Positions 1 through 64,000 of a stretch of 64,000 nucleotides of DNA are shown here, piece after piece (positions within the stretch are counted from its first letter, which is position 1; each line of letters begins with the position of its first letter). The position numbers were made by a program, and so were the translations under genes. The notes under the pieces are model-generated. The model was not told the DNA's origin, ran no database searches, and worked only from the letters and a program-made list of their open reading frames with translations. Origin of the DNA: Candidatus Aenigmatarchaeota archaeon. GTDB taxonomy: Archaea > Aenigmatarchaeota > Aenigmatarchaeia > JACPZZ01. Location: assembly GCA_016202815.1 (NCBI GenBank), contig JACQNZ010000002.1, forward strand, positions 80,228 through 144,227, written 5' to 3'.

Positions 1-1606
1 GCTTGCTCTCAACAGACGCTACTGTTGCATCGCTGACGCCTGAAGCTTTTAGTTCCTGCAAATAACTGCTTTTGAACGCGCCGGCTATGCTCTCTATCTC
101 GTCGTCGGTCGCGGCCCCGTCCATGAATTTTTTGTATGCGCCGGCCTTGACGCCTGTGCCTATGCCGTCCTTAGCCTCTTTTACACTGGACTCCAAAAAC
201 GTCATCATCGCAGTGTCAGTCTCGGCGCCCGCGATTATCGCCTTTCCGTCGCTGACGAAAAACTTCTCGGTAGCGGCCGCGAACTTGTTTGGGTCGTCCA
301 AAGTTGTGGTTATCTTTAGGTCCTTGAATCTTTTGGATATGTCGCCTATTATCGGGGCCGGGTTCCCGGCATCGTCGAAAAATTTCATTTTTCGGAAAAC
401 GTCCAGCGCGTTCACTTTCTTGGAAAATCGCGTTATTCCTGTATGGTCGAAGAACGTCGTTATAGGCCTCTGGGCGTACAGCCCGTATCTGGACGCCATT
501 GCCCTTGACGCGTCGTCGAATGATTTGCTGGCCGCAGTCATCGAACCGCCGACCAGCGCGTTAAACCCGAGCTTCTCGCCGGCGCCTTCGGATTCCTGTA
601 TTATTTTCCTGAACCCTACCAGAGTCGGAGATGAAATTTCGTCGGCGGAGTAAGCGAAAAATTCCTTCAGGTTCTGGCCCATTATTTTCTCCTCGTCCAC
701 GGAACTTGCCAGCAGGTCATTGATCGTTTTTTCCAGCTCCGGCCTTTTCGCAGGAGGAACAACCGCTTTCTGGTACGTCTTGCCGGACGGGTCTGTGACG
801 CTCACCATTTTAATCGCCAGGTCGTCGGCTCCGTCCGCGGCCGCCACCTTTTCAAACTCGACCAGCCCGTTGTCTGCCATGGATTTCAGGAATCCAAGCC
901 CGACAACTTTGCCGAAAATGTTGGGCGCTTCCTTTTGCGTTATTAATTTCCCGATTCCGGACTTCGCCACCACGAATTTCACCGAATTCACCGTGCCCTT
1001 TATCGCTATTTCTGACATGTAGTTGATTATCTTGAACGGCATCGCGGCGGCCTTTGCCGTGATTACGACAGGCCCGAGGAATACTTTGGCGACTTTTCCC
1101 GCAGCAGACTGGGAAATCTTTGACGAAAAATCTTTCACAGCGCCTCCTATTTTCGTCTTGGATATCGTGGACAGCGTGCCGCTGAAAAGCGAAAGGCCGA
1201 CATTGCTCGCAAGGATCAGCGCCATGTTTTTGCTGAACGGGTAGCTTTCGTCAAACTTGTAAAGGCCTTCGCCGATGTTACCCGGCCCCTCGGGAAAATG
1301 CTCCCAATATATCATATACTCCGGGGTTGTGAACGCCTTGTAAGCAAACGGGTTTAGCGTCAGCGGGCTCCCGACCTTGTTCTGGCACAGCATTACGTAA
1401 GTCGTGTACGGGCTCTCCTCTGTATACGTGCCCGTTTTTGAAACGGTTTCGACTGCGGTTTTTATGTTGTTCGCGGTTTTTTTTGCCATGTCGTCGCAGT
1501 AAGGCCCTCCAATAAGCATATAGACCACAAACGCGGTCATCACGAAAATTACAAGCCCTAAAATCAGGAATATGGTGTCCTGGCTTGCGCCTTTCGAGTT
1601 AGCCAT
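1..1606 (-). CDS. Large membrane-anchored protein of the pilus operon, 3' end outside window
   Basis: The gene starts with ATG at 1606 and runs off the left edge, so about 535 residues are visible. One hydrophobic segment lies at about residues 10-33 (QDTIFLILGLVIFVMTAF), followed by a long soluble region without a family I recognise. The bipolar layout, a short polar N-terminus, one membrane segment and a large ectodomain, matches the other pilin-like proteins transcribed just before it on the same strand. It is the last visible gene of the run that begins with the secretion ATPase at 9726. It may be a minor pilin-like or surface subunit. That role is inferred only from topology and position. 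Confidence 0.7.
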   Translation of the reverse strand, partial: MANSKGASQDTIFLILGLVIFVMTAFVVYMLIGGPYCDDMAKKTANNIKTAVETVSKTGTYTEESPYTTYVMLCQNKVGSPLTLNPFAYKAFTTPEYMIYWEHFPEGPGNIGEGLYKFDESYPFSKNMALILASNVGLSLFSGTLSTISKTKIGGAVKDFSSKISQSAAGKVAKVFLGPVVITAKAAAMPFKIINYMSEIAIKGTVNSVKFVVAKSGIGKLITQKEAPNIFGKVVGLGFLKSMADNGLVEFEKVAAADGADDLAIKMVSVTDPSGKTYQKAVVPPAKRPELEKTINDLLASSVDEEKIMGQNLKEFFAYSADEISSPTLVGFRKIIQESEGAGEKLGFNALVGGSMTAASKSFDDASRAMASRYGLYAQRPITTFFDHTGITRFSKKVNALDVFRKMKFFDDAGNPAPIIGDISKRFKDLKITTTLDDPNKFAAATEKFFVSDGKAIIAGAETDTAMMTFLESSVKEAKDGIGTGVKAGAYKKFMDGAATDDEIESIAGAFKSSYLQELKASGVSDATVASVESK

Positions 1607-1648
1607 AAAATTAATCTGGTTTTACCTGCTTAATATCCGCGCAGCGCC

Positions 1649-1978
1649 TTAGCCGCAGCCGCAGAATTTTTTCAGGCTGGCCTCTCCGGAAATCCCTATC
1701 TTGTCAGCAACACTTGCCAGTGGCTGCGTGCCTTCTCCGAATATGGATTTCATGCTGTCGGGTACTTTGCAGTTTGCTGCCGAAGGATTGTCGCAGACTA
1801 TCTGCGAGTTTAGCTGGCAGCACGACCGCACGAAAGCCTGTTTGGCAATGTCGCCGCCGGGCTGCTGCCCGCCGAAGATGACCAAGCCGATAACGACCGC
1901 AAGCACCACCACACCAAGAAGTATCAGTATCATTGTGTCTATTGCCAGCATTCCTTTTGCGGAAGTTTCTTCGCCCAC
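1649..1978 (-). CDS. Small cysteine-rich pilin-like membrane protein
   Basis: This is a 109-residue protein. After a short N-terminus with SAKGM it has one long hydrophobic helix at about residues 14-36 (rich in L, V and I, ending FGG), then a soluble tail of about 70 residues with seven cysteines, among them CCQ and CGCG. The layout of charged lead, hydrophobic helix and small exposed domain is that of archaeal type IV pilins with class III signal peptides, but I see no unambiguous prepilin cleavage site. It lies in the minus-strand pilus operon with about 40 bases to its upstream neighbour. Paired cysteines suggest a disulfide-stabilised exposed domain. Confidence 0.7.
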   Translation of the reverse strand: MGEETSAKGMLAIDTMILILLGVVVLAVVIGLVIFGGQQPGGDIAKQAFVRSCCQLNSQIVCDNPSAANCKVPDSMKSIFGEGTQPLASVADKIGISGEASLKKFCGCG

Positions 1979-2017
1979 GGAATTATTCTATGGACGCAAT
2001 AATAAAAGCGACGCTGC

Positions 2018-2350
2018 TCATTTGCCGCAGCACCTTATGTGGCAGTTTTTCGGATCGTCCAGTCCCGCGTCCTTGCACATTTCCCAGAGAGTTTTCACGT
2101 CATTTTTAGTGCTCACGCTCGCCGATTCCAGCATGGTCTTGCATTTGTTCGCGTCATAGGTAACCGCGCACGCCTTGTTTCCGCACCCGAACGCGGCCTG
2201 GTACTGCGCGCACGCGACCTGCAGGTCACTGTTTTCCTTCGCGCTGTTTATGCCCGGTATGGCCCCCACGGCAAGCAGCCCTATGATCACCGCGGCGATT
2301 GCAAGCATGCCCACCAAAACCATGGGCAAATTAACAGCTTCTTCGGCCAT
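2018..2350 (-). CDS. Small cysteine-rich pilin-like membrane protein
   Basis: The protein has 110 residues. An N-terminal hydrophobic helix at about residues 9-33 is followed by a domain with eight cysteines, including the pairs FGCGNKAC and HIRCCGK. It resembles its neighbour at 1649-1978 in size, topology and cysteine content, though not clearly in sequence. Its ATG at 2350 directly abuts the stop codon of the upstream gene (2351-2353), so the two are probably translated together. A structural role in a surface filament is inferred from the operon, which also encodes the pilus ATPase and platform. Confidence 0.7.
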   Translation of the reverse strand: MAEEAVNLPMVLVGMLAIAAVIIGLLAVGAIPGINSAKENSDLQVACAQYQAAFGCGNKACAVTYDANKCKTMLESASVSTKNDVKTLWEMCKDAGLDDPKNCHIRCCGK

Positions 2351-2542
2351 TCAGCAATTCGCCCCCAAAGATTTTGTGATCTCGCACAACGCGTCACCGA
2401 TCATGGGTATCGCTTTCAGCGCTGCCGGCTTTCCCATCACGACCAGGATCATGATCGCAGCGCCGAGTATGAGCAACAGTCCGACAACCATCAGTATTAC
2501 CATTAACGCGTCATCGCTTTGTCCCTTAAACGCACGAACCAT
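2351..2542 (-). CDS. Short pilin-like membrane protein
   Basis: The 63-residue protein starts MVRAFKGQSDDALM, has one hydrophobic helix at about residues 14-37 and a short tail with two cysteines. I chose ATG 2542 because a longer reading (from 2632) would add a basic, low-hydrophobicity stretch and run deep into the upstream gene. With this start the overlap with the gene at 2526-2852 is only 17 bases, in a different frame. The charged lead followed by a hydrophobic stretch is again the pilin pattern. No family was recognised. Confidence 0.6.
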   Translation of the reverse strand: MVRAFKGQSDDALMVILMVVGLLLILGAAIMILVVMGKPAALKAIPMIGDALCEITKSLGANC

Positions 2543-2852
2543 AATTTGTGCCGCCCAATGATTTGCATATTTTTCCCGCGCCGCAGTCTTCGTTGCTTTC
2601 AACGCCCAGCCACGCCCTGCAGCCGCATTCATTCTTCTGGTCTGTCGTGTGGATGCACGCCTTGTTGAAGGCCTGTTTTTCGCATACGTTGTTTTCCAGG
2701 CAGCCTGCCGCAGCCAGAACAGTGTTCCTCTCCCTCTGCTGCTTCTCCTCCGACCCCTTCACCCACAGGATCATGAAAGCAAGAAGCACTACCCCTATGA
2801 TCAGGCTCATGAACACTGCGATGTTGTACTCCGAAACCCCTTTTTTTCCCAT
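2526..2852 (-). CDS. Cysteine-rich pilin-like protein with class III-type signal
   Basis: The 108-residue protein begins MGKKGVSEYNIAVFM, a lysine-lysine-glycine lead directly followed by a hydrophobic helix (about residues 9-30). This resembles the archaeal prepilin/archaellin processing site, where cleavage follows a basic residue and glycine. The soluble tail has eight cysteines. A second in-frame ATG three codons upstream (2861) is possible. The start at 2852 gives the more typical prepilin N-terminus. It is part of the minus-strand pilus operon. Confidence 0.7.
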   Translation of the reverse strand: MGKKGVSEYNIAVFMSLIIGVVLLAFMILWVKGSEEKQQRERNTVLAAAGCLENNVCEKQAFNKACIHTTDQKNECGCRAWLGVESNEDCGAGKICKSLGGTNYGSCV

Positions 2853-2882
2853 AAAAGTCATTTGTTCGCGGTATGAAATATT

Positions 2883-4457
2883 TTATTTGACGTAAGACCT
2901 TAGCGTCACGTCGGCCGGCACGCAAACGCCGGGCGCGGGCGGGCTGACAGGCGTCATCGTAGCCGTGTAAGAGCCGTCTGAGTAATGTTTTTCGTTCGCC
3001 GAAGGCAGCCCGTCCTGATATACGGCTTGCGAAATTTTGTCCGCGTTTGTTATGAATATATTGTCATAGTACACTGTGTAGGAACCTGAATTGTCATTTT
3101 CCGCTGCTGCATCCAACCAGGTAATTTTGTCCTTGTCTTTGACTTTGTCGTAGGGTACTATCATCACGCGATGATACCATTTGCCCAGCGCGAGAGTTTT
3201 TGAGTATTTCTGCCTAAGGTCACACTGTGGATGTCCGTCCACAAGGTTCTGGTCGCGCCATTTGTTGGACATTCCATCAAGCGAACCCGAACTGCAATCA
3301 ACGCCCGACAACCAAAGCACGCCGCTTTTGTCAATGTCCTTCCATCCGTTTTTGCCGTTGTCCTTGAAAACGTCTATTCCGCCTGTATCGGAATAAGGCG
3401 ACACAACGCACACATCGTATTCTATCGTGTCGCCGGGTTGCACTGTGTAATCAACCTTGCCCATGCGCCAATAAATGCCGCCGTCGCCGGCTGAGTTGAC
3501 AGCATTAAATAGCAGCACCTGCGTGCCGTGGTCGTGGTAATCAGGCACACTCGCCATGCTTCCATAAGCGATCACATCCATCTTTACGTCTTTGAACCCG
3601 CCCCCGCTTGACGGCCCGTTCTTCTGGAGAGTGTTCTCGAAAATAACCTTCTTAACGGCTGCCGGGGACGCGCAGCTAACGAACTTCACGTTGTCGTAAT
3701 AAGAAACAACAGGAACCTGCGAATAGGATCCCTGTTCAGTAACCAGATTTATCGATTTCACGCTTCTTCCCGCCATTGTCTGGTCGGGATCAGTGTCTGT
3801 GAAAATCGGTACCATCCTTTTGTACCATTTCCTGTAAGCGTATCCTGATATGTCCTCGCCTTCCGCATGCAATTTCGACGAAGGCCCGAGCGCGGCCTTT
3901 TGGCCGTTGGTATCGGCAAATTTATTGTCGTTGCCCCATTTCTTGCTGTCCGACGTTTCGATCTCTATTCCGCCAAGCCCGCCTGCGTCATTGGCTATCC
4001 ACACATCATACTGCAAACAGTCGCCAGCTTCCAGCTGGTACATCTGCGCCGGGTCGGCCTGCTCATAGATTTTGTAGCTTAGCCTGTCCCCGCCTTCCGT
4101 CACCGCATAAAATCTTAATACGTCTCCCGCAGGCACGTTTGCTGCGCAAACCGGATCAGGCGAGCATTTTCCTATCAGCGGGTTGTCCTGCGAATCGTCC
4201 TCCACGCACTTCTGGTCAATGGCGCAGCTTTTCAACTTGTTGCTGCACAACCCGCCGCACACCCCTATGGCATCTATAGGCTCGGGATTTTCAACCGCAG
4301 GCTCCGGTGCTATGCGGTTCAAAAAAGGGACTTTTTTTATGAAGTCCTTGAAAGCCTCCGACGGCGCAAAGCCTGTGTTTACCGCAAGCACGAAAAGCAT
4401 CAGAAGTATTCCAAGGATAAGCGTAAGAGCATTCTGCGACAAGCCTTTCCGCACCAT
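2883..4457 (-). CDS. Membrane-anchored surface protein with two tandem lectin-like domains
   Basis: The 524-residue protein begins MVRKGLSQNALTLILGILL, a class III-type signal lead and membrane helix. A cysteine-rich linker (about residues 60-105, with CGGLC and CAIDQKC) follows, then two copies of a beta-rich domain at about 108-275 and 290-485. Both copies carry the same landmarks in the same order: GDCLQYDVWI/GDTIEYDVCV, then GGIEI/GGIDV, then KWYKRMV/KWYHRVM, then YYDNVKFV/YYDNIFIT. This pattern resembles carbohydrate-binding or jelly-roll domains of surface proteins, but I cannot name the family. It is the largest exposed protein of the pilus operon and could be an adhesive tip or major surface subunit (inference). 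Confidence 0.8.
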   Translation of the reverse strand: MVRKGLSQNALTLILGILLMLFVLAVNTGFAPSEAFKDFIKKVPFLNRIAPEPAVENPEPIDAIGVCGGLCSNKLKSCAIDQKCVEDDSQDNPLIGKCSPDPVCAANVPAGDVLRFYAVTEGGDRLSYKIYEQADPAQMYQLEAGDCLQYDVWIANDAGGLGGIEIETSDSKKWGNDNKFADTNGQKAALGPSSKLHAEGEDISGYAYRKWYKRMVPIFTDTDPDQTMAGRSVKSINLVTEQGSYSQVPVVSYYDNVKFVSCASPAAVKKVIFENTLQKNGPSSGGGFKDVKMDVIAYGSMASVPDYHDHGTQVLLFNAVNSAGDGGIYWRMGKVDYTVQPGDTIEYDVCVVSPYSDTGGIDVFKDNGKNGWKDIDKSGVLWLSGVDCSSGSLDGMSNKWRDQNLVDGHPQCDLRQKYSKTLALGKWYHRVMIVPYDKVKDKDKITWLDAAAENDNSGSYTVYYDNIFITNADKISQAVYQDGLPSANEKHYSDGSYTATMTPVSPPAPGVCVPADVTLRSYVK

Positions 4458-4502
4458 TCCGACCAGTTAATATTTGTCGGTCAACCTATAAAATCCCGCT
4501 GC

Positions 4503-4709
4503 TCACATGAAATTGCACCAGCCGCCCGCCCAGCCGCCGGTGATGATGTTAAGGAATCCGCACATCATTTTTCCGAACGTGGCGCCGGCGCCGCCCGACT
4601 GCACCTCTTCATTCAAAAAAAGTATGTAAGCGCCGAAAACCAGCAGCCCTATGACCACTGCTACGATTATCACAAGCATTTCTGTCTGTATTCCTTTCCT
4701 GTATTTCAT
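4503..4709 (-). CDS. Short pilin-like membrane protein
   Basis: The 68-residue protein starts MKYRKGIQTEMLVIIVAV, a textbook archaeal prepilin lead (basic residues, RKG, then a hydrophobic helix at about residues 9-31). A glycine-rich tail with two cysteines follows. ATG 4709 is preferred over a longer reading from 4826 because it overlaps the upstream stop codon by four bases (ATGA), and because the extra residues of the longer form are Cys/Arg-rich and antisense-like. It is probably a minor or major pilin subunit of the operon. Confidence 0.75.
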   Translation of the reverse strand: MKYRKGIQTEMLVIIVAVVIGLLVFGAYILFLNEEVQSGGAGATFGKMMCGFLNIITGGWAGGWCNFM

Positions 4710-4948
4710 CCCAGCGCACCTGCAGTTTTTCCCGCAACCCATGACACGGCATTTATCGGAAGGCAGAGTCCCTTTCCCACGGCAGAACCTACAGCGCCTT
4801 CGGCTTTCCCCTCGACTACATCGCACACGCCCGGTATCTTCGCATCCGGCGCACTGTCCTTGAAAACGGTAGCGACAGCCACCATAACCATAATCACAAG
4901 CACTGCCAGAATGGCGATGACAACCAGTTTGCCGCTCTCCTCCATCAT
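4706..4948 (-). CDS. Short pilin-like membrane protein
   Basis: The 80-residue protein has an N-terminal hydrophobic helix at about residues 7-28 and a small, glycine/alanine-rich soluble part with two cysteines. Its stop overlaps the next gene's ATG by four bases and its own ATG overlaps the stop of the gene upstream, so the cluster is translationally coupled. Two adjacent ATGs (4948 and 4945) are possible starts. The structure matches its neighbours and it is most likely another pilin-like subunit. No named family was recognised. Confidence 0.7.
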   Translation of the reverse strand: MMEESGKLVVIAILAVLVIMVMVAVATVFKDSAPDAKIPGVCDVVEGKAEGAVGSAVGKGLCLPINAVSWVAGKTAGALG

Positions 4949-5385
4949 TTTTTATCAGCCTTTACAACAATCTTGGATTTGTCGTCTTTCATTGATATCT
5001 TTACGCCGTAAACGCTTCCGACAGTCATGACATCACCGCTGTACGCCCAGTCCGTGGGCGAAATAACCTTGTCACACCCGATGGCAATAATTTTCTCTTG
5101 TATCTTGCCGGCGTCCACCTTGCCCGACGTTACTTTGTACTCGGACAAGCTTTCAAAACCTTTCCTGAAATCGCTTCTCGACTGCCAAAGGCTGCACACT
5201 CCGCCGGCTATGCGCGTGGCCAGCGCATCGGCATTGTCTATGTAAAGCTGCTTGTCCTCTGGCAAGGTTCCGTAGACTATCAGCCTCGGCAGCATCATCA
5301 TGGCGATCTGGTAAAACGTGAGCGCAACAAGGAAAAAAACGCCCGTCCACATAAGGAACCTGACCTGGTCAGAGGCTACCATCAT
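4945..5385 (-). CDS. Membrane-anchored pilus accessory protein
   Basis: The 146-residue protein has one N-terminal membrane helix (about residues 9-33, MWTGVFFLVALTFYQIAMMM) and a mixed alpha/beta soluble domain with two cysteines and a lysine-rich C-terminus. The start is one of two ATGs (5385 or 5382) overlapping the TGA of the platform gene. Position directly after the TadC-type platform gene suggests a minor pilin or assembly factor. I recognise no family. Confidence 0.7.
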   Translation of the reverse strand: MMVASDQVRFLMWTGVFFLVALTFYQIAMMMLPRLIVYGTLPEDKQLYIDNADALATRIAGGVCSLWQSRSDFRKGFESLSEYKVTSGKVDAGKIQEKIIAIGCDKVISPTDWAYSGDVMTVGSVYGVKISMKDDKSKIVVKADKK

Positions 5386-7448
5386 ATCCCTCCCAGTATG
5401 CTGCTCTGTATCTGCGACCCCAGTGTCGAATAAACACCGATTATGGAAAACGTGTAAACCAAAAAGGACACGAGCATGTTAACTGCCAAGGTGCTGTATA
5501 AATTTATCTTGTCCTCGCCCGTCTCGATCTTGCTTACAAAATACGATAACAGGCCGGCGACTTCTATCATGTATATCCCGACAACCAGCTGGAACACCTC
5601 CGCAGTCACCCCGCCCTTGTCTAATCCGACAGTCAAAAACAGCGGCAGGCTCGAGCTTATGCCCTGTTGCGTCAGGCCTGCCAGTTTTTCGCCCAGAATC
5701 TTGATTATGTCGAGCATTATCAGCGCCATCGTTACAGTAACGCCGGCGACCAGCGGGGCAAGCACTGTGCTTAAGAATTTCATGCTCGTCGTGCTTTCAC
5801 CGAGTATGTCGCGAAGCTCTTCCTCGATCGAATGGACGTCTTTAAGGTATCGGGCAATGGACATCATGGACTGCGACGCGTTGTAAACGCCTTTGCGCAC
5901 GGCCTCAACGACAACGCGCATCACGGATATTATCAGGCTCGACGGGTAATACCACACCGCTCCGTAGTTTTTGTCGAAAATCGATTGTTCAAACGTCATT
6001 CCCATGCGTTTGATATTCTGGACTATGCGGCCGAAGAACTCGGATATGCCAAGGTCTTTTATTTTCTCCTGGTTCTTGTCGATGGCGTTTTCGATTGGCG
6101 TGCCCGACGACAACTGGTTGCCCAGATGGAAAATCGCTTCCGCGAATTCGCCTTCAACGCTTATCACTTTTTTGCGCACGCTCGTCCTCTGGAAACTTTG
6201 CAAAAACGAATAAACGGAAATTGGTATGGAAATCGACCCGATAACGACTGTGGAATACATGACGCGCTCAAAAGATGTTGTTGACTTGGTCATGCCGTTG
6301 TAACCGATGAAAAACAACACAGCGAACAGGATCGCAGCCGGTATGAATGTCCTTACCTCAAATTTTTTCCCTAGCAGACCCATCCTGAAATATCCTTCCT
6401 TCGGCGTGTCGGGATGCTTCGACACGTCCGGTTTCGACAGAGTGGGCGGCTTCGTAGCCAAAACACTGGACGTGTACCAATAGAGTCCCAAAAACAGGAA
6501 CACGTCATAAACCAAAAAAAGCATATACGGCTGCACGAGGTTCGACAAAAACAGCACGAGAACAGGGAACATCACAAGGCCCATTATCGGCAGCAAAATG
6601 CCCATTGCATGTATGATCAGCAGCGGCATGCGCAGGTTCTGCGCATAATGGCTCATCCTCTCCTTTGTGCCCTTTAAGATGACATCAACAGCCTCGTCCA
6701 GCATTGCTAGCCGCTTTTTCTCGGGCTGGTCTATCGAATTCCGTATCAGCGTTAACGCGGATGAAAATTCCTCGTTCTCGTTTTTCCAGCGTGCGTCTAT
6801 GTACGACCCGAGCGCCTTGTCGATGTTTTCCGCTTTCCGCATGTAGATGTCCCACAGCAGCTTTCTAAAATCAAGCGCAAGCGGCCCGTTCAGGTTTGTC
6901 GCGACAAACTTGACCGCGTTCTCGAGGTTCGGCGATATGCGCATCGAGATTACCATGTAAACTATCGATAAGACAATCTCTTCCGACGCCTTGACCCGGA
7001 AATTGCGGGCGCGCTTGGACGGATAACGGTGGACGTACATGCCGGCTATTATGGAAAATAGGAACATGGTCAGGCCTATGAAAATCGGGACAATCCCGAA
7101 TGCGAACACTGCCAACGAGGCAATAATCAGGGATATGGATGTTAAGAATGATGCCGACGTTACGCCTGCGGGCGTGCATTGCAGGTTTGTAAAATCTATT
7201 TCCCTGCGGAGCTGTTCCGCAGAACTTTTCGACGGCTCGACTTTGAGAAGCTTTTCTGAAAACGCGCAAAGGTTTTCATACAAATTTAATTTTTTCCTCG
7301 CCCCCATTTCTTCTGTCTTGAAAACCTTGTAATCCAGCGACAAAAAATGTTCGCTTTCCTTTTCCGCGGCCGCATCCTCGAAAATCCTCGGCTCGTAATC
7401 GCGGGCTATCCTTTTTAACTCTTCCTCGTCGATCCTGTTTTGGTCCAT
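5382..7448 (-). CDS. tadC: Type IV pilus/type II secretion membrane platform protein (TadC/FlaJ-like)
   Basis: The 688-residue protein is the inner-membrane platform on which the neighbouring ATPase acts. It consists of two T2SSF-like modules. Each has a cytoplasmic helical domain (about residues 165-265 and 425-540) flanked by pairs of membrane helices (about 108-160, 278-330, 370-415, 555-600 and 640-680). A charged cytoplasmic region of about 100 residues precedes the first module. The double-module length is the usual one for archaeal FlaJ/TadC-type proteins. Its start lies 4 bases after the ATPase stop and its stop overlaps the following gene. Whether the system builds pili, exports proteins or both cannot be read from the sequence. 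Confidence 0.9.
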   Translation of the reverse strand: MDQNRIDEEELKRIARDYEPRIFEDAAAEKESEHFLSLDYKVFKTEEMGARKKLNLYENLCAFSEKLLKVEPSKSSAEQLRREIDFTNLQCTPAGVTSASFLTSISLIIASLAVFAFGIVPIFIGLTMFLFSIIAGMYVHRYPSKRARNFRVKASEEIVLSIVYMVISMRISPNLENAVKFVATNLNGPLALDFRKLLWDIYMRKAENIDKALGSYIDARWKNENEEFSSALTLIRNSIDQPEKKRLAMLDEAVDVILKGTKERMSHYAQNLRMPLLIIHAMGILLPIMGLVMFPVLVLFLSNLVQPYMLFLVYDVFLFLGLYWYTSSVLATKPPTLSKPDVSKHPDTPKEGYFRMGLLGKKFEVRTFIPAAILFAVLFFIGYNGMTKSTTSFERVMYSTVVIGSISIPISVYSFLQSFQRTSVRKKVISVEGEFAEAIFHLGNQLSSGTPIENAIDKNQEKIKDLGISEFFGRIVQNIKRMGMTFEQSIFDKNYGAVWYYPSSLIISVMRVVVEAVRKGVYNASQSMMSIARYLKDVHSIEEELRDILGESTTSMKFLSTVLAPLVAGVTVTMALIMLDIIKILGEKLAGLTQQGISSSLPLFLTVGLDKGGVTAEVFQLVVGIYMIEVAGLLSYFVSKIETGEDKINLYSTLAVNMLVSFLVYTFSIIGVYSTLGSQIQSSILGGI

Positions 7449-7452
7449 CTTA

Positions 7453-9726
7453 TCACATCGCCCTCGCGGCCATGCGCGGGAACCGCTCCTTGGCTTTTGC
7501 TAAAAACCATTTGTCCCAGCGGGAGAATATTTCCTTCGGGTCCATGTAGCCCGTCTCCTCCTTAAGGCGGGACGAAATTATGTGGAACTGCTCGTTCGAT
7601 TGCATAACCCACGGTGCCTCGATCACATCAGGTAAATTAAACCTCACCGAATAGTCGACCATCGCTTTTTTTATGTTGGCGCGAAGCTGTATGTTTTCCC
7701 AGACGTCTTCCCAGCGGCCTTCCCATTCCCTTGTCAGCGACGCGATGCGGTTTATTATCTCCGACTCGCCTGTTGACAGGATTTCCGTGGGTTTTAACGA
7801 ATCCGCGCCCGCGGAATATTCCATAAGGTTGACAAAGCCCTTCTCCTCATACGGGTCGCTTTTCCAGTGTTTGCGCACTTCGGTCAACTCGGTGACTCTG
7901 CGGAAACGGTGAAGCCCGTCCGCAGACCGCAGCATTTTCGATATTACGATTATGTCCGTCGCTTTAAAACTCGTCGACGGCACGCCCAAATCATTTACAA
8001 CGCGGTCGTAAACGCCGTAAGGCGATTCGCCGTGTATCGTGCCTGCAACTACGTTCGATAACGCGCCTATTCTCATTGCTTCATAAAGTGCTTTCGCCTC
8101 GAGCGAACGCACTTCTCCCACTATCAGTGACGAATCGCCTAAACGCAACGCGGTGCGAAGCGCCTCGTCCGCAGCCATCTCAGTCTCAATGTGGGTTATC
8201 ACGGATCGCGATTTTAATCTTTCGATGTTGTAGCCGAGTTTTCTCATGTAATCGACAGCAAGTTCAATCGTGTCTTCTACTGTAAGGATTCTTTTATTCG
8301 GAGAAATTTCCAGCATCATCGCGTTTAAAAGTGAAGTTTTACCAGAGCCGCGGCCGCCCGCCACGAGCATGCTCGCAGAGCCGTCGACTAAAAAGCTCAT
8401 GACCCCAGCGAACAGCGGGTCAATCGTTCCCGCTTTAATCAGCAGCGGCAGCGTCCACGGTTTATCTCGGTGCCGGCGAAACGCAAACGCTAATCCCTCA
8501 GGGGATAACGTTTTCGTTATTGCAGCGACTCTCGCGCGGCCGCCCGGCACGTTTATGTCCGTGTCTAAAACCGGGTTTGCTTCGTCCAGCGGCCTTCCAG
8601 ACGCTATTCGGAAACGTGTCGCCCAGGACTCAGCGTCGTCTTTCGTAGGTATTAAGTTTGTCGAGCATTCGTTGAAATCAGAATGGTTTATGTAAATCGG
8701 GTTCTGCCCGATAGGCGAGTTTATGTAAATGTCCTGCAATTTTTCGTCGGCTAGAAGTATTTCCAACACGCCGAATCCGGCCGTGTACCTCGTGAGTATC
8801 TTTGTCATGTTTTCAATTTCCAGCGGGCTCAGGAAGATTCCCATGTTAGACGACAAATCGCGTATCATGTCGCGTCCTATATTGGCAAATATTTCCCGCG
8901 CGCGTTCCGGGTCTGAAAATTCCGTTTCAACCGGTTTGTGTTCGGCCATATAGCGCCGCGCGGCGTCGAGCAGCATGTACTTGTCTTCTGTCAGCTGGAA
9001 TTCCGGAGGGATTACATGATAAACCAGCTCGGATTTATTCGGAATACGGTAAATCTCCACCTCGATGTCGCCGACCTTGTACCTGTCAATGGCCTGCCCG
9101 TCCTTTGGCGTCGCGGACATGAACCGCGTCAGCATGAAATTCGGGCGTATGGTCGGGTGGAAAATCTCGCGGTAAAGCGTGCGGTCGCCGATATGGTAGC
9201 CTGCCACGCTGTCCTTGACCATCTGGATCAATGACGTCGATTCCATTATCCTCTGTATCGGCGCCAGCGCGTTGTTCACATAATGCGCGTAGCATTGCAC
9301 ATGGTACGGGTTTTTTCGCGCTTCCATCTTGACCCTTCTTATCTCGCGCAAGGTCTCGGCATACGCCCCGACCGGGTCGCGCCTCATCAGGTCAACGACA
9401 ATCCGCTGCACGTTGTGGCTTCGCTCCGCAGTATGGCGGTCGCAGTTCGGTATCGACAAATTCGTAGGGGTCAGCAGCCTGCGCCCGCGGACCATCTCGT
9501 CCAGCGCGCTGGCAATTTCGACCAGCAGCCTGGTTTGCTCCCAGTCATACTCGTATTCCCGCGTCTCTGCGAGTATTATGCGGGATACTTTCTTGACCTC
9601 GACAATCTTGTCTATCGCGGCGGCCATTATCGCCTCAAAGTCCTCGAGGCTTGAACCGTACAAAGTCCCGAGCGTGTTTAGTCGTATAGAATTGTCTTCC
9701 GGGTTGTATTCGAACTGGAGGGCCAT
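7453..9726 (-). CDS. tadA: Type IV pilus/type II secretion ATPase (TadA/VirB11/FlaI family)
   Basis: The 757-residue hexameric-type secretion ATPase drives pilus assembly from the cytoplasmic face. The Walker A motif GGRGSGKTS lies at about residues 456-464, the Asp box region (TVEDTIEL) at about 488, the Walker B/Glu region LIVGEVRS at about 532, and the His box HGES at about 560. The N-terminal ~250 residues form a regulatory domain, and a C-terminal extension of about 100 residues is unusual in length. It is the first gene of the minus-strand operon running to position 1. A divergent coiled-coil gene starts 34 bases away, so the interval 9727-9760 must hold both promoters; it is very AT-rich. 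Confidence 0.93.
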   Translation of the reverse strand: MALQFEYNPEDNSIRLNTLGTLYGSSLEDFEAIMAAAIDKIVEVKKVSRIILAETREYEYDWEQTRLLVEIASALDEMVRGRRLLTPTNLSIPNCDRHTAERSHNVQRIVVDLMRRDPVGAYAETLREIRRVKMEARKNPYHVQCYAHYVNNALAPIQRIMESTSLIQMVKDSVAGYHIGDRTLYREIFHPTIRPNFMLTRFMSATPKDGQAIDRYKVGDIEVEIYRIPNKSELVYHVIPPEFQLTEDKYMLLDAARRYMAEHKPVETEFSDPERAREIFANIGRDMIRDLSSNMGIFLSPLEIENMTKILTRYTAGFGVLEILLADEKLQDIYINSPIGQNPIYINHSDFNECSTNLIPTKDDAESWATRFRIASGRPLDEANPVLDTDINVPGGRARVAAITKTLSPEGLAFAFRRHRDKPWTLPLLIKAGTIDPLFAGVMSFLVDGSASMLVAGGRGSGKTSLLNAMMLEISPNKRILTVEDTIELAVDYMRKLGYNIERLKSRSVITHIETEMAADEALRTALRLGDSSLIVGEVRSLEAKALYEAMRIGALSNVVAGTIHGESPYGVYDRVVNDLGVPSTSFKATDIIVISKMLRSADGLHRFRRVTELTEVRKHWKSDPYEEKGFVNLMEYSAGADSLKPTEILSTGESEIINRIASLTREWEGRWEDVWENIQLRANIKKAMVDYSVRFNLPDVIEAPWVMQSNEQFHIISSRLKEETGYMDPKEIFSRWDKWFLAKAKERFPRMAARAM

Positions 9727-9760
9727 ATACTATATTATATCTTAATCTAAATTCTATTGT

Positions 9761-10174
9761 ATGGCCGTTTTTGAGAAAAAGCCTGCCAACGTTCAGGCCG
9801 TGGTCGCTGAGTTAATACGCCGCCTTAACGACAACTCTAAGCGGCTGCGGCTGGTAGAACAGAAGATAACAAGCCTCGAATCAACGCTGTCGAACATCGA
9901 CCAGACCGCGGTAGAACAATTCAAACAGGCCAAGCTGTCGTCGGACAAACTGAATGCCAGGATCGACGAGCTGGCCAACCGCCTGGCTAAAATCGAGGAC
10001 GACGCCAGGAAACTGACAAAACAAATGGAGCGCGTCGCAACGAAAACAGAGCTTCGCGAGATACAGGGCTTCATAGACCTGATAAACCCGATCAAATCCG
10101 AGTTCGTTACAATATCCGAGGTCAGGAAAATGCTGGAAGAGCTCAAAATCCAGCTAAGGCCGCAGCAGTTGTAG
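9761..10174 (+). CDS. Coiled-coil protein divergent from the pilus ATPase
   Basis: The 137-residue protein is almost entirely alpha-helical with heptad-like repeats over about residues 15-105 (for example NRLAKIEDDARKLTKQMERV) and a shorter helix at the C-terminus. It has no signal peptide or membrane helix and should be cytoplasmic. Its position beside the secretion ATPase recalls the FlaC/D/E coiled-coil proteins that scaffold the archaellum motor, but sequence similarity is not evident by eye. A role as a cytoplasmic scaffold of the pilus motor is an inference. Confidence 0.75.
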   Translation: MAVFEKKPANVQAVVAELIRRLNDNSKRLRLVEQKITSLESTLSNIDQTAVEQFKQAKLSSDKLNARIDELANRLAKIEDDARKLTKQMERVATKTELREIQGFIDLINPIKSEFVTISEVRKMLEELKIQLRPQQL

Positions 10175-10224
10175 TTTTTTACATGCCCATGCCATATGTG
10201 TCAGCTTGTGGGCGTTTTCTCCGG

Positions 10225-10482
10225 TTAGTTAACAGGTTCTTCTTTCGGCGCCGGCAACACCCTGTCCATGATCTCGGTTATGCCGTACAAAACCGGGAAA
10301 AACAAAATTATAGCTATGACTGCGTCCCATGAAAGCGGAACCAGCCCGTAAACTATGGGCGAAAAAGTTATCATCAGGTAACTTATTTCCTTGACACGCC
10401 CCAACAGCACAGCCGGATGCCGCCCTTTCATGCCGTTGTAAATTATCAGGAGGCCGTAGGCGAACATGAAAATCGTTATCAA
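10225..10482 (-). CDS. Small membrane protein
   Basis: The 85-residue protein has three hydrophobic segments (about residues 2-17, 34-52 and 53-73) and a short acidic/proline C-terminus. It forms a unit with the small membrane protein at 10553-10786 on the same strand, separated by a hairpin. No family was recognised. It lies between the pilus operon and the array of polytopic membrane proteins and could belong to the same system. Confidence 0.6.
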   Translation of the reverse strand: MITIFMFAYGLLIIYNGMKGRHPAVLLGRVKEISYLMITFSPIVYGLVPLSWDAVIAIILFFPVLYGITEIMDRVLPAPKEEPVN

Positions 10483-10512
10483 CGCCTTCCCCGCAAAAGC
10501 CGCTGTCGGGGA

Positions 10513-10546
10513 TTAGACGCATATGCATGCCAATAGCATATGCGTC
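10513..10546 (-). repeat. Palindromic hairpin repeat (copy 1)
   Basis: Two perfect 11-base arms at 10516-10526 and 10536-10546 (GACGCATATGC and its complement) enclose a 9-base loop. It begins six bases after the stop of the minus-strand gene at 10553, so it may act as a 3' end or processing hairpin. The centre GCATGCCAATAGCA closely matches the centre of the hairpin in the second tRNA-Gln intron (GCATACCAATTGCA). Confidence 0.7.
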
Positions 10547-10552
10547 AGTCTG

Positions 10553-10786
10553 CTAAAATGCCGATGCAAGCCTTCTGGTCCGGTCAATCCCGCCCACGAA
10601 GCCGTTGCTTATGGCGTTTCCTATGCTCGTGCCCGTTTTTTCCTGGTAATATTCAGCCAGCGCCCAGCTGATGTAAATCGGTATTATTATCCAGAGTATG
10701 TCAGCATTTCCCTTTGCGAAAGGGGCGAAAAACAGGTTTGTCCGGACGCCGAACAGGCTTGAGAAATAGGAGACCGCATCTGCCAT
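10553..10786 (-). CDS. Small membrane protein
   Basis: The 77-residue protein has one clear hydrophobic segment (about residues 29-47, ADILWIIIPIYISWALA) and perhaps a second weak one near the N-terminus. It is the first gene of a two-gene minus-strand unit with 10225-10482. The hairpin repeat follows its stop directly. Nothing in the sequence points to a known family. Confidence 0.6.
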   Translation of the reverse strand: MADAVSYFSSLFGVRTNLFFAPFAKGNADILWIIIPIYISWALAEYYQEKTGTSIGNAISNGFVGGIDRTRRLASAF

Positions 10787-10840
10787 AAAACTTACACTGG
10801 TAAAAGCTTTTATTAAACGTTGATCAAAACTAATCAGGTA

Positions 10841-11524
10841 ATGACAATGTGGCTGTTCAAGAAAAAGGCGCAGGAAGCGCAGCCCCAGTTAAACATGCCG
10901 CGGCCGCCGCAGGACGCGGGTTTTTCAGCTTCCATGAACGCGCCGCAGGAACGGGCGGCTGTAATGACAGCCGTCAGGGAAACTGTGACGCAACCCCACC
11001 AGGCCGCACCGCAGATGATGCTGCCGCAACCGGAAATGCAACCAATGGGTTTTTCTGTGCCCGAACAACCTCAGGCGCAACAGAATGATTTTGAATTTCC
11101 AGCCGAACAACAGCAGCCCCAGCAGCAGGCAGGCGCAGAGTGGGAGCCGGCGACGCCCGAGATGGCTGAAATACCGGTTGCGTTAGGCTCGTCGCCAACA
11201 GCCACGGAAATCGAGGAGGTCGTCGAGGCTGTCGTTGAAGAAAAATGGAGGCAGCTCGAATTCCGCATAGATTCTGTTGAAAAGCGCTTCGACGCTGTTA
11301 ATGAGCGGCTGCACGACATCGATCTCCAGATGCGCACGCTGAAGGAATCCGGCAATGTAGCCTCGGGCGGCATCGAAGGCAAGCTGGAACAATATCACGA
11401 AAATCTCGGCCAGATCGACGCCCGAATAGGCTCCATAGAAAAAGCCTTCAAAGAGACGCTTCCCTCAATGATAGAATCGGTCCGCGCTGTAAACGATTCT
11501 TTGCAGAAGATCAACAAGCAGTAG
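10841..11524 (+). CDS. Pro/Gln-rich coiled-coil protein
   Basis: The 227-residue protein starts MTMWLFKKKAQEAQP. I prefer ATG 10841 (or 10847) to the upstream TTG at 10820 because a GGT lies just before it. Residues about 10-110 are low-complexity, rich in P, Q, A and E, and residues about 125-225 form a long coiled coil. Such a flexible linker plus coiled coil recurs in the protein at 49365-49763 and, without the linker, at 9761-10174. It is cytoplasmic by prediction. A scaffold role next to the pilus and membrane-protein genes is inferred from context only. Confidence 0.75.
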   Translation: MTMWLFKKKAQEAQPQLNMPRPPQDAGFSASMNAPQERAAVMTAVRETVTQPHQAAPQMMLPQPEMQPMGFSVPEQPQAQQNDFEFPAEQQQPQQQAGAEWEPATPEMAEIPVALGSSPTATEIEEVVEAVVEEKWRQLEFRIDSVEKRFDAVNERLHDIDLQMRTLKESGNVASGGIEGKLEQYHENLGQIDARIGSIEKAFKETLPSMIESVRAVNDSLQKINKQ

Positions 11525-11656
11525 AAAATTTACAACCTAGGCGGCAATGATCTGGTTATTCCTGTGTTACTTGTGATGAAAAGTTTTTTTCTAACCTATC
11601 CAAAAAAGCAGGTAGACAGGTTCTCTGGGCAATTTCCCAAGGAGTCGTCTAGAAAA

Positions 11657-12229
11657 TTACTCGTCAGACTTCTTTGTGCCAACCCTGGGTGGAGACGGCG
11701 TTGTGGTACCTCCTTCATGCACCACAAACCATATCACGGCTATGATTATGCCGAAGAAAACGAGCATCGTAAGCGTTTCACTGACATCGAAACTTGTTCC
11801 GCCGAACGAAAACATGCCGGAGTTTGCGTTGGCGAAAAGCAGCGCAGCCAGTATCACGGCCACAATGATCACCAGGTTTTTCACTCCGCCTGTGACAAGC
11901 TGGTCAGACTTCAACCCGAATATCCCTACGAACATTAACAGAACCAAAACTCCGGACAGCACGACTATCGAGCTTCCGAAAAGCTTGCTGAAGAATGACG
12001 ACAAAAATCCTGAGTAAGGCGTGAATATTGTCAGGTAAAAAGCGACGACAAGCCCTATTACAGCGTCGACGGACGTGTTCGGTTTGTTTTCGGTGCCTTT
12101 CTTGAAAATATTTACAGTTTGCAATATCCCGAAAACGACAGAAAACGCCAGTAACCATGGCAAAACGAAATCATAAAAGCCCATGGACTTCAGGGTGTTC
12201 TGGAGTGCGATAAAATCAAACGTTGCCAT
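11657..12229 (-). CDS. Polytopic membrane protein, tandem paralogue 1
   Basis: The 190-residue protein has about five membrane helices. It shares with its neighbours an N-terminal amphipathic lead, the motif FVLPWLLAFSVVFGILQTV (about residues 21-39), a region NTSVDAVIGLVVAFYLTIF, and a helix after LFGSSIVVLSGVL. It is very similar to the next gene (12292-12867), even at DNA level around 12110-12150 and 12750-12790, which points to a fairly recent duplication. A polar, charged tail of about 20 residues (GTKKSDE) follows the last helix. The function is unknown. Confidence 0.75.
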   Translation of the reverse strand: MATFDFIALQNTLKSMGFYDFVLPWLLAFSVVFGILQTVNIFKKGTENKPNTSVDAVIGLVVAFYLTIFTPYSGFLSSFFSKLFGSSIVVLSGVLVLLMFVGIFGLKSDQLVTGGVKNLVIIVAVILAALLFANANSGMFSFGGTSFDVSETLTMLVFFGIIIAVIWFVVHEGGTTTPSPPRVGTKKSDE

Positions 12230-12291
12230 TATCTACAATTCTCCCAACAATATTAACTGCAATATCGTATATGCTTCTAGCTATTTATCTG

Positions 12292-12867
12292 CTATTTCGC
12301 GCCCTTGACCACGAACCAGATGACCGAACCGATTATGCCGAAAAACAGGAGCATAGTAATCATTTCAGATGCATTGAAGCTGGATCCTCCGAACGCAAAG
12401 ACTCCGGAATTGGCGCTGATGAAAAGGCTCGCCGCCACAATAAGGGCCGCTATCAGCAGGATATACGTCATGCCTTTGATGCTTTTTATCTTCCTGGCCG
12501 CGCCTTCGCCTTCAAACTCAAAGAAAAACTCATCAAGCCTTAGCCCGAATATCCCGATGAACATCAATAAGACCAAAACGCCGGACAGCACGACTATCGA
12601 GCTTCCGAAAAGTTTGCTGAAGAACGACGAAAGGAAGCCGGAATATGGCGTGAAAATCGTAAGGTAAAACGCAGCCACCATTGCTATGACAGCGTCAACG
12701 GATGTGTTCGGCGTGTTAGCGTTGTTCGCACCGCTCTTCTTGAAAATATTTACAGTTTGCAATATCCCGAAAACGACCGCAAAAGCGAGCAGCCACGGCA
12801 GGACGAAATCGTAAAAGCCCATCGCTTTTAGCGTGTTCTGCAGGGTCGTAAAATCAAGCGAGGCCAT
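12292..12867 (-). CDS. Polytopic membrane protein, tandem paralogue 2
   Basis: The 191-residue protein is the closest relative of the protein at 11657-12229. The first 110 residues are nearly identical, including YDFVLPWLLAFAVVFGILQ and SKLFGSSIVVLSGVLVLLM. It differs by an acidic loop (FFFEFEGEGAARK, about residue 115) before the last two helices, and it lacks the charged tail. It is one of six consecutive minus-strand membrane-protein genes with short gaps (12-62 bases). The conserved P-W within a membrane segment and the FG motif before the third helix could mark a pore or assembly surface. Confidence 0.75.
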   Translation of the reverse strand: MASLDFTTLQNTLKAMGFYDFVLPWLLAFAVVFGILQTVNIFKKSGANNANTPNTSVDAVIAMVAAFYLTIFTPYSGFLSSFFSKLFGSSIVVLSGVLVLLMFIGIFGLRLDEFFFEFEGEGAARKIKSIKGMTYILLIAALIVAASLFISANSGVFAFGGSSFNASEMITMLLFFGIIGSVIWFVVKGAK

Positions 12868-12879
12868 TGGAATTCTCCG

Positions 12880-13371
12880 TCATTTGGCTATGAAAGCCAG
12901 CGCCACGACCATGAATATCATGACCGCTATCAGGGACAGCTGGTCAGACGATATGTTCACGCCTCCGACTGTGAAAAACAGGAACGTTATGAAGGCTATC
13001 AGAAGTATTACGGCAAGCCCGCCTCCGCTTTTGATGTTTTCAGCCTTGAATATGTCCTCTCCTTTCATGCCGACCAGTCCCATTAACAGCAGCACGACAA
13101 AAATGCCAGTTAGGATTAAGACGCCCACTCCAAAGACCTGCGTGAAAAAGCTGTCCATCGCAAACCCGGCCGGTGTGTAATTGACAACGAAAAACGCCGC
13201 TACAATCGAGATAATAGCCACAAGAGATTTCTGCTGTTCGGCGCCGAACAGCTTTACCTTGAGCAGAATGCCGTACGTTAGTGCCAGCGTGAACAGCCAC
13301 GGCAAAACAAACTTGTAAAAGCCCATCTGGTTTAAATTGCCGACAAGCGGCGTGAAGATGTCCTGCACCAT
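12880..13371 (-). CDS. Polytopic membrane protein, tandem paralogue 3
   Basis: The 163-residue protein belongs to the same family as the two genes before it. It has YKFVLPWLFTLALTYGILL at about residues 18-36, then a lysine-containing loop, IVAAFFVVNYTPAGF, FGVGVLILTGIF and two more helices. It lacks the extra loop and tail of its paralogues and so represents the minimal five-helix core. The start ATG 13371 lies 32 bases from the next gene. No known family was recognised. Confidence 0.75.
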   Translation of the reverse strand: MVQDIFTPLVGNLNQMGFYKFVLPWLFTLALTYGILLKVKLFGAEQQKSLVAIISIVAAFFVVNYTPAGFAMDSFFTQVFGVGVLILTGIFVVLLLMGLVGMKGEDIFKAENIKSGGGLAVILLIAFITFLFFTVGGVNISSDQLSLIAVMIFMVVALAFIAK

Positions 13372-13403
13372 ATTATATCACTTCATTTCGCGTGCTTTTA
13401 TTA

Positions 13404-14000
13404 TTAAAAATGCCCTTCCTGCGGGTTCATCCACGGCATATTATCCCACCAGCGCCTTACGTGGCCTGGCCGAGCCACTATGTAGATGAACAGGAATATC
13501 ACAAGGACTATGATAAGCAATGCTGTCGTGTCCGAATCAAGCTTAATTCCGACATTCGAGAACCAGCCGGTAGCGAGTAAAAAGATAAAAACTACGGTTA
13601 TTATGGCCGCCACTGTGACCCCGCCGGACGTGCCGAAAAGCCGCTCAAAAACACCAGCACCCGGCCTGTGCCTTCCGCCAAGGCTCAGCGCGCCAAGCAG
13701 TATCATTATTACCACAAGACCTGCCAACACCACAGCGCTCGTGCCGTACAACTGCGTTAAGAATTTACCCATGCTTCCGTAAGGGCCGTAAAATATGGCG
13801 TAAAACGATATGCTCAGGGCGACGATGGCGTTTATGCTGGGTTTCTGGAATATCCTTATCGAATCCAAAACCCCGTACGCTATGACGAACGTAAGCAAAA
13901 ACGGCACGATCAGCTCCTGCGCCTGGTATTTTTCAAGGAACTTAAAAATGCTCGACGCAACTGTCGCCTGTGAAGACGCCTGGAATGAAATGATATCCAT
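13404..14000 (-). CDS. Polytopic membrane protein, tandem paralogue 4
   Basis: The 198-residue protein is a more distant member of the tandem family. It keeps the layout: an N-terminal amphipathic region, ELIVPFLLTFVIAYGVLDS (about residues 29-47, with P-F replacing P-W), SINAIVALSISFYAIFYGPYG, LYGTSAVVLAGLV and further helices. A basic loop (GGRHRPGAG, about residue 110) and a C-terminal WMNPQEGHF tail are specific to it. It probably makes a complex with its paralogues, since several related subunits are encoded in series. Confidence 0.7.
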   Translation of the reverse strand: MDIISFQASSQATVASSIFKFLEKYQAQELIVPFLLTFVIAYGVLDSIRIFQKPSINAIVALSISFYAIFYGPYGSMGKFLTQLYGTSAVVLAGLVVIMILLGALSLGGRHRPGAGVFERLFGTSGGVTVAAIITVVFIFLLATGWFSNVGIKLDSDTTALLIIVLVIFLFIYIVARPGHVRRWWDNMPWMNPQEGHF

Positions 14001-14034
14001 AATATATGTTGTTAGTCCAAATCTTAAATCTTAA

Positions 14035-14859
14035 TCAAGCCGCCTGCTCAATTAAAACTTCCTCCCTGGCGCGCAGCCTGTCTACCCGCTGCTTTACCCT
14101 GGCCATCTCATCCTCGATCGCGCCTTTGGCGGCCGGGTTGCTTTCTGCCGTGGCCCGTTTGTTCAATTCTGTAAGCTTCGCCTCGAGAAGCGAGATCTCG
14201 CGCCCGATCTCGTCCTCCTGGGCCAGCGCGTTTTTCAAGGTTCCTGTTTTCCTCCCCTTCTTATCCCACCAGATCAGCAGCGCGCCGATCGCCGCGCCCG
14301 CGAAAAACAGCACGTAAACAACCGGGCCGAGCCTGCCTTTGCTGAAGATAAAGCCCAGCCCGCCGAAAAATATCCCGACACCAACCGCATCCAGCACGTA
14401 TGAGAGGATGCCGCCGAAAATTCCGGAATACCCGAACGACGTGACCTTCGACCTTAATTTTCCCGTGACCTGCAACGCCAGGAATGACAGCACGAGCGCC
14501 GGTATCATTTGCGTGTTTGACACGAACAAATCAACATAATCCCAAAAGCCGTTGTTCAGCATTATGCCCACGATGAGCAGCGGTATCCAGAAATTGGCAG
14601 CCCCGGAATGGAATATGCCAAGCTCTTTCCATATCTCATACGCAAAGAAAATCGCAATTATGACCGGCGCGGCCGCAAAAGTCAGTATGCTCTGCCACGA
14701 CGTCAAATATTTCACAGGCACGTTAAACCATGTGTTCCAAAACTTCACAACGCCTTCGGAAAGCACGGGTTGCGCAGCTGCGAAAACCGCCGTAAACGAA
14801 AAAGCTGCCGTGAAAAACAGTGAAAAATAGAATAAGCTGTGCCTGGGTATTTTAACCAT
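14035..14859 (-). CDS. Membrane protein with signal peptide and C-terminal coiled coil
   Basis: The 274-residue protein has a signal-peptide-like N-terminus (hydrophobic stretch then AVFAAAQ, about residues 10-30), five to six membrane helices up to about residue 190, and a charged coiled coil at about 205-270 (for example EISLLEAKLTELNKRA). Its architecture matches that of the next gene (14906-15787): signal, helices, coiled coil. The array motif is weak here (AAPVIIAIFFAYEIWKELGIF). The coiled coil is probably cytoplasmic and may contact the coiled-coil proteins encoded downstream on the same strand order. Confidence 0.7.
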   Translation of the reverse strand: MVKIPRHSLFYFSLFFTAAFSFTAVFAAAQPVLSEGVVKFWNTWFNVPVKYLTSWQSILTFAAAPVIIAIFFAYEIWKELGIFHSGAANFWIPLLIVGIMLNNGFWDYVDLFVSNTQMIPALVLSFLALQVTGKLRSKVTSFGYSGIFGGILSYVLDAVGVGIFFGGLGFIFSKGRLGPVVYVLFFAGAAIGALLIWWDKKGRKTGTLKNALAQEDEIGREISLLEAKLTELNKRATAESNPAAKGAIEDEMARVKQRVDRLRAREEVLIEQAA

Positions 14860-14905
14860 AAGATAATATTGTCAGCGGATAAAAAAGAAGCTGCGGGGTT
14901 TAAGG

Positions 14906-15787
14906 TTAATTCTTGCTAATGTCTGCGAGAAGCTTCCTTACCTGTCCGGACGTAAGTCCAGTCAGATAGGCTTGGGTCCATCCTCTTTCATCGCCTCCGG
15001 CGGTTAGCACCACTTTGGCGGCATTTTGGAACACCGCGTCTGAAAATTGGCCTTTGTGCTGGCCTGCGGTCTTGTCGCTCGCTACTTGCGCAAGAGCCTC
15101 CAAAGCCGCTGTGAGTTTGGCACTGCGGTCTTTGTCGGCGTTAATTTCAGCCTGCAGAACCTGCTCCTCGGTTTTGAGCATAGGCAACTTGGACAACTTA
15201 ACCCCAAACCATCCCCTGAACAAAACAAGCGCAGGCACACCAGCAGTGAATAGCCACCTAACCCATGAATAATTCGCCAAAACCCCGCCAGACTGTGTCA
15301 GGAACCCAAAAACAAAATACATCATCACACCGTATGTGACTGCGCTCAAAACCTCAAGCAACACTGGCGGAAGACCTGTGCGCGGCCCGAACCTTTCAAG
15401 GAACCTGGGAAATATAGAAATGCCCACAATGACCGCAAGCGCAGACAGCCCGCCGCCGTAAATGCCTATGATCACCTGGCCCAAGACATTTGTCGGGATC
15501 ATCATTATCGTGGCCAGGAACGCTATCGCAAAATTTATTCCGCCTTTGTAGAATAATTTTATCTCATCCAGTATGCCGAAAACGATGATGAACAGCAGTG
15601 CCCACGGTATCAGCACAAACCACACAATGTTCGACCCTTCCATTGTGCTCGCAGGCACGTTCAAAATCTTTGCAAAAGAGGTGCGCAAATCGTCAGATGT
15701 CGGCTGCGCCGCAGCCATCAACGGCATAAGAAGCGCTGAAAATAAGGCTGCCCATAAAACAAAATCATTCAGGTTTTTTGTGTACAT
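14906..15787 (-). CDS. Membrane protein with signal peptide and C-terminal coiled coil, first of the array
   Basis: The 293-residue protein starts MYTKNLNDFVLWAAL. ATG 15787 is preferred over 15862 because it gives a proper signal peptide (hydrophobic residues 9-24, then MAAAQP) and follows an AAAGG purine run. The array motif is clear: VLIPWALLFIIVFGILDEI, followed by LFYKGGINFAIAFLATI. About six helices reach residue 190, then a charged helical region (about 200-290) with coiled-coil character follows. It is the first gene of the six-gene membrane-protein array, 43 bases after the upstream coiled-coil gene. Confidence 0.7.
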   Translation of the reverse strand: MYTKNLNDFVLWAALFSALLMPLMAAAQPTSDDLRTSFAKILNVPASTMEGSNIVWFVLIPWALLFIIVFGILDEIKLFYKGGINFAIAFLATIMMIPTNVLGQVIIGIYGGGLSALAVIVGISIFPRFLERFGPRTGLPPVLLEVLSAVTYGVMMYFVFGFLTQSGGVLANYSWVRWLFTAGVPALVLFRGWFGVKLSKLPMLKTEEQVLQAEINADKDRSAKLTAALEALAQVASDKTAGQHKGQFSDAVFQNAAKVVLTAGGDERGWTQAYLTGLTSGQVRKLLADISKN

Positions 15788-15830
15788 ATCGCCTTTCCTT
15801 TCATTAATTATCAGTTTGTAAATATTTAAA

Positions 15831-16775
15831 TCAGTATTGTCTTCTGGCTCGTAATTCCGCAAGTTCTTCTGCCGCCCTGTTCGCGCGCACGCGCCTTTTG
15901 ATGCCTTTGAGATGGGCTTTCACAGCCCGCTCGCTCTCTGCTTCCTGCGCATACGTTTGGTGCCTCGTCTCCTGCCTTTCAATGGCTTTTGAGAACCTGT
16001 TTAATTCTGTCTTCAACCCTTTTGCATAACCTTCGGTGGCTGCGGACGCCAGTCCGTTGTCGCGCAGCGTTTGCATCACGCTGTCGATATATTCGCCCGC
16101 GTCGCCCGCCTTCTCTTTCACATCAGAAAGCGAACCCGAAACCCTTCTAACCGACGGCCTTCCCACGCGCACCCAGTTCAATGGGTTCTTCGATGCGTGT
16201 ATGCTTACGCGGCCGCCAAGTTCTGCCTGCACGCCGGATTTCGCATGTCTTCCAGCGCTATAAGTTTCGTTGGCTTTTGTCGCCATCAGGTTTCTCGCAA
16301 CCTCCGTAGCCTGGTCTACAAAAGCGTTGATCGCACGCTCGGCTTGATTATAACTTGTCAGTGCTGCGCCTGATTTCGGCTTTGGGCCAAGGGCCAGTTT
16401 TGCCTGCTGCGCATAGCTTCCGGCTGTTCGAAGCTGCTCGTCAACATTGCGCGCTTTAACGCCCGCCGTTTTCGCGTCCTTCAAAATTCCTGTGACCGCA
16501 GCATACCTGTCCTGTACGCCTCCCTGGTAAGAGCCGGTGATCATCCCGCTAACCTGTTCGGAAAAATCATTGATCGCCTGAACCGATTTATTATAATCAG
16601 CCCTTGCTGCGCCGGATTTCGGCTTTGGGCCCAGGACCGCACGGGCCTGTGTTATGTAATCGCTCGCGCCGCTTAGCATTTTTGTATAATCGGTCTGCCG
16701 CTCAACAGAGCGCAGCCCCTTTGTCAGAATGCCATTTACTTTGTCGTACGTGGTGGCCGCCGGTTTTGTAGCCAT
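15831..16775 (-). CDS. Helical repeat/coiled-coil protein, paralogue family A
   Basis: The 314-residue soluble, very basic and alanine-rich protein has a duplicated helical module: YITQARAVLGPKPKSGAA followed by YNKSVQAINDF (about residues 38-75), and YAQQAKLALGPKPKSGAA followed by YNQAERAINAF (about 120-155). A second module around residues 195-225 has the motif VRVGRPSVRRVSGSLSDV, which recurs as P-x-RP-x(3)-VSG in the genes at 19359, 20064 and 20914. ATG 16775 is chosen over 16799 because AGG lies seven bases upstream. The function is unknown. The operon position points to a partner of the membrane array. Confidence 0.75.
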   Translation of the reverse strand: MATKPAATTYDKVNGILTKGLRSVERQTDYTKMLSGASDYITQARAVLGPKPKSGAARADYNKSVQAINDFSEQVSGMITGSYQGGVQDRYAAVTGILKDAKTAGVKARNVDEQLRTAGSYAQQAKLALGPKPKSGAALTSYNQAERAINAFVDQATEVARNLMATKANETYSAGRHAKSGVQAELGGRVSIHASKNPLNWVRVGRPSVRRVSGSLSDVKEKAGDAGEYIDSVMQTLRDNGLASAATEGYAKGLKTELNRFSKAIERQETRHQTYAQEAESERAVKAHLKGIKRRVRANRAAEELAELRARRQY

Positions 16776-16849
16776 AATAAACCTGTTAATAATTCTCATT
16801 CCACGGATAAAAGCTTTAATCTATTAACAAGCCGCCCCATAATTTAATC

Positions 16850-17929
16850 ATGAACTATCCGATAACAGGCGCGATAAAAGAAGCGTGTTCGGAAATTCTG
16901 GCCCGCCGCAGGAACCGGATAAAGGCGATCTGGATATACGGCTCGTTCGCGCGCGGCGAGTCGAAACCGACTTCGGACATTGACATAATGACCCTGGTCG
17001 ACGACGCAACGACAGACATATCGTCCGCCGAGCTTGCAGAAATGAGCGCCGACATTTCCGCGATAAACGACGCTGTAAAGGAAAAGACAAAAGTCAACAT
17101 ACATTTCCAGCCGGCGAAGCGGTTAACAGATTGGTGGGATTTATTGCGTTCAGGCGAACCCTGGGTTTTCACGTCTATGAGGGATGCTATGCCTGTTTAT
17201 GACCCGTCAGGATACGTCGAACCGATCAGCCGTTTGCTGAAAGAGGGCCGTATGATCGGAACGTCAGAGCGCTCGCAAATGCTGATACAGCGCGCGCCGT
17301 CCCGCCTGGAAGACGTGCGCAAAATATTTTTGGAGGACATCACGGCGGACCTGCTGTTCGCCATGGTCGAGGCCGGCCAGGCTGCGCTGATGTTTTACGG
17401 CGTGGCGCCGCCGTCTGCGAAAAACCTCGGATCCGCGCTGCGCAAGCATTTTGTGTCCAAAAAAATCCTCCACGCCTACTACGCTGACATCGTCGACGAT
17501 TTCTACGCAATAACAAGAAAAATCGACCACGGCGACCTCACGAAAATAACCGCGAAAGAGATCAATTCATGGGTCGTGAAGGCGAAGGATTTCATCTACA
17601 TGATCGACACCATTTTTTCAAAGTTGGAAACGGAAAAGAAAAAAGAGATGATCGAAGAATCCAACAGCGTGGCATTCAGCGCCTGCAAAAACCTTTTGAA
17701 AAAGCGCGGCGTAAAGGCGAATGACGGGAATATTTTGCATTTCATAGAAAAAGAGCTTGTCAAGACCGGTCTGGTGTCTAAAGGCTACCTGGAAATCCTG
17801 AAAAAAATAAAATCCATGAAGCACGCGTCCGACAACGACAAGCTCAACGAGATCACGGAAAAGGACGTTTACACATCTCGGTTGTACGCGAAAAACCTGG
17901 CCGAGATATTGAAAGAGGTTAAGAAATGA
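16850..17929 (+). CDS. Nucleotidyltransferase-HEPN protein
   Basis: The 359-residue protein has an N-terminal nucleotidyltransferase fold with the complete signature YGSFARGESKPTSDIDI (about residues 24-40), that is GS-x(10)-D-x-D. A helical region resembling HEPN domains follows (about 105-255), and a second helical part of similar size (about 265-355) fills the C-terminus. MNT/HEPN pairs are known from toxin-antitoxin and stress systems, where the nucleotidyltransferase AMPylates the HEPN RNase. Here both parts sit in one chain. The gene overlaps the next one by four bases (ATGA), and both interrupt the minus-strand coiled-coil array. Confidence 0.8.
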   Translation: MNYPITGAIKEACSEILARRRNRIKAIWIYGSFARGESKPTSDIDIMTLVDDATTDISSAELAEMSADISAINDAVKEKTKVNIHFQPAKRLTDWWDLLRSGEPWVFTSMRDAMPVYDPSGYVEPISRLLKEGRMIGTSERSQMLIQRAPSRLEDVRKIFLEDITADLLFAMVEAGQAALMFYGVAPPSAKNLGSALRKHFVSKKILHAYYADIVDDFYAITRKIDHGDLTKITAKEINSWVVKAKDFIYMIDTIFSKLETEKKKEMIEESNSVAFSACKNLLKKRGVKANDGNILHFIEKELVKTGLVSKGYLEILKKIKSMKHASDNDKLNEITEKDVYTSRLYAKNLAEILKEVKK

Positions 17930-18669
17930 ACGACAAAAAGGTCAGGCCGCTGATAGACAAGCTTACAAAAAATTATCCGACAGTGATAAAATCCATCTGG
18001 ATGACCTCGTCTTCCGAAAGCGGCGAGGCTGACACGATCATCTTTCTTTTGGACGACACCGAGCAGGTGGATTCGATAACGACAAATGAAATAAAATTGC
18101 AGGCGCAGAAGCTTGCGAAATCTCTCAAGCTGCGCGGCAAAACAGACCTTATATTTTACAAATTGTCCGATTACTGGGAACTAATCCGCCACGGTTCTCC
18201 GGTCACGTTCACGGAAATACGCGACGGCATCCCGCTCTACGATCCGTCCGGTTTTTTCCTGCCGCTGAAAAAGCTGCTGCTCGAAGGCCGCGTGCCCGGC
18301 ACAAAAGAAGCGATGAGGTCGCTGATACAACAGTCGCCGTTGCGCCTACTGCGCATAGAACGCGTCCACACAGTTTCGATAATGGACGCGCTGTCGTCCG
18401 CAGTCGTAGATGCGGCGCAGGCGCCTTTGATGAACGTCGGAGTTTCACCCCCGACGCCGAAAAGCGTTCCGGACCAGCTCCGCATACATTTCGTGCGCAA
18501 AAGAAAACTGTCGCCGGAGTACGTGAAATATTACGAGGACGTGATCAAGACGTGGAAAAAGCTGGAGCACGGCGAGCTGAAAATATTAAAGCCGGAAAAA
18601 ATAGACGAGCTTGTTGAAAAGGCGACGCGTTTCGTGGAAAAAATGGAAGAGCTGATGCAAAAAATCTGA
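17926..18669 (+). CDS. Degenerate nucleotidyltransferase-HEPN paralogue
   Basis: The 247-residue protein aligns along its length with the upstream gene: WELIRHGSPVTFTEIRDGIP, then PLKKLLLEGRVPGT, then the HEPN-like region with FVRKRKLSPEYVKYYEDV. At the catalytic site the GS motif is replaced by MTSSSESGE and the D-x-D by ADTIIF, so two or more metal-binding acids and the GS are missing. It is therefore probably catalytically dead and may act as a partner or regulator of the intact protein it is coupled to (ATGA overlap). The reading frame is intact, which argues against a simple pseudogene. Confidence 0.78.
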   Translation: MNDKKVRPLIDKLTKNYPTVIKSIWMTSSSESGEADTIIFLLDDTEQVDSITTNEIKLQAQKLAKSLKLRGKTDLIFYKLSDYWELIRHGSPVTFTEIRDGIPLYDPSGFFLPLKKLLLEGRVPGTKEAMRSLIQQSPLRLLRIERVHTVSIMDALSSAVVDAAQAPLMNVGVSPPTPKSVPDQLRIHFVRKRKLSPEYVKYYEDVIKTWKKLEHGELKILKPEKIDELVEKATRFVEKMEELMQKI

Positions 18670-18675
18670 TGATTA

Positions 18676-19209
18676 TCATTTATCTGCCGACGCTTTTTCT
18701 TTTTGCTTTCCGTTGGCCTTGCCCCGAAGCGGCGCGTCCCAGTCCAACTCGACCCCTCTCGATTTTGCCACGCGCTCCAGCTGCGCCCTCAAATCCGCAG
18801 CAGACGATTCGTAGCTGTGCACGGTTTCTTTGACCAGGTTCGGGCCGTTTTTCATGCTGCCGAGCGCCGAAATATATCCTTCCATTTTTTGGATGCTCGC
18901 CCGCGCAACGGGCGAAGCGCGGCCCCCGCGCTTCATCCTTTCTATTTCACTCTGCGCTTTGTGCTGCGCGTTGCTAAGGTCCTCGCCTATGGCTCCGGCC
19001 GCGTAATTCACCAGCTGCGCCAGCTCGTCTTTGCCGCTTGCGTACGCGCTTCCAAACGCGTCGGCCTTGTGGTTGCGCGGCACCATGCGAAATGCGCGGT
19101 CCGCAGTAGTTATGGCCGCAGTGTAATTTTTCTTGTTGAAATAGTCGTGGGCAGAAGTGACCGCAGCCTGAAAAGACCTGAACCTTGATTCTGCCCGCAG
19201 CGTTGCCAT
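18676..19209 (-). CDS. Helical repeat protein, paralogue family A (shortest member)
   Basis: The 177-residue protein is basic and all-helical. The first half has a TPR-like pair (DYFNKKNYTAAITTADRAF). The second half has a helix-turn region (RGGRASPVARASIQKMEGYI) comparable to the second module of its larger relatives, and it ends in a lysine-rich tail. It continues the minus-strand family after the plus-strand nucleotidyltransferase pair. Similarity to the other members is weaker than among 15831, 19359, 20064 and 20914, so the family assignment is tentative. Confidence 0.65.
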   Translation of the reverse strand: MATLRAESRFRSFQAAVTSAHDYFNKKNYTAAITTADRAFRMVPRNHKADAFGSAYASGKDELAQLVNYAAGAIGEDLSNAQHKAQSEIERMKRGGRASPVARASIQKMEGYISALGSMKNGPNLVKETVHSYESSAADLRAQLERVAKSRGVELDWDAPLRGKANGKQKEKASADK

Positions 19210-19248
19210 AAGATTAATTATCCGCGGTAAAATTAAAGCTCATTGAGT

Positions 19249-19295
19249 AGACCGAAGCAGACGCGTCGGAAACTGAAGCCTATGGCGTCTGCTTC
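19249..19295 (-). repeat. Palindromic hairpin repeat (copy 2)
   Basis: Perfect 11-base arms lie at 19254-19264 and 19285-19295 (GAAGCAGACGC and its complement) around a 20-base centre containing GGAAACTGAAGCC. The plus-strand lead GTAGACCGAAGCA matches the other copies at 25170, 27829 and 47136. It lies in the 149-base gap between two coiled-coil genes, downstream of the minus-strand gene at 19359. Confidence 0.7.
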
Positions 19296-19358
19296 TAGCT
19301 TAACGCTCCCGCTAAACCAAAAAATAAAAATTAAAGAAAAAGGAAAAAACGGGACGGC

Positions 19359-20018
19359 TTAGATCCATCCGCTTTTGGCAGCCTTCTCGATCTTCTTCAT
19401 GCGCTTCTCCCATTTCTTGTCCGTCTCTTTTGATTCCCTTGTTTCAACGGTTTGGGAGTGCCTTGTCGAAGCCTTGCCTACCAGTCTGTCCATTCCTTCT
19501 ACTCTTTTGACCGCAGCGTCTATGTAAGACACAGAGCCAGCACTCAGGTCAGCATCCGAATCAACCATACTCCTTACGGTTCCCAGATAATCCTTTGCCT
19601 GACCCAAAACATCGGTGGCATCATCAAGCTCTCCGCTGACAGCCCTGATGTTAGGTCTCGGCACCACGCCGTACCTTCGTCCGACAGACACACGTTTTGT
19701 TTGTGATCTCAATCCACTGGTGTAGCCATGCATACCCTTGACAACGTCTTGGGCTATGTCCCTTGCCAGTTTCCTTATCGTAGCGGCTTTCGCATCAAGC
19801 GTCGCCAAAGCAGAGTTGTACTTGTTTTTCTCTGTCGCAGTAGCGGTCGCAGCCGGAGCAGCCCCAAGTTCGGTTTTTGCCCTTTCATAAGCTGCCACAT
19901 CAGCTGAAAGGAAGCTCAAAGGGTCTACCTTCAGTTTTGTCTGGTGTTGTTTAGTCTTGTACGCCCCACCCGACGTAATCCTACTTACTATCTCATTAAA
20001 TGTTGTATAATTCACCAT
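19359..20018 (-). CDS. Helical repeat/coiled-coil protein, paralogue family A
   Basis: The 219-residue soluble protein has the family's first module at about residues 35-90 (AYERAKTELGAAP, then KYNSALATLDAKAATIRKLA) and the second at about 108-190 with VGRRYGVVPRPNIRAVSGEL followed by a helical hairpin. The C-terminal ~30 residues are charged (KWEKRMKKIEKAAK). It is more weakly basic than the 15831 member but collinear with it. A TATA-like AT-rich stretch lies in the 45 bases upstream (20019-20063). The function is unknown. Confidence 0.72.
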   Translation of the reverse strand: MVNYTTFNEIVSRITSGGAYKTKQHQTKLKVDPLSFLSADVAAYERAKTELGAAPAATATATEKNKYNSALATLDAKAATIRKLARDIAQDVVKGMHGYTSGLRSQTKRVSVGRRYGVVPRPNIRAVSGELDDATDVLGQAKDYLGTVRSMVDSDADLSAGSVSYIDAAVKRVEGMDRLVGKASTRHSQTVETRESKETDKKWEKRMKKIEKAAKSGWI

Positions 20019-20063
20019 TTCATTTCACCTCTTAAATTAACTACCGATAAGTATTTAAACCTA

Positions 20064-20906
20064 TCAGATTTCTCCAAATTCCCGTTTTCTTTCCTTAACC
20101 GCCTTCTTCTTGCCTTTTTTGTGCCCGCCGTGCCCGATGTGCGGCAACTTTATGTGCGGGTGCGGCACATGTCCGGCTGCGCGCTTAACATACCCGCCTA
20201 CCGAGCCTGCCGCGCCAGCCACACGCTTGGTCGCGCCCCACGCATGCCCGCCAGCGCTCTTCACATATCCGGGCGTTTTCTTTACGTATCCGGGTATGCC
20301 TTTGACGAATCCTACGACTTTTCCGGTTGTCGGCGTTATCCCGCCGTGCCTCGCTTCAAGCGCTGCGACATCGTTGAAAGCGTTGTCGAGCCTGCCTTTC
20401 ACGGTTTTGATCATGTTCTCGTCCGCAGGACCTGACAGCCTCTGGTCTTCCAGCGTTTGTCTCATGGCTTCCAGGCGGCCCTGTGCATCGCTGATATAAT
20501 CCGCAACTTCATCTATCTTTCCGGTCACATGTCCTGCGGAAGGCCTTTTCGCGTACGGTACGCCAAGAATTTTTCGCCCGCGCTCCTCGTGCTTCACCGC
20601 GCTCCTGATCCCGGAAACGTATTTGTCCGCTGTTTTCGCCAGCTCGTTTGCCTGTTCCCTTGTGTAGCTGGCTATCTCTGTCCTAAGATGCTCCACCTGT
20701 TTCACTGTGTTCCTGTAAGCGCCAGTTTCCTGTTTCGACGCGCCCGCTACCGGTGCCGTTAATCCTGCCAGAGCTTTTGCGTAGTTCTCTCCGGCTATCT
20801 GGATGACGTATTCCGCGTCCTTTAGCTTTCCTGTACGGCCTTTCCGCACAGCTTGCAGCCCTTCCTTTGCATACTCATTGGAATCAACGTAAAAACTGCT
20901 CGCCAT
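20064..20906 (-). CDS. Helical repeat protein with His/Gly/Lys-rich tail, paralogue family A
   Basis: The 280-residue protein starts MASSFYVDSNEYAKEG. ATG 20906 has GGTG eight bases upstream, whereas ATG 20912 is too close to it. Module one is at about residues 30-95, and module two begins with RGRKILGVPYAKRPSAGHV (about 105-123) and runs to about 190. The tail (about 195-280) is low-complexity: GYVKKTPGYVKSAGG, then HPHIKLPHIGHGGHKKGKKK. It is rich in His, Gly and Lys and may bind nucleic acid, metal or an acidic surface. The start lies seven bases after the stop of the 20914 gene, so the two are co-transcribed. Confidence 0.75.
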   Translation of the reverse strand: MASSFYVDSNEYAKEGLQAVRKGRTGKLKDAEYVIQIAGENYAKALAGLTAPVAGASKQETGAYRNTVKQVEHLRTEIASYTREQANELAKTADKYVSGIRSAVKHEERGRKILGVPYAKRPSAGHVTGKIDEVADYISDAQGRLEAMRQTLEDQRLSGPADENMIKTVKGRLDNAFNDVAALEARHGGITPTTGKVVGFVKGIPGYVKKTPGYVKSAGGHAWGATKRVAGAAGSVGGYVKRAAGHVPHPHIKLPHIGHGGHKKGKKKAVKERKREFGEI

Positions 20907-20913
20907 AATCATT

Positions 20914-21744
20914 TCACCATCTATGCCTTTTTACCGCTTTCATGTGCCTTTCGAAATCCTTTTTGCCTTCCTTCTCAAGCTTCCTTGTTTCCTTGTTTTC
21001 TTTTTTCTGGGTTTTGCCAGCTGCACGGCCTTCTGAGGCAGCTTTAAACCTGCTGTATATGCCGACGAGTTCATTCCTTCTGCCAAGAAGATTGTGTTCA
21101 ATGTCCGCAAAATATTTCCCTTCTGCAGCATCAAGTTCTTTCCCAGTCACTTTCTCAAGGCTCAACCTGGTGCTTTTTAGGTCTCCCAACAAACGGGTAA
21201 TATAAGAACTTCCGGTAGGCTTGCCTGTTTGTGCGCTAATGTCAGTTACGTCCATTTCACCCGTGATTTCTCTCCAGGCGCCAAAAATTTTTCTTTCAAC
21301 CTTTCCGCTGCTTGGCCTGCGCCAGTATGGGACGCCCAGTATTTTCCTGCCACGCTCGTATCGGCGTTCCGCACGCCCGACCCTTGAAACCAGCTTCGCG
21401 GTTTCGTCGTCGATTTTTTTTGCCGCATGCTTTCCATAGCTCATTACTTCACTTTTTAGCATCTCCAGCCCGGAAATTGCATTGTCATAGCGCTGTTTTT
21501 CCACGCCATCCGCAGGTTTTTCCACAGTATTCAATTGGGCCGCCGCCCTCGAATATGTCTCTGCAGCCGCTGCCAGCGCCGCAGCCGGCTTCCTCTTTTG
21601 CGTGTACCTGCTCGGTTTTAGGTAGCTTAGCCCGCGCTTGAAAAAATTGCCGTCGACCTGGTATCCGCCGGAACGCAGATAGCTGAAGCCTTCCTTGATA
21701 AGATTGTTTACGGCTGTGACAGAACCGGGCCTTTGCGTTGCCAT
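20914..21744 (-). CDS. Helical repeat/coiled-coil protein, paralogue family A
   Basis: The 276-residue protein shares RGRKILGVPYWRRPSSGKV (about residues 130-148) with the gene that follows it. Its first module lies at about 55-110 (YSRAAAQLNTVEKP, then QRYDNAISGLEMLKSEV). The C-terminal half is helical and ends in a lysine-rich coiled coil (EKEGKKDFERHMKAVKRH). It is the first gene of the coiled-coil set on the minus strand, separated by 29 bases from the diphthine synthase gene's stop. The role is unknown. Confidence 0.74.
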   Translation of the reverse strand: MATQRPGSVTAVNNLIKEGFSYLRSGGYQVDGNFFKRGLSYLKPSRYTQKRKPAAALAAAAETYSRAAAQLNTVEKPADGVEKQRYDNAISGLEMLKSEVMSYGKHAAKKIDDETAKLVSRVGRAERRYERGRKILGVPYWRRPSSGKVERKIFGAWREITGEMDVTDISAQTGKPTGSSYITRLLGDLKSTRLSLEKVTGKELDAAEGKYFADIEHNLLGRRNELVGIYSRFKAASEGRAAGKTQKKENKETRKLEKEGKKDFERHMKAVKRHRW

Positions 21745-21773
21745 ATTAACCTAAACATTATTTAGTCGCAAGC

Positions 21774-22526
21774 TTATTTAAAACTGAAAGTCTCGAGGAA
21801 TTCGCGCTCGGCAAAATGCAGCTTGCCGGGTACTATCAAAACTGCCGGCAGGGCGAACTTATCGCCGGCCAATTCATCGGCACGGCCGTATGATATCCTC
21901 TGTTTGCCAGAGCCGAGCAGGCTCATGGCAACAATTTTCCTGTCAGACAAAATTTTGTCGCTGTCCAGTTTCCGCAAAACGCCTAACGCGTCTTCCACGC
22001 CCAGATTTTTGCCATTCTCGGCGTCAATATCCAGAAGCAGCAGCGTATGTAAACCGATTGACAAGTTCCCTTTGATCGTTTCGTAAACTGAATTGGGCGC
22101 AACGCCGCCCGTTTTTTCCTTTAGTGGCAGTGTCGCAGTCTTGCCGAATTTGTATAACTGCAAGCCGCATTCCGCGATGGCTGTGAAAATCGACGAGGCG
22201 TGTATGATTGTTGTTCCGACGCCGGCTTTTTTTGCCTGCAATATCAGGTCGGCGTGCGTCGTCGCTGCCAGCGGGTCGCCCGGGACAAGCAGGCAAACGC
22301 TTCTGGATTTAGCCTCGCTTAAAATCCCGGCAGAGCCGTCTTCGACGTCCTTCCTCGCAAGGACAATGATTTTACCGCCGGCCAGCTTTTCCAGGTTTTT
22401 AATATTCCCGTCCCACAGGTTTGTGTACAGCTCAGCGTAAACGGCATCAGCGCTTTTCACGGCTTCCAAACCTTTCAGCGAAATGTCCTCCTCGTCCCAC
22501 AGCCCCAGCCCTACTATTGTAAGCAT
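21774..22526 (-). CDS. dphB: Diphthine synthase
   Basis: The 250-residue SAM-dependent methyltransferase of the tetrapyrrole-methylase-like fold methylates the modified histidine of elongation factor 2 on the way to diphthamide. The N-terminus MLTIVGLGLWDEEDISLKGL is the family's strand and glycine loop, and LLVPGDPLAATTHADL (about residue 82) is its second conserved loop. ATG 22526 is chosen because GGAGAGG lies seven bases upstream of it but only one base upstream of the other candidate at 22532. The length fits the archaeal family. Confidence 0.93.
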   Translation of the reverse strand: MLTIVGLGLWDEEDISLKGLEAVKSADAVYAELYTNLWDGNIKNLEKLAGGKIIVLARKDVEDGSAGILSEAKSRSVCLLVPGDPLAATTHADLILQAKKAGVGTTIIHASSIFTAIAECGLQLYKFGKTATLPLKEKTGGVAPNSVYETIKGNLSIGLHTLLLLDIDAENGKNLGVEDALGVLRKLDSDKILSDRKIVAMSLLGSGKQRISYGRADELAGDKFALPAVLIVPGKLHFAEREFLETFSFK

Positions 22527-22577
22527 AACCATTCCTCTCCAGCAATCCTTAAATGGGCTGATTGTTGTATATTAAAT

Positions 22578-23036
22578 ATGGAATGGCTGCGTAAAGCGCA
22601 TCGTCTGCTTCACAGGGAGCATTTCATATGGACAATGACCCCGCACGCAAACGCGCTCATTGCGCTGGCCGCTGCGCTGCTTTTCATCAAGTCCGTGGCC
22701 GTGTATCCGGCAGCCGGGACCAGGATATACGCCGGTTTTCTTTTGGGCATATCCGCAGGATTCTTTTTCGGCGCCTACTGGTACCACACCTTCTCGGAAC
22801 ACTGGAATTTTTACCGCAAATTCTACAACGTTAAAACAAAAAACAAGCAGAGGCTGAAGATGCTGGATAAAAAGATAGATTATGAATTGCCGAGCTACCT
22901 GGCCGCCGTCCTTTTCGGATTCACGCTCGTCTACATCGCAGTAAGCAATTTTATCTGGCTTGCCTCCGGCATGTTCTTCGGCTTTATCTTCGGCGGGTCG
23001 CTGGCCATGGCAATAGTTTTGAAAGTCCTGGAATAA
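22578..23036 (+). CDS. Conserved-looking four-helix membrane protein
   Basis: The 152-residue protein has two pairs of membrane helices (about residues 24-43 and 50-68, then 104-122 and 126-147) separated by a basic cytoplasmic-type loop (YNVKTKNKQRLKMLDKK). It starts MEWLRKAHRLLH. It lies divergent from dphB with a 51-base shared promoter region containing the AT-rich stretch at 22561-22577. I recognise no family. Confidence 0.7.
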   Translation: MEWLRKAHRLLHREHFIWTMTPHANALIALAAALLFIKSVAVYPAAGTRIYAGFLLGISAGFFFGAYWYHTFSEHWNFYRKFYNVKTKNKQRLKMLDKKIDYELPSYLAAVLFGFTLVYIAVSNFIWLASGMFFGFIFGGSLAMAIVLKVLE

Positions 23037-23049
23037 CTCGCCAGGAAAA

Positions 23050-23301
23050 TCATTTCACAAATTCCACGTTGTCCAGTTTCCTGAACGCAATGTCGCCTGT
23101 AAGGAATTTTGCTCCTTCCGGTTTCGCCATGCCGTATCCCAACGCGTCGGCGTATGAAATATTGGGCTTGTTTTTTTCCAGTTTGAATCTGGAGGCTGCA
23201 AATATGTGTGCATCATTTGTTTGGATCACGAATTGCCTGAACTGCAAAAATTCTTTCTTTGCGCTGTCCTCGTCCGAGTATTTGAGCAGGTTGTAATACA
23301 T
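23050..23301 (-). pseudogene. Truncated PIN-domain (VapC-like) remnant
   Basis: The readable part (about 83 residues from ATG 23301) matches only the C-terminal half of a PIN domain: FVIQTNDAHIFAASRF holds the middle catalytic aspartate and FLTGDIAF the last one. The N-terminal strand with the first catalytic aspartate is absent. Upstream in this frame the reading runs antisense-like through the DUF357 gene. A deletion that removed the 5' half and joined the rest to the DUF357 gene would explain it. It could instead be translated as a short, catalytically incomplete protein. Confidence 0.55.
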
Positions 23302-23311
23302 CTCATACAAA

Positions 23312-23551
23312 TCAGACCATCTCGCCAAGGTTTTCCGCTGTCTCAACAATCGCCCACGAGTAGACGCACGCCTCAAACGCCAGGAATAAATTTCCTTGTT
23401 CCAGCCAATGCTTGCAGTCGTCACGGTACGCCTCGGCGTTGCGCAGCGCATCGGCTCCAAGTTTGCTTTTCGCCTCGACTTTACTTAGTTTCTTGTCAAG
23501 CCGTTCCAGCCACTTTTCAACTTCTGCCTTTGGTATGCGGTCGTTGGCCAT
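23312..23551 (-). CDS. DUF357-like helical protein
   Basis: The 79-residue protein consists of two or three helices: EVEKWLERLDKKL, then AEAYRDDCKHWLEQG, then LAFEACVYSWAIVETAENLG. This is the size and pattern of the small archaeal DUF357 proteins, which have the A-x-x-Y-x-x-D and A-x-x-x-Y-x-W features. Its stop lies 10 bases before the in-frame start of the PIN remnant, so both are on one transcript. The function of DUF357 is not known. Confidence 0.65.
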   Translation of the reverse strand: MANDRIPKAEVEKWLERLDKKLSKVEAKSKLGADALRNAEAYRDDCKHWLEQGNLFLAFEACVYSWAIVETAENLGEMV

Positions 23552-23704
23552 AAAACTCAGTCAATAGTAATTGTGAATAACTAAAAAATAAGCAAAGTGC
23601 TCTGCGAAGCAAATCGTGTGCTGCAACGGCTTGCTTTACAAACCGTGCACGGGAAACATCGGTTTCCCATGTCGCTTCATCGCATCTGGATTTTCTTTTT
23701 CCCA

Positions 23705-23756
23705 AGGCTTTCTTTGGTCAAGCTTTCTTTTTAAGAAAGGTTGGAAAAAGGCTTAC
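23705..23756 (-). repeat. AAGCTT-type intergenic repeat, diverged copy
   Basis: In minus-strand sense it reads AAGCCTTTTTCC, a 7-base-arm hairpin (CTTTCTT and complement at 23723-23739), then AAGCTTGACCAAAG. It matches the copies upstream of ftsZ, the histone gene and the genes at 42695 and 44830 in the core AAGCTT-RAYC-AAA. This copy lies across the ftsZ stop region, 150 bases ahead of the DUF357 gene. Confidence 0.55.
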
Positions 23757-24874
23757 ACAATCCTGTCTATGCCAAGCTCGCTGATCCCCAGGGCTGGTGC
23801 GGATTCCCTGTGGACCTGCCCCAGTATGTACGGGCTGTTTACTCCTGTTATTATTGTTATGACCTGTACCTTCCCATGGAAGTCCGGTTGTACGCGCGCT
23901 CCCCAGATCACCTGCGCCGATGAGTCAAGGTGCGACGAAACTATCGCGCCTATCTGGTTTACTTCGGAGAGCTTCAGGTCAGGCCCTCCTGTTATGTGTA
24001 TTAATGCCCCAGACGCGCCCTGGTAATCAACCTCCAGCAACGGGTTCTGAAGCGCCTTTGTAACCGCATCACGGGCGCGGTCAGAGCTGTTCGAGAAGCC
24101 CAATCCGATGGCCGCAACGCCTCCGGAATGCATAATCGCCTTAACATCGGCATAGTCCAGGTTGACCAACGACGGCAGGGTGATGGTTTCCGTAATGCCT
24201 TTGACCATTCCCGCTATCAGTTCGTCTGCGACAGCAAACGCCTGCTGGATCGGCAGGTCGCCTGCAAATTCAAGCAGTTTGTCGTTCTCAATTACGATCA
24301 CAGTGTCACAGGCCTCGCGAAGTTTTCCTAAACCGTTCTCAGCCTTGACAATTCTCGCGCCTTCTATCTTGAACGGCATTGTTACGACTCCGATGACGAT
24401 CGCGCCCATTTCCTTGGCTATTTCAGAAACAACCGGTGCTGACCCTGTCCCTGTTCCGCCGCCCATCCCGGCTGTTAAGAACACAAGATCCGCTCCTGTC
24501 AACGATTCCTTAAGCTGGGTGCGGCTCTCTTCCGCGGCTTTCTTTCCTATCTCCGGATAACCGCCTGCGCCCAAGCCTCTGGTAAGCTCTTTTCCAATCA
24601 GTATTTTCTTGTCAGCTTTTATGACTGCCAAATGTTTTGCGTCTGTGTTTAACGCAACCGTAGAGGCGCCTTCAACGCCCATCTCCGCAAGGCGGTTTAT
24701 CGAGTTTGTCCCGCCGCCTCCGCATCCGACTACAACTATCCTGGCACGTTTCATGCTGAAACCGAATTCCTGTTCCGTTATTTTCTCATAGTCGAAGTTT
24801 TTCATCGTAACTCCGGACTCAGAACCGTGCGACGATGTCGCACCTTTGCTCAAAACCGACTCCAATATTGACAT
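23753..24874 (-). CDS. ftsZ: Cell division GTPase FtsZ
   Basis: The 373-residue protein is a tubulin-family GTPase that forms the division ring. It has the nucleotide-binding loop VVGCGGGGTNSINRL (about residues 47-61), the signature GGGTGTGSAPV (about 138-148) and the T7-type synergy region NLDYADVKA (about 238). The C-terminus ends soon after the globular domain (LGISELGIDRIV) without a long tail. ATG 24874 is chosen because GGAGGGG ends seven bases upstream. A longer reading from 24931 would only translate a repeat element. A long 5' leader seems likely. Confidence 0.97.
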   Translation of the reverse strand: MSILESVLSKGATSSHGSESGVTMKNFDYEKITEQEFGFSMKRARIVVVGCGGGGTNSINRLAEMGVEGASTVALNTDAKHLAVIKADKKILIGKELTRGLGAGGYPEIGKKAAEESRTQLKESLTGADLVFLTAGMGGGTGTGSAPVVSEIAKEMGAIVIGVVTMPFKIEGARIVKAENGLGKLREACDTVIVIENDKLLEFAGDLPIQQAFAVADELIAGMVKGITETITLPSLVNLDYADVKAIMHSGGVAAIGLGFSNSSDRARDAVTKALQNPLLEVDYQGASGALIHITGGPDLKLSEVNQIGAIVSSHLDSSAQVIWGARVQPDFHGKVQVITIITGVNSPYILGQVHRESAPALGISELGIDRIV

Positions 24875-24900
24875 ACAATTCCCCTCCATCCTCTTTTGCT

Positions 24901-24920
24901 TAAGCTTTTGGAAAAGCTTA
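24901..24920 (-). repeat. AAGCTT-type intergenic repeat in the ftsZ leader
   Basis: A perfect hairpin TAAGCTTTT-GG-AAAAGCTTA has nine-base arms and a two-base loop. On the minus strand it is followed by AGCAAAAGAGG and then the ribosome binding site of ftsZ. The same core stands directly upstream of the histone gene start. Confidence 0.75.
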
Positions 24921-25169
24921 CACATAGACAAGCCGGCCTAATTTTTAGACTGGCTGAAATAGTGCAATAAAATATTCAGGCAACCGAAATTTTGGCGCGC
25001 AAAAACGTGGTAGGTTACCCTGTCACATCAAAGTGCAAACCAAAAAACCGGCGTCGCCGAACGCCATTTACACAAGGAGAACTTCTCCCTAATTGATAAT
25101 AATTAGTGAAACTGTTATATAAAGTTTTTCCGCCCGAATCTGGGTTTTTTTGCGGAATCAGGCGGATTG

Positions 25170-25227
25170 ATAGCTCGAAGCATATCGAAGAAACTGAAAC
25201 ATACCGATACAGCATACGGTATGTTTC
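25170..25227 (-). repeat. Palindromic hairpin repeat (copy 3)
   Basis: Perfect 11-base arms at 25196-25206 and 25217-25227 (GAAACATACCG and complement) enclose a 10-base loop. The plus-strand part before it (GATAGCTCGAAGCATATCGAAGAAACTGA, as separate pieces ATAGCTCGAAGCA and GAAACTGA) matches copies at 19249 and 47133. It begins 13 bases after the thrS stop and may form its transcript end. Confidence 0.7.
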
Positions 25228-25239
25228 TATCGTTCCGTA

Positions 25240-26907
25240 TCAGGCCCTCCGCAAAACCTCAAACTGTATTTCTTTCAAAAACTCTTCCGGTTTCAACCCG
25301 TATTCGGTATGCCCATCACGGCGCCGGACAGCAATGGTTTTGCTGTCCTGCTCCTTGTTTCCAATCACAATCGTGTAAAAAACTTTTTGGGTCGCGGCGT
25401 TCCGTATCTTATACTCCAAAGTATGGTTTTCGTAATCGCCTTCCGCCCTGATGCCGGCTGCCGCCAATTCGCTTACAACATGTTTGGCATAGTCGTTGTT
25501 GTTGTCTGTTATCGGTAGGACTTTGGCTTGCGCGGGCGACAGCCAGAGCGGGAACGCGCCGTTGTAATGTTCGGTCAGGATCCCCAAAAAACGTTCAAGG
25601 CTTCCGTAAATTGCACGGTGTATGATTATCGGAGTGGCTTCTTTGCCGTCCGCATCGACGTACGTGACGGAAAACCTCTGCGGCATGAAGAAATCAACCT
25701 GCACAGTGCCGCATTGCCACGTGCGCCCGAGCGAATCTTTGATATGGAAATCGATCTTGGGCCCGTAGAAAGCGCCGTCGCCCGGGTTGGTCCTGTAGTT
25801 GAGGTTGCGTTCTCGCAGCGCGCTCTCAAGCGCCGCCTCGGCCTTCGACCAAAGTTCGTCAGAACCGATCGAGTTTTCCGGCCTGGTCGAAAGTTCAACA
25901 CGGAAATCGAACCCAAACTGGTTGTAAAACTCCTCGACCAGGCCCACGACTTTAGTTAGTTCTTCAACCAATTGGTCGGCCCGCACGAACAGGTGTGCGT
26001 CATCCTGGGTAAACTCTCTTACACGAAACAACCCGCCCAAAACACCGCTCAACTCGTTGCGGTGTATCATTCCAAACTCCGAGACGCGCAACGGGAGTTC
26101 GCGGTAGCTGCGCCTGCTGTTTTTGAAAAACAGTATGGAACCCGGGCAGTTCATCGGCTTGATCGCATATTGTGCGTCCGCCGTCTCGGTAAAGAACATG
26201 TTGTCCTTGTAATGGTCCCAGTGGCCGCTCTGCTCCCAAACACCCCTCTTCATAATAATAGGCGTCATTATTTCCACGTAGCCTGCCGCAGCCTGTTTTT
26301 CGCGGGAAAACCTGATCAATTCGTTCCTTAAAATCATGCCGCCGGGATGGTAGAATGTCATTCCAGGCGCTTCAGGCTGGAAGCTGAATAAGTTTAACTT
26401 TTGTCCGAGGACACGGTGGTCGTTATCCGGCAATTTCTCAATCGGTTCTGGTTGCGCGGCAACCTTAACCCCGGTTTTCGGTTCTTTAACAGCAGGCTTG
26501 CCCGCATACGACCGTGACATCTCTGCCATTGGATGACCTTTGACAGAAATCGCAAATTTTTTATTCCAGCCAAAAGGCGCGTGGCTGGCCTCAAGGCCAA
26601 GTTCCCTGGCCTTCTTCTCCATCCCAAGAACCATGTCCATGGCATCAAACGGGCCGGATAAGTTAGAACTCAGGTGCGCGTACGGGTAGACCAAAAGCCT
26701 GCTGATCTTCATGCGCTCCATGAATTTTTTCGCATCCTCGACGGCCAGGTCTGCGGTCTCCTTGGTATCGCCTTTCTCAACCGCAGTCAACAGCACCAAA
26801 ACGTCGTTAAAAATATATTTTTTCTGCTCAACCTCTTCCGCAGCCTTAATCTCCTTTTTAACAGGCTCGTACTCTATGGAATCCGCATGCAACTGGAGTA
26901 TCCTCAT
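25240..26907 (-). CDS. thrS: Threonyl-tRNA synthetase (archaeal type)
   Basis: The 555-residue class II synthetase charges tRNA-Thr. The N-terminal ~140 residues form the archaeal editing domain of the D-aminoacyl-deacylase-like kind (MRILQLHADSIEYEPVKK, then RLLVYPYAHLSS). The catalytic core has motif 2 FRVREFTQDDAHLF (about residue 305) and motif 3 GSLERFLGIL (about 440), with the zinc ligands of the family nearby. A C-terminal anticodon-binding domain begins at about 455 (LWLSPAQAKVLPI). Length is slightly below that of typical archaeal forms. A palindromic repeat follows the stop. Confidence 0.96.
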   Translation of the reverse strand: MRILQLHADSIEYEPVKKEIKAAEEVEQKKYIFNDVLVLLTAVEKGDTKETADLAVEDAKKFMERMKISRLLVYPYAHLSSNLSGPFDAMDMVLGMEKKARELGLEASHAPFGWNKKFAISVKGHPMAEMSRSYAGKPAVKEPKTGVKVAAQPEPIEKLPDNDHRVLGQKLNLFSFQPEAPGMTFYHPGGMILRNELIRFSREKQAAAGYVEIMTPIIMKRGVWEQSGHWDHYKDNMFFTETADAQYAIKPMNCPGSILFFKNSRRSYRELPLRVSEFGMIHRNELSGVLGGLFRVREFTQDDAHLFVRADQLVEELTKVVGLVEEFYNQFGFDFRVELSTRPENSIGSDELWSKAEAALESALRERNLNYRTNPGDGAFYGPKIDFHIKDSLGRTWQCGTVQVDFFMPQRFSVTYVDADGKEATPIIIHRAIYGSLERFLGILTEHYNGAFPLWLSPAQAKVLPITDNNNDYAKHVVSELAAAGIRAEGDYENHTLEYKIRNAATQKVFYTIVIGNKEQDSKTIAVRRRDGHTEYGLKPEEFLKEIQFEVLRRA

Positions 26908-26968
26908 TCAAATCGACTGTAGAATATTGGTCGGAAGTTTTATTATCCTTTGGCCAGCCGTCTCCCTA

Positions 26969-27694
26969 TCACCTTCTTGACAGTCTTTGCCTGGCTTCAT
27001 CGGTTCCCCATCTAAAGATATAGTTCCTAAAGGCGGCTCTTTGTTCTGCTGCCATTCTGCCGAGATCTTCCAGGCATTCCAATATGTCGGACATGCTGGC
27101 AATGGAAAATATCTGGACGCCTGTTTTTTGCCTGAACTCCTCAACAGCGTCTTTGCCGTACTCATCGACCTCCTGCCTGTCAACCGCTATCAAACCCGCA
27201 ACGACTCTTGCGTTATCTGCGACCCTTGCCAAGACCCCCAGAGCCTCTTCTTTTGCCTCGCCCGTTGTCAGGACATCATCCACCAAAAGTATCCTTGACC
27301 TGTCGTTAATCCTGTGCCCTAAAATCAGCTCATTTTGCAACCCGGCCTTTGCCGCAGAATCGTCTGCCGCCTCGCCGTGGATCTTAACCTCTTTCCTGTA
27401 AGACGACCAACCTTTGTTTATCCCTCTGCCCGCCAACGCCATCGAAGTGGCAACAGCGAGCGGTATGCCTTTGTAAGGCGGTCCAAAAACTACGTCGAAA
27501 TCGGTTCCCACACAAGCTGTCGCCGCTTCCGAATAAAATTCACCGAGCCTGGCCATCCTGTAGCCGTTGTCAAAAAGGCCCGTGTTGATAAAATACGGCG
27601 ACTCTCTTCCGCTCCTGAGGCGGAACGACCCGACACGCAACGCGTCAGAATCAAAAAGAAACTTTACAAACTCTTTCTTATACCGGTTCTGAAT
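26969..27694 (-). CDS. pyrE: Orotate phosphoribosyltransferase, probable ATT start
   Basis: The protein transfers ribose-phosphate from PRPP to orotate in pyrimidine synthesis, the step before PyrF (28538). The PRPP motif is RILLVDDVLTTGEA, and FRLRSGRESPYFINTGL is the family's N-terminal region. The first conventional start (TTG 27640) would remove the first helix. Reading further upstream in frame gives QNRYKKEFVKFLFDSDAL, which fits the family, and the best candidate is ATT at 27694 with AGGAG eight bases upstream. No ATG, GTG or TTG lies between. ATT is a rare start. Length with it is 241 residues. Confidence 0.88.
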   Translation of the reverse strand: MQNRYKKEFVKFLFDSDALRVGSFRLRSGRESPYFINTGLFDNGYRMARLGEFYSEAATACVGTDFDVVFGPPYKGIPLAVATSMALAGRGINKGWSSYRKEVKIHGEAADDSAAKAGLQNELILGHRINDRSRILLVDDVLTTGEAKEEALGVLARVADNARVVAGLIAVDRQEVDEYGKDAVEEFRQKTGVQIFSIASMSDILECLEDLGRMAAEQRAAFRNYIFRWGTDEARQRLSRR

Positions 27695-27719
27695 AAACCC
27701 TACTCCTATTTGAGCGCCG

Positions 27720-27745
27720 AATCTTATATGCTTATCTAAATTAGG
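27720..27745. promoter_or_regulatory. Divergent promoter region of pyrE and tRNA-Gln
   Basis: The AT-rich segment separates two divergent genes. The minus-strand CATATAAGA (27730-27722) is a TATA-like box about 30 bases before the proposed pyrE start. The plus-strand TTATCTAAATTA (27732-27743) lies about 25 bases before the first base of the tRNA, the expected archaeal TATA distance. Confidence 0.5.
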
Positions 27746-27763
27746 TAAGTTTGAAGTCGACGT

Positions 27764-27943
27764 AGCCCCGTAGTGCAGCGGCCAAAGCGCGGATATGCGC
27801 GGTTAGGCACGGCGGGCTTTGGGTCGTCTTAGGCCGAAACATGTGCATACCAATTGCACATGTTTCAACAAGAAGAGACCCGTAAACGGCGGAAGTGCGC
27901 AGCGGAAGTTTCGCACTGCCGATTTCGAATCCGCCCGGGGCTA
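27764..27943 (+). tRNA. tRNA-Gln(TTG) with three introns
   Basis: Removing three introns gives a perfect 73-base tRNA: acceptor AGCCCCG/CGGGGCT (7 bp), D-stem GTGC/GCAC, D-loop AGCGGCCAA, anticodon stem GCGGG/CCCGT, anticodon loop CTTTGGA (anticodon TTG, bases 27819-27821), variable loop AAAC, T-stem GGCGG/CCGCC, T-loop TTCGAAT, discriminator A. Introns are 27786-27806 (21 bases, D-loop, position 21/22), 27823-27877 (55 bases, canonical 37/38) and 27893-27923 (31 bases, 53/54). Each has two three-base bulges separated by a four-base-pair helix, the archaeal splice motif, cut after the second bulge base. CCA is not encoded; a CCA-adding enzyme gene lies nearby. Confidence 0.93.
27829..27866 (+). 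repeat. Palindromic hairpin repeat inside the second tRNA-Gln intron (copy 4)
   Basis: Perfect 12-base arms (GAAACATGTGCA at 27836-27847 and its complement at 27855-27866) enclose a seven-base loop. The lead TTAGGCCGAAACA and the centre GCATACCAATTGCA match other intergenic repeat copies (47136, 19249 and 10516). The hairpin forms the inner part of the 55-base anticodon-loop intron. Confidence 0.7.
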
Positions 27944-27952
27944 TTAAAACTA

Positions 27953-27980
27953 ACACGCGTTCGACGGAACGAACGCGTGT
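27953..27980 (+). repeat. Hairpin between tRNA-Gln and trm56
   Basis: Perfect 11-base arms ACACGCGTTCG (27953-27963) and complement (27970-27980) enclose a six-base loop. It lies 9 bases after the tRNA and 26 bases before the trm56 start. It could end the tRNA transcript, mark a processing site or form part of the trm56 leader. No T-run follows. Confidence 0.65.
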
Positions 27981-28006
27981 CTATTAATCATAGAAAGGTG
28001 TTTTTA

Positions 28007-28525
28007 ATGAAAATGTCCGTCCTTCGCATCGGCCATCGCATATTCCGCGATCAAAGGATAACGACGCACTGCGCTCTCGCTTCGCGGGCTTTCGGAGCGG
28101 ACGAGATAATTATCGTCGGCGACAAGGACGAAAAACTGCAAAAAAACATAGAAAAAATCTCGTCCGAATGGGGCGGCGATTTCAAGATTTCTTTTTCTTC
28201 CGCATGGAAAGACATTGTAAAAAAATACTCTTCCAGCGGTTACAAAATAGCGCACCTGACTATGTACGGGTTGCTATTGCAAGACGTGGAAAAAGAACTC
28301 CGCAAAGATGAAAAAATCCTGTTGGTCGCGGGCGGCGAGAAAGTCCCGCCGGAAGTTTATCAGCTCGCTGATTATAATGTTTCCGTAACAACGCAGCCGC
28401 ATTCAGAAGTAAGCAGCATCGCAGTTTTTTTGGACCATCTGATGCAGTCTGAAGAATTGAAAAAGGAATTCAAAAACGCGAAAAGGAAAATAAATCCGGC
28501 AGCGCACGGAAAATCTTTTGTTTGA
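28007..28525 (+). CDS. trm56: tRNA (cytidine-56 2'-O) methyltransferase, aTrm56
   Basis: The 172-residue SPOUT-class enzyme methylates the ribose of C56 in the T-loop of archaeal tRNAs. Family landmarks are VLRIGHRIFRDQRITTHCAL at the N-terminus, GYKIAHLTMYG at about residue 83, the knot loop LLVAGGEKVPPEVY (about 105-118) and ADYNVSVTTQPHSEVSSIA. ATG 28007 has AAAGGTG seven bases upstream. Longer readings from within the tRNA intron are excluded. It follows the tRNA-Gln gene on the same strand, and the tRNA's T-loop TTCGAAT carries the target C. Confidence 0.94.
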   Translation: MKMSVLRIGHRIFRDQRITTHCALASRAFGADEIIIVGDKDEKLQKNIEKISSEWGGDFKISFSSAWKDIVKKYSSSGYKIAHLTMYGLLLQDVEKELRKDEKILLVAGGEKVPPEVYQLADYNVSVTTQPHSEVSSIAVFLDHLMQSEELKKEFKNAKRKINPAAHGKSFV

Positions 28526-28537
28526 ATATGTATTCTA

Positions 28538-29359
28538 TCATTTAGATCTTGACATGTTGAACCTGTCTCTGTACGATCTTGCTGCCCCAGCAGGGTCTTC
28601 AGCGTACATCAGCGCTCTTCCAACATTGATCATTATATTTCTGCCGGCGGCCCTAAGGATCTTAGAATCGTCGCCCCCCTGCGCACCTATGCCCGGGAAA
28701 AGCCCGACTTTATCCGAGCCTGCCAGTAACCTTACGTTTCTAATGTCGTCTTCTGTGACATGTCCTGTTGCGCCGACAACAAAACCGTCGCCGCCGACTG
28801 CGTTTATCTCTTCGGCTATGGCAACGTACAGAGGTTTTCCGCTTACTTTCGCTTCCCTGAAATATTTAGGCGCTTCCGGATTGGACATTAGAACCAGAGA
28901 TATAACTCCGATTGGTGGTTTGTAACCGTGTGCATATTTCACAGCCTCTGCCATGTTGCCGGGTGTCGCGTGAAATGTAACGGCATCGTAACCTATTTTA
29001 TTTGTCCAAAACAAATTTGCCTCAGCTGTGTCCCCTATATCGCCAAGTTTACAATCATAAACGGCTACCATGCCGTGTTCGTGGGTTCTGCCAGCTATCC
29101 TTCGGTGCTGCGAAATGCTCAAACCTTTCAGGTACTGGTCGTTTGGTTTTACCGCAACGCCGAATTCTCCTGTTCTATCGATTAAATCGAGCACGAACAA
29201 TGTCCTGGCTTCAGCATCGTCGCCATTTGCCGTATCCATGAAAGCTTGCGGCACGACATTCCTCTCCCTTTGTCCGGGGATCGCCGGGTCTGCGCCTATG
29301 CACAAAATAGAATCTTTTAATGAAAGAGCTTCTTCAAACCTTTCAATAAAACTTTTCAT
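28538..29359 (-). CDS. pyrF: Orotidine 5'-phosphate decarboxylase
   Basis: The 273-residue TIM-barrel enzyme converts OMP to UMP. The catalytic motif YDCKLGDIGDT (D-x-K-x-x-D, about residues 100-110) is intact. Other family regions are AVKPNDQYL (about 75) and the phosphate-binding GLFPGIGAQGGD (about 220-231). The length is that of the longer (group III/type 2) form rather than the short ~220-residue archaeal form. It completes UMP synthesis together with pyrE one gene away, although the two are not in one operon. Confidence 0.94.
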   Translation of the reverse strand: MKSFIERFEEALSLKDSILCIGADPAIPGQRERNVVPQAFMDTANGDDAEARTLFVLDLIDRTGEFGVAVKPNDQYLKGLSISQHRRIAGRTHEHGMVAVYDCKLGDIGDTAEANLFWTNKIGYDAVTFHATPGNMAEAVKYAHGYKPPIGVISLVLMSNPEAPKYFREAKVSGKPLYVAIAEEINAVGGDGFVVGATGHVTEDDIRNVRLLAGSDKVGLFPGIGAQGGDDSKILRAAGRNIMINVGRALMYAEDPAGAARSYRDRFNMSRSK

Positions 29360-29403
29360 ATAAAATTCTTTGCTAAATTAAAGATTTAAATGGGTTTTTC
29401 TGG

Positions 29404-30309
29404 TCAAATCTTGACGCGCATAAAATCTTTTGCCGTTATAGTGTCGGGAAATATTTTCCTTGCGGATGTTTCAAACTCTTTCAGGGAATGGTAACGCCTG
29501 GAGAAATGGGTCAGTATTAATTTCCTGGCCTCGGCCTTCTTCGCTATGCCTGCGACTTCGTCGACACTTGAATGTGATTTACGCCTTTTTTCCTCGTTCA
29601 TGACATCCTCAAGGAACGTGGAATCGTGTATGATTATGTCCGCGTTTTTGGAAATCTTGACCATGTTGTCGCATGGGGTCGTGTCGCCGGAATACGTTAT
29701 CTTCCGTCCGATGCGCGTCGTGGAAACATCTTCCAGCCCCACCTTCTGGCCTTTGAAAATCACGCTGCCCTCTTCCTTTAATTTTCCTATGATCGGCCCC
29801 TGTTTTAATCCGTACACGGACGCCTTTTTCAAATCAACGTTGACACGGTCATTCTCCTTAAAGCAATACGCAACAGCAGGCACGGTATGGTTGACCGGTA
29901 TTGAAAACACTGAAAAATCCTCGTACTTGGCTACGGTCTCGATCTCGTCGCCGTCGAAGTTCAACTCCTTCCCGCGCACGGGAAAGCCGACACCCCAATG
30001 TCCGAGTTCAAGTATGTCCGCAACGAACAGCTCTGCCTCCGGCCCGTATATGGTCAGCGGCTTTGAGCGGTCTTCAAGGTTCATGGACTGTATCAGGCCT
30101 ATCAGGCCCGCAAAGTGGTCTGCATGCCAGTGTGTTATGAATATGTCGTCTATGTTCATGGGGCTTTCGCCTGCAATTGACATTTGCCTTTGTGTTCCTT
30201 CGCCGCAGTCCCAAAGAAGCTGGCGACCCTCGTATTTCAGCAGTATGGCCGGATGGTTACGCTCGCGTGACGGGATTCCGGAACCTGTTCCAAGGAAAAC
30301 TATCTCCAT
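29404..30309 (-). CDS. rnz: Ribonuclease Z (tRNA 3' processing)
   Basis: The 301-residue metallo-beta-lactamase endonuclease cuts the 3' trailer of tRNA precursors. FLGTGSGIPSRERN opens the protein, HWHADHFAG (about residues 60-68) is the H-x-H-x-D-H zinc motif, YSGDTTPCDNM and DSTFLEDV carry further metal ligands, and LTHFSRRY (about 265) the last histidine. ATG 30309 is chosen over 30336 because the family begins at this beta-strand. It starts one base after the stop of the CCA-adding enzyme gene, so the two tRNA 3'-end enzymes form an operon. Confidence 0.95.
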   Translation of the reverse strand: MEIVFLGTGSGIPSRERNHPAILLKYEGRQLLWDCGEGTQRQMSIAGESPMNIDDIFITHWHADHFAGLIGLIQSMNLEDRSKPLTIYGPEAELFVADILELGHWGVGFPVRGKELNFDGDEIETVAKYEDFSVFSIPVNHTVPAVAYCFKENDRVNVDLKKASVYGLKQGPIIGKLKEEGSVIFKGQKVGLEDVSTTRIGRKITYSGDTTPCDNMVKISKNADIIIHDSTFLEDVMNEEKRRKSHSSVDEVAGIAKKAEARKLILTHFSRRYHSLKEFETSARKIFPDTITAKDFMRVKI

Positions 30310-30310
30310 G

Positions 30311-31690
30311 CTATCGCGCCCCGAAAAATTTCCCAAGGAATATTCTCGCTTCCCTGTTGGATTTTATCAACCCGTAAAAATTTTCGTCCACGGCTATCTT
30401 CGAGCCGCTGCAGATCGACACAGCTATGTGGCTCGGTATCCCTATAATCTCCAATTTTTTCCGGTTCTGTTTGAGCACGTTTAAGATGTAGTACGCCGCA
30501 TCTGTGTGTTTTCTCACGGTCTCTGCAACCCAGTTCGTATTTTCCACATATGGCCTCCTGACTGCGCTTTTGGCGTAATGTTCCACAAAATTGCGCGCGT
30601 TTGAATGCACAAATATCGACGGTCCTACCCTCTTCTTGACGTTAGGCAGACTGTGCACCTCCATTTCAAAAACAAGCGCACACAGGCTTTTTTCATCCGA
30701 CCACGCGCCACTGTTCATAACGCGGAAATCGTTTTCTTTCAGCATCTGGGACAGCCTGTCCGCGGCGCGCCTCAGTTGCGGCCACAGTATGTCCGGGACA
30801 ACTTTTGGAGGTTTGAATGTCACAGCCACGGTCTGTGTTCCTCTGCGCTTTTGTATGTCCAGGAACTCGTTCCTCTCTATCGGCCTGTATTTTGGGATTG
30901 CAAAAAAATTCACAGAGGGTTTCTTGAGGAATTCACCAGCCATTCTAATCAACAATTCGAAGTTTTTCGCCGAAACCGCGGCAGCAACATTCCTTTTCGC
31001 GTCCACCGGGTCTATCAGCACCAACGGCGCCGAAAATTTCTGGTCCGTTTGCTTGTCATCAAGCGTGATGAACGTCCCGGCCTTCCAGTCCGCAACCGCC
31101 TTCATTGTGTTTCCGAAAGATCCGTATTTTATTATCAACAGGTCGCACATGTAGCCTGAAAATCCTTCTGTTTTCAGGTCGGCCCCGTAAATACCAGAGG
31201 ATTTGAAAAATTGCTTCAATAACCTGACGTCTCCGGCCTGTTCCGGCCTCATGTTCTTTTCTATGTATTTCACATGGAACGGCGTGCGGTCGACTGCGGA
31301 CCTTATCCTGTCCGCGGACTGGAGTTTGTAGCACGGAACGATATCGACTTGGAATTTTCCCACAAACCCGCGCACATACGGGTGCTGCGCGTAGGATATG
31401 ACATGGCGCCCGCCTACCGATTTTACCGCGGACTTGCCTATTGACAACCCTATCTTCTCCACGTCCTTTTCCTGGACGCTCTCTGGCAGCGCCACGAAAA
31501 TGTCAATTTCCTTTTTCTCTCTCAGCCACGTGTTCCGCGTGATAGAGCCAGCGAGTATTGTCTCAGCGCCGTATTTGTCGGCAAACTTGCCTACCGCTAT
31601 CAATAGCCTGCGGGAAATTTTCCGCATGCCGTCTTCTTCTTTCCCGCTCGGCGTTATCTTTTTCAAAACCTTCCTGAGAACGTCATCCAT
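30311..31690 (-). CDS. cca: CCA-adding tRNA nucleotidyltransferase (class I)
   Basis: The 459-residue enzyme builds or repairs the CCA end of tRNAs. The nucleotidyltransferase site has GSITRNTWLREKKEIDIFV (about residues 47-65), with GS and the D-x-x pair of the polymerase-beta fold, followed by the archaeal body and tail domains. The length is typical of archaeal class I enzymes (about 440-460). The enzyme is needed here, since the tRNA-Gln gene in this window does not encode CCA. It is co-transcribed with rnz. Confidence 0.95.
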   Translation of the reverse strand: MDDVLRKVLKKITPSGKEEDGMRKISRRLLIAVGKFADKYGAETILAGSITRNTWLREKKEIDIFVALPESVQEKDVEKIGLSIGKSAVKSVGGRHVISYAQHPYVRGFVGKFQVDIVPCYKLQSADRIRSAVDRTPFHVKYIEKNMRPEQAGDVRLLKQFFKSSGIYGADLKTEGFSGYMCDLLIIKYGSFGNTMKAVADWKAGTFITLDDKQTDQKFSAPLVLIDPVDAKRNVAAAVSAKNFELLIRMAGEFLKKPSVNFFAIPKYRPIERNEFLDIQKRRGTQTVAVTFKPPKVVPDILWPQLRRAADRLSQMLKENDFRVMNSGAWSDEKSLCALVFEMEVHSLPNVKKRVGPSIFVHSNARNFVEHYAKSAVRRPYVENTNWVAETVRKHTDAAYYILNVLKQNRKKLEIIGIPSHIAVSICSGSKIAVDENFYGLIKSNREARIFLGKFFGAR

Positions 31691-31714
31691 AATTAATTTT
31701 AGCCTAGCCGATAT

Positions 31715-32347
31715 TTAACATAATTTCTTTGCCGCCCTTGCAGCCAGGTAGCCGAACGCAAAGCCGCCTATGTGCGCCCAGAACGCCACGTTGCTGCCCT
31801 GATAGCCGGCCAGGCTCGCGGCGCCAAAGAACAACTGTATCAAAAACCAGAATCCTATAACAAACCACGCCGGTGTTTCGCTAAGCCAATAACCCATTGA
31901 AGTTGTTATCCTGGCTTTGGGAAACATCACAAGATAGCTTCCGAGTATGCCGGACACCGCGCCCGACGCGCCGATGGACGGTATGTTGGAGGATGGGTCA
32001 ACAAGATACTGCACAAGCGCAGCTATCACACCGGACAATACATACAGGACAAAAAACTTAATCCTGCCGGTTTTATCCTCCACGTTGTCGCCGAATATCC
32101 ACAAATACCACATGTTCCCGAATATGTGGTCTATGCCTGCGTGCAAAAACATTGACGTAAAAATCGTTGCCACAGCAAACGCGGAAGGGAATAGGTATGG
32201 GACAAAACCAAACGTCTGTATGATAGCTTCGAAATTCGAAAGGCTTAACGCAAACGCGGCAACATTGACTAGTATCAGGGCCAGCGTGACAAATGGAAAG
32301 TTTCTGGTTTTTACCGAATCCCCGTACGGGAAAAGCTGGCCTTTCAT
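31715..32347 (-). CDS. Rhomboid-family intramembrane serine protease
   Basis: The 210-residue protein has six membrane helices. The catalytic serine lies in SIGASGAVSGILG (about residue 133) and the histidine in AHIGGFAFGYLAA (about 192). The loop motif HAGIDHIFGNMWYLWIFG (about 69-86) is also typical. Rhomboids cleave membrane-anchored substrates within the membrane. The substrate here is unknown, but the genome encodes many single-helix surface proteins in this window. The start ATG 32347 lies 44 bases after the dCMP deaminase stop, with a hairpin between. Confidence 0.92.
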   Translation of the reverse strand: MKGQLFPYGDSVKTRNFPFVTLALILVNVAAFALSLSNFEAIIQTFGFVPYLFPSAFAVATIFTSMFLHAGIDHIFGNMWYLWIFGDNVEDKTGRIKFFVLYVLSGVIAALVQYLVDPSSNIPSIGASGAVSGILGSYLVMFPKARITTSMGYWLSETPAWFVIGFWFLIQLFFGAASLAGYQGSNVAFWAHIGGFAFGYLAARAAKKLC

Positions 32348-32357
32348 AAACAGTTTA

Positions 32358-32379
32358 GTGGATTTTGTGTTAAATCCAC
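32358..32379 (-). repeat. Hairpin between dCMP deaminase and rhomboid genes
   Basis: Eight-base arms GTGGATTT (32358-32365) and AAATCCAC (32372-32379) enclose a six-base loop, 11 bases after the deaminase stop on the minus strand. It could be a 3' end structure of the deaminase mRNA or part of the rhomboid leader. Confidence 0.5.
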
Positions 32380-32390
32380 ATAGCCCTTTG

Positions 32391-32888
32391 TCAGAAACAA
32401 AGGCTGTCCGCGAGCTTGTTTTTCAGTACGCCGGGGTCAAAGTGGACAAGCTCAACATTGGCGCCCTGCAAAAATCTTCGCGCATGCTCTCCGGGGTAAT
32501 CGCCTGCGTAAACAATTCTCCTGACTCCGGCGTTTATCAGGTTTTTCGCACACGCAACGCAAACACCCGCAGTAACATATAACGTCGCCCCGTCCGTGCT
32601 AACTCCGTGTTTCGCAGCGTAAAGTATTGAATTTTCCTCGGCATGGACGGTCCGGATGCAATGTTCTTTTGTCGAGCCGTCCTCGTCCTCGCGCTTCACG
32701 ATTAGGCAGCCGGCTTCCATGCAATGGGCCATACCGACGGGCGATCCGTTATAGCCTGTTGAAAGTATCCTGTTATCGCGGACAAGAACTGCCCCAACGT
32801 GCCGCCGGTTGCAAGTCGCGCGCGACGCCACCTCGACCGCAATACGCATGAAATATTCGTCAAAACCCGGTCGTTTGGTTTCCGCCAA
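32391..32888 (-). CDS. dCMP deaminase-like zinc enzyme
   Basis: The 165-residue protein of the cytidine deaminase fold probably converts dCMP to dUMP for thymidylate synthesis. The zinc site is HAEEN (H-A-E, about residue 83) with VCVACAKN (C-x-x-C, about 110-113). The usual proline before the first cysteine (PC) is replaced by valine. An N-terminal region with SRATCNRRHVGAVLV and STGYNGSP is characteristic of deoxycytidylate deaminases. A ComEB-like role cannot be excluded but is less likely in an archaeon. Confidence 0.9.
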   Translation of the reverse strand: MAETKRPGFDEYFMRIAVEVASRATCNRRHVGAVLVRDNRILSTGYNGSPVGMAHCMEAGCLIVKREDEDGSTKEHCIRTVHAEENSILYAAKHGVSTDGATLYVTAGVCVACAKNLINAGVRRIVYAGDYPGEHARRFLQGANVELVHFDPGVLKNKLADSLCF

Positions 32889-32949
32889 ATAATCACTTTA
32901 TATCAGATCTTGGCTGCGATTTAAATATCTGTTTTCGCGAGAATTATCT

Positions 32950-33822
32950 ATGGCTGCGAACCGCGTCGAAGGCACGCCGGAAAATTACTCCCAGCTGTAT
33001 TGTTCTGGCAGGGAGAACGCAAAAATTTGGTTTTTCGGCGCACCGCTCGACAGGACCACAACCTACCTGAAAGGCACGTCAAAGGGCCCGAAAGCGATCA
33101 GGGACGCGATGATACAAACAGAAGAATATGACATACGCACGGATTCAAACATTCTTGATACAGGCCTGTTCGACCTCGGTGACATCGCATTGGTGGATGG
33201 AAAAGAAACGGAGAGCGTGCGTGAAAAAACCGCGGATATTTTAAGAAACGGCAAAACGCCTCTTATGTTCGGCGGTGAACACTCTGTCACGTTGGGAGTT
33301 GTCCAGGCCATAAAGAATTCCGGCTGCGACTTTAAGGTCGTCAGTTTCGACGCGCACGCCGACCTCCGTGACACTTTCGAGTTTGACAGGAACAACCACG
33401 CGTGCGTGATGAGAAGAATTGCCGACGAGCTCGGAAAAGACGGCATAATGGAAATTGGTATCCGTTCAACCGCCGAAGAGGAGAAAATATTTTCTGACAG
33501 GATGGTATTCCGTTATCAATTACGCGACAACTTCGAAGTTGCGAAGAAAAAACTTTTGGATTTTGTCAAAGGCGCAAGCGTTTACATAACCGTTGACATG
33601 GACTGCCTCGATCCGGGCATCGCGCCCGGCGTCGGGACTCCGGAACCGGACGGGTTGTTGTACCATGAAGTTTACGAATTGATGAAAGTTTTGAAAAACG
33701 CAAAAAAAATAGTCGGCATGGATATCGTTGAATTAAGGCCGTTACCGGACAACAACGTCACGGAAATGACCGCTTCAAAGCTTTTGTTCGAGACAATAGC
33801 GCAGCTAAAGGACAGGATTTAA
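32950..33822 (+). CDS. speB: Agmatinase/arginase-family ureohydrolase
   Basis: The 290-residue binuclear manganese enzyme most likely hydrolyses agmatine to putrescine and urea. Metal ligands are seen in GGEHSVTLG (about residue 119), SFDAHADLRD (about 138-147, D-x-H-x-D) and TVDMDCLDPGIAPGVGTPEP (about 217-236, D-x-D). In archaea this supplies putrescine for spermidine and thus for the deoxyhypusine of IF5A, which is encoded 350 bases downstream on the other strand. Arginase or formiminoglutamase activity is possible but less likely. Confidence 0.92.
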   Translation: MAANRVEGTPENYSQLYCSGRENAKIWFFGAPLDRTTTYLKGTSKGPKAIRDAMIQTEEYDIRTDSNILDTGLFDLGDIALVDGKETESVREKTADILRNGKTPLMFGGEHSVTLGVVQAIKNSGCDFKVVSFDAHADLRDTFEFDRNNHACVMRRIADELGKDGIMEIGIRSTAEEEKIFSDRMVFRYQLRDNFEVAKKKLLDFVKGASVYITVDMDCLDPGIAPGVGTPEPDGLLYHEVYELMKVLKNAKKIVGMDIVELRPLPDNNVTEMTASKLLFETIAQLKDRI

Positions 33823-34151
33823 TTTTCATCAGGATTGCGTGACGCCTCGGCATAAAGATCGTCTATGGCTTGCCTGAATATGTTGGCCATCCTTTGCTGC
33901 CTGACCCTTACCGTTTTGCTGCCTCTGTAATTGATCAGTGCCATAACCGGAGCGCCATCCGCAACGCAAAAGCATGATGAGTTCGTGTGATAGTTTGGAT
34001 AATTGGCTGAATACCTGCCCACACGCATACCCAGCCTTCGGTAAGTTTCGTCAGTCCCTTCAGGGCTGGTAGCACACACGACGGCAACGTTTCCGTGGTC
34101 GTGCCTCCTTATCTGAAAACCTCTGTAATTTTTTTCCAGAATTATCGGCAT
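33819..34151 (-). CDS. Hypothetical protein
   Basis: The 110-residue protein starts MPIILEKNYRGFQIRRHDHG. ATG 34151 is chosen because the upstream extension is a short hydrophobic stretch. It appears to be a mixed alpha/beta soluble protein with NYPNYHTNSSCFCVADG in the middle and a helical C-terminus (QQRMANIFRQAIDDLYAEA). Its stop overlaps the agmatinase stop by four bases in convergent orientation. It starts 20 bases after the IF5A stop and is probably co-transcribed. No family was recognised. Confidence 0.65.
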   Translation of the reverse strand: MPIILEKNYRGFQIRRHDHGNVAVVCATSPEGTDETYRRLGMRVGRYSANYPNYHTNSSCFCVADGAPVMALINYRGSKTVRVRQQRMANIFRQAIDDLYAEASRNPDEN

Positions 34152-34171
34152 AACAAACAACCAGACCAAAA

Positions 34172-34573
34172 TCAGTCTTTGCTCTTGGCTTCCCTTAGGA
34201 TTTTCTTTCCGATCAGTTCCCAGTACAGAACTTCGCCGCCTTCCTTTAATTCGGATTTCAGCTCTTCCGGTATTTCCGCTTCAAACTGGGAATAATCCAT
34301 CATGTCCATCAGCTGGGCCGTGCTTCCGGATATCGCCAGCACCTGGGCCACTTTTTTCAGGATTATTGGGATATCGATCTCCGAATCCGCCGGCTTCACG
34401 ACAGACCTGCGGCGGCCGTCAAAAATTCCGTTTGCCTCCATCCGCGCCTTCGCAGAACCGTGTTTTCCGGACTTGGACATGTCTATGCTCGCGACTTTGC
34501 AGACCTCACCGTCAATGAGAACAAATTGGCCGGGCTTGAGGTGTTTTATCGCAGCTGTCGTGGTTTCCGCCAT
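34172..34573 (-). CDS. eif5A: Translation initiation factor 5A
   Basis: The 133-residue factor helps ribosomes through difficult peptide bonds. The hypusination loop SKSGKHGSAK (about residues 33-42) is intact, with the lysine of GKHG as the modified residue. The N-terminal SH3-like barrel and C-terminal OB fold have normal archaeal length. The polyamine supply for hypusine connects it to the agmatinase gene close by. ATG 34573 is followed at once by AETTTAAIKHLKPGQ, the usual N-terminus. Confidence 0.96.
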   Translation of the reverse strand: MAETTTAAIKHLKPGQFVLIDGEVCKVASIDMSKSGKHGSAKARMEANGIFDGRRRSVVKPADSEIDIPIILKKVAQVLAISGSTAQLMDMMDYSQFEAEIPEELKSELKEGGEVLYWELIGKKILREAKSKD

Positions 34574-34642
34574 GTAATCATCTTTGCCTTACAAAAATCA
34601 AATCAATACAACATATGATTGCCGCACGCTTAAATTCCTTTT

Positions 34643-34846
34643 TTATCTGGAAGCCAGCTTGATGTCTTCGCGTTTCACAGTCACGCGGCCGGCATGGTTT
34701 GCCGCCGCAATGGCTTCCCGTGCTATCTGTTCCGCAATTTCTGTTAAAACTTCGTTTAACGCATTTACCGCCGACAAAGAAACGCGCTCGGCCCCGGCCT
34801 TCCTCGCAATTCTTTCCAGCGGCGCCGAAGGGAAAGATCCTGTCAT
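34643..34846 (-). CDS. Archaeal histone
   Basis: The 67-residue histone-fold DNA-binding protein carries LERIARKAGAERVSLSA (alpha1 to loop 1), NEVLTEIAEQIAREAIAAA (alpha2) and GRVTVKREDIKLA (loop 2 to alpha3), complete and with no tail. Starts at 34846 (MTGSFPS) or 34855 (MTIMTGS) are both possible. A longer reading would only translate the repeat element upstream (KKLNQKR). The same peptide-like string would be produced at ftsZ, which shows that it comes from a DNA repeat and not from the protein. Confidence 0.95.
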   Translation of the reverse strand: MTGSFPSAPLERIARKAGAERVSLSAVNALNEVLTEIAEQIAREAIAAANHAGRVTVKREDIKLASR

Positions 34847-34860
34847 AATCGTCATTCTCT

Positions 34861-34913
34861 TTTGGTTGAGCTTTTTTGGAAAGCTCATTCGGTTAACCTT
34901 TTCTAAAAAGGTT
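34861..34913 (-). repeat. AAGCTT-type intergenic repeat in the histone leader
   Basis: Two hairpins are present: GAGCTTT/AAAGCTC (34868-34886) and AACCTTTT/AAAAGGTT (34895-34913). In minus-strand sense the element ends AGCTCAACCAAAAG directly before the histone start region, matching AGCTTAAGCAAAAG before the ftsZ ribosome binding site. Confidence 0.7.
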
Positions 34914-34950
34914 ATATGAAAAACGTGATATATATACATTGGAAAACTTC

Positions 34951-35046
34951 AGGCGAATTTTTACCGTGTCGCCGGTTGCGCCAATGCCGTAACCGTTTCT
35001 GTCGTCCGGCAAAAAACCGCTGCGCAAGTCTGGGCCAACTTCGCCT
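34951..35046. ncRNA. Possible structured RNA, strand unknown
   Basis: A 96-base segment in the gap between the histone gene and the gene at 35096 is closed by AGGCGAA (34951-34957) and TTCGCCT (35040-35046). It contains further complementary pieces: GCCGG (34971-34975) with CCGGC (35006-35010), and TTGCGC (34976-34981) with GCGCAA (35022-35027). It is richer in G and C than the AT-rich promoters on both sides, and a TATA-like TATATATA lies at 34929-34936. It does not fold as a tRNA and lacks clear C/D or H/ACA boxes. Confidence 0.3.
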
Positions 35047-35095
35047 TATAAGCGCCGATAGCTTTAAATGCTTGACTGCGAGAATCATTTAGCTG

Positions 35096-35503
35096 ATGCG
35101 GAAAGCGTCAAAAAGTGATTTTATGGCTACGAAAACTCCTTGGGTAGAAATGTGGGACAGGTTTGAACCGACCGCTCCTGTAATGGCCTCTTACATGAAA
35201 GGCGAACCAGTATCCGTTAAAACTCACCCTACTTTTGTAATGGACGTCACGTTAGAGCCTGGCCCTGACAAATTGCCCGGCTACGAATTCCTAACCAACG
35301 AATTTGCAGGCAGTTATCTAGTTGGCAAATGCCCGGGTGGCAGAGTTCATGTTTTAGGCTCTCACAACGCTGTTGTACAAACATACAAGGAGCGCGGATT
35401 TGCGGATGTAAGGCTCGGCCTTCCTGTGGGTGACGCCGCTCGGCTGGGCCCGGAATTTGCTGTGGCTGTTTACGTAACTCGCCCACAAGAAAGAGGTCGA
35501 TAA
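35096..35503 (+). CDS. Hypothetical protein upstream of TFB
   Basis: The product is a 135-residue soluble protein, or 126 residues if the ATG at 35123 (MATKTPWVEMWDRF) is used. It is beta-rich with segments THPTFVMDVTLEPGPD and NEFAGSYLVGKCPGGRVHVL. The TATA-like GCTTTAAATG (35060-35069) lies about 27 bases ahead of ATG 35096, which would make that start nearly leaderless. The TFB gene follows after two bases, so they share a transcript. I recognise no family. Confidence 0.7.
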   Translation: MRKASKSDFMATKTPWVEMWDRFEPTAPVMASYMKGEPVSVKTHPTFVMDVTLEPGPDKLPGYEFLTNEFAGSYLVGKCPGGRVHVLGSHNAVVQTYKERGFADVRLGLPVGDAARLGPEFAVAVYVTRPQERGR

Positions 35504-35505
35504 TC

Positions 35506-36453
35506 ATGGTCAAGAAAGAAGAAAAGAAAAAGGATTTTGTCTGCCCGGAATGCGGTTCGAAGCGCGTCCAGGAGGATGCGAGCCGCGCTGAATTGGTCTG
35601 CATGAAATGCGGCCTTGTCATCAAGGAATCAATGATTGACATGACGCAAGAGTGGAGAGCGTTTGACGAGGAACAGAGGTCGAAACGCGCACGCACCGGT
35701 GCGCCGTTAACGCACACAAAGCACGACAAGGGCATGACAACCGAAATCGGCAAAGGTCCGGGCGAACTGTTCAAGGTTTCTACAAAAAAGCGCGCCCAGT
35801 ATTACAGGCTGCAGAAATGGCACAAAAGGCTGATCGAAAGCAAGGACAGGAATTTATCTTACGCTTTGTCCGAGCTTCAGAGGCTGGTTTCTTACCTTGG
35901 CTTGTCGAAAAGCGTACACGAACAGGTCGCGCAGTTGTACGAGCAGGCCGTCGACAAAGGTCTCGTAAGGGGGCGCTCAATGGAATCCGTTATTGCGGCT
36001 TTAATGTATGCGATGTGCCGTGAATATAACACTCCACGCACGCTGGACGAAATCGCAGAAGCATCTGGCGTAGAAAAGAGGGAAATAGGTAAAACTTACC
36101 GCTATGTTTCACGCGAAATAGGAATTAGGATTCTTCCTGCCAAACCGCAGGATTACATTCCGCGCTTCGCTTCTATGCTCAATTTAAACGACAAAGTCCA
36201 GGCAAAAGCCGTCGAAGTTTTGGAAAAGGCCGGTAAGTTCGATGTGACGTCAGGCAAAGGCCCCACGGGTGTTGCGGCTGCGGCGTTGTACATCGCTGCC
36301 GTATTGTGCGGTGAACGACGCACACAGCGGGAGGTTGCGGATGTTGTTGGTGTCACGGAAGTCACCATTAGAAACAGGTATAAAGAGATAGTCAACAAGC
36401 TCGGCATCGAGGAAGAAGTAGAGAAAAATATTGAGACAATGAGCGGTCAATAA
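35506..36453 (+). CDS. tfb: Transcription initiation factor B (TFIIB homologue)
   Basis: The 315-residue factor recruits RNA polymerase to TATA/BRE promoters. The N-terminal zinc ribbon has CPECGSKRVQ and CMKCGLVIKE (about residues 12-45), the B-finger region follows, and two cyclin-like repeats fill about 115-210 and 215-305 (for example SVIAALMYAMCRE and GVAAAALYIAAVLCGE). All typical parts are present and the length is normal. The three-prime end overlaps the convergent LAGLIDADG gene by seven bases. Confidence 0.97.
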   Translation: MVKKEEKKKDFVCPECGSKRVQEDASRAELVCMKCGLVIKESMIDMTQEWRAFDEEQRSKRARTGAPLTHTKHDKGMTTEIGKGPGELFKVSTKKRAQYYRLQKWHKRLIESKDRNLSYALSELQRLVSYLGLSKSVHEQVAQLYEQAVDKGLVRGRSMESVIAALMYAMCREYNTPRTLDEIAEASGVEKREIGKTYRYVSREIGIRILPAKPQDYIPRFASMLNLNDKVQAKAVEVLEKAGKFDVTSGKGPTGVAAAALYIAAVLCGERRTQREVADVVGVTEVTIRNRYKEIVNKLGIEEEVEKNIETMSGQ

Positions 36454-37598
36454 ATATTTTTATTTTCTTCGGCAGCTTTAATTCCGTTCTCTGTCAAAGA
36501 ATAAAATTTCACATAAACTCTGCCGATTTTTGTCGGTTTTGATTGCATCAAAAAGCCGCCTTTAACAAGTTTGAATAAATGCTCGGACTTTATAGTTCCG
36601 ATGTTTATCTTCAGTTCTTCTGCTAATTCCTTCGCATTTTTAGAAACCCCTCCTGCCAAAGATCTGAGAATAAGTTTTTTAGCCTCGCCTTTCCTATACT
36701 GGAAAGATTTAAAATTACCCATTCCGAAATAGAACCGTTCCTTTTTCTTTGGATGTAAATCGCACAATTTCCAATAAGCAACCTTCTCGAAGTTGGTTCT
36801 GCCGTGAATAAGAACTGAACCCTGATGGGTTATGATTTTGTCCTCGCTAGGATCTATGTTTAATTTATACAAAAAACGTCTGACTAGAACTCTTTCCTCT
36901 TTATCTTCTATTGCTATCAAAATTTCTCCCAGTTGATTACTCTTATCGGATCTTACATGCACGTTAGCTTCACATGCTATTAATCCTCTGATAAATGCTG
37001 CCACAAATTCAGTTTTAGAAAAAGCTATTTCTATCGCCTTATCATAAATGATCTTTACGATGTAACCGAGAATACGAGATTGGATTATCAAATCTACAAA
37101 AGTGTAATTGCGGGTCTCGTTTACACTACCCTTAAAAAATCGTGATTTGTCTACCCCCAAACCCTTTGACACCGCAGCCTCTTCCGAGGACAATTCTTTT
37201 TCCAATATTGTAGGCACCGAAACTCTGACCATGAAATCATTTGGAGACAAACCCAAAAGTGCAGCAAATTTCAAAAAACCTTTATGCAACTCGATTTCGG
37301 TGTTCGCAAACCCAAAAACAGAATAGTGATCTAAATATCTACGCTTTCTGCCATCCCCCGCCCACAACCCGAACCCCTCGAACAAAAGCTCGCATATCGG
37401 GATGTAACGGCTGATAACAACCGGTTTAGGCTGCCCGCCCTTCACTCCATACTTGTCACAATAAACCTCAATCTTTCCTTCTCCAGCATCTTTCCACAAA
37501 ATCCGCTTGCCGCTGGGCAGCTGCGATGGCAGGATTTGAATAACATCAACGGCCTGCATCGCAGCAAAAGGTAACTCCAGCAAGCTCAATTGCGGCAT
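36447..37598 (-). CDS. Free-standing LAGLIDADG-type protein with winged-helix tail
   Basis: The 383-residue protein contains two diverged LAGLIDADG helices: ELLFEGFGLWAGDGRK (about residues 69-84) and FVAAFIRGLIACEANVHV (about 198-215), each followed by the expected beta-rich part. The C-terminal ~85 residues look like a winged helix (AKELAEELKINIGTIKSEHL). The second helix has E in place of the catalytic acid plus glycine arrangement (ACEAN), so activity is uncertain. Homing endonucleases normally sit in introns or inteins, but this one is not inside another gene. It could be a regulator or an orphaned endonuclease. Codon use seems more AT-rich than in neighbours. Confidence 0.75.
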   Translation of the reverse strand: MPQLSLLELPFAAMQAVDVIQILPSQLPSGKRILWKDAGEGKIEVYCDKYGVKGGQPKPVVISRYIPICELLFEGFGLWAGDGRKRRYLDHYSVFGFANTEIELHKGFLKFAALLGLSPNDFMVRVSVPTILEKELSSEEAAVSKGLGVDKSRFFKGSVNETRNYTFVDLIIQSRILGYIVKIIYDKAIEIAFSKTEFVAAFIRGLIACEANVHVRSDKSNQLGEILIAIEDKEERVLVRRFLYKLNIDPSEDKIITHQGSVLIHGRTNFEKVAYWKLCDLHPKKKERFYFGMGNFKSFQYRKGEAKKLILRSLAGGVSKNAKELAEELKINIGTIKSEHLFKLVKGGFLMQSKPTKIGRVYVKFYSLTENGIKAAEENKNIY

Positions 37599-37677
37599 AC
37601 TAGTTTATTGGAAATTTTGGATGACGTGGTTTTCGGGTGGACGGGATTCCGGTACAGGGTAGGATGTTCCTACAGTA

Positions 37678-38460
37678 TCAGGCAAACCCATAACCGCGCC
37701 TTCTCCGGTTGTAAATGTTCTCTATCTGACGGCTTAGCCAGGAATTTTTTATAACGTCCGAAACTTTAGCGCTCGTGGAACGCAAAACGCCTTTCAGCCG
37801 GTTTTTAAAATCGTGATACGCCCCGGCGCTCCCGTCTCTGGAGAGGGCGCTTTCCGTGACCAGGTCCGTGGCCGCCTCGTTCACTTCTCTGGATTCTATG
37901 TGCCGCGTCAAACCGTGCGACAATTCATGGGTCATTGTATAAATGGCGCCTTTCCCGTCTTCGATTTTATCCAATATTCCCCGGTAGACTTCGTCAAGGC
38001 TGCTTAACAGAGGCCGCAAGCTGGCGTATTTTCTGTAAAGGTGGCCTATGTTTCTCTTCGCATCCGAATAAAAACTTTTGGCCCAACGGTTTTTTTGCGT
38101 GCCCGGTATCAGGCCTTCGTCAATCGCCACAACGTCCCTTCCAAAACCGTCTCTGTACCTCATGGCCTCAATTTGCCCATCGGGTAAGAAGTAGCTGCCT
38201 TCGGGCGTGTGCACAGTATAACCGCTTTCCGGCCGGAAAAAATCACCGACCTCGATCCTGTCCGGCGATACCCGCCCGCGCACTCCGTTTTTGCCCATCC
38301 ATCCCTTCAATGAAGAATAACCCTCGCCAAAGATGGACCGGATTTGGCCAAGGTGGGCGTTATTGCCCCTGTATTCTATCGAATCTGGTTCGGCGTAAGC
38401 CTGCCTGTGAAAAGAACTGCCGGAAAAAAGTTCGCCGGCAAGGTTTCTGTAAAAGCCCAT
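37678..38460 (-). CDS. Gluzincin-like zinc metalloprotease domain protein
   Basis: The 260-residue protein contains YTMTHELSHGLTRHI (about residues 172-186), the H-E-x-x-H zinc motif, followed after about 15 residues by REVNEAATDLVTE, in which NEAATD matches the third-ligand helix of thermolysin-like gluzincins (N-E-x-x-x-D). There is no signal peptide or membrane helix, so it may act in the cytoplasm. The N-terminal half resembles no domain I know and could be an inhibitory or substrate-binding part. The C-terminus is basic (RRRRGYGFA). Confidence 0.75.
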   Translation of the reverse strand: MGFYRNLAGELFSGSSFHRQAYAEPDSIEYRGNNAHLGQIRSIFGEGYSSLKGWMGKNGVRGRVSPDRIEVGDFFRPESGYTVHTPEGSYFLPDGQIEAMRYRDGFGRDVVAIDEGLIPGTQKNRWAKSFYSDAKRNIGHLYRKYASLRPLLSSLDEVYRGILDKIEDGKGAIYTMTHELSHGLTRHIESREVNEAATDLVTESALSRDGSAGAYHDFKNRLKGVLRSTSAKVSDVIKNSWLSRQIENIYNRRRRGYGFA

Positions 38461-38552
38461 AATATTTCTTATTTCATCAAAAATAAAACTACGTAATCTT
38501 TAAAAGGCGGGTTGGACATCTAATTATTAATAAAGTGTCTGGAGGAATACGG

Positions 38553-38753
38553 ATGTTCGGAATTTTCAAGAAAGGTGCAAAAAAAGCTGCCAAAAAATCC
38601 GGCAGCAAAAAGGCTTTCGGCGGGTTTGCCATAAACTTTGCCGGCCGGAAGGAAACTTTGGAGCAGGTTTTCGGATCGAAGCCGATCGGTCCAAGTGAAA
38701 TGACCAAACGGATCTGGAAATTTGTCAAGAGCAGGCGCCTCGGGTCAAGATAA
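38553..38753 (+). CDS. Small basic protein with half a SWIB-like domain
   Basis: The 66-residue protein starts MFGIFKKGAKKAAKKSG. ATG 38553 has GGAGG seven bases upstream, so the longer reading from 38535 is rejected. The basic lead is followed by TLEQVFGSKPIGPSEMTKRI and WKFVKSRRLG, which follow the pattern of the first half of a SWIB/MDM2 domain (L-x-x-V-x-G-x-x-P-x(2)-x-E-x-x-K-x-I-W-x-x-I/V-K-x-x-x-L). The second half of the domain is missing and the frame stops cleanly. It may be a nucleoid-associated basic protein. Confidence 0.6.
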   Translation: MFGIFKKGAKKAAKKSGSKKAFGGFAINFAGRKETLEQVFGSKPIGPSEMTKRIWKFVKSRRLGSR

Positions 38754-38805
38754 ACTTCTTCGGGTTCGGCTAGCCGCTTAAATGCCTAAGCGTCTTTATT
38801 TTTTC

Positions 38806-39084
38806 ATGACCGTACTAACGGCCTCTGAGTTGGATGGCCTGTTTGAAGTGCAGTTGGATGCGAAGGTTTTGGTGTACCATTACAAAAGTGTGCTTCGGAG
38901 GGCGCTGAGGTATGAAACAATGCTCCGGGGCGACGGTTTATCCGCAGGCTGGCTGCTAAACGCCAGCCACGCACAGCTTGTGGGAAGGATGATATATTCC
39001 AGCTATCGCGCCTTGCAGGCGCCCGGCTTTGAGCGCGAAGTTCGCCGTTTAGTCGAAGAACATTACGCCCGTCAGGACGTTTGA
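38806..39084 (+). CDS. Hypothetical small helical protein
   Basis: The 92-residue protein starts MTVLTASELDGLF. A start at 38782 would add eight residues, but the TATA-like CGCTTAAATG at 38772-38781 places transcription near 38800 and favours 38806. It is mostly helical and leucine/arginine-rich (YHYKSVLRRALRYETML, then GFEREVRRLVEEHYA). It has no cysteines or membrane helix. It lies alone on the plus strand before the pilin-like gene at 39115, 30 bases away. No family was recognised. Confidence 0.6.
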   Translation: MTVLTASELDGLFEVQLDAKVLVYHYKSVLRRALRYETMLRGDGLSAGWLLNASHAQLVGRMIYSSYRALQAPGFEREVRRLVEEHYARQDV

Positions 39085-39114
39085 TTTTAATACGGTTGGC
39101 TGAGTAATTTTATT

Positions 39115-39687
39115 ATGAAATACCTGCGAACTAAAAAAGCCGCCTCAAGCGTCGTGTCGTCCGTAATGCTCGTCATGGGCACGGTGATCCTGGTCGGTCT
39201 GGCATATGCGTGGTTCAACGGAACGCTGGGTTTCATTTTCAACGGCGGCCTTTATCCGCAAGTTGAGAGCTTCTGCACAGGCACATGCACAATAGACGCG
39301 GGCAAATTCTCGAAAATTTTGGTTCCTCTTGACGCCATATCCACAATTCGTGCGAAGGTAATCAACACCGCCGCAACGGGAAAAACGTACGCAATAGCGT
39401 ACTATCCCAATTTCACGTCCGAACTTTCGCTCATCGCAGCCACGCCGACAATTTTCGTGCCCGCCTCAAGCACGGGTTTCGCGGAAGTTTCCGCCAGGGG
39501 CCTTATTGTAAGGAATAACGACGTAAGCTTCAACATAACTGCCGTCAACGTAAATGACAACAAGGACAACATGTCCTTCGGGATAACATCTTCGGTAAAC
39601 ACGGCAAACGTCCCGGAAATAAGCGCAGCCTGGTTCCTGATTATTCTTTTCGCAGCATCGTCTGCTGTTTATCTGAAGTCGCGATAA
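39115..39687 (+). CDS. Pilin-like protein with N- and C-terminal membrane helices
   Basis: The 190-residue protein begins MKYLRTKKAASSVVSSVMLV with a hydrophobic helix to about residue 34. This is the pattern of archaeal pilins in which a basic lead precedes A/S-SVVSSVMLVMGT. The exposed domain (about 40-165) is beta-rich with two cysteines (CTGTC). Unlike a normal pilin it ends in a second hydrophobic helix, AAWFLIILFAASSAVYL, followed by KSR. The last 47 bases overlap the convergent trm1 gene, so both C-termini are encoded by the same DNA. Confidence 0.78.
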   Translation: MKYLRTKKAASSVVSSVMLVMGTVILVGLAYAWFNGTLGFIFNGGLYPQVESFCTGTCTIDAGKFSKILVPLDAISTIRAKVINTAATGKTYAIAYYPNFTSELSLIAATPTIFVPASSTGFAEVSARGLIVRNNDVSFNITAVNVNDNKDNMSFGITSSVNTANVPEISAAWFLIILFAASSAVYLKSR

Positions 39688-40744
39688 GGCTTTTTATTTC
39701 ATCCATTCCCGCGTCGGTTTTTATTGACGTGTCTGAAAATTGCGTGCGTGTGGCGGCGAACCCTGATTTCCGCAATTCGCTGATTAAAAAATTCGTGTGC
39801 GGCGTGTTTCTGGACATCTTCTCCGAAATCCTGTGCACATCGTAATAGAAAGGCTGCTCAAGCTCCCCGGTAACAGACAATAATATCTTGCGCGCTTCCT
39901 TAGAAGTCTTGAAATACGTCTGCTTCAACTTGTCCAGCATGTCAAAACACAGCTGTTTGTCGTACAGCGTGCCGGACCACACCGGTCCCAGGATGGAAAC
40001 AACGGAATTGCAAAAGCCGCATTTCAACGTCTTCTTGAACGTGCAATAGCCGCACGCCCTGCAATGGTAGAATTTATCAAGGAAATCGTTCCCGCTGCCT
40101 GCGATCTCCAGGAAGGCCCTGAAATAATGTTCCGTCGCGTGCGCCAGTAAGCACCGCACATGCAATTTCTGCTTTGCAAGGCGGGCCGCAACAACGCCGA
40201 CCAGATTGCGCACACCGACCTCTTTGAAACACTCTGTTCTTTCCAGCGAAACGCCGTATCTTTCATCGCAGGTTTTTGGGAAAACGCCGGCAAGCGCGCC
40301 GCAGTCCGTAGCGGTAACGGCCAGATAAGATCCCGTCTTGGCGGATTTTGCAACCTCATCCAAAAAATAAACGGGCGAACCGAACGGGTCTATGTCAATG
40401 AAATCGAATCGCCCCTTGTAAGATTTCAGGAAGCCGTTGGCGCCGGACCGCGATACAATTATCTTGTCGGCAACTTTGTTTATCCTCGCGTTTTCCATTA
40501 TGCATTTCTCCGCGGCCGGGCTGGCATCGTTTGCGTAGACCGTTTTGGCGCCTGCTTCCCTGGCGTATCTTACAGCCCGCGCCCCCGACCCTGACAGCAG
40601 GTCGCATACGACAAGATCGGATCCTACGGCCTGCAAAAACGCGACCGATATGTCCCTCGAAAGCTCCATGACGGGGTTGTAAAAAACTTCTTTCCTGCTG
40701 TCCGGTAACCGCAGCGTAACAAGCCCTTCTGTCGCGGTTTTCAT
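39641..40744 (-). CDS. trm1: tRNA (guanine-26 N2) dimethyltransferase
   Basis: The 367-residue SAM-dependent enzyme modifies G26 at the D-arm/anticodon-arm junction. The SAM site is VCDLLSGSGARAVRYA (about residues 46-61), the catalytic motif is DIDPFGSPVYFLDE (about 117-130) and the family's zinc cluster is CRACGYCTF with CGFCNS (about 240-262). The length is typical of archaeal Trm1. The start region TATEGLVTLRLPD is also typical. G26 is present in the tRNA-Gln of this window. Confidence 0.96.
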   Translation of the reverse strand: MKTATEGLVTLRLPDSRKEVFYNPVMELSRDISVAFLQAVGSDLVVCDLLSGSGARAVRYAREAGAKTVYANDASPAAEKCIMENARINKVADKIIVSRSGANGFLKSYKGRFDFIDIDPFGSPVYFLDEVAKSAKTGSYLAVTATDCGALAGVFPKTCDERYGVSLERTECFKEVGVRNLVGVVAARLAKQKLHVRCLLAHATEHYFRAFLEIAGSGNDFLDKFYHCRACGYCTFKKTLKCGFCNSVVSILGPVWSGTLYDKQLCFDMLDKLKQTYFKTSKEARKILLSVTGELEQPFYYDVHRISEKMSRNTPHTNFLISELRKSGFAATRTQFSDTSIKTDAGMDEIKSLIATSDKQQTMLRKE

Positions 40745-40771
40745 AAAACATACTGGAAAGGCGCAATTAAA

Positions 40772-41902
40772 TCATTGTTCCGCTTCTTCGTCTTTGACGA
40801 TCTTGCCTATGTGATGGATGAATTTCCTTACATACTCGCGGTTGGAGTATATCTCCTTGTCGGGTATTTCCGTTATCTTTCCTTCGCGCACCTTTTTCCT
40901 CATTTCCTCCAAATGGCTGAATATGTCTGCGTAATGCCTTTCCACGAGCCCCTCGTCAATGAGATATTTCTTGAAAGCCGCAGGAACTTCAGTCTGGTCG
41001 TTTGGCAGTTTCTTAACAGACTTTAACGCCGCGACAATCGCCTTTGTCATTACATCGTAGCTTTTCTCAACTATCCTTTCTTTTTTCTTTAACTCAAGCG
41101 CATCAGCGATTTGCAGCATCCTGCCCACGAATTCGTCGGCCTTCTTTATCCACTCGTCCAAATCGGAGCCTTTGATGTCGTTTATCTTCTTGTGTTCAAC
41201 GTCCTTGCGGAACTGGTTGATCGCATCCAGCCAATCGGCATATTTTCCTTCGATTATCTTCGTGTCCACGAGATGTTTTCGGAACTCCTCGGCGGCACGG
41301 CCCGGTGACGGCGGCGAAAATCCCAGCGACATCAAAACAGCCTGCGTCATGTCTATCATTGAGTAATAACAATCCTCGGCGACCATGTACAATTTTACTT
41401 CGTTAATCCTTCTCAGCCGCTTCGGGGCTTTGTCCAATAATGCATCAGCGGCCTCTTTCGTTGCTGGTATGCGGCCCAGTTCCAAAAGCCGCTTGACAGG
41501 CATGAAAAAACCCGTGTCAAAAACCGGTATGCCGTCGCGTATGAAATTGTATATCAGCGGGTGTGAGGTGCGCACCATGTCCCAGAACTCGGTCAGCGTG
41601 TACGCCGGCTGGACGATTATGTCTTTGTTGATATCCTGCGCCATTATGTCAATCTCGACGTCAATTCTCCTTTTTTCCTCGGGAGTGAAATTCATTTTCG
41701 TGTCGTCTATGACCAGGAACATGTCTATGTCAGAGTTGTTTCGGAACTCGTCGCGCGCGACAGAACCGACGAGGACGATGCACTTGACGTATTTGCCGAA
41801 TTTGTCGAGTATTTTTTGCGTCAGCGCTTTGACCATGTCCGCCCTGCGCTTGCGGGCTATATCCTTTATCGATTTCCTTTTCGGTATGGTTTTTATCTTC
41901 AT
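40772..41902 (-). CDS. Nucleotidyltransferase-HEPN protein, active-looking, with extra C-terminal helical domain
   Basis: The 376-residue protein has the nucleotidyltransferase signature VLVGSVARDEFRNNSDIDMF (about residues 42-61). Its middle region is HEPN-like and contains RKDVEH, a fit to the R-x(4-6)-H RNase motif. The C-terminal third (about 275-370) is another helical domain also found in the 16850 protein. It shares DGIPVFDTGFFMPVKRLLEL with its relatives. It starts one base after the stop of its paralogue, so the pair is co-expressed. The biological target is unknown. Confidence 0.8.
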   Translation of the reverse strand: MKIKTIPKRKSIKDIARKRRADMVKALTQKILDKFGKYVKCIVLVGSVARDEFRNNSDIDMFLVIDDTKMNFTPEEKRRIDVEIDIMAQDINKDIIVQPAYTLTEFWDMVRTSHPLIYNFIRDGIPVFDTGFFMPVKRLLELGRIPATKEAADALLDKAPKRLRRINEVKLYMVAEDCYYSMIDMTQAVLMSLGFSPPSPGRAAEEFRKHLVDTKIIEGKYADWLDAINQFRKDVEHKKINDIKGSDLDEWIKKADEFVGRMLQIADALELKKKERIVEKSYDVMTKAIVAALKSVKKLPNDQTEVPAAFKKYLIDEGLVERHYADIFSHLEEMRKKVREGKITEIPDKEIYSNREYVRKFIHHIGKIVKDEEAEQ

Positions 41903-41903
41903 G

Positions 41904-42695
41904 CTATTCCTCCGCGTAGCCTTTGAGGAACTTGTTCATCGCGTCAACGAATTCACCGGCCTCGCGCCTCTGCTTCTCCAGCGTGTCGCCGGGCACGTTT
42001 TTGATTTCCTTGTGGTCTATTTTTTTCCACAGTTGGAACGCGTGCACGTAATAGTCCACGTATTTTTGGTCGAGTTTGCCTTCCTTGACCATCCTTTCCA
42101 AAACGGACGGAATTTCTCGCGGCTCCGGCTGGTGTTTGTAAGCTAACATGGACACGGCCTGCGCCGAGGCTGTCATTGCGTCGTAATATCTGATTATGGC
42201 GGCACGTATGTAGTTTTCAGCCTTCTCAATGTTTTTTGGCGCTATTTTTGAATACAGCCTTATCGCTTCCTGCGACGGCGTTATCCTTCCCGCCTCGAGA
42301 AGCCGTTGCGTCGGCTTCAGGAAGCCTGCATCGTAAATCGGGTAACCGTATCGCAAAAAATTAAAAAGTATCGGGTCCCCGTGCCGTATCCAGTCCCAGA
42401 AATCCGTTATCGTGTGCACCTGCGGATGGAGGTCGCCTATCCTGTCAGCGATTAACCGCACATTCTCGTCGACTTTGTCTATCTGCTCCGGGAATATTTT
42501 CGGGTCTGTGTCATCAAGGATGATCAATACGTCCACGTCGCCGGCTTTTTTCGCCCCCTTGGCCGCTGACCCGAAAAGCAGTATGCCCTTCACAAAATCA
42601 GGAAACTGCTCCCTGACTATCTTCGCGAATTTCATCGCCTTCGAAACGCGAGCCTTCGGCTCATAATCCTTCGCTTCAGTTTTTTCGGCTTCCAT
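41904..42695 (-). CDS. Nucleotidyltransferase-HEPN protein, short form
   Basis: The 263-residue protein has the signature LLFGSAAKGAKKAGDVDVLI (about residues 37-56), with GS and both aspartates. The following region matches its paralogues (WDWIRHGDPILFNFLRYG, then YDAGFLKPTQRLLEAGRI). The HEPN-like part has KKIDH in place of the R-x(4)-H motif seen in its partner. It is the first gene of the pair with 40772-41902. This mirrors the plus-strand pair at 16850-18669, one long and one short member, but in reverse gene order. Confidence 0.8.
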   Translation of the reverse strand: MEAEKTEAKDYEPKARVSKAMKFAKIVREQFPDFVKGILLFGSAAKGAKKAGDVDVLIILDDTDPKIFPEQIDKVDENVRLIADRIGDLHPQVHTITDFWDWIRHGDPILFNFLRYGYPIYDAGFLKPTQRLLEAGRITPSQEAIRLYSKIAPKNIEKAENYIRAAIIRYYDAMTASAQAVSMLAYKHQPEPREIPSVLERMVKEGKLDQKYVDYYVHAFQLWKKIDHKEIKNVPGDTLEKQRREAGEFVDAMNKFLKGYAEE

Positions 42696-42709
42696 GAATC
42701 CCAGTCCTG

Positions 42710-42775
42710 TTTTGGTTAAGCTTTTCGTTGTTCCAAACGCTTATTTGGTTAAGCTTTCCGGAAAAGCTCGCTTAA
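42710..42775 (-). repeat. AAGCTT-type intergenic repeat, two units
   Basis: Two copies of TTTGGTTAAGCTTT lie at 42711-42724 and 42744-42757. The second continues as a short hairpin (AGCTTTCC with GGAAAAGCT). It occupies the gap between the genes at 42803 and 42695, upstream of the latter, in the same orientation as the copies at ftsZ and the histone gene. Confidence 0.65.
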
Positions 42776-42802
42776 AGAAAAGATGAGCTATAATATAAAC
42801 GG

Positions 42803-44830
42803 CTAACGAAGCTCTTCCTTCTTCCATTTTTCAGGCGTCAGGCCCGGACGTTCTGTCGCAACACGTCCCAGGAACGTATGCTCCTCCTCTGGGACCGCCA
42901 AAGTGCCTGCCAGCGGCGCAAAAAAGTGGTTCTGTATTACAGACATCTGTCTCTGCTCTGAAAACTCGGATTCCGGGGAGACACCATAAAACTCGGGCGG
43001 AAGCTTGTCGGGATGCGTTTCCTTTTCCAGGTATTCTACAATCAGCCTCATCGCGTAAACGCTCGAGCGCATCCATTCAAGTGGGCTCTGCCCGCCCCCT
43101 CTTTCAAACACGACCCAACCGTCCTTGAACCCCTTGCTGCGTAACTTGTACAAGTATCGGTAAATAAGTTCCTGCGCCTCAGACCCCACGTAGATCGGCG
43201 CATGCGCCGGGTGTATCGGCTTCGGCTGGCCGACGTGGATGACTTTGCACAAAAATCCGCCGTCCGGCGGCAATTCATCCAGTTCAAGGTCTATGTTCAA
43301 GTTATGGGTGAGCATGTGTTCGAAGTCCAGCGAAATAAAAACGTAATCGGAAAGGAAATTTTTGTCACCTTTAAACGTCCTTATCTTTTTGACAAGGTGA
43401 TATATGTGCTCGGAGCGAACTATCCTCAACAGGCCTTCCTGCTTTTGTTCGATTTGCGGCGTTTCAAACGTGACCACGAATTTGTTTACCTTGATGTACT
43501 CTTTCACAGTGATCGGGCTGCCGTCCTTGCTTTTTTCTATTGTAAACTTGCCTGTGTCCGGATTCCTGTATTGCATCAACGCCGAAAAATGCCCGTCAAT
43601 ATATTCCATCGCTACGACCGTCGATACCAACGCCTGCACGCGGCGGTCGTGGCTTCGCAGCAGGTTGTCAACGGTTATGTCGGAATCCCCGGCAAATTTT
43701 TTCCCTTCTGCCGCGAACTGCGCCGTCAACTGGGCGCGCACATAATCCGTGCAGCATATCGTCTTCCATTGCGGCGAGCCTTGCAACAATCTTCCCACTA
43801 TCTCATAGGCTAATCTCTCATCATAACCGAAGAACGGGACGTATTTGTTTTTCATCTCGGATATGATAAACCCTTCAGCGTAATCATGAAGTTTCTCTCT
43901 AACACTGTTCCGCATTTTTGTGAAATATGCGTCCAGCTCGTCGCCGTGGCGGTTAAGGAGGTTTACTATGATAGTGATGTAGAGGTCTATCGTCATGTTT
44001 CTGTCGCCCCGGTTTATCAGCGCCGTAGAGTCTGTGATGAACTCTTCGGTATTGGTCGGATTTTGCATGCCCGGCAAAGTGATCGTGGGACCCAGCGCGC
44101 GCAGGTCTTTTTCAAGGTCTTTTTTCATATCCTGCCACATTATCTTGCTTATGCTTTCGCGCACTTCTCCTATGGCTATGCCTGCGATAGGGGACAAAAA
44201 TTCGTTTGCCCTGTCCTGGAATTCCCTGTGCCGCGGATCCGTCGCTTCCGGCCCACCGCCAGCTATGTAGTTCTCAAGCATTATTCTGCGTATAGCGGTT
44301 ATCTGGTCCTGATTCTGGTTAAGATGGGAATATTGGGGATACTCGCTGCGTACCCTGAATTTGCGGGCTTCTCCTTCCCCGGAAGATTCGAAATAATTCA
44401 GCAAATCGTAAAGCGTGTTGCCGTTCGGGGCAACCAGCCTTTGGAATCGGTAGCCTAACATTGAAGACCCGATCGTGGGCGGAGGCTCTGACGAAGCGTG
44501 GAAATGCATATACGAAGTTTTCGTGCGCACTGCGCCGCGTATGTGGTCGATCAATCTTTCATGGAATATGTCCCAGATGTCCTTTACGGCATGCTCCAAT
44601 TTTAAATCAAACTCGCCGTGTATGCCGTAATTTAATCCCAGATCTTCGCGCGCAATCGTTAATTGTTGTTCAAGCAGCGGCTCCATGAACTCGGACGGCG
44701 ATTCTATGTCCAACTGGACAAAATCTACGCCGTACGTCGCGGCAGACATGGCTTTAAAGCCCAGGCCCAGCAGGTCCGGCGTCTTCGCTATCCCCCACCA
44801 TCCGCTCGACACGCCTATTGTGTAAACCAT
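42803..44830 (-). CDS. Sugar isomerase/AP endonuclease-2-like TIM barrel with large insertion
   Basis: The protein has 675 residues. The N-terminus has IGVSSGWWGI, GVDFVQLDIE, LGLNYGIHGEFDL and TKTSYMHFHASSEPPP, which follow strands 1-4 of xylose-isomerase-like TIM barrels. The C-terminus has VFISLDFEHM, GFLCKVIHVGQP and GWVVFERGGGQSPLEWMR, fitting the later strands. In between, about 300 residues (about 150-450) are helical and have no recognised match. Family barrels are normally about 280 residues long. Putative metal ligands (E43, H88, E90, H130, D/E later) are present but unverified. It lies between two accessory units and its substrate is unknown. Confidence 0.6.
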   Translation of the reverse strand: MVYTIGVSSGWWGIAKTPDLLGLGFKAMSAATYGVDFVQLDIESPSEFMEPLLEQQLTIAREDLGLNYGIHGEFDLKLEHAVKDIWDIFHERLIDHIRGAVRTKTSYMHFHASSEPPPTIGSSMLGYRFQRLVAPNGNTLYDLLNYFESSGEGEARKFRVRSEYPQYSHLNQNQDQITAIRRIMLENYIAGGGPEATDPRHREFQDRANEFLSPIAGIAIGEVRESISKIMWQDMKKDLEKDLRALGPTITLPGMQNPTNTEEFITDSTALINRGDRNMTIDLYITIIVNLLNRHGDELDAYFTKMRNSVREKLHDYAEGFIISEMKNKYVPFFGYDERLAYEIVGRLLQGSPQWKTICCTDYVRAQLTAQFAAEGKKFAGDSDITVDNLLRSHDRRVQALVSTVVAMEYIDGHFSALMQYRNPDTGKFTIEKSKDGSPITVKEYIKVNKFVVTFETPQIEQKQEGLLRIVRSEHIYHLVKKIRTFKGDKNFLSDYVFISLDFEHMLTHNLNIDLELDELPPDGGFLCKVIHVGQPKPIHPAHAPIYVGSEAQELIYRYLYKLRSKGFKDGWVVFERGGGQSPLEWMRSSVYAMRLIVEYLEKETHPDKLPPEFYGVSPESEFSEQRQMSVIQNHFFAPLAGTLAVPEEEHTFLGRVATERPGLTPEKWKKEELR

Positions 44831-44872
44831 AATATCGCCGAATATTTTTCTTTCCCCTCAAGGATTTTTCCT

Positions 44873-45003
44873 TTTTGATCAAACTTCATAGGAAACTTCA
44901 GTTTCCTATGCACGTTTTGCCTTAGGCAAAACTTTGTCCCAAAGTTTGTTTTGATCAAACTTTACTTTTGATCAAACTTTCCTAAAGTTTGTTTGGAAAA
45001 GGC
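44873..45003 (-). repeat. Repeat-rich intergenic region with several hairpins
   Basis: Three copies of TTTTGATCAAACTT lie at 44873-44886, 44949-44962 and 44966-44979. Between them are hairpins CATAGGAAAC/GTTTCCTATG (44887-44910), GTTTTGCC/GGCAAAAC (44914-44932) and AACTTTG/CAAAGTT. In minus-strand sense the units read AAGTTTGATCAAAA, a variant of AAGCTTAACCAAAA elsewhere. The region is the most repeat-dense spot of the window. Confidence 0.7.
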
Positions 45004-45007
45004 CTGT

Positions 45008-46921
45008 TTACTCGCCTATCCTCGCCGCATCCTCGAACCAGCTGATAAACTCGTCGCGGTACGTGTCCGCAAACGCCTTTGAATATTGCCGCGTTATGCG
45101 GTCTTTCAAGTTCGTTTCATAAGGCCCTTTCTTGAAAAGCTGGAAATTCATGCCGAATATCTTGAAGGAATTTTCTATTTCATTCAACTTGTGTTCAAAC
45201 GATTTGGCAAGGTCAAGGCCTTTCTTGCCGTCTTTGTTGCCATTTCCCTCCTCCTTCTCATAAAGCGCGGAAAATTTCTTTTTGGCCGCGTCTTCCATGT
45301 TGCCTGTTATTCCAACGTCGATTTTTTCACTGTCTTCTATGGCAGTCAAACCAAGAACCTCCTCTACCGTGCGGTCAAATTTTTGTTCCGACGCCCAGCG
45401 CTCGACGAGCTTCACAAGCAGCACGTTCTGGCTTATGAAGGCTATTTTTATGAAACAGAACCCGTCGTCCACAGTTCCTTGCGGTATGCTGATTATGCCG
45501 CGCGAAAACGTCAGGTCCCAAAGTATGTAATACATATAGTCCGGATGCAGCAACAGTGTGTTGTAATAATTCCTCTGTTGGGTCATGGACTCCTTCATTA
45601 TTTTCACTGCCTGGGCCTCGATCTCCTTCGGCTTCAGCCACGGGTATTCCTCTATAAGGGATTTTCCGTTAATGCGGCCGGATTTGCTGCCGGGCTCTCC
45701 CCCGAACAGCGCGACCTTTGCAACAATATCGTATGGGTTTAGCCAGAAATTTGAAGTAAACTTGCCCCCCTTGATGTCGTCAGGGCTCAACCCGAACCTG
45801 CCAAGTATTGCTTCGTCCTCGGCCTTGTTTGCCTTCTGTTCGGCAGGATCCGGCTTCGTTTGTCCCAAGTACTTCAGTTGCACATCGATTTCCTTTCTCT
45901 CCACAGTTGCGCGGTACATGTCTCCGGGCGCAAACGGCTTCCACGCATATACGGCCATGTCGTGGAACGACATGGCGTGCGCCCCGAGTTTGAGCCTGTG
46001 CGTAAGGCTTTTCCCACCCTGTCCCGCCGAACCTCCGGACAGGTTGCCGGACGCCCCGAAAGCCGACCCGCCCTTTTCCTGCGACTCCTGCAAAAGTTCG
46101 TGCTGTATCACGTAAGGCCGCAGCCACTTTTTGTACTGTTCTATACTTTTTCTTCTCGCATTCATCAGGCTCAATATGTTCAGGTAACGCTGTTTAACAG
46201 TCTCTTTGAAGAGCTCTTTCCATTTCAGGAAAAGCTTGTTTTTCGTTGCTAATACAACCGCCTCGGCCGTTGTTATCTTCGGCACGAAGCGTTTCACTAT
46301 GTCCTCCGAAGCCGTCATGTCGTCCTGCAGCTTCATGAAATCCACGATTATATTCGGCCATCTTCCGACAATCAATTTTAATGCGACGCCTTCGCCCGTA
46401 TGCACGTCAACCTGGTCAATGAATACAGCCTTCAGCGACGTATTGGACTCGAGTATGGCACGCTCCGCCTTTTTTATGTTCTCCTCGTTTTTTTCCTTCT
46501 TCGCTTTCTCAAGGTCCTTGGCGCTCTGCTCGTATCTGTTAAGGTATTCGAGGTACTCCTGGTATTTCCTGTGGTCGTGAGTCAGCAGCTCGTAATCGCT
46601 TATCGCCCGCGAAGCGGACTCCAAACCCGCCTTGATCTTGCCTTCCAAATCCTGTTTCGTGGCAAGCGTGGACGCGTAATACTCCCTGTAAGTTGGATTT
46701 ATTTCAAAACTATCTGTGTATTTGTAAACTCCATACCCGAACTTAGGCAGCTGGAACATTGTTTTGACGTAAAGCAGCGAAATGAATCCCAGCGGGCCCG
46801 TCGGGTTTATCAGTATTCCCGGAAGCAATTCGGCCGGCATGTTCTCCTGCGTCCCGTTCTGGTCCGGCGGATAGGTGAAGAGGAATTCACCGTTCATTCT
46901 GTTTATCACAAAATTTACCAT
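45008..46921 (-). CDS. Large hypothetical protein
   Basis: The 637-residue protein starts MVNFVINRMNGEFLFTYPPD. ATG 46921 is taken in place of the TTG at 46933. Features are a coiled coil at about residues 115-165 (rich in K and E, EYLNRYEQSAKDLEKAKKEK), a Gly/Ser-rich linker near 300 (GASGNLSGGSAGQGGKS), mixed alpha/beta regions before and after, and a charged helical end. There is no membrane helix or signal peptide. I recognise no family. It is transcribed just before the TIM-barrel-like gene and after two small membrane-protein genes and may work with them. Confidence 0.75.
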   Translation of the reverse strand: MVNFVINRMNGEFLFTYPPDQNGTQENMPAELLPGILINPTGPLGFISLLYVKTMFQLPKFGYGVYKYTDSFEINPTYREYYASTLATKQDLEGKIKAGLESASRAISDYELLTHDHRKYQEYLEYLNRYEQSAKDLEKAKKEKNEENIKKAERAILESNTSLKAVFIDQVDVHTGEGVALKLIVGRWPNIIVDFMKLQDDMTASEDIVKRFVPKITTAEAVVLATKNKLFLKWKELFKETVKQRYLNILSLMNARRKSIEQYKKWLRPYVIQHELLQESQEKGGSAFGASGNLSGGSAGQGGKSLTHRLKLGAHAMSFHDMAVYAWKPFAPGDMYRATVERKEIDVQLKYLGQTKPDPAEQKANKAEDEAILGRFGLSPDDIKGGKFTSNFWLNPYDIVAKVALFGGEPGSKSGRINGKSLIEEYPWLKPKEIEAQAVKIMKESMTQQRNYYNTLLLHPDYMYYILWDLTFSRGIISIPQGTVDDGFCFIKIAFISQNVLLVKLVERWASEQKFDRTVEEVLGLTAIEDSEKIDVGITGNMEDAAKKKFSALYEKEEGNGNKDGKKGLDLAKSFEHKLNEIENSFKIFGMNFQLFKKGPYETNLKDRITRQYSKAFADTYRDEFISWFEDAARIGE

Positions 46922-46925
46922 TATC

Positions 46926-47090
46926 TCATCCAAGTAAAAGTTTTATCCCTATGACCAGCAGAAACAGGCCTGCAAATATCCCGGTAAGCGTAAAGCCCGG
47001 GGTTTCCGAATCTTCTGTTTCCGGGAAATAAACGACCAAAAAAAGGCCTGCCCCTATCAGGAGCAGCCCGCCGATCTGTTCAAAAACCAT
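46926..47090 (-). CDS. Two-helix mini membrane protein
   Basis: The 54-residue protein reads MVFEQIGGLLLIGAGLFLVV, then a short acidic loop (PETEDSETPG), then a second hydrophobic helix ending in IKLLLG. Its stop lies four bases before the start of the 637-residue protein. The helical hairpin with an acidic loop resembles the small membrane protein encoded just upstream (47193-47375). Too little sequence is present to name a family. Confidence 0.55.
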   Translation of the reverse strand: MVFEQIGGLLLIGAGLFLVVYFPETEDSETPGFTLTGIFAGLFLLVIGIKLLLG

Positions 47091-47132
47091 GTTATCTGAT
47101 TATAATATCACCTGCCTGATAAAAAAGTTATT

Positions 47133-47188
47133 CGGTAGGCCGAAGCACGTCGGATGGCTGGAAGCAGCCGAGGAACCGAAACATACCG
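47133..47188 (-). repeat. Palindromic repeat (copy 5), possible terminator
   Basis: An outer stem CGGTA/TACCG (47132-47136 and 47184-47188) encloses an inner hairpin GGCTG-GAAG-CAGCC. The plus-strand string TAGGCCGAAGCA matches copies at 19249 and in the tRNA-Gln intron. In minus sense it follows the stop of the gene at 47193 and leads into TTTTTT (47117-47122), which fits a transcript terminator. Confidence 0.6.
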
Positions 47189-47192
47189 GAAG

Positions 47193-47375
47193 TCACACAC
47201 TCCACAAATACAACCCTGTTATGATCATAATCCCGGGCACAAGAACCCCGACAAACCTGTACTTGGGCTCGTAATCCCGTGCCGGAAAGAAAGCTCCCAT
47301 GAACGAGCCAAGAACGATCAGTATGGTTCCCAGAACCTTCATGAAGACCCTGTCAAAATTTGTAAATTCGACCAT
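47193..47375 (-). CDS. Two-helix mini membrane protein
   Basis: The 60-residue protein starts MVEFTNFDRVFMKVLG and has two hydrophobic segments at about residues 12-28 and 40-58, separated by a basic/aromatic loop (ARDYEPKYRF). It starts 10 bases after the stop of the polytopic protein upstream, so it is probably co-transcribed with it. The palindromic repeat follows its stop directly. No family was recognised. Confidence 0.6.
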   Translation of the reverse strand: MVEFTNFDRVFMKVLGTILIVLGSFMGAFFPARDYEPKYRFVGVLVPGIMIITGLYLWSV

Positions 47376-47384
47376 CAAACCGCC

Positions 47385-48272
47385 TCAAAACAACAATAGA
47401 TACAAGCCCGTCAGGGTTAAAATCGTTCCGAGCAGGAGGCCGGAATTGGTTATGCCCGGGATTTCCCTTTCGCTCATGCGCAGGAAAAACTTTATGGTTA
47501 TCAGGCCCGCTGCCAGCATGACAAGCGAAAACGCCCTTAACAAACCAGGAAACAGCCCTTGGACGGTAGAAAGGAAAAAAACCACCAGTGTTGACGATGC
47601 TATGCCGATCCATGAGATTATGCCGCTGTCAGATGCCGAATCCGGGAATATCTTGGCCGCGGCAAAAGCGAAAAACGCCACTAAAGTAAACACAAAGCCT
47701 GGCAAAAATCCCAGGAACACGTAGATAAGCCCGCCGGCAAGCGCTACGGCCGCTATTAAAAGCGCCCACTTCAAACCGCTTTCCTCGCCCGAAAACTTCG
47801 AGAATATGAACACCATCACGCCGAAAGCCGTTATCAGGAACATCAACCCGGTTGCTGTAACGCTTAGCTCTGTGGGGATCGCGGCCCCGCCAAAGAAAAT
47901 GATTGCAGCCGCTGCCGCGGTCAACAGCATTATGTTGTTTTCAGGCTTATTCGGTTGTGTCAGGCCGTACACAAAAACCACAATAGCCCCGAAAACGACC
48001 ATGAACGTGGCTATGCTCGTAAAACCTGTGGTTGACATGGTCAAAAAACCGCCAACGATCAGTATGGATGCCAGGGCAAGTCCCAAGCCGACGTTTTCGT
48101 TGCCCTCTTGCCTGAAAAATAACAGTATGATGATCATCAGCCCCGACGCTATGGTTAACGTAGAAAAAGCGTCCAGAACGCCCTTTGGGCCTTCGACAAG
48201 GTAAAAAAGCAGCAAAACGGTCAGGCCCACAACGCCCGCCAGCGACCGCAATATAAACGAGTCCGAAGCCAT
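47385..48272 (-). CDS. Polytopic membrane protein
   Basis: The 295-residue protein has about ten membrane helices and almost no extramembrane parts. ATG 48272 (MASDSFILRSLAGVV) is preferred because a longer reading to 48371 would run into the divergent gene at 48328. The sequence is rich in G, A, L and F, without charged residues inside helices that would suggest a transporter. It begins a minus-strand unit with two mini membrane proteins and the large soluble protein at 45008. The function is unknown. Confidence 0.7.
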   Translation of the reverse strand: MASDSFILRSLAGVVGLTVLLLFYLVEGPKGVLDAFSTLTIASGLMIIILLFFRQEGNENVGLGLALASILIVGGFLTMSTTGFTSIATFMVVFGAIVVFVYGLTQPNKPENNIMLLTAAAAAIIFFGGAAIPTELSVTATGLMFLITAFGVMVFIFSKFSGEESGLKWALLIAAVALAGGLIYVFLGFLPGFVFTLVAFFAFAAAKIFPDSASDSGIISWIGIASSTLVVFFLSTVQGLFPGLLRAFSLVMLAAGLITIKFFLRMSEREIPGITNSGLLLGTILTLTGLYLLLF

Positions 48273-48327
48273 AAAACCATCTACATTAGATTTTAAGGCG
48301 TAGATTAAATAATAACATAGGGCTAAC

Positions 48328-48840
48328 ATGGTAATAGCAAGGACAAAACTTGTAATCGAAGACCCGTTCATAAGGTTCGACCCGTATTACATCGTCATGA
48401 ACTATCGCGGCCCAAAGCCGGAGAGGTTCTATGCCCGCCTGTCAGAGTTAATACCTTTGGTTTATGGTGTCGACCGCGGCCAGGTCCAGGAGCGCACGTT
48501 TAAATGGGACAACGTAGGCGACACCCAAAAATTCGACGTCTTCTGGGAGATTTCAAAGCCGCTGGACAGGTTCACATATTTCCGCATGTCTGTGGAATTG
48601 ACAGGCAACAGCACAAAGGGCGAGGGCGGCGCCCGCGTACGGTTATTCGGAACGTTGCGCACAGAGTATCCGCAGGACACGCTCTGGCAAAGGAGCATAT
48701 TTTATGAAATGATAAGGATGTTCTGGCACACGATATTCTACAAGACGCAGCGCCTGAAATATCTTCACGAAGGCCGCGCCCTGATAAGGAACATGGAAAC
48801 CGAGATAAAGAAAGCCTTCGAAGAGTTCAGGGTAGGATAG
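48328..48840 (+). CDS. Hypothetical protein, paralogue pair B1
   Basis: The 170-residue soluble alpha/beta protein is likely beta-rich in the middle, with helices at both ends. It shares order and motifs with the next gene: IRFDPYYIVMNYRGPKPERF versus PHKDIDMVYTGPDPWKMV, TFKWDNVGDTQKFDVFW versus DVRWDFTDVVRTFF, and a C-terminal segment YEMIRMFWHTIFYKTQRLKY versus LAYLIYMNYFYKGHRIAM. This looks like a START/SRPBCC-style or similar fold, but I cannot confirm that. It is the first gene of a three-gene operon. Confidence 0.7.
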   Translation: MVIARTKLVIEDPFIRFDPYYIVMNYRGPKPERFYARLSELIPLVYGVDRGQVQERTFKWDNVGDTQKFDVFWEISKPLDRFTYFRMSVELTGNSTKGEGGARVRLFGTLRTEYPQDTLWQRSIFYEMIRMFWHTIFYKTQRLKYLHEGRALIRNMETEIKKAFEEFRVG

Positions 48841-48873
48841 ATCGCTTCTTGACGGGAACAGGAATGGTTTGGT

Positions 48874-49368
48874 ATGGGAAAATGGCTTATACGCGATGAT
48901 CTTTTCGCTCCGCACAAAGACATTGACATGGTCTACACAGGGCCGGACCCCTGGAAAATGGTAAGCCAGGCCTCTTCGCTTATCAGGCAGTATTTTGAGA
49001 TAAGCGGGACGCGATGGACGCAAAAAGACGTGCGCTGGGACTTCACGGACGTGGTGCGCACGTTCTTCACCGAAATAGATTTCAAAAGGGAAGAAGACGG
49101 TTTCACAAACCTCATTGTCAATGCACGCTTCCAGGGCAAACAACACGCAGAAACAAAGCAGGGAACGGTCCGGATGATAATCTACGCGCAATTGCAGACA
49201 GAATTTGAATACGACAACCCGCTCGTAAGGCTTGCTTACCTGATATACATGAATTATTTTTACAAAGGCCATCGGATAGCAATGTTGCAGCGCAACCAGG
49301 AAAGGATGAACATGGCGCTCAACGACATAAGAAAAGCGTTCAACCTTCCGGAGAAGATCACGCGATGA
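48874..49368 (+). CDS. Hypothetical protein, paralogue pair B2
   Basis: The 164-residue protein is the diverged second copy of the upstream gene, with the same length and layout. W, F and Y residues are conserved at matching places (RWDFTDVVRTFFTEIDF and TVRMIIYAQLQTEFEY). Two related subunits in one operon suggest a heterodimer. The stop overlaps the start of the next gene by four bases (ATGA). No family was recognised. Confidence 0.7.
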   Translation: MGKWLIRDDLFAPHKDIDMVYTGPDPWKMVSQASSLIRQYFEISGTRWTQKDVRWDFTDVVRTFFTEIDFKREEDGFTNLIVNARFQGKQHAETKQGTVRMIIYAQLQTEFEYDNPLVRLAYLIYMNYFYKGHRIAMLQRNQERMNMALNDIRKAFNLPEKITR

Positions 49369-49763
49369 CATTCATCGACACTGTGATGGGAGCAATGAAA
49401 AGGTTTTCCCCGAAAAAATCCAGCCTCAGCGAAGTCAAGCAAAACATCGAACCGCAGGTGCGCCTGCCTTCGGAAGATGTGTTGAGGTCGTATGAATCGC
49501 GTTACGAGGGCATGGCGCCGCCAAAAACGCCGATCGATGTTCTTCGGGAACCGCAAATTCCTGTCCAACAACAATACAATATGCCGCCCTCGCCTATATC
49601 TTCCCAATACCCGCAACCGTCGCAAGCGTACGCACCGCAGCAAAACGTGCAGCCTTCTGCGCAAAAAATGGATCTGATACTGGCTGAAATAGAAGCTGTA
49701 AAAGCGCAGCTGAAAGTGCTGGGCGAAAAACTGGACATACTGGAAAGCCACTACAGGCGATGA
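49365..49763 (+). CDS. Pro/Gln-rich linker protein with C-terminal coiled coil
   Basis: The 132-residue protein has a basic N-terminus (MKRFSPKKSSLSEVKQ), a middle part of about 50 residues rich in P, Q, S and Y (QQQYNMPPSPISSQYPQPSQ), and a C-terminal coiled coil (LILAEIEAVKAQLKVLGEKL). The build is that of the protein at 10841-11524 next to the pilus operon. It is translated in coupling with the B1/B2 pair and may tether them to another structure. Confidence 0.7.
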   Translation: MTFIDTVMGAMKRFSPKKSSLSEVKQNIEPQVRLPSEDVLRSYESRYEGMAPPKTPIDVLREPQIPVQQQYNMPPSPISSQYPQPSQAYAPQQNVQPSAQKMDLILAEIEAVKAQLKVLGEKLDILESHYRR

Positions 49764-49772
49764 TTGCAGGGC

Positions 49773-50273
49773 CTATTGGAAGTTGAACTCTGCGCGCAGC
49801 CCGGTTATTTCCGAAGCTGCCAGCAGCAAATCGTCCTTCTTCGCCGGCAGGTTTCTCATCTGGTTCCTGCGCATATTTATTTTTAAACTCTCCCTGCCGC
49901 CGGAATAAAGCTTTCCCACGCCTTCGATTGCAGCAGGAAACATCAGGCTGGATATTATCGATTTGTAATCGCCCTCCCCAACGATTTTCACCTGCTTTCC
50001 GGAAATTTTTCTAAGCTCGTTTGTTATCCGCCCTTCCCTGCCCACCAGGTTCGCTACGTCCGATTTTCCGCAGACTATCGCAATCAGGCTTTCGGTGTCT
50101 ATGATTTTTTCCACAGAAACGTTCTCAAGAGACCTGACATTTCTGGAAATTTCATGCAGTTTTTTTATAATCCTAAGCCCTGCGGGGCTTATTTTTTTCG
50201 TTGCAATGTTTCTCGAGCAGCTGGCGCACAATATGTCAGATTGCAGGCAAACGGAACATATAGGAGTCTTCAT
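49773..50273 (-). CDS. Zinc-ribbon and KH-domain protein (archaeal NusA-like)
   Basis: The 166-residue protein starts with a four-cysteine motif (MKTPICSVCLQSDILCASC) and then has a KH domain with the RNA-binding loop VGREGRITNELRKISG (about residues 77-92). This combination fits archaeal NusA-like RNA-binding proteins. It lies divergent from the NAD kinase gene, with a 40-base promoter region (50274-50313). A role in transcription elongation or RNA handling is expected from the KH domain but is not specific. Confidence 0.8.
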   Translation of the reverse strand: MKTPICSVCLQSDILCASCSRNIATKKISPAGLRIIKKLHEISRNVRSLENVSVEKIIDTESLIAIVCGKSDVANLVGREGRITNELRKISGKQVKIVGEGDYKSIISSLMFPAAIEGVGKLYSGGRESLKINMRRNQMRNLPAKKDDLLLAASEITGLRAEFNFQ

Positions 50274-50313
50274 ACGAGGTCACGCTTATATTATCGTACA
50301 CCATCTTTAACTT

Positions 50314-51021
50314 ATGACCGTGACGGTTTTTAGCTCCGAAAAACAGGCCGCAAAAAACCTGGAACCGCTGAAAAGCCTTCCATTTGACATGATAGCCGCT
50401 GTCGGCGGCGACGGGACTTTCTTGAAAGCGTTCAAAAAATCTGCTGACACGGGCCACCCTGTTCTGTGCGTGCGGAGTGGAAAAAGCAAAGGCGTGCTGG
50501 CCGAATGCGAGCTTTCAGAGGTCGCATCTGTAATGGGCAAATTACGGGACAAAAATTTTTCAATCGTAAAATATCCGATGCTTCGGGGAAAAACAGAAAA
50601 TCGCACGTCGGCAGGATTCAATGAAATAAGCTTCTTCCGCACGTCCGAAGAGGCGCTGCGTTTTGATTTGTTCATTAACGGCGTCCTGTTTTACGGGAAC
50701 CTGGTCGCCGACGGCGGCGTCGTTTCTACGCCGGCCGGTTCAACGGCCTACAATATATCAGCGGGCGGGCCTGTGCTGGACCTGGAATCCAACAGCTTGG
50801 TTTTTACGCCTCTGAACCCGCACGGCCTCAACAGGCCTGTTGTTTTCGAAGGTTCTGCAAAAATAATCTTCCGGCGAAATGCCGCGCAAACCTTCGCCGA
50901 CGGCAGGAAATTCTCTGGCGTCAAGAGTCATCTCGAGGTCAGCAAATCCGGCAAACACGCAAACGTAATATCGCTCGGTACGCCGTTCTATGCCAGATGG
51001 AAGAGGCTCGTCGGATTATGA
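50314..51021 (+). CDS. nadK: NAD kinase
   Basis: The 235-residue enzyme phosphorylates NAD to NADP. Family motifs are AAVGGDGTFLKAFK (GGDG, about residues 29-42), NGVLFYGNLVADGGVVSTPA and GSTAYNISAGGPVL (about 125-158). It is somewhat shorter than typical archaeal and bacterial NAD kinases (about 250-290) because the N-terminal domain is trimmed. Its TGA overlaps the ATG of the TGS GTPase gene (ATGA), which links the two in one transcript. Confidence 0.93.
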   Translation: MTVTVFSSEKQAAKNLEPLKSLPFDMIAAVGGDGTFLKAFKKSADTGHPVLCVRSGKSKGVLAECELSEVASVMGKLRDKNFSIVKYPMLRGKTENRTSAGFNEISFFRTSEEALRFDLFINGVLFYGNLVADGGVVSTPAGSTAYNISAGGPVLDLESNSLVFTPLNPHGLNRPVVFEGSAKIIFRRNAAQTFADGRKFSGVKSHLEVSKSGKHANVISLGTPFYARWKRLVGL

Positions 51022-52133
51022 TGATTGCTTTAGTAGGCAAGCCTTCATCAGGGAAATCTTCGTTCTTCAAGGCCCTGACAAAAATGGATGTAAAGATAGC
51101 TTCGTACCCATTTACTACGATAGAACCGAACCATGGCGTCGCTTTCGTTAAAACTAAATGTCCGCACAACGAAATAGGGAAAAAATGCGATCCAAATAAT
51201 TCAGGTTGTGTTAACGGAACAAGGCTGATACCAGTAAAAATTCTTGACGTCGCCGGTTTAGTTCCGGGCGCTCACGCCGGCCGCGGGCGCGGAAACAAAT
51301 TCCTCGACGATCTTCGGCAGGCAGACGCGTTGATTCACATAGTCGACATGAGCGGTAAAACCGACGAAAACGGCTTACCAGCTGATAATCACGACCCGCT
51401 AACAGACATAAACTGGCTGCGGGACGAGGTAGAACTCTGGGTAAAAGGCATAATAGAAAAGGTCTGGTCCAAGTCCGACGACGCTGCGATTGTCAAACAG
51501 CTTACCGGATTCACTCCGAAAAATGAAATCATATCGCAGTGCATAAAAGATGCGGAAAAAGATTTGAGAACGTTAGCTCGTCTAATTTGCGAACGCACAA
51601 AACCCATGTTAATTGCTGCGAACAAGATGGACATTCCAGAGGCGGCGAAAAATTTCAATCGCATAGCCGAAATCTATAAAGATGAAATTGTGCCGTGCTC
51701 CGCGGAGCTGGAAATAGTTCTTAATTTAGCTTCGTCAAAAGGTCTAGTAAAATATGAAAACGGCGGGCTTTTGATATCAGATAACGCCAACGGCCAGCAG
51801 CGCAACGCGCTGGAAAAAGCCAAAGAATTTATAAAATCATACGGATCAACAGGAGTCGAAAAATGCGTAGAACGCGCCGTTTTCTCATTGTTGAATTTCA
51901 TCGAAGTATATCCTGTAGAAAATGAAAATACATGGGCCGATTCCCGTGGGCGCGTGCTGCCGGACGTTTATTTGGTGCACGCCGGCACGACAGCCAAAGA
52001 GCTCGCCTCGGTAGTCCACACAGACCTGGCGAAAAATTTCATCGCAGCGATCGACGCGCGCAAAAAGATGAGGGTGCGCGACGACTATGTTTTGAAGAAA
52101 GGCGACGTGATAAAAATTGTTGCGGGAAAATGA
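51018..52133 (+). CDS. Obg/YchF-like GTPase with TGS domain
   Basis: The 371-residue GTPase starts MMIALVGKPSSGKSSFFKAL, which carries the P-loop GKPSSGKSS. Other G motifs are DVAGLVPGAHAGRGRGNKFL (G3 with the Obg-type glycine-rich loop) and ANKMD (G4, NKxD). A helical domain lies in the middle and a TGS domain at the C-terminus (about residues 300-370, DVYLVHAGTTAKELASVVHT). Archaeal members of this YchF-like group are thought to act on ribosomes. The start overlaps the NAD kinase stop, and the alternative ATG 51021 is equally possible. Confidence 0.92.
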   Translation: MMIALVGKPSSGKSSFFKALTKMDVKIASYPFTTIEPNHGVAFVKTKCPHNEIGKKCDPNNSGCVNGTRLIPVKILDVAGLVPGAHAGRGRGNKFLDDLRQADALIHIVDMSGKTDENGLPADNHDPLTDINWLRDEVELWVKGIIEKVWSKSDDAAIVKQLTGFTPKNEIISQCIKDAEKDLRTLARLICERTKPMLIAANKMDIPEAAKNFNRIAEIYKDEIVPCSAELEIVLNLASSKGLVKYENGGLLISDNANGQQRNALEKAKEFIKSYGSTGVEKCVERAVFSLLNFIEVYPVENENTWADSRGRVLPDVYLVHAGTTAKELASVVHTDLAKNFIAAIDARKKMRVRDDYVLKKGDVIKIVAGK

Positions 52134-52137
52134 TGAG

Positions 52138-53439
52138 TTACACGGTCTGATAACTGATTAAAGGTCCCAGAGGTCTAAGGCCTTCACGTGAATATGTGTC
52201 AAACAAATTCAGCCACGGATCGCTGAACGTTCCTTTCATTTGCACCCTGTAAAATTTTCCGCTGCCTGTTCTTGCCATTTCGTGCTTTTCCGCAGGTACG
52301 ATACCCGTAAATAAGATTCCGTCGCCCATTTCCGGGTGGTCCGGATGCGTGCGGTTCTTGATGAAGAAAACCGCAGCCCCTTCCATCTTTGCAGTTTTAG
52401 GTTTCATCAGTGTGTGGCGCGCCATAGGATAGTGTGCAGTAAGCGAACCCAGCTCTCCTGTTGTAACCCTTGCAGTTTTGAGCCACTCCTTATAAGAAAC
52501 AGATCCGAGTTTCTTTCTCGTTGCAATTTCTAATGCCGGTTCGTCGCCTTCGAAGAAGTAAACGTATATACCTCTTGGGACACCCAACTTCCTGTCTGTG
52601 GACTGTGTGGCTGCGGTTCCAAACTGGCCCACATAAGTTTTCAGCGCAAGGTACATAGCATCAAATCTCGGCATTTCGCGGCTTCCAACTATGCCTGCAT
52701 GGTCGCGTAGAACCTGACCAAGAACATCTAATATCTCCGGAAGTTTTTCACTGTAAATCTGCAACGGACCGTACAAGTCTGGTTTCCCTGTTACAATCCT
52801 TGTGGCCATTCCGATCTGCGTTTCATAAACAGGGCTTGAAAATTTCATTATCGCAGGAAGATCCACATCCATTCTTCTCAAGGTCTCAAGAAAGATCATT
52901 CCTTCCGTGTGTGTCAATCCTTGGATAATATCCATTGCAGGGTCATGCTCGTCAGGCGTTGTACGAACTACTATTGCGTTTTCTTCAAGAAGTATTTTTT
53001 CCATTTCCTTTGTCCACTGCCCGCCGTCTGTTGGACGTATCGGGCTGACAGCTACTTTTTGATTTGCAAAAGTCGTTGTCGGACGGAATATAGGGTGAAT
53101 TTGTGTGACTTCGACGCCGTCCTGCACAGTTTCCAAAGCCGCCGTTGTAACCGCCCGCTGGCGGGAGTTAACGCTGCTCAACATTGAGCCGTTTCTTACC
53201 AGAGGTCCCAGGCGTCTTACGGTTTCTTCCTGGTAAGGCATGGAAACGGCGGAGATTACAATATCGCCTTGCGCAACTTCTTCGATAGGAGCCGCCTTGT
53301 AGCCGTCTTTTTTTGCCTGTTCCATTCTTGAAGGATCGTTGTCATAAAAACTTACATCGAATCCATGATGCCTTAAGGTTTCTCCCATAAAGGAGCCGAC
53401 CAAGCCGAAGCCGGCTATACCTACGGTTTTCTTCGACAT
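52138..53439 (-). CDS. TyrA-like (prephenate dehydrogenase family) NAD-dependent protein with C-terminal extension
   Basis: The 433-residue protein has an N-terminal Rossmann fold (VGIAGFGLVGSFMGETLRHH, residues 5-24). The family regions QIHPIFRPT (about 115-123) and GLTHTEGMIFLETL (about 170-183) fit the dehydrogenase core, up to about residue 275. The last ~160 residues, with YVYFFEGDEPALEIATRKKL and FIKNRTHPDHPEM, are not part of standard TyrA and may be a regulatory domain. No other aromatic amino acid gene is present here. ATG 53439 (MSKKTVG) is favoured over 53448. A different oxidoreductase role is possible. Confidence 0.8.
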   Translation of the reverse strand: MSKKTVGIAGFGLVGSFMGETLRHHGFDVSFYDNDPSRMEQAKKDGYKAAPIEEVAQGDIVISAVSMPYQEETVRRLGPLVRNGSMLSSVNSRQRAVTTAALETVQDGVEVTQIHPIFRPTTTFANQKVAVSPIRPTDGGQWTKEMEKILLEENAIVVRTTPDEHDPAMDIIQGLTHTEGMIFLETLRRMDVDLPAIMKFSSPVYETQIGMATRIVTGKPDLYGPLQIYSEKLPEILDVLGQVLRDHAGIVGSREMPRFDAMYLALKTYVGQFGTAATQSTDRKLGVPRGIYVYFFEGDEPALEIATRKKLGSVSYKEWLKTARVTTGELGSLTAHYPMARHTLMKPKTAKMEGAAVFFIKNRTHPDHPEMGDGILFTGIVPAEKHEMARTGSGKFYRVQMKGTFSDPWLNLFDTYSREGLRPLGPLISYQTV

Positions 53440-53523
53440 GAACAGCAAACGATAATAAAGTATTTAAGCGCGTCGTTTTGCTTATAAATCGTAGTGAAGA
53501 CAAGCCACACGTTTCTTAAAAAT

Positions 53524-56313
53524 TTACTTCCAGAACCTCTTCGTCTTGAAATACTGGCGCTCGGCTGCTAAAATATCCTTGTACAGGTCGTCTTCGTCGC
53601 CGTGGTATTTCGACAGTATGCGCGCCGCTGTGGCAAAACCAACGCCCCGGCCGGCTAACGCGGTTATCGCATCCTTGCCGCTGACCATAACCAGGTCCGC
53701 AATTTTCAGCGTCTCGTCATATGTTTTCTGCTGGTCCGCTGTCAAACCCCTTTTAGCGCATTTTCTCTCGATGATGCGCTCCGTTTCGTGGTCATAATCG
53801 CGCACGGCCGTTACCATCATTGCTCCGCATTTCCCGCACTTCGGCTTTTTAGGCGCGTCCTTGACGCTTCCAGGCCACGTCCATTTGCCGCAGTTCATGC
53901 AAACCAGCCGTATTTTCGTTCCGTCAATCCGCTCCCTGAATATCTTTAGAATTTCCCCGTCCGGCCTTTCGGGCCCGATTAACTCGCCGAATTCCCTGTC
54001 CAGCGAAAGTTTGCCGAAAAACGAAAGGCCTTCCGAGTTAATCACTTTAATGTTGCCTTCCCTGATTTCGTTTATTATTTCCGACGCCTTGGTAAAATCC
54101 AGCTTTTCCAGGAATATTTCCCGCATGGTCTCTTCGTAAATAGGCGAGCCCCGGTACGCCTCTGCGATTTTTTTCAAAGGGACGTTGCCCAAGTCTGCTG
54201 TTCTGGCTATCGCACCGAACCTTTTAGCGTTGTGGAAAAATCTCCACATGAAAAGATCCGAACGGTGTATGTTTTCCCTGATATACGAACGCAGTTCTTT
54301 ATCCGACGTCCTGCCAAAAAAGTCCTCTATGTGTTTTTTTGCATCCCGCTGGCACTTCAAAATTATCCTGTAGGGGTCTGTTTTTAATGAGACGGGCCCT
54401 ATGACATCCGACAGGTAGAATGTCAACGCCCTTCCGATAGTGTCGTTAATCAGGGAGCCAAAGTGGGCGTGTATGATAACCATATCTCCGGAAACTTCAA
54501 TAACCACCGAGTCCTGGTTATACGCAAAATCTTTAACCTGCTTCTTTATCGAATTGGTTATGAGTTTCGCCGTATCCTGGTCGACCGGGTAATTTTCCAT
54601 CAGGTATTTTTTCGATTCCTCGCCTTCGTCGGCCATGGACGAAATTTTGGACTTTATTTGGAGAGCGGTTTGGGCTACCTCGAACGGGACCGGTATTAGC
54701 TCGCCTTCCCACGCCGGTATGGAGGCTTCAATGTCGTCCGTAGGCTCTACATTCACAATATCGCCATTGGTGTCTATGATTCTCCATGACTGTCCCCTAA
54801 CCACGAACGTCGTCCCCGGGGATCCGTGCAACGCTATGAACTCCTCGTCCAGTGTGCCGACATGTTTCCGTGAAACTATGTCGAATATCCGGTATTGCCT
54901 GACAGACGGTATTGTGCTCAGGTTTTCAAAGTAATATTGCCAGCCGTTTTTTTTCCTGTTTATCGCGCCGTCGTTGATATAAACGTGGCCCAATTGCTGC
55001 AATAATTTGCAGACCGACTGGAAAACGGGATATTCCAGGTTCCCGTACAAATAAGATTTCTTTATGGTTTCGTAGACCTCCTTCATAGGTATTGAATATT
55101 TTTCCAAAGACATGCCGACGATCTGGTGCGCGACCACGTCCGTTGCCAGTTTATGGGGTTTTGGATTTTCAATTTTTCCTTGTAAGGCCAGGCTTGCTAT
55201 AGACGCCGACTCGATCGCGTCATCTACGCCTATGGACAATATTATCCCTTCCGAAGTGCGTCCAATGGAATGGCCCGAACGTCCGACACGCTGTATCAGT
55301 TTCGAAACCTGCCTCGGGCTCTGGTATTGTATGATCGTTTCTATGGATCCGATGTCAATCCCAAGCTCCAGCGACGAAGTTGCAACCAGCGCCTTTATGT
55401 TTTCCTCCTTGAACCCCTTTTCAAACTCCACCCTCACATCCTTTGCCAACGACCCGTGGTGGGTTTCGATCCTGTGGCCGCTGTATTTTTTTAGGCGTGA
55501 GCTTAAAATTTCCGCAAATTCACGCGTGTTGGTGAATATTATAACCGATTTCCTGTTGTCCAGGATTTCCTGTATGCGCCTCAATCTCGCTGCCGTGTCA
55601 ACGCCGATTAAAAGGTCGGAAGCCGTCTTTGCATCGGCGTCCTCAGTTTTCATTGTTTCGACCAAAAGGCTTATTTTTTTCGTGTCAACGGCTTTGATTA
55701 TTTCGCACTCTCTTGAACCGTTAAGAAACTTGGCCACCTCTTTCGGGTTTCCTATTGTCGCCGACAACCCGACTGTCTGGAAATTACCGCACAGGTTGCG
55801 CAACCGCTCTAGTCCGATGCTCAGTTGCGCCCCGCGCTTCGAGTTTATCAGTTCGTGAACTTCATCCACTACAACAAATTTCACGTTCGCCAGGTTTTTC
55901 CGCATCACCGACCCGATTAGCATCGACTGAAGCGTCTCCGGCGTTGTTATCAGTATGTCGCTCGGTATTTCGGCCTGTTTCGTCCTTTCATAGGGCGTCG
56001 TATCGCCGTGGCGCACCGCTATCTCCATGTCCAGCTCGCCCGCCCACCATTTTAAACGGGAAAGCAAATCTCGGTTGAGGCTCTTTAAAGGTGTTATGTA
56101 GAGGATGCTTATTGGTTTATGTTTCGTCTGCAGCCACAGATTGAAGATGCTCAGTAACGCCGACTCAGTTTTTCCAATCCCCGTGGGGGCTATAAGCAAA
56201 ACGTCCTTGCCTGCTGTGATCACAGGCACGGCCCGTGTCTGCGCTTCCGTAGGCTTATCAAACCTTTTCCTTATTATTTCCTGAAGCCGTTTTTCCAGAA
56301 TTTCAAATACCAT
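53524..56313 (-). CDS. lhr: Lhr-type ATP-dependent DNA/RNA helicase
   Basis: The 929-residue SF2 helicase has LIAPTGIGKTESALLSIF (motif I, about residues 39-56), VVVDEVHELINSKRGAQ (motif II, DEVH, about 148-164), LSATIGNPKEVA (motif III), SSLELGIDIGSIETI (motif V) and QRVGRSGHSIGRTSEG (motif VI). A winged-helix/Lhr core follows. A zinc ribbon CMNCGKW and CGKCGAMM lies at about 795-825. The C-terminal helix-hairpin-like part (GKDAITALAGRGVGFATAAR) is also known from archaeal Lhr. It acts in DNA repair or replication-coupled processes. Confidence 0.94.
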   Translation of the reverse strand: MVFEILEKRLQEIIRKRFDKPTEAQTRAVPVITAGKDVLLIAPTGIGKTESALLSIFNLWLQTKHKPISILYITPLKSLNRDLLSRLKWWAGELDMEIAVRHGDTTPYERTKQAEIPSDILITTPETLQSMLIGSVMRKNLANVKFVVVDEVHELINSKRGAQLSIGLERLRNLCGNFQTVGLSATIGNPKEVAKFLNGSRECEIIKAVDTKKISLLVETMKTEDADAKTASDLLIGVDTAARLRRIQEILDNRKSVIIFTNTREFAEILSSRLKKYSGHRIETHHGSLAKDVRVEFEKGFKEENIKALVATSSLELGIDIGSIETIIQYQSPRQVSKLIQRVGRSGHSIGRTSEGIILSIGVDDAIESASIASLALQGKIENPKPHKLATDVVAHQIVGMSLEKYSIPMKEVYETIKKSYLYGNLEYPVFQSVCKLLQQLGHVYINDGAINRKKNGWQYYFENLSTIPSVRQYRIFDIVSRKHVGTLDEEFIALHGSPGTTFVVRGQSWRIIDTNGDIVNVEPTDDIEASIPAWEGELIPVPFEVAQTALQIKSKISSMADEGEESKKYLMENYPVDQDTAKLITNSIKKQVKDFAYNQDSVVIEVSGDMVIIHAHFGSLINDTIGRALTFYLSDVIGPVSLKTDPYRIILKCQRDAKKHIEDFFGRTSDKELRSYIRENIHRSDLFMWRFFHNAKRFGAIARTADLGNVPLKKIAEAYRGSPIYEETMREIFLEKLDFTKASEIINEIREGNIKVINSEGLSFFGKLSLDREFGELIGPERPDGEILKIFRERIDGTKIRLVCMNCGKWTWPGSVKDAPKKPKCGKCGAMMVTAVRDYDHETERIIERKCAKRGLTADQQKTYDETLKIADLVMVSGKDAITALAGRGVGFATAARILSKYHGDEDDLYKDILAAERQYFKTKRFWK

Positions 56314-56359
56314 AAAACCACGCAGACAAAGAGTTATACTAAGAACTATTTATTTAATC

Positions 56360-57022
56360 ATGCAAACAGGAAGCCTAAACAAAATACGCAAAACGATACT
56401 GGAATACGACGCTATCCGGAACAAGAAGTATCATGTTGCAGGCGACGCGTTTCACGTGCTTATCGGGGCGGTATTATCTCAGAGAACAAGGGATGAAAAC
56501 ACTGACAAAGCCGCTAAAAACTTATTTTCTGTTGTTTCGCATCCCGGGGAAATTATAAAAATGCGTGCAAAAAGGCTGGAGAGGCTGATAAAACCGTCCG
56601 GTTTCTACCGGACAAAGGCGAAAAACATCAGGAAAATATGTGAAATCCTTGTTAACGATTTCGGTGGCAATGTTCCGAAAGATCGCGAGGCGCTGATGAA
56701 ATTGCCTGGCGTGGGATTCAAAACAGCGGACATAGTTTCGTTGTACGCTTACGGCGTACCCACGGTTCCGGTTGACGTGCATGTCGATGTAGTGAGCAAA
56801 CGGTTGGGTTTGGTCGGCGAAAACGCAAAATACGAGGAAATTAGAACAACCTTGGAAAACATGTTCGATGAAAAAGAAATACCAAGGATAAACTCCGGCA
56901 TGGTCGAATTTGGGCAGCGTGTTTGCTTGACAGCGCGGCCGAAATGTTACATGTGCTCTCTTGTCAGGGTCTGCAAATATGACAGGAAAAATTTGGCGCC
57001 TCCGAAGCGCGGCAAAAGCTAA
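56360..57022 (+). CDS. nth: Endonuclease III (DNA glycosylase/AP lyase)
   Basis: The 220-residue base excision repair enzyme removes oxidised pyrimidines. The helix-hairpin-helix LMKLPGVGFKTADIV (about residues 112-126) is followed by the catalytic aspartate region VPVDVHVDVVSKRL (about 135-148). The 4Fe-4S cluster ligands are C-LTARPK-C-YM-C-SLVRV-C (C-x6-C-x2-C-x5-C). The catalytic lysine lies in LSQRTRDENTDKAAKNLF. It is divergent from lhr, another DNA repair gene, with a 46-base gap. Confidence 0.95.
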   Translation: MQTGSLNKIRKTILEYDAIRNKKYHVAGDAFHVLIGAVLSQRTRDENTDKAAKNLFSVVSHPGEIIKMRAKRLERLIKPSGFYRTKAKNIRKICEILVNDFGGNVPKDREALMKLPGVGFKTADIVSLYAYGVPTVPVDVHVDVVSKRLGLVGENAKYEEIRTTLENMFDEKEIPRINSGMVEFGQRVCLTARPKCYMCSLVRVCKYDRKNLAPPKRGKS

Positions 57023-57258
57023 GCCCTGCGCCTGTACATGTTCGGGGCATAAGGATTGTTGGCTGGCATACCAACAACGGGCAACGGACTCCTGCTAAGG
57101 AAATTTAGCCTGCCGTCGTCGTAATTCCCGGGCCGTGCCAGGGCTAGTGACGGCCTGGACCCGTAACCTATCGGCGTGTTGCTGGAACCTTCGTACTCTG
57201 CCAGCTTTCCTTTCTTCCTGGCTTCCTGGTGTTCCAGGTAAGCCGCGACGTCAAACAT
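57019..57258 (-). CDS. Hypothetical small protein
   Basis: The 79-residue protein starts MFDVAAYLEHQEARKKGKLAEY. A short N-terminal helix is followed by a proline-, glycine- and asparagine-rich, probably disordered part (GSRPSLALARPGNYDDGRLN) and a basic end (YRRRA). It overlaps the nth stop by four bases in convergent orientation and lies upstream-free on the minus strand. It might be a small secreted-independent or nucleic-acid-binding protein; nothing specific can be said. Confidence 0.5.
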   Translation of the reverse strand: MFDVAAYLEHQEARKKGKLAEYEGSSNTPIGYGSRPSLALARPGNYDDGRLNFLSRSPLPVVGMPANNPYAPNMYRRRA

Positions 57259-57297
57259 AGAAAATGAATATGGGTCAAAGCTCTTAAACTAAATAGT

Positions 57298-58453
57298 TCA
57301 AAGTCCGGCGTCTTTCCTCAGAATATCCGCCTTGTCCGTTCTTTCCCAGGTAAATTCCGGCTCGTTGCGGCCGAAATGTCCGTACGCCGCCGTTTTCTTG
57401 TAAATAGGCCTTCGGAGCTGAAGCGTATCGATTATCCATCTGGGCGTCAATTTAAAGTGCTTTTTCACAAGTTCCGCTATCTTCTCTTCTGGTATTTTGT
57501 TCGTTCCAAATGTATCCACGTTTATCGATGTCGGCTCTGCGATGCCTATGCAATATGAAATTGAAACCTCGCACTTGTCAGCTAGGTCGGCGGCAACGAT
57601 GTTTTTTGCTACATAACGCGCTGCGTACGCTCCGGAACGGTCTACTTTGGACGGGTCTTTTCCACTTAGAGCCCCTCCCCCGTGTCTGGCAGCACCACCG
57701 TAAGTATCTACTATGATTTTTCTACCTGTCACTCCGGAGTCTCCCTCTGGCCCCCCTATTACGAATTTTCCGGTTGCGTTTATGTGGATTTCTGTATTTC
57801 CATCCAGATAATCTTTGCAAACGGGTTTAATGGCTTTCTCGATTATTTGCCGTTTTAATTCGTCCTCCTCAATGTCGTTTGTATGCTGTGCAGCTATCAC
57901 AACGTTTGTTAATCGTTTTGGTACGCCATCGTGATACTCCAAGCTAACCTGCGACTTGCCGTCAGGTCCTATGTTTTTTATTTCGCCGCTTTTCCGCACT
58001 TCTGCAAGCCGTCTGGTCAGATTATGCGCAAGCATTATAGGCAACGGCATTAATTCCGGTGTTTCATTGCAAGCGTAACCATAGACGGAACCCTGGTCGC
58101 CCGCGCCTTGTTCCTTCTTTTCGCCTTCATTCACACCCTGGGCTATATCGGGGCTCTGCCCGTGAATCGAGACTAAAACACCGGCATCCTCGCTATCTAT
58201 ACCAAAAGACGGGTTCGTATAACCGATTTCCTTTAGCGTTTTTCGCACAATTCCCTGCACATCTGCATAGCCTTTCGTCGTAACCTCGCCTGCGACTACG
58301 ACTAAACCGGTTGTTGTTAGACATTCGACAGCAACGCGCGAATTCGGGTCTTGGGCTATCAAATTATCTAATATTGCATCGCTTATCTGGTCGCAAATTT
58401 TGTCAAGGATGCCCTTCCGTAACAGATTCGGAAGTGAAGAACTGCTTCTTCAT
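57298..58453 (-). CDS. metK: Bacterial-type S-adenosylmethionine synthetase, +1 frameshift needed
   Basis: The enzyme makes SAM from methionine and ATP. From ATG 58453 the frame reads [15 protein letters not shown] and meets TGA at 58405-58403. Skipping one base (CCT-TGA-C to CC-TTGAC) continues with [12 protein letters not shown] and the whole family sequence, giving 384 residues, the usual MetK length. The join falls in the catalytic GHPDK motif. Later motifs ([41 protein letters not shown]) are intact. The context GAAGGG-CAT-CCT-TGA-C resembles the prfB programmed frameshift. A sequencing error or recent mutation is the alternative. Upstream GGGGAGG serves as ribosome binding site. Confidence 0.88.
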
Positions 58454-58557
58454 AGCTTATTCGCCTCCCCAGCCCGCAGGGCTGTCGCATATTCATCATC
58501 GAATGTCATTTAACTCTTTAAAATATACGATAAACAAAGATATATATTTAGTTACAA

Positions 58558-58580
58558 AATTATAACTGATGGTTATAATT
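58558..58580 (+). promoter_or_regulatory. Palindromic operator over the HTH-CBS start codon
   Basis: AATTATAAC (58558-58566) and GTTATAATT (58572-58580) are perfect nine-base arms with a five-base centre TGATG that contains the start codon (58569-58571). The TATA-like TATATATTTAG lies at 58541-58551, which puts transcription start at or close to the ATG. A dimeric HTH protein bound here would block initiation, so autorepression by the gene's own product is likely. Confidence 0.6.
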
Positions 58581-59093
58581 ACCGGCGAATACCTGAAGGA
58601 TTTGCGGAAAAAAGCGTCGTTATCGCAGGCCGGGCTTGCGAAACGCGTTGGTGTCAGTCAGGCGCACGTGGCAAAAATAGAGGGCGGAAAGGTAAATCCG
58701 ACGCTGGCAACGGTAAACAAAATTCTTCTTGCGATACACCCCAAACAGACGAGGAAATGCGGCGACATTATGGAGCGGAACATCAAGTTCGTAAGCCCCG
58801 GGGAAAGCGCTAAAAAGGCGCTGTCTGTGATGAGGCGCCACGGAATATCACAGCTTCCCGTAATTAGCCGCGGCTCAGTGACAGGCAGCATAAGCGAGGG
58901 CACGTTGCTGAGAAATTTGGACGTGCTGGGGACCAAAAAAATCGGTGAAATAATGGAAAAGCCGTTTCCAACGGTTGATGAAGGCGAGGGCGCGGCCATC
59001 CTGCCGTCGCTGCTGGAGTTTCATTCCGCGGTTTTGGTGTCGTCGAAAGGAAAAATATGCGGAATAATAACCAAGCTCGATGTCCTAAGATAA
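58569..59093 (+). CDS. HTH-CBS transcriptional regulator
   Basis: The 174-residue protein has an N-terminal Cro/XRE-type helix-turn-helix (LSQAGLAKRVGVSQAHVAKI, about residues 18-37) and two CBS domains (about 58-115 with MERNIKFVSPGESAKKAL, and 118-174 with IMEKPFPTVDEGEGAAIL). CBS pairs bind adenosyl ligands such as AMP, ATP or SAM. It is divergent from metK across 115 bases, so control of metK by SAM or ATP level is an attractive possibility. The stop overlaps the convergent glycosyltransferase gene by nine bases. It is probably leaderless, since a TATA box lies about 25 bases ahead. Confidence 0.9.
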   Translation: MVIITGEYLKDLRKKASLSQAGLAKRVGVSQAHVAKIEGGKVNPTLATVNKILLAIHPKQTRKCGDIMERNIKFVSPGESAKKALSVMRRHGISQLPVISRGSVTGSISEGTLLRNLDVLGTKKIGEIMEKPFPTVDEGEGAAILPSLLEFHSAVLVSSKGKICGIITKLDVLR

Positions 59094-60209
59094 AAGCTCC
59101 CTGTACATTTCTTCGGTAGTTTTTGCTATGTTGCTCCAAAGAAGCCTGGCCGCCAGTTTTCTGTTGTTCCGCGACAATTTTCTCCTAAGGCCGCCAGATT
59201 TCGAGAGCGCACCGATGGCTCTCGCCAGCTCCTCAACGCTGTCCGGGTTTACAATTATTGCATTCTTGCCGCCAACCAGGTTTCCCTGGGCCGGCTTCGT
59301 GGCTATCAGCGGCTTCCCGAATGCTATCGAATCTATGATGGCCTGGCTCTGCCCGCCGGAATAAGACGAACGATACGGAAAAACGACAAACATAGAATTC
59401 TTTATGTAATTTTCAAGCTTCTTAAAAGGTACGAAATTGTAAACAAATTCCACCCTTTTTACGATGTCTAAAGATTCAATAAGTTTTTCTATCTTGTTTT
59501 TGTATTCAACGTCCGGCCTGTAAGCCGGATTTATGCTTCCAATAAGCACCAGTTTTTTATCGGTTCCTGAATTGGCGAAAGCTTGCAGCAATTCCTCAAC
59601 GCCTTTATGCTGGTTCAAAAAACCGAAGAACAGCATGTAATTTCCCTCTTTTCCGCGCTTCTCTTTTATCAGGCCCATCGGAATTATTTCCATCTTTTTT
59701 GCCGATTTCCTGGAAATTTCCTGCTCGAGCATATCGTAATGGTGTTTGGTATGCACAATGATCTTATCCGGCTTTCCGTAAAGAATAATTTTATGAAAAA
59801 TACTGAGTGGAAAATAATCTATTCCGTGAAGCGTCACTACTGACTTTATTCTTAATTTTTTTAATTTGGAAAGCAGCATAGGAAGGAAAAAAAGGTTGTA
59901 AAGTCCGGGCTCATACTGCACGTGGACCACGTCCGGGTTAAAGCGCTTAATCGCGCCCACCGCTTCTTTGGAGTCTTTGTGCGCCCGCGACAGGCCCCCG
60001 AACTCCTCGAGAACCTGGCCCAAAGATCGTTTGACCTTCTTGGTGGCTATCAGCCGCACTATGCCGCGTTCGTGCTGGAGTCCTGCGCCTTCCCTGGATA
60101 TTATCATCACGTCGTTCCCGGATTTGCGCAGCTCTCCTGCAAGCCTTTCCGAATAATCGGATACGCCGCATTTGTCCGGCGGGTACGAAGTTATCATGCA
60201 TATCTTCAT
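59085..60209 (-). CDS. Glycosyltransferase family 4 (GT-B)
   Basis: The 374-residue protein starts MKICMITSYPPDKCGVSDYS, the typical glycine-containing first strand for GT4 enzymes. A C-terminal nucleotide-sugar binding domain has MLFFGFLNQHKGVEELLQAF (about residues 195-214), FPYRSSYSGGQSQAIIDSIA with the E/S-Q-A-x-x-D type acceptor loop (about 282), and GKPLIATKPAQGN. It probably adds a sugar to a lipid-linked glycan used by AglB. Its start overlaps the GT2 gene stop by four bases. Confidence 0.9.
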   Translation of the reverse strand: MKICMITSYPPDKCGVSDYSERLAGELRKSGNDVMIISREGAGLQHERGIVRLIATKKVKRSLGQVLEEFGGLSRAHKDSKEAVGAIKRFNPDVVHVQYEPGLYNLFFLPMLLSKLKKLRIKSVVTLHGIDYFPLSIFHKIILYGKPDKIIVHTKHHYDMLEQEISRKSAKKMEIIPMGLIKEKRGKEGNYMLFFGFLNQHKGVEELLQAFANSGTDKKLVLIGSINPAYRPDVEYKNKIEKLIESLDIVKRVEFVYNFVPFKKLENYIKNSMFVVFPYRSSYSGGQSQAIIDSIAFGKPLIATKPAQGNLVGGKNAIIVNPDSVEELARAIGALSKSGGLRRKLSRNNRKLAARLLWSNIAKTTEEMYRELLS

Positions 60210-61180
60210 CTGGTCACCACATCATAGACGCCTTTCCAGAAACCCAGCGCATTAGCCGCCGATTTTATGAGCCACAGGAATGACGCGCAGACAAAATACT
60301 CTATTTTTTTTGTTTCCGAAAACGCAGGCAGCGCATGATAGCCGGAAAACGCCAGCGCAATCAGCCAAAGAAATGAAAATTGCGAGGCGAAAACAGGCAG
60401 CATCAATGCGGGCATGTAGCCCAGCACAAAGGGGGTTTGCGCCCCGAACCAGTCCTTGTGCTTCATGAAAACAACGCCTCCGCCCCTGCCGGCCCGGTAC
60501 GACTGCCTCAGGAATTCGTACAAAGTTGGCCTGAAATGGTGGTACGTCGGCGCGCTGGGATGCATGTAAAATTTATGCCCTTTTTTCAATGTGCGGTAGC
60601 ACAATTCAGAATCCTCCGGAACCGTGCGAAAGTCTCGGAAAAAAGATTCGTCAAACCCTTTCATTTCCTTCAGTACTTTTTTCTTCCACAAAGCGTTGTT
60701 GCATGAAATGTTGTTAACTTCAAATGGTTTTTTCCTCTTTTCCGCTTCAATTGTGTTGCCGTCCATCTGGGGCATGAAATATATCAGGCGCATCAGAAAG
60801 TTAGCATCCTTCGGAGGGTATATGGTGCCGCAAACGCCTGCTGCGTCCTCTGGCAATGACCGCAGGAATTTTACCAACGCCGTTATCCAGCCTTTAGAAA
60901 CCGTGCAGTCAGAATCCGTAAACGCAACCAGCTCGCCCTTCGCCGCATTTATCCCGTCGTTTCTCGCAGCCGCAGGCCCGCCGTTTTTTTTGCGTTGTAA
61001 TACCTTTATCCTGTTCCCGAATTTCTTCAGGATCTCCACTGTGTTGTCCTTGGACCCGTCGTCAACTACTATTACCTCGTAATCCGGATAATCGCTTTCC
61101 AGTACAGACCCGACAGCTTTCTCTGTGTCGCCAGCCCGGTTGTACGTCGGGATCACGATGGAAACCTTCTTCACGCTCAT
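60206..61180 (-). CDS. Glycosyltransferase family 2 (GT-A) with C-terminal membrane helices
   Basis: The 324-residue protein has VSIVIPTYNRAGDTEKAV (residues 6-23), IVVDDGSKDNTVEIL and AFTDSDCTVSKGWI (about 87-100, D-x-D motif in DSDC), plus a later EDSELCYR site (about 190). Two or three hydrophobic segments close the chain (about 255-315). This is the build of membrane-bound transferases using dolichol-linked acceptors. It overlaps both neighbours by four bases, so the three transferases are co-translated. Confidence 0.92.
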   Translation of the reverse strand: MSVKKVSIVIPTYNRAGDTEKAVGSVLESDYPDYEVIVVDDGSKDNTVEILKKFGNRIKVLQRKKNGGPAAARNDGINAAKGELVAFTDSDCTVSKGWITALVKFLRSLPEDAAGVCGTIYPPKDANFLMRLIYFMPQMDGNTIEAEKRKKPFEVNNISCNNALWKKKVLKEMKGFDESFFRDFRTVPEDSELCYRTLKKGHKFYMHPSAPTYHHFRPTLYEFLRQSYRAGRGGGVVFMKHKDWFGAQTPFVLGYMPALMLPVFASQFSFLWLIALAFSGYHALPAFSETKKIEYFVCASFLWLIKSAANALGFWKGVYDVVTR

Positions 61181-62307
61181 TTGGAGGCCTCCGCAAGGAC
61201 CTTCTCTGTCTTTTCGGCTATTATGGCCCAGTCAAATTCCTTTACTGCGCGCTTCCTGCCAGCGGCGCCCATCCGGCTCCTTAACTTTTCATTGTTCAGA
61301 AGTGCGGATATTCTTGACGCAAAGGATTTTTTGTCGCCGAATTTGACAAGGTACCCGGTAACGCCGTGCCTGATGGACGAGCTTACGCCCCCGATATCGT
61401 ATGCGACAGACGGCAAGCAGCACGACTGCGCTTCTATGTTAACCATGCCAAACGCCTCCATATGGGACGGCAAAACCTGCACGTGGGAAATTGAATAATA
61501 TTTCGGCATTTCGTAATAGTCGACGTCGCCTGCGAAAATGAGCCTGTCGCTCACGCCAAGCGCTTCGGCTTTGTCCAGCAGGCGGGCAAGATAGCTTTTC
61601 TCATACTTGCCGACGAACAGGAACTTTGTGCTTTCGGTGTTCTTGACAACCGTTCCGGCCACGTCTATAAGATCCTCGCATCCTTTGGACGCCGTTACAC
61701 GCCCTGCGAAAATAACGACGCGTTCGCCGTTTCTTATCCCCAATTCACGCTGTAAACCCTTATTCCTGGATTCCGGCCTGAAAAGTTTAGTGTGCGTTCC
61801 GGGTGTTATCATCTCAACGCGGCCTTTCATAAATGGAAAACCCTCTATCTGCTTTTTCGCGAATTCTGAACATGCTATGGTTTTCTTTGACGTGTAAATG
61901 TCGAACATGTCTATCGCCGTATTGGCCAGCGTAACAGGGGACCAGTGCAGGAATTCACCGTACGAGTATTTCACGCACGGCACGCCCCACATCAGCTGTG
62001 GCACCGCTACCCCCTTATGCGCGTAAAGCACGTCGTATTTTTTTTCAACTCCCAGATGAGATGTAAGGAAATGAGTCAGCGAATTCAGCAAATGGTCGGC
62101 AGCCGGCACCTTCGTTATTATTTTTTTCCCGGCGTATAAAACCCGGACACCGTCGCGGGTTTCTGTTTTTTTATCCCCTTCAGAAAGGCATATCATGTCA
62201 ACTTCGTGGCCGCGTTTCGCCAGGCCTTTGGCAGATTCAAAGGCAACGGTTTCGAGCCCGCTCCTTACAACCCACGGTGGCGTCGGCGCAAGCACAGCTA
62301 TCCTCAT
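61177..62307 (-). CDS. Glycosyltransferase family 4 (GT-B)
   Basis: The 376-residue protein starts MRIAVLAPTPPWVVRSGLET. The donor domain has VVIFAGRVTASKGCEDLIDV (about residues 198-217), FLFVGKYEKSYL, LIFAGDVDYYEMPKYYS and PSHMEAFGMVNIEAQSC (about 289-305, the E-x(7)-E element of GT4). Cysteines near ATKTI and SCCLP are of unknown role. It is the first of three transferase genes after the aglB unit, with an 18-base gap. Confidence 0.92.
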   Translation of the reverse strand: MRIAVLAPTPPWVVRSGLETVAFESAKGLAKRGHEVDMICLSEGDKKTETRDGVRVLYAGKKIITKVPAADHLLNSLTHFLTSHLGVEKKYDVLYAHKGVAVPQLMWGVPCVKYSYGEFLHWSPVTLANTAIDMFDIYTSKKTIACSEFAKKQIEGFPFMKGRVEMITPGTHTKLFRPESRNKGLQRELGIRNGERVVIFAGRVTASKGCEDLIDVAGTVVKNTESTKFLFVGKYEKSYLARLLDKAEALGVSDRLIFAGDVDYYEMPKYYSISHVQVLPSHMEAFGMVNIEAQSCCLPSVAYDIGGVSSSIRHGVTGYLVKFGDKKSFASRISALLNNEKLRSRMGAAGRKRAVKEFDWAIIAEKTEKVLAEASK

Positions 62308-62325
62308 AAAATCTTCCTATGCTGA

Positions 62326-63258
62326 TTAAAATTCGACTTTGTATATCTTAACCTCGCCGTTGGAATATACCTGCCTGAAATTTTCGAGCCCCGCGCCGTC
62401 GTAGAAATATAATTTGGTGAACACGCTGTCCTGGACTTCGGGTGTCATGTAAAATGCGTAGCCGAAAGACGGGTCTATCCAGAACGTGCCGTCCAATGTG
62501 GCGTTCTCGGCAGGATTACGCTGTTGTCCGGACGCCGTGAAATACACCGTATTCTTTACGAAATTCCTGTTCTGGTATATTGTAGCGAGTTGGCCGCCCT
62601 GTTCTATAACAAGGAAATTGAACGTCTGGCAATTGCCTGTGTTGTCAGAGCGGAGGCACTGGTCGTAATAACCGACAGTATTGCCCGTTCCGTCTCTCAG
62701 GGGCTGGAGTGCAATCTGGAAAAATTGCTGCTGTCGCCCGTCGCCTGAATATGTGGGCCACAACGAACCAAAGTAAGACGGCCACGGATATTTGCTTATC
62801 AGGTCCGACGCAGCAAGGAAATACATTTCAGACGGCGATTTGCATGGGACGATGTTCCCGAAAGCCTTCTTGTTAAGCTCGCACTGCGAGTTTGTGAAAT
62901 TCATGTACTTGGACAATATTTGGATTGCGAGAGACTCGTCGTTCGTTGTCAGTACTTTGCCAACATCAACTATCCTTGTATTCAACGGGTACGGCTTGCA
63001 GGAAGTCGGCGGGCAATGCGCCCCATCAGCATACGCCCCGCGTTCAGCGATGCCTGTTATCCAGTGTCCCTGGTCCCACCAATAGGTCACAATCGCATCC
63101 GATGGCGTGTTATTCCTTATCCACATCATCGCGTTGTACCAGTTCCCGTTTAACGACGGCCCAAGTTGCGATGAAAGCGCCGAGCCGCTGGATATGGCTG
63201 ACAAAACCGACAATACGATCACAGCCCCTATGGTGGACCGCAGCATGACGCTACTCAT
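62326..63258 (-). CDS. aglB: Oligosaccharyltransferase AglB/STT3, C-terminal part
   Basis: The 310-residue protein starts MSSVMLRSTIGAVIVLSVLS. It begins with one membrane helix (the last one of an STT3) and continues with the soluble catalytic-associated domain, including TYWWDQGHWITG (about residues 55-66), the WWD-x-G signature that recognises the glycosylation sequon. ATG 63258 overlaps the stop of the upstream part in the arrangement ATGAGTAG, in a different frame. It could be a real second subunit translated by reinitiation or the result of a frameshift in a single gene. Confidence 0.88.
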   Translation of the reverse strand: MSSVMLRSTIGAVIVLSVLSAISSGSALSSQLGPSLNGNWYNAMMWIRNNTPSDAIVTYWWDQGHWITGIAERGAYADGAHCPPTSCKPYPLNTRIVDVGKVLTTNDESLAIQILSKYMNFTNSQCELNKKAFGNIVPCKSPSEMYFLAASDLISKYPWPSYFGSLWPTYSGDGRQQQFFQIALQPLRDGTGNTVGYYDQCLRSDNTGNCQTFNFLVIEQGGQLATIYQNRNFVKNTVYFTASGQQRNPAENATLDGTFWIDPSFGYAFYMTPEVQDSVFTKLYFYDGAGLENFRQVYSNGEVKIYKVEF

Positions 63259-64000
63259 CTTTCTCACCCTGTATTTTGTTTTCAATCGTTTCTATCAGGC
63301 CAGTTTCCTTCTTGTTCGCCCACAACCAAAGCTCCCCGAGCCCGACTGCCATGGCTATCGCAGCAGCCGGCGCAAACAAAAGGGTGAACCGCACTCCCGA
63401 TGATATGGCGTAGAAAGTGAACGCTACCCACACAAAAAGCACAGACCCCATGAACCTGTTTCGGCGGAAAGTGGCAAGTATCGCATACTGGACAAGTCCT
63501 GTGAAAAGCAGTATTTGCGAGAATGAAACGATTCCGGCGTTGAGGATCAAAAGATAAAATGCCGCAGCAGATGACAGCCCGTACACAAAAGATTCCGCCG
63601 CCTTCTTCTCGGAATAGAATTTCCAGGAAACGTAGGCTAGCAACGATACAACGGCGATCTCAATAAGGTACGCCGCTGCCTGCGGCATTGCCGGTATTAT
63701 GTACCCGAGGAATTCCAGGCCCGCTGTGCGCCCGATGACCTGTTCCCATCCTGACAATGAAAATATGTTCAGTTTTTGCAGCTCCGCTACGGAGATATTG
63801 ACAATGGACGACCCCTGGGGGTTGGTCCCGAAAAGTATGAAGCCGCCGAAATAATTCAGCGTGTTGACGCCGAAAAGCATCGGTATGATTATTATTCCAA
63901 GCACAACAACCGCCGAATATTTCAGCCTCGGTTTTGACGCTGCGACCGCATCTTCGAACGGTTTCTTGTTTTTTGTTATCATGGACTGCGCAAAAGATGC
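63251..64000 (-). CDS. aglB: Oligosaccharyltransferase AglB/STT3, N-terminal membrane part, 5' end outside window
   Basis: About 249 residues are visible and the frame is open to the right edge. It has many membrane helices, and SSGVRFTLLFAPAAAIAMAVG is the conserved R-F/P region of STT3 proteins near their last helices. It ends KIQGEKDE then TAG at 63253-63251. The split lies between the last two membrane helices, in a short cytoplasmic loop. Archaeal AglB is normally one chain of 600-1000 residues. It transfers the lipid-linked glycan to asparagine on the outer face of the membrane. Confidence 0.85.
   Translation of the reverse strand, partial: ASFAQSMITKNKKPFEDAVAASKPRLKYSAVVVLGIIIIPMLFGVNTLNYFGGFILFGTNPQGSSIVNISVAELQKLNIFSLSGWEQVIGRTAGLEFLGYIIPAMPQAAAYLIEIAVVSLLAYVSWKFYSEKKAAESFVYGLSSAAAFYLLILNAGIVSFSQILLFTGLVQYAILATFRRNRFMGSVLFVWVAFTFYAISSGVRFTLLFAPAAAIAMAVGLGELWLWANKKETGLIETIENKIQGEKDE

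Follow-up and report, generated by a model that had tools for sequence, protein, structure and literature searches.

Structure of the tRNA-Gln(TTG) locus

The window is a stretch of 64,000 nucleotides from a draft, metagenome-derived genome (G000, 91% complete) of an organism described as a tiny groundwater archaeon, Candidatus Aenigmatarchaeota. Coordinates such as 27764–27943 follow the numbering of the window. This last region very probably represents a tRNA-Gln(UUG) gene with three introns that would be removed by bulge-helix-bulge (BHB) splicing. It was parsed with a procedure that scores exon pairing alone and gives zero weight to the intron motif. Two exon-only solutions were obtained. 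In each of them all 21 stem pairs form (21/21) and the introns measure 21, 55 and 31 nt; the sole difference is residue 54, which is either T or A. With the standard T54, the four BHB helix pairs of every intron form as well (12/12 in total). Removal of the introns restores a canonical cloverleaf, and the spliced 73-mer was identified by ARAGORN as tRNA-Gln(ttg). For the unspliced gene ARAGORN reported no tRNA, and scanning of the window with ARAGORN and Rfam gave no hits, as is to be expected for a gene with three introns.

All parts of the gene are located on the forward strand. Exon 1 (27764–27785, tRNA positions 1–21) is followed by intron 1 (27786–27806, 21 nt), which interrupts the D arm at position 21/22; its BHB helix pairs 27780–27783 with 27801–27804 and its intron helix is GCGC/GCGC. 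Exon 2 (27807–27822, positions 22–37) carries the anticodon TTG at 27819–27821 and borders on intron 2 (27823–27877, 55 nt) at the canonical position 37/38, with a BHB helix of 27817–27820 and 27872–27875. Exon 3 (27878–27892, positions 38–53) and exon 4 (27924–27943, positions 54–73) are separated by intron 3 (27893–27923, 31 nt) at position 53/54, between T stem and T loop. Here the BHB helix pairs 27887–27890 with 27918–27921, and the intron helix is AGTGCG/CGCACT.

A sequence resembling a TATA box, TTATATG, is present 40 nt upstream of the gene (27724–27730, forward strand) and may serve as its promoter element; the G004 ortholog has one too. The gene for Trm56, the tRNA Cm56 2'-O-methyltransferase (28007–28525, forward strand), lies directly 3' of the tRNA gene in all five species of the genus compared below. 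Upstream lies a phosphoribosyltransferase-like gene (26969–27640, reverse strand), which also precedes the locus in G001, G002 and G004 (at least four species).

Conservation within the genus

Four further genomes of the same genus (G001–G004) were available, which together with G000 represent five species. Searching G000 with the 5' exon pattern, allowing up to three mismatches, yielded two Gln genes, the window gene and a Gln(CTG) gene on contig C2. The 3' exon pattern retrieved the same two places exactly, plus two places with three mismatches that are unlike Gln 3' ends. An intron-poor second Gln(TTG) gene, named in the preliminary description as the finding that would speak against its reading, was sought in the 91%-complete G000 with both exon patterns and Rfam; neither such a gene nor any other second Gln(TTG) gene was found. 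The window gene is apparently the only Gln(TTG) gene of G000, and with the 5' exon pattern a single Gln(TTG) gene was likewise found in each of G001, G003 and G004.

The 5' exon is identical in G001–G004, and the complete spliced tRNA is identical at 73 of 73 positions in G000, G001, G003 and G004, whereas the introns share only about 46–79% identity across species, a difference that excludes chance. In G002 the tRNA has three exon differences, among them A27-T43 and T28-A42 replacing G27-T43 and C28-G42; as the substituted bases are paired, the anticodon stem is kept. Judged by these comparisons, the spliced product is under purifying selection and the window gene is almost certainly functional.

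The introns themselves come and go among the species at conserved synteny. For the D, anticodon and T introns, lengths are 21/55/31 nt in G000, 0/89/34 in G001, 27/61/34 in G003 and 23/52/34 in G004, while G002 has the anticodon intron only (0/53/0). The anticodon intron is therefore present in all five species, the D intron is missing in G001 and G002, and the T intron in G002. Since the D intron is missing in G001, where the sequence reads GGCCAA-GCAC, and both D and T introns are missing in G002, these orthologs show directly where the exons end, and the borders agree with the parse. The coordinates, lengths and positions of the introns given in the preliminary description, and its 73-base tRNA after removal of 21, 55 and 31 bases, are borne out by the exon-only parse; it was also right in calling the introns at 21/22 and 53/54 non-canonical.

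Gln(TTG) and Gln(CTG) of G004 have D introns that match at all 23 bases (AGTGATTTTGTAATCACGGCAAA), a sign that the intron was copied from one of these genes to the other. Unlike in G004, the D introns of these two genes differ from each other in G000 and G003.

Intron motifs and folding

Each of the three introns shows a helix of four base pairs (4/4 pairs) flanked by two bulges of three nucleotides that hold the predicted cut sites, as had been proposed from the first reading. The strict hBHBh' motif, with helices on both sides, was not recovered in the fold test of the introns: the T intron has a helix on the intron side only and the intron-side helix of the anticodon intron is weak. The motifs are thus of the relaxed and not of the strict form.

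In the T-intron region, four species have the BHB fold as their minimum-energy fold. In the D-intron region it is the minimum for G003 and G004, and for G000 it comes within 0.2 kcal/mol of the minimum. With the anticodon intron, the BHB fold equals the predicted minimum in G001 and is about 3–6 kcal/mol less stable than it in the other four species. By eye, a competing helix, GGGUN/NACCC, was spotted that spans both splice sites of intron 2 in the five species.

The class-wide parser, applied to the genes of the wider class, gives a small bonus for BHB helix pairs, so that the class-wide pairing numbers lean towards the motif; the bonus-free check concerns the window gene only. With this parser, the central helix of the 53/54 intron had four of four pairs in all 13 genes, and it covaries with the exon in five combinations, for instance CGGC/GCCG, CCGC/GCGG, CAGC/GCTG and CCCA/TGGG. 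When the partner was slid, pairing of all T-arm introns of the class fell from 1.0 to 0.31–0.46. The D-intron helix gave no covariation signal against shuffled 3' partners (95 observed, shuffled mean 93.6), because its exon side hardly varies. Its pairing was 0.81 versus at most 0.54 in the slid control, and support for the predicted D intron rests on this control, on its geometry and on the species without a D intron. In Gln(CTG) of G000 and G003, the D-intron helix is poor (2/4 pairs).

Distribution of the introns in the class

Matches to the 5' exon were retrieved from 60 genomes of the same class and then parsed; some genes were unparsable. Gln introns at 21/22, 37/38, 53/54 and 59/60 proved common. 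Three-intron Gln(TTG) genes occur in ten further genomes, G003, G004, G006, G022, G025, G033, G039, G045, G051 and G057, of which G025 has an unsupported D-intron helix.

The preliminary description had associated tRNAs with several introns with Thermoproteales and Micrarchaeota-like lineages. This lead did not hold for the host, whose lineage is Candidatus Aenigmatarchaeota: the closest named relative of the threonyl-tRNA synthetase in the window, with 81% identity, comes from a Candidatus Aenigmatarchaeota archaeon (JACOVS010000039.1), which rules out a Micrarchaeota origin. The sequence upstream of tRNA-Gln in this relative is identical to that in G001. Among the papers searched, those accessible without subscription, none dealt with tRNA introns in Aenigmatarchaeota.

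Read by eye, several other tRNA genes of G000 seemingly contain more than one insert, examples being Arg(CCT), Thr(CGT), Ala and one that resembles initiator Met, in which an insert lies close to the D stem. Rfam finds only fragments of these.

A dispersed hairpin repeat

Intron 2 contains a hairpin (27836–27866, forward strand) belonging to a dispersed family with co-varying arms and a consensus near GAAACATATGCATACCAAAAGCATATGTTTC. The copy was matched by covariance model R1 at G000:C1:108055–108101 (E 7.4e-11). This model, built from 17 copies, identified at least 75 separate sites in G000 at E values up to 0.1, a count for which only part of the candidates was scored. Nine of the 20 tRNA genes checked have a hairpin copy 1–4 nt upstream of their 5' end; other copies are located within tRNA introns. 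The Gln leader has hairpin copies in some congeners and lacks them in others.

In G001 (locus L090, 1501–1695), intron 2 contains one hairpin within the loop of another, and the 330-nt leader of this tRNA gene likewise holds hairpin copies nested in the loops of other copies. The nesting looks like stepwise insertion, and from its arrangement the repeat itself looks mobile.

An RNase P RNA match in G000 (C1:16723–17138) scored 76 bits, just under the cut-off, and measures 416 nt against a model of 288 positions; two hairpin-repeat matches, 16703–16749 and 16977–17024, overlap it. Close to the ends of contigs C8 and C9 of G000 lie two Ser(GCT)-Gly(GCC) regions that are almost the same, but the variable-arm inserts of their Ser(GCT) genes differ by an extra nested stretch.

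Splicing endonuclease and ligase

A Pfam profile search of G000 returned a single PF01974 match, in a frame of 220 amino acids that also contains a PF02778 domain. This alpha-type EndA-like gene (C2:68432–68929; PF02778 and PF01974, 94.4 and 59.8 bits) encodes a single unit, as in alpha4-type enzymes. No second endonuclease was found in G000 with the PF01974 and PF02778 models, neither a second subunit gene nor a three-unit protein of about 390–400 amino acids, as would mark an (alpha-beta)2 or epsilon2 enzyme. These were the two types for which the preliminary description had proposed to look, and only the one alpha-type protein was detected. A gene for the RtcB ligase is present at C1:44169.

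The protein aligns with the alpha4 EndA of Methanocaldococcus jannaschii (1a79; query 43–215, E 1.5e-34), likewise a single-domain alpha protein. Tyr115 and His125 are kept; the position of Lys156 is occupied by alanine, so that the catalytic Tyr-His-Lys triad of alpha4-type enzymes is incomplete. In this column, A, S or T was found in 51 of 51 alpha-type domains of the class, some of which are partner-like second units and five of which also miss the histidine, and K in nine of nine epsilon-type domains. No CSL/ASL insertion is present in the alpha protein relative to 1a79 and 1r0v. The lysine of the YGK motif, at the edge of the CSL/ASL site, is kept in 41 of the 51 alpha-type domains. A basic loop, ERGVKxKxGPK, precedes the catalytic histidine and is about six residues longer than in 1a79. 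The EndA alpha subunit of Nanoarchaeum equitans (3iey_A) has a similarly long basic loop before its histidine (GVIPKKGKRSEREHSKW versus GVKIKRGPKEAHEHTKW), but differs from the G000 protein in requiring a beta subunit and in keeping the lysine.

As a side observation, the class holds alpha-only, duplicated alpha (~365 aa), tandem-pair and epsilon-type (~400 aa) endonucleases. In three genomes of one family, an alpha-type protein coexists with one of the epsilon type. Other families of the host's class have epsilon-type proteins whose loop bears YK.

Discussion

In the mechanism proposed here, a splicing endonuclease would make six cuts in the transcript, two in each of the BHB motifs, and RtcB would join the exons. 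We infer the cuts and the ligation as drawn; the gene structure, its borders, the selection and the genes for the EndA-like protein and RtcB come from the sequence. Introns would have been gained and lost between species, transferred as copies from one Gln gene to the other and enlarged by the mobile-looking hairpin repeat.

An alternative reading of the locus would be that of a decaying pseudogene with insertions, the normal Gln(TTG) gene residing in the unassembled part of what is, after all, a draft. We regard this as highly improbable, given a spliced product that stays identical in four species despite diverging introns, compensatory changes in a fifth, and the single Gln(TTG) gene found with the 5' pattern in G000, G001, G003 and G004 and with the 3' pattern in G000. 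Assembly errors or chance as the source of the inserts have an even smaller, almost negligible probability: the assembly derives from a metagenome, but the inserts recur at the same positions in the independent G003 and G004 genomes, and eight more genomes from the class have a related layout.

The cutting step leaves more room for alternatives. Only alpha-beta and epsilon2 enzymes are reported to remove relaxed-BHB introns efficiently, while alpha4 and alpha'2 enzymes are described as unable to achieve this efficiency (PMC6379350). A loop lysine is required for removal of relaxed motifs, and ARMAN-2 EndA no longer cleaves once its catalytic lysine is changed to alanine (PMC12397907), so the G000 alpha protein might be inactive alone. 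Either the enzyme of this clade would work differently or an unseen partner would take part. With a partner subunit that is invisible to the Pfam models, or missing from a draft that is 91% complete, the alpha protein would be able to do without its lysine and without a broad specificity of its own. The known broad-specificity enzymes, being heterotetramers or epsilon2, are in line with such a partner, as is the weak match of the G000 alpha protein to the N. equitans beta subunit (E 0.00062). Nevertheless we consider it rather unlikely, as one alpha-type (PF01974) protein each was found in all five genomes of the genus and a single alpha-type match in most genomes of the class, PF02778 added only one very weak match in G000 (E 0.22, in a frame of 69 amino acids), and tandem endonuclease pairs in five other genomes were readily detected by the same search.

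We favour, as reasonably probable, a reading in which all six cuts, also those at the relaxed motifs of the D arm and the T arm, are the work of the single alpha-type EndA. The three genomes in which alpha-type and epsilon-type proteins occur together weigh against the favoured picture, as do the fold energies of the anticodon intron. As alanine stands in place of the usual catalytic lysine, a different lysine close to the active site, that of the YGK motif or one in the basic loop before the catalytic histidine, may take over its role, a suggestion that we hold to be slightly less likely than not. More tentative still is the extension to the whole clade, in which an alpha-only EndA devoid of the catalytic lysine, with a relocated lysine, might cut relaxed BHB motifs across the tRNA.

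Genes with three tRNA introns are already known elsewhere; the lineage is new. Pyrobaculum calidifontis tRNA-Glu(UUC) and P. islandicum tRNA-Pro(UGG) have three-intron pre-tRNAs (PMC4390854), likewise with three BHB introns per gene and non-canonical positions included. Pyrobaculum belongs to the Thermoproteales and has an alpha-beta heterotetramer, whereas in this member of the Aenigmatarchaeota one alpha-type protein was detected. ARMAN-1 and ARMAN-2 (Micrarchaeum) are, like the host, small-genome archaea with relaxed-BHB introns at several tRNA positions (PMC12397907), but their enzyme is epsilon2, while that of G000 is not and has neither the ASL insertion nor a catalytic lysine at the usual place. 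The tRNA-Ile(UAU) of Cyanidioschyzon merolae also has three introns, in the D, anticodon and T arms (PMC9602550), in a eukaryote with a different endonuclease.

Heavily interrupted tRNA genes are thus a trait common to one more archaeal lineage, in which gain, loss and copying of introns are visible among the species of a single genus. The enzyme complement is less expected than the gene itself: the only enzyme found is of a type expected to be strict and misses a residue without which a related enzyme is inactive, in a cell where making an essential tRNA takes six cuts. With the sole detected enzyme devoid of a residue thought essential, the cutting step is worth testing, and the system allows the evolution of splicing specificity to be tested directly. 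If true, an alpha-only clade of this kind would contradict the rule by which relaxed BHB motifs are cut by alpha-beta and epsilon2 enzymes alone.
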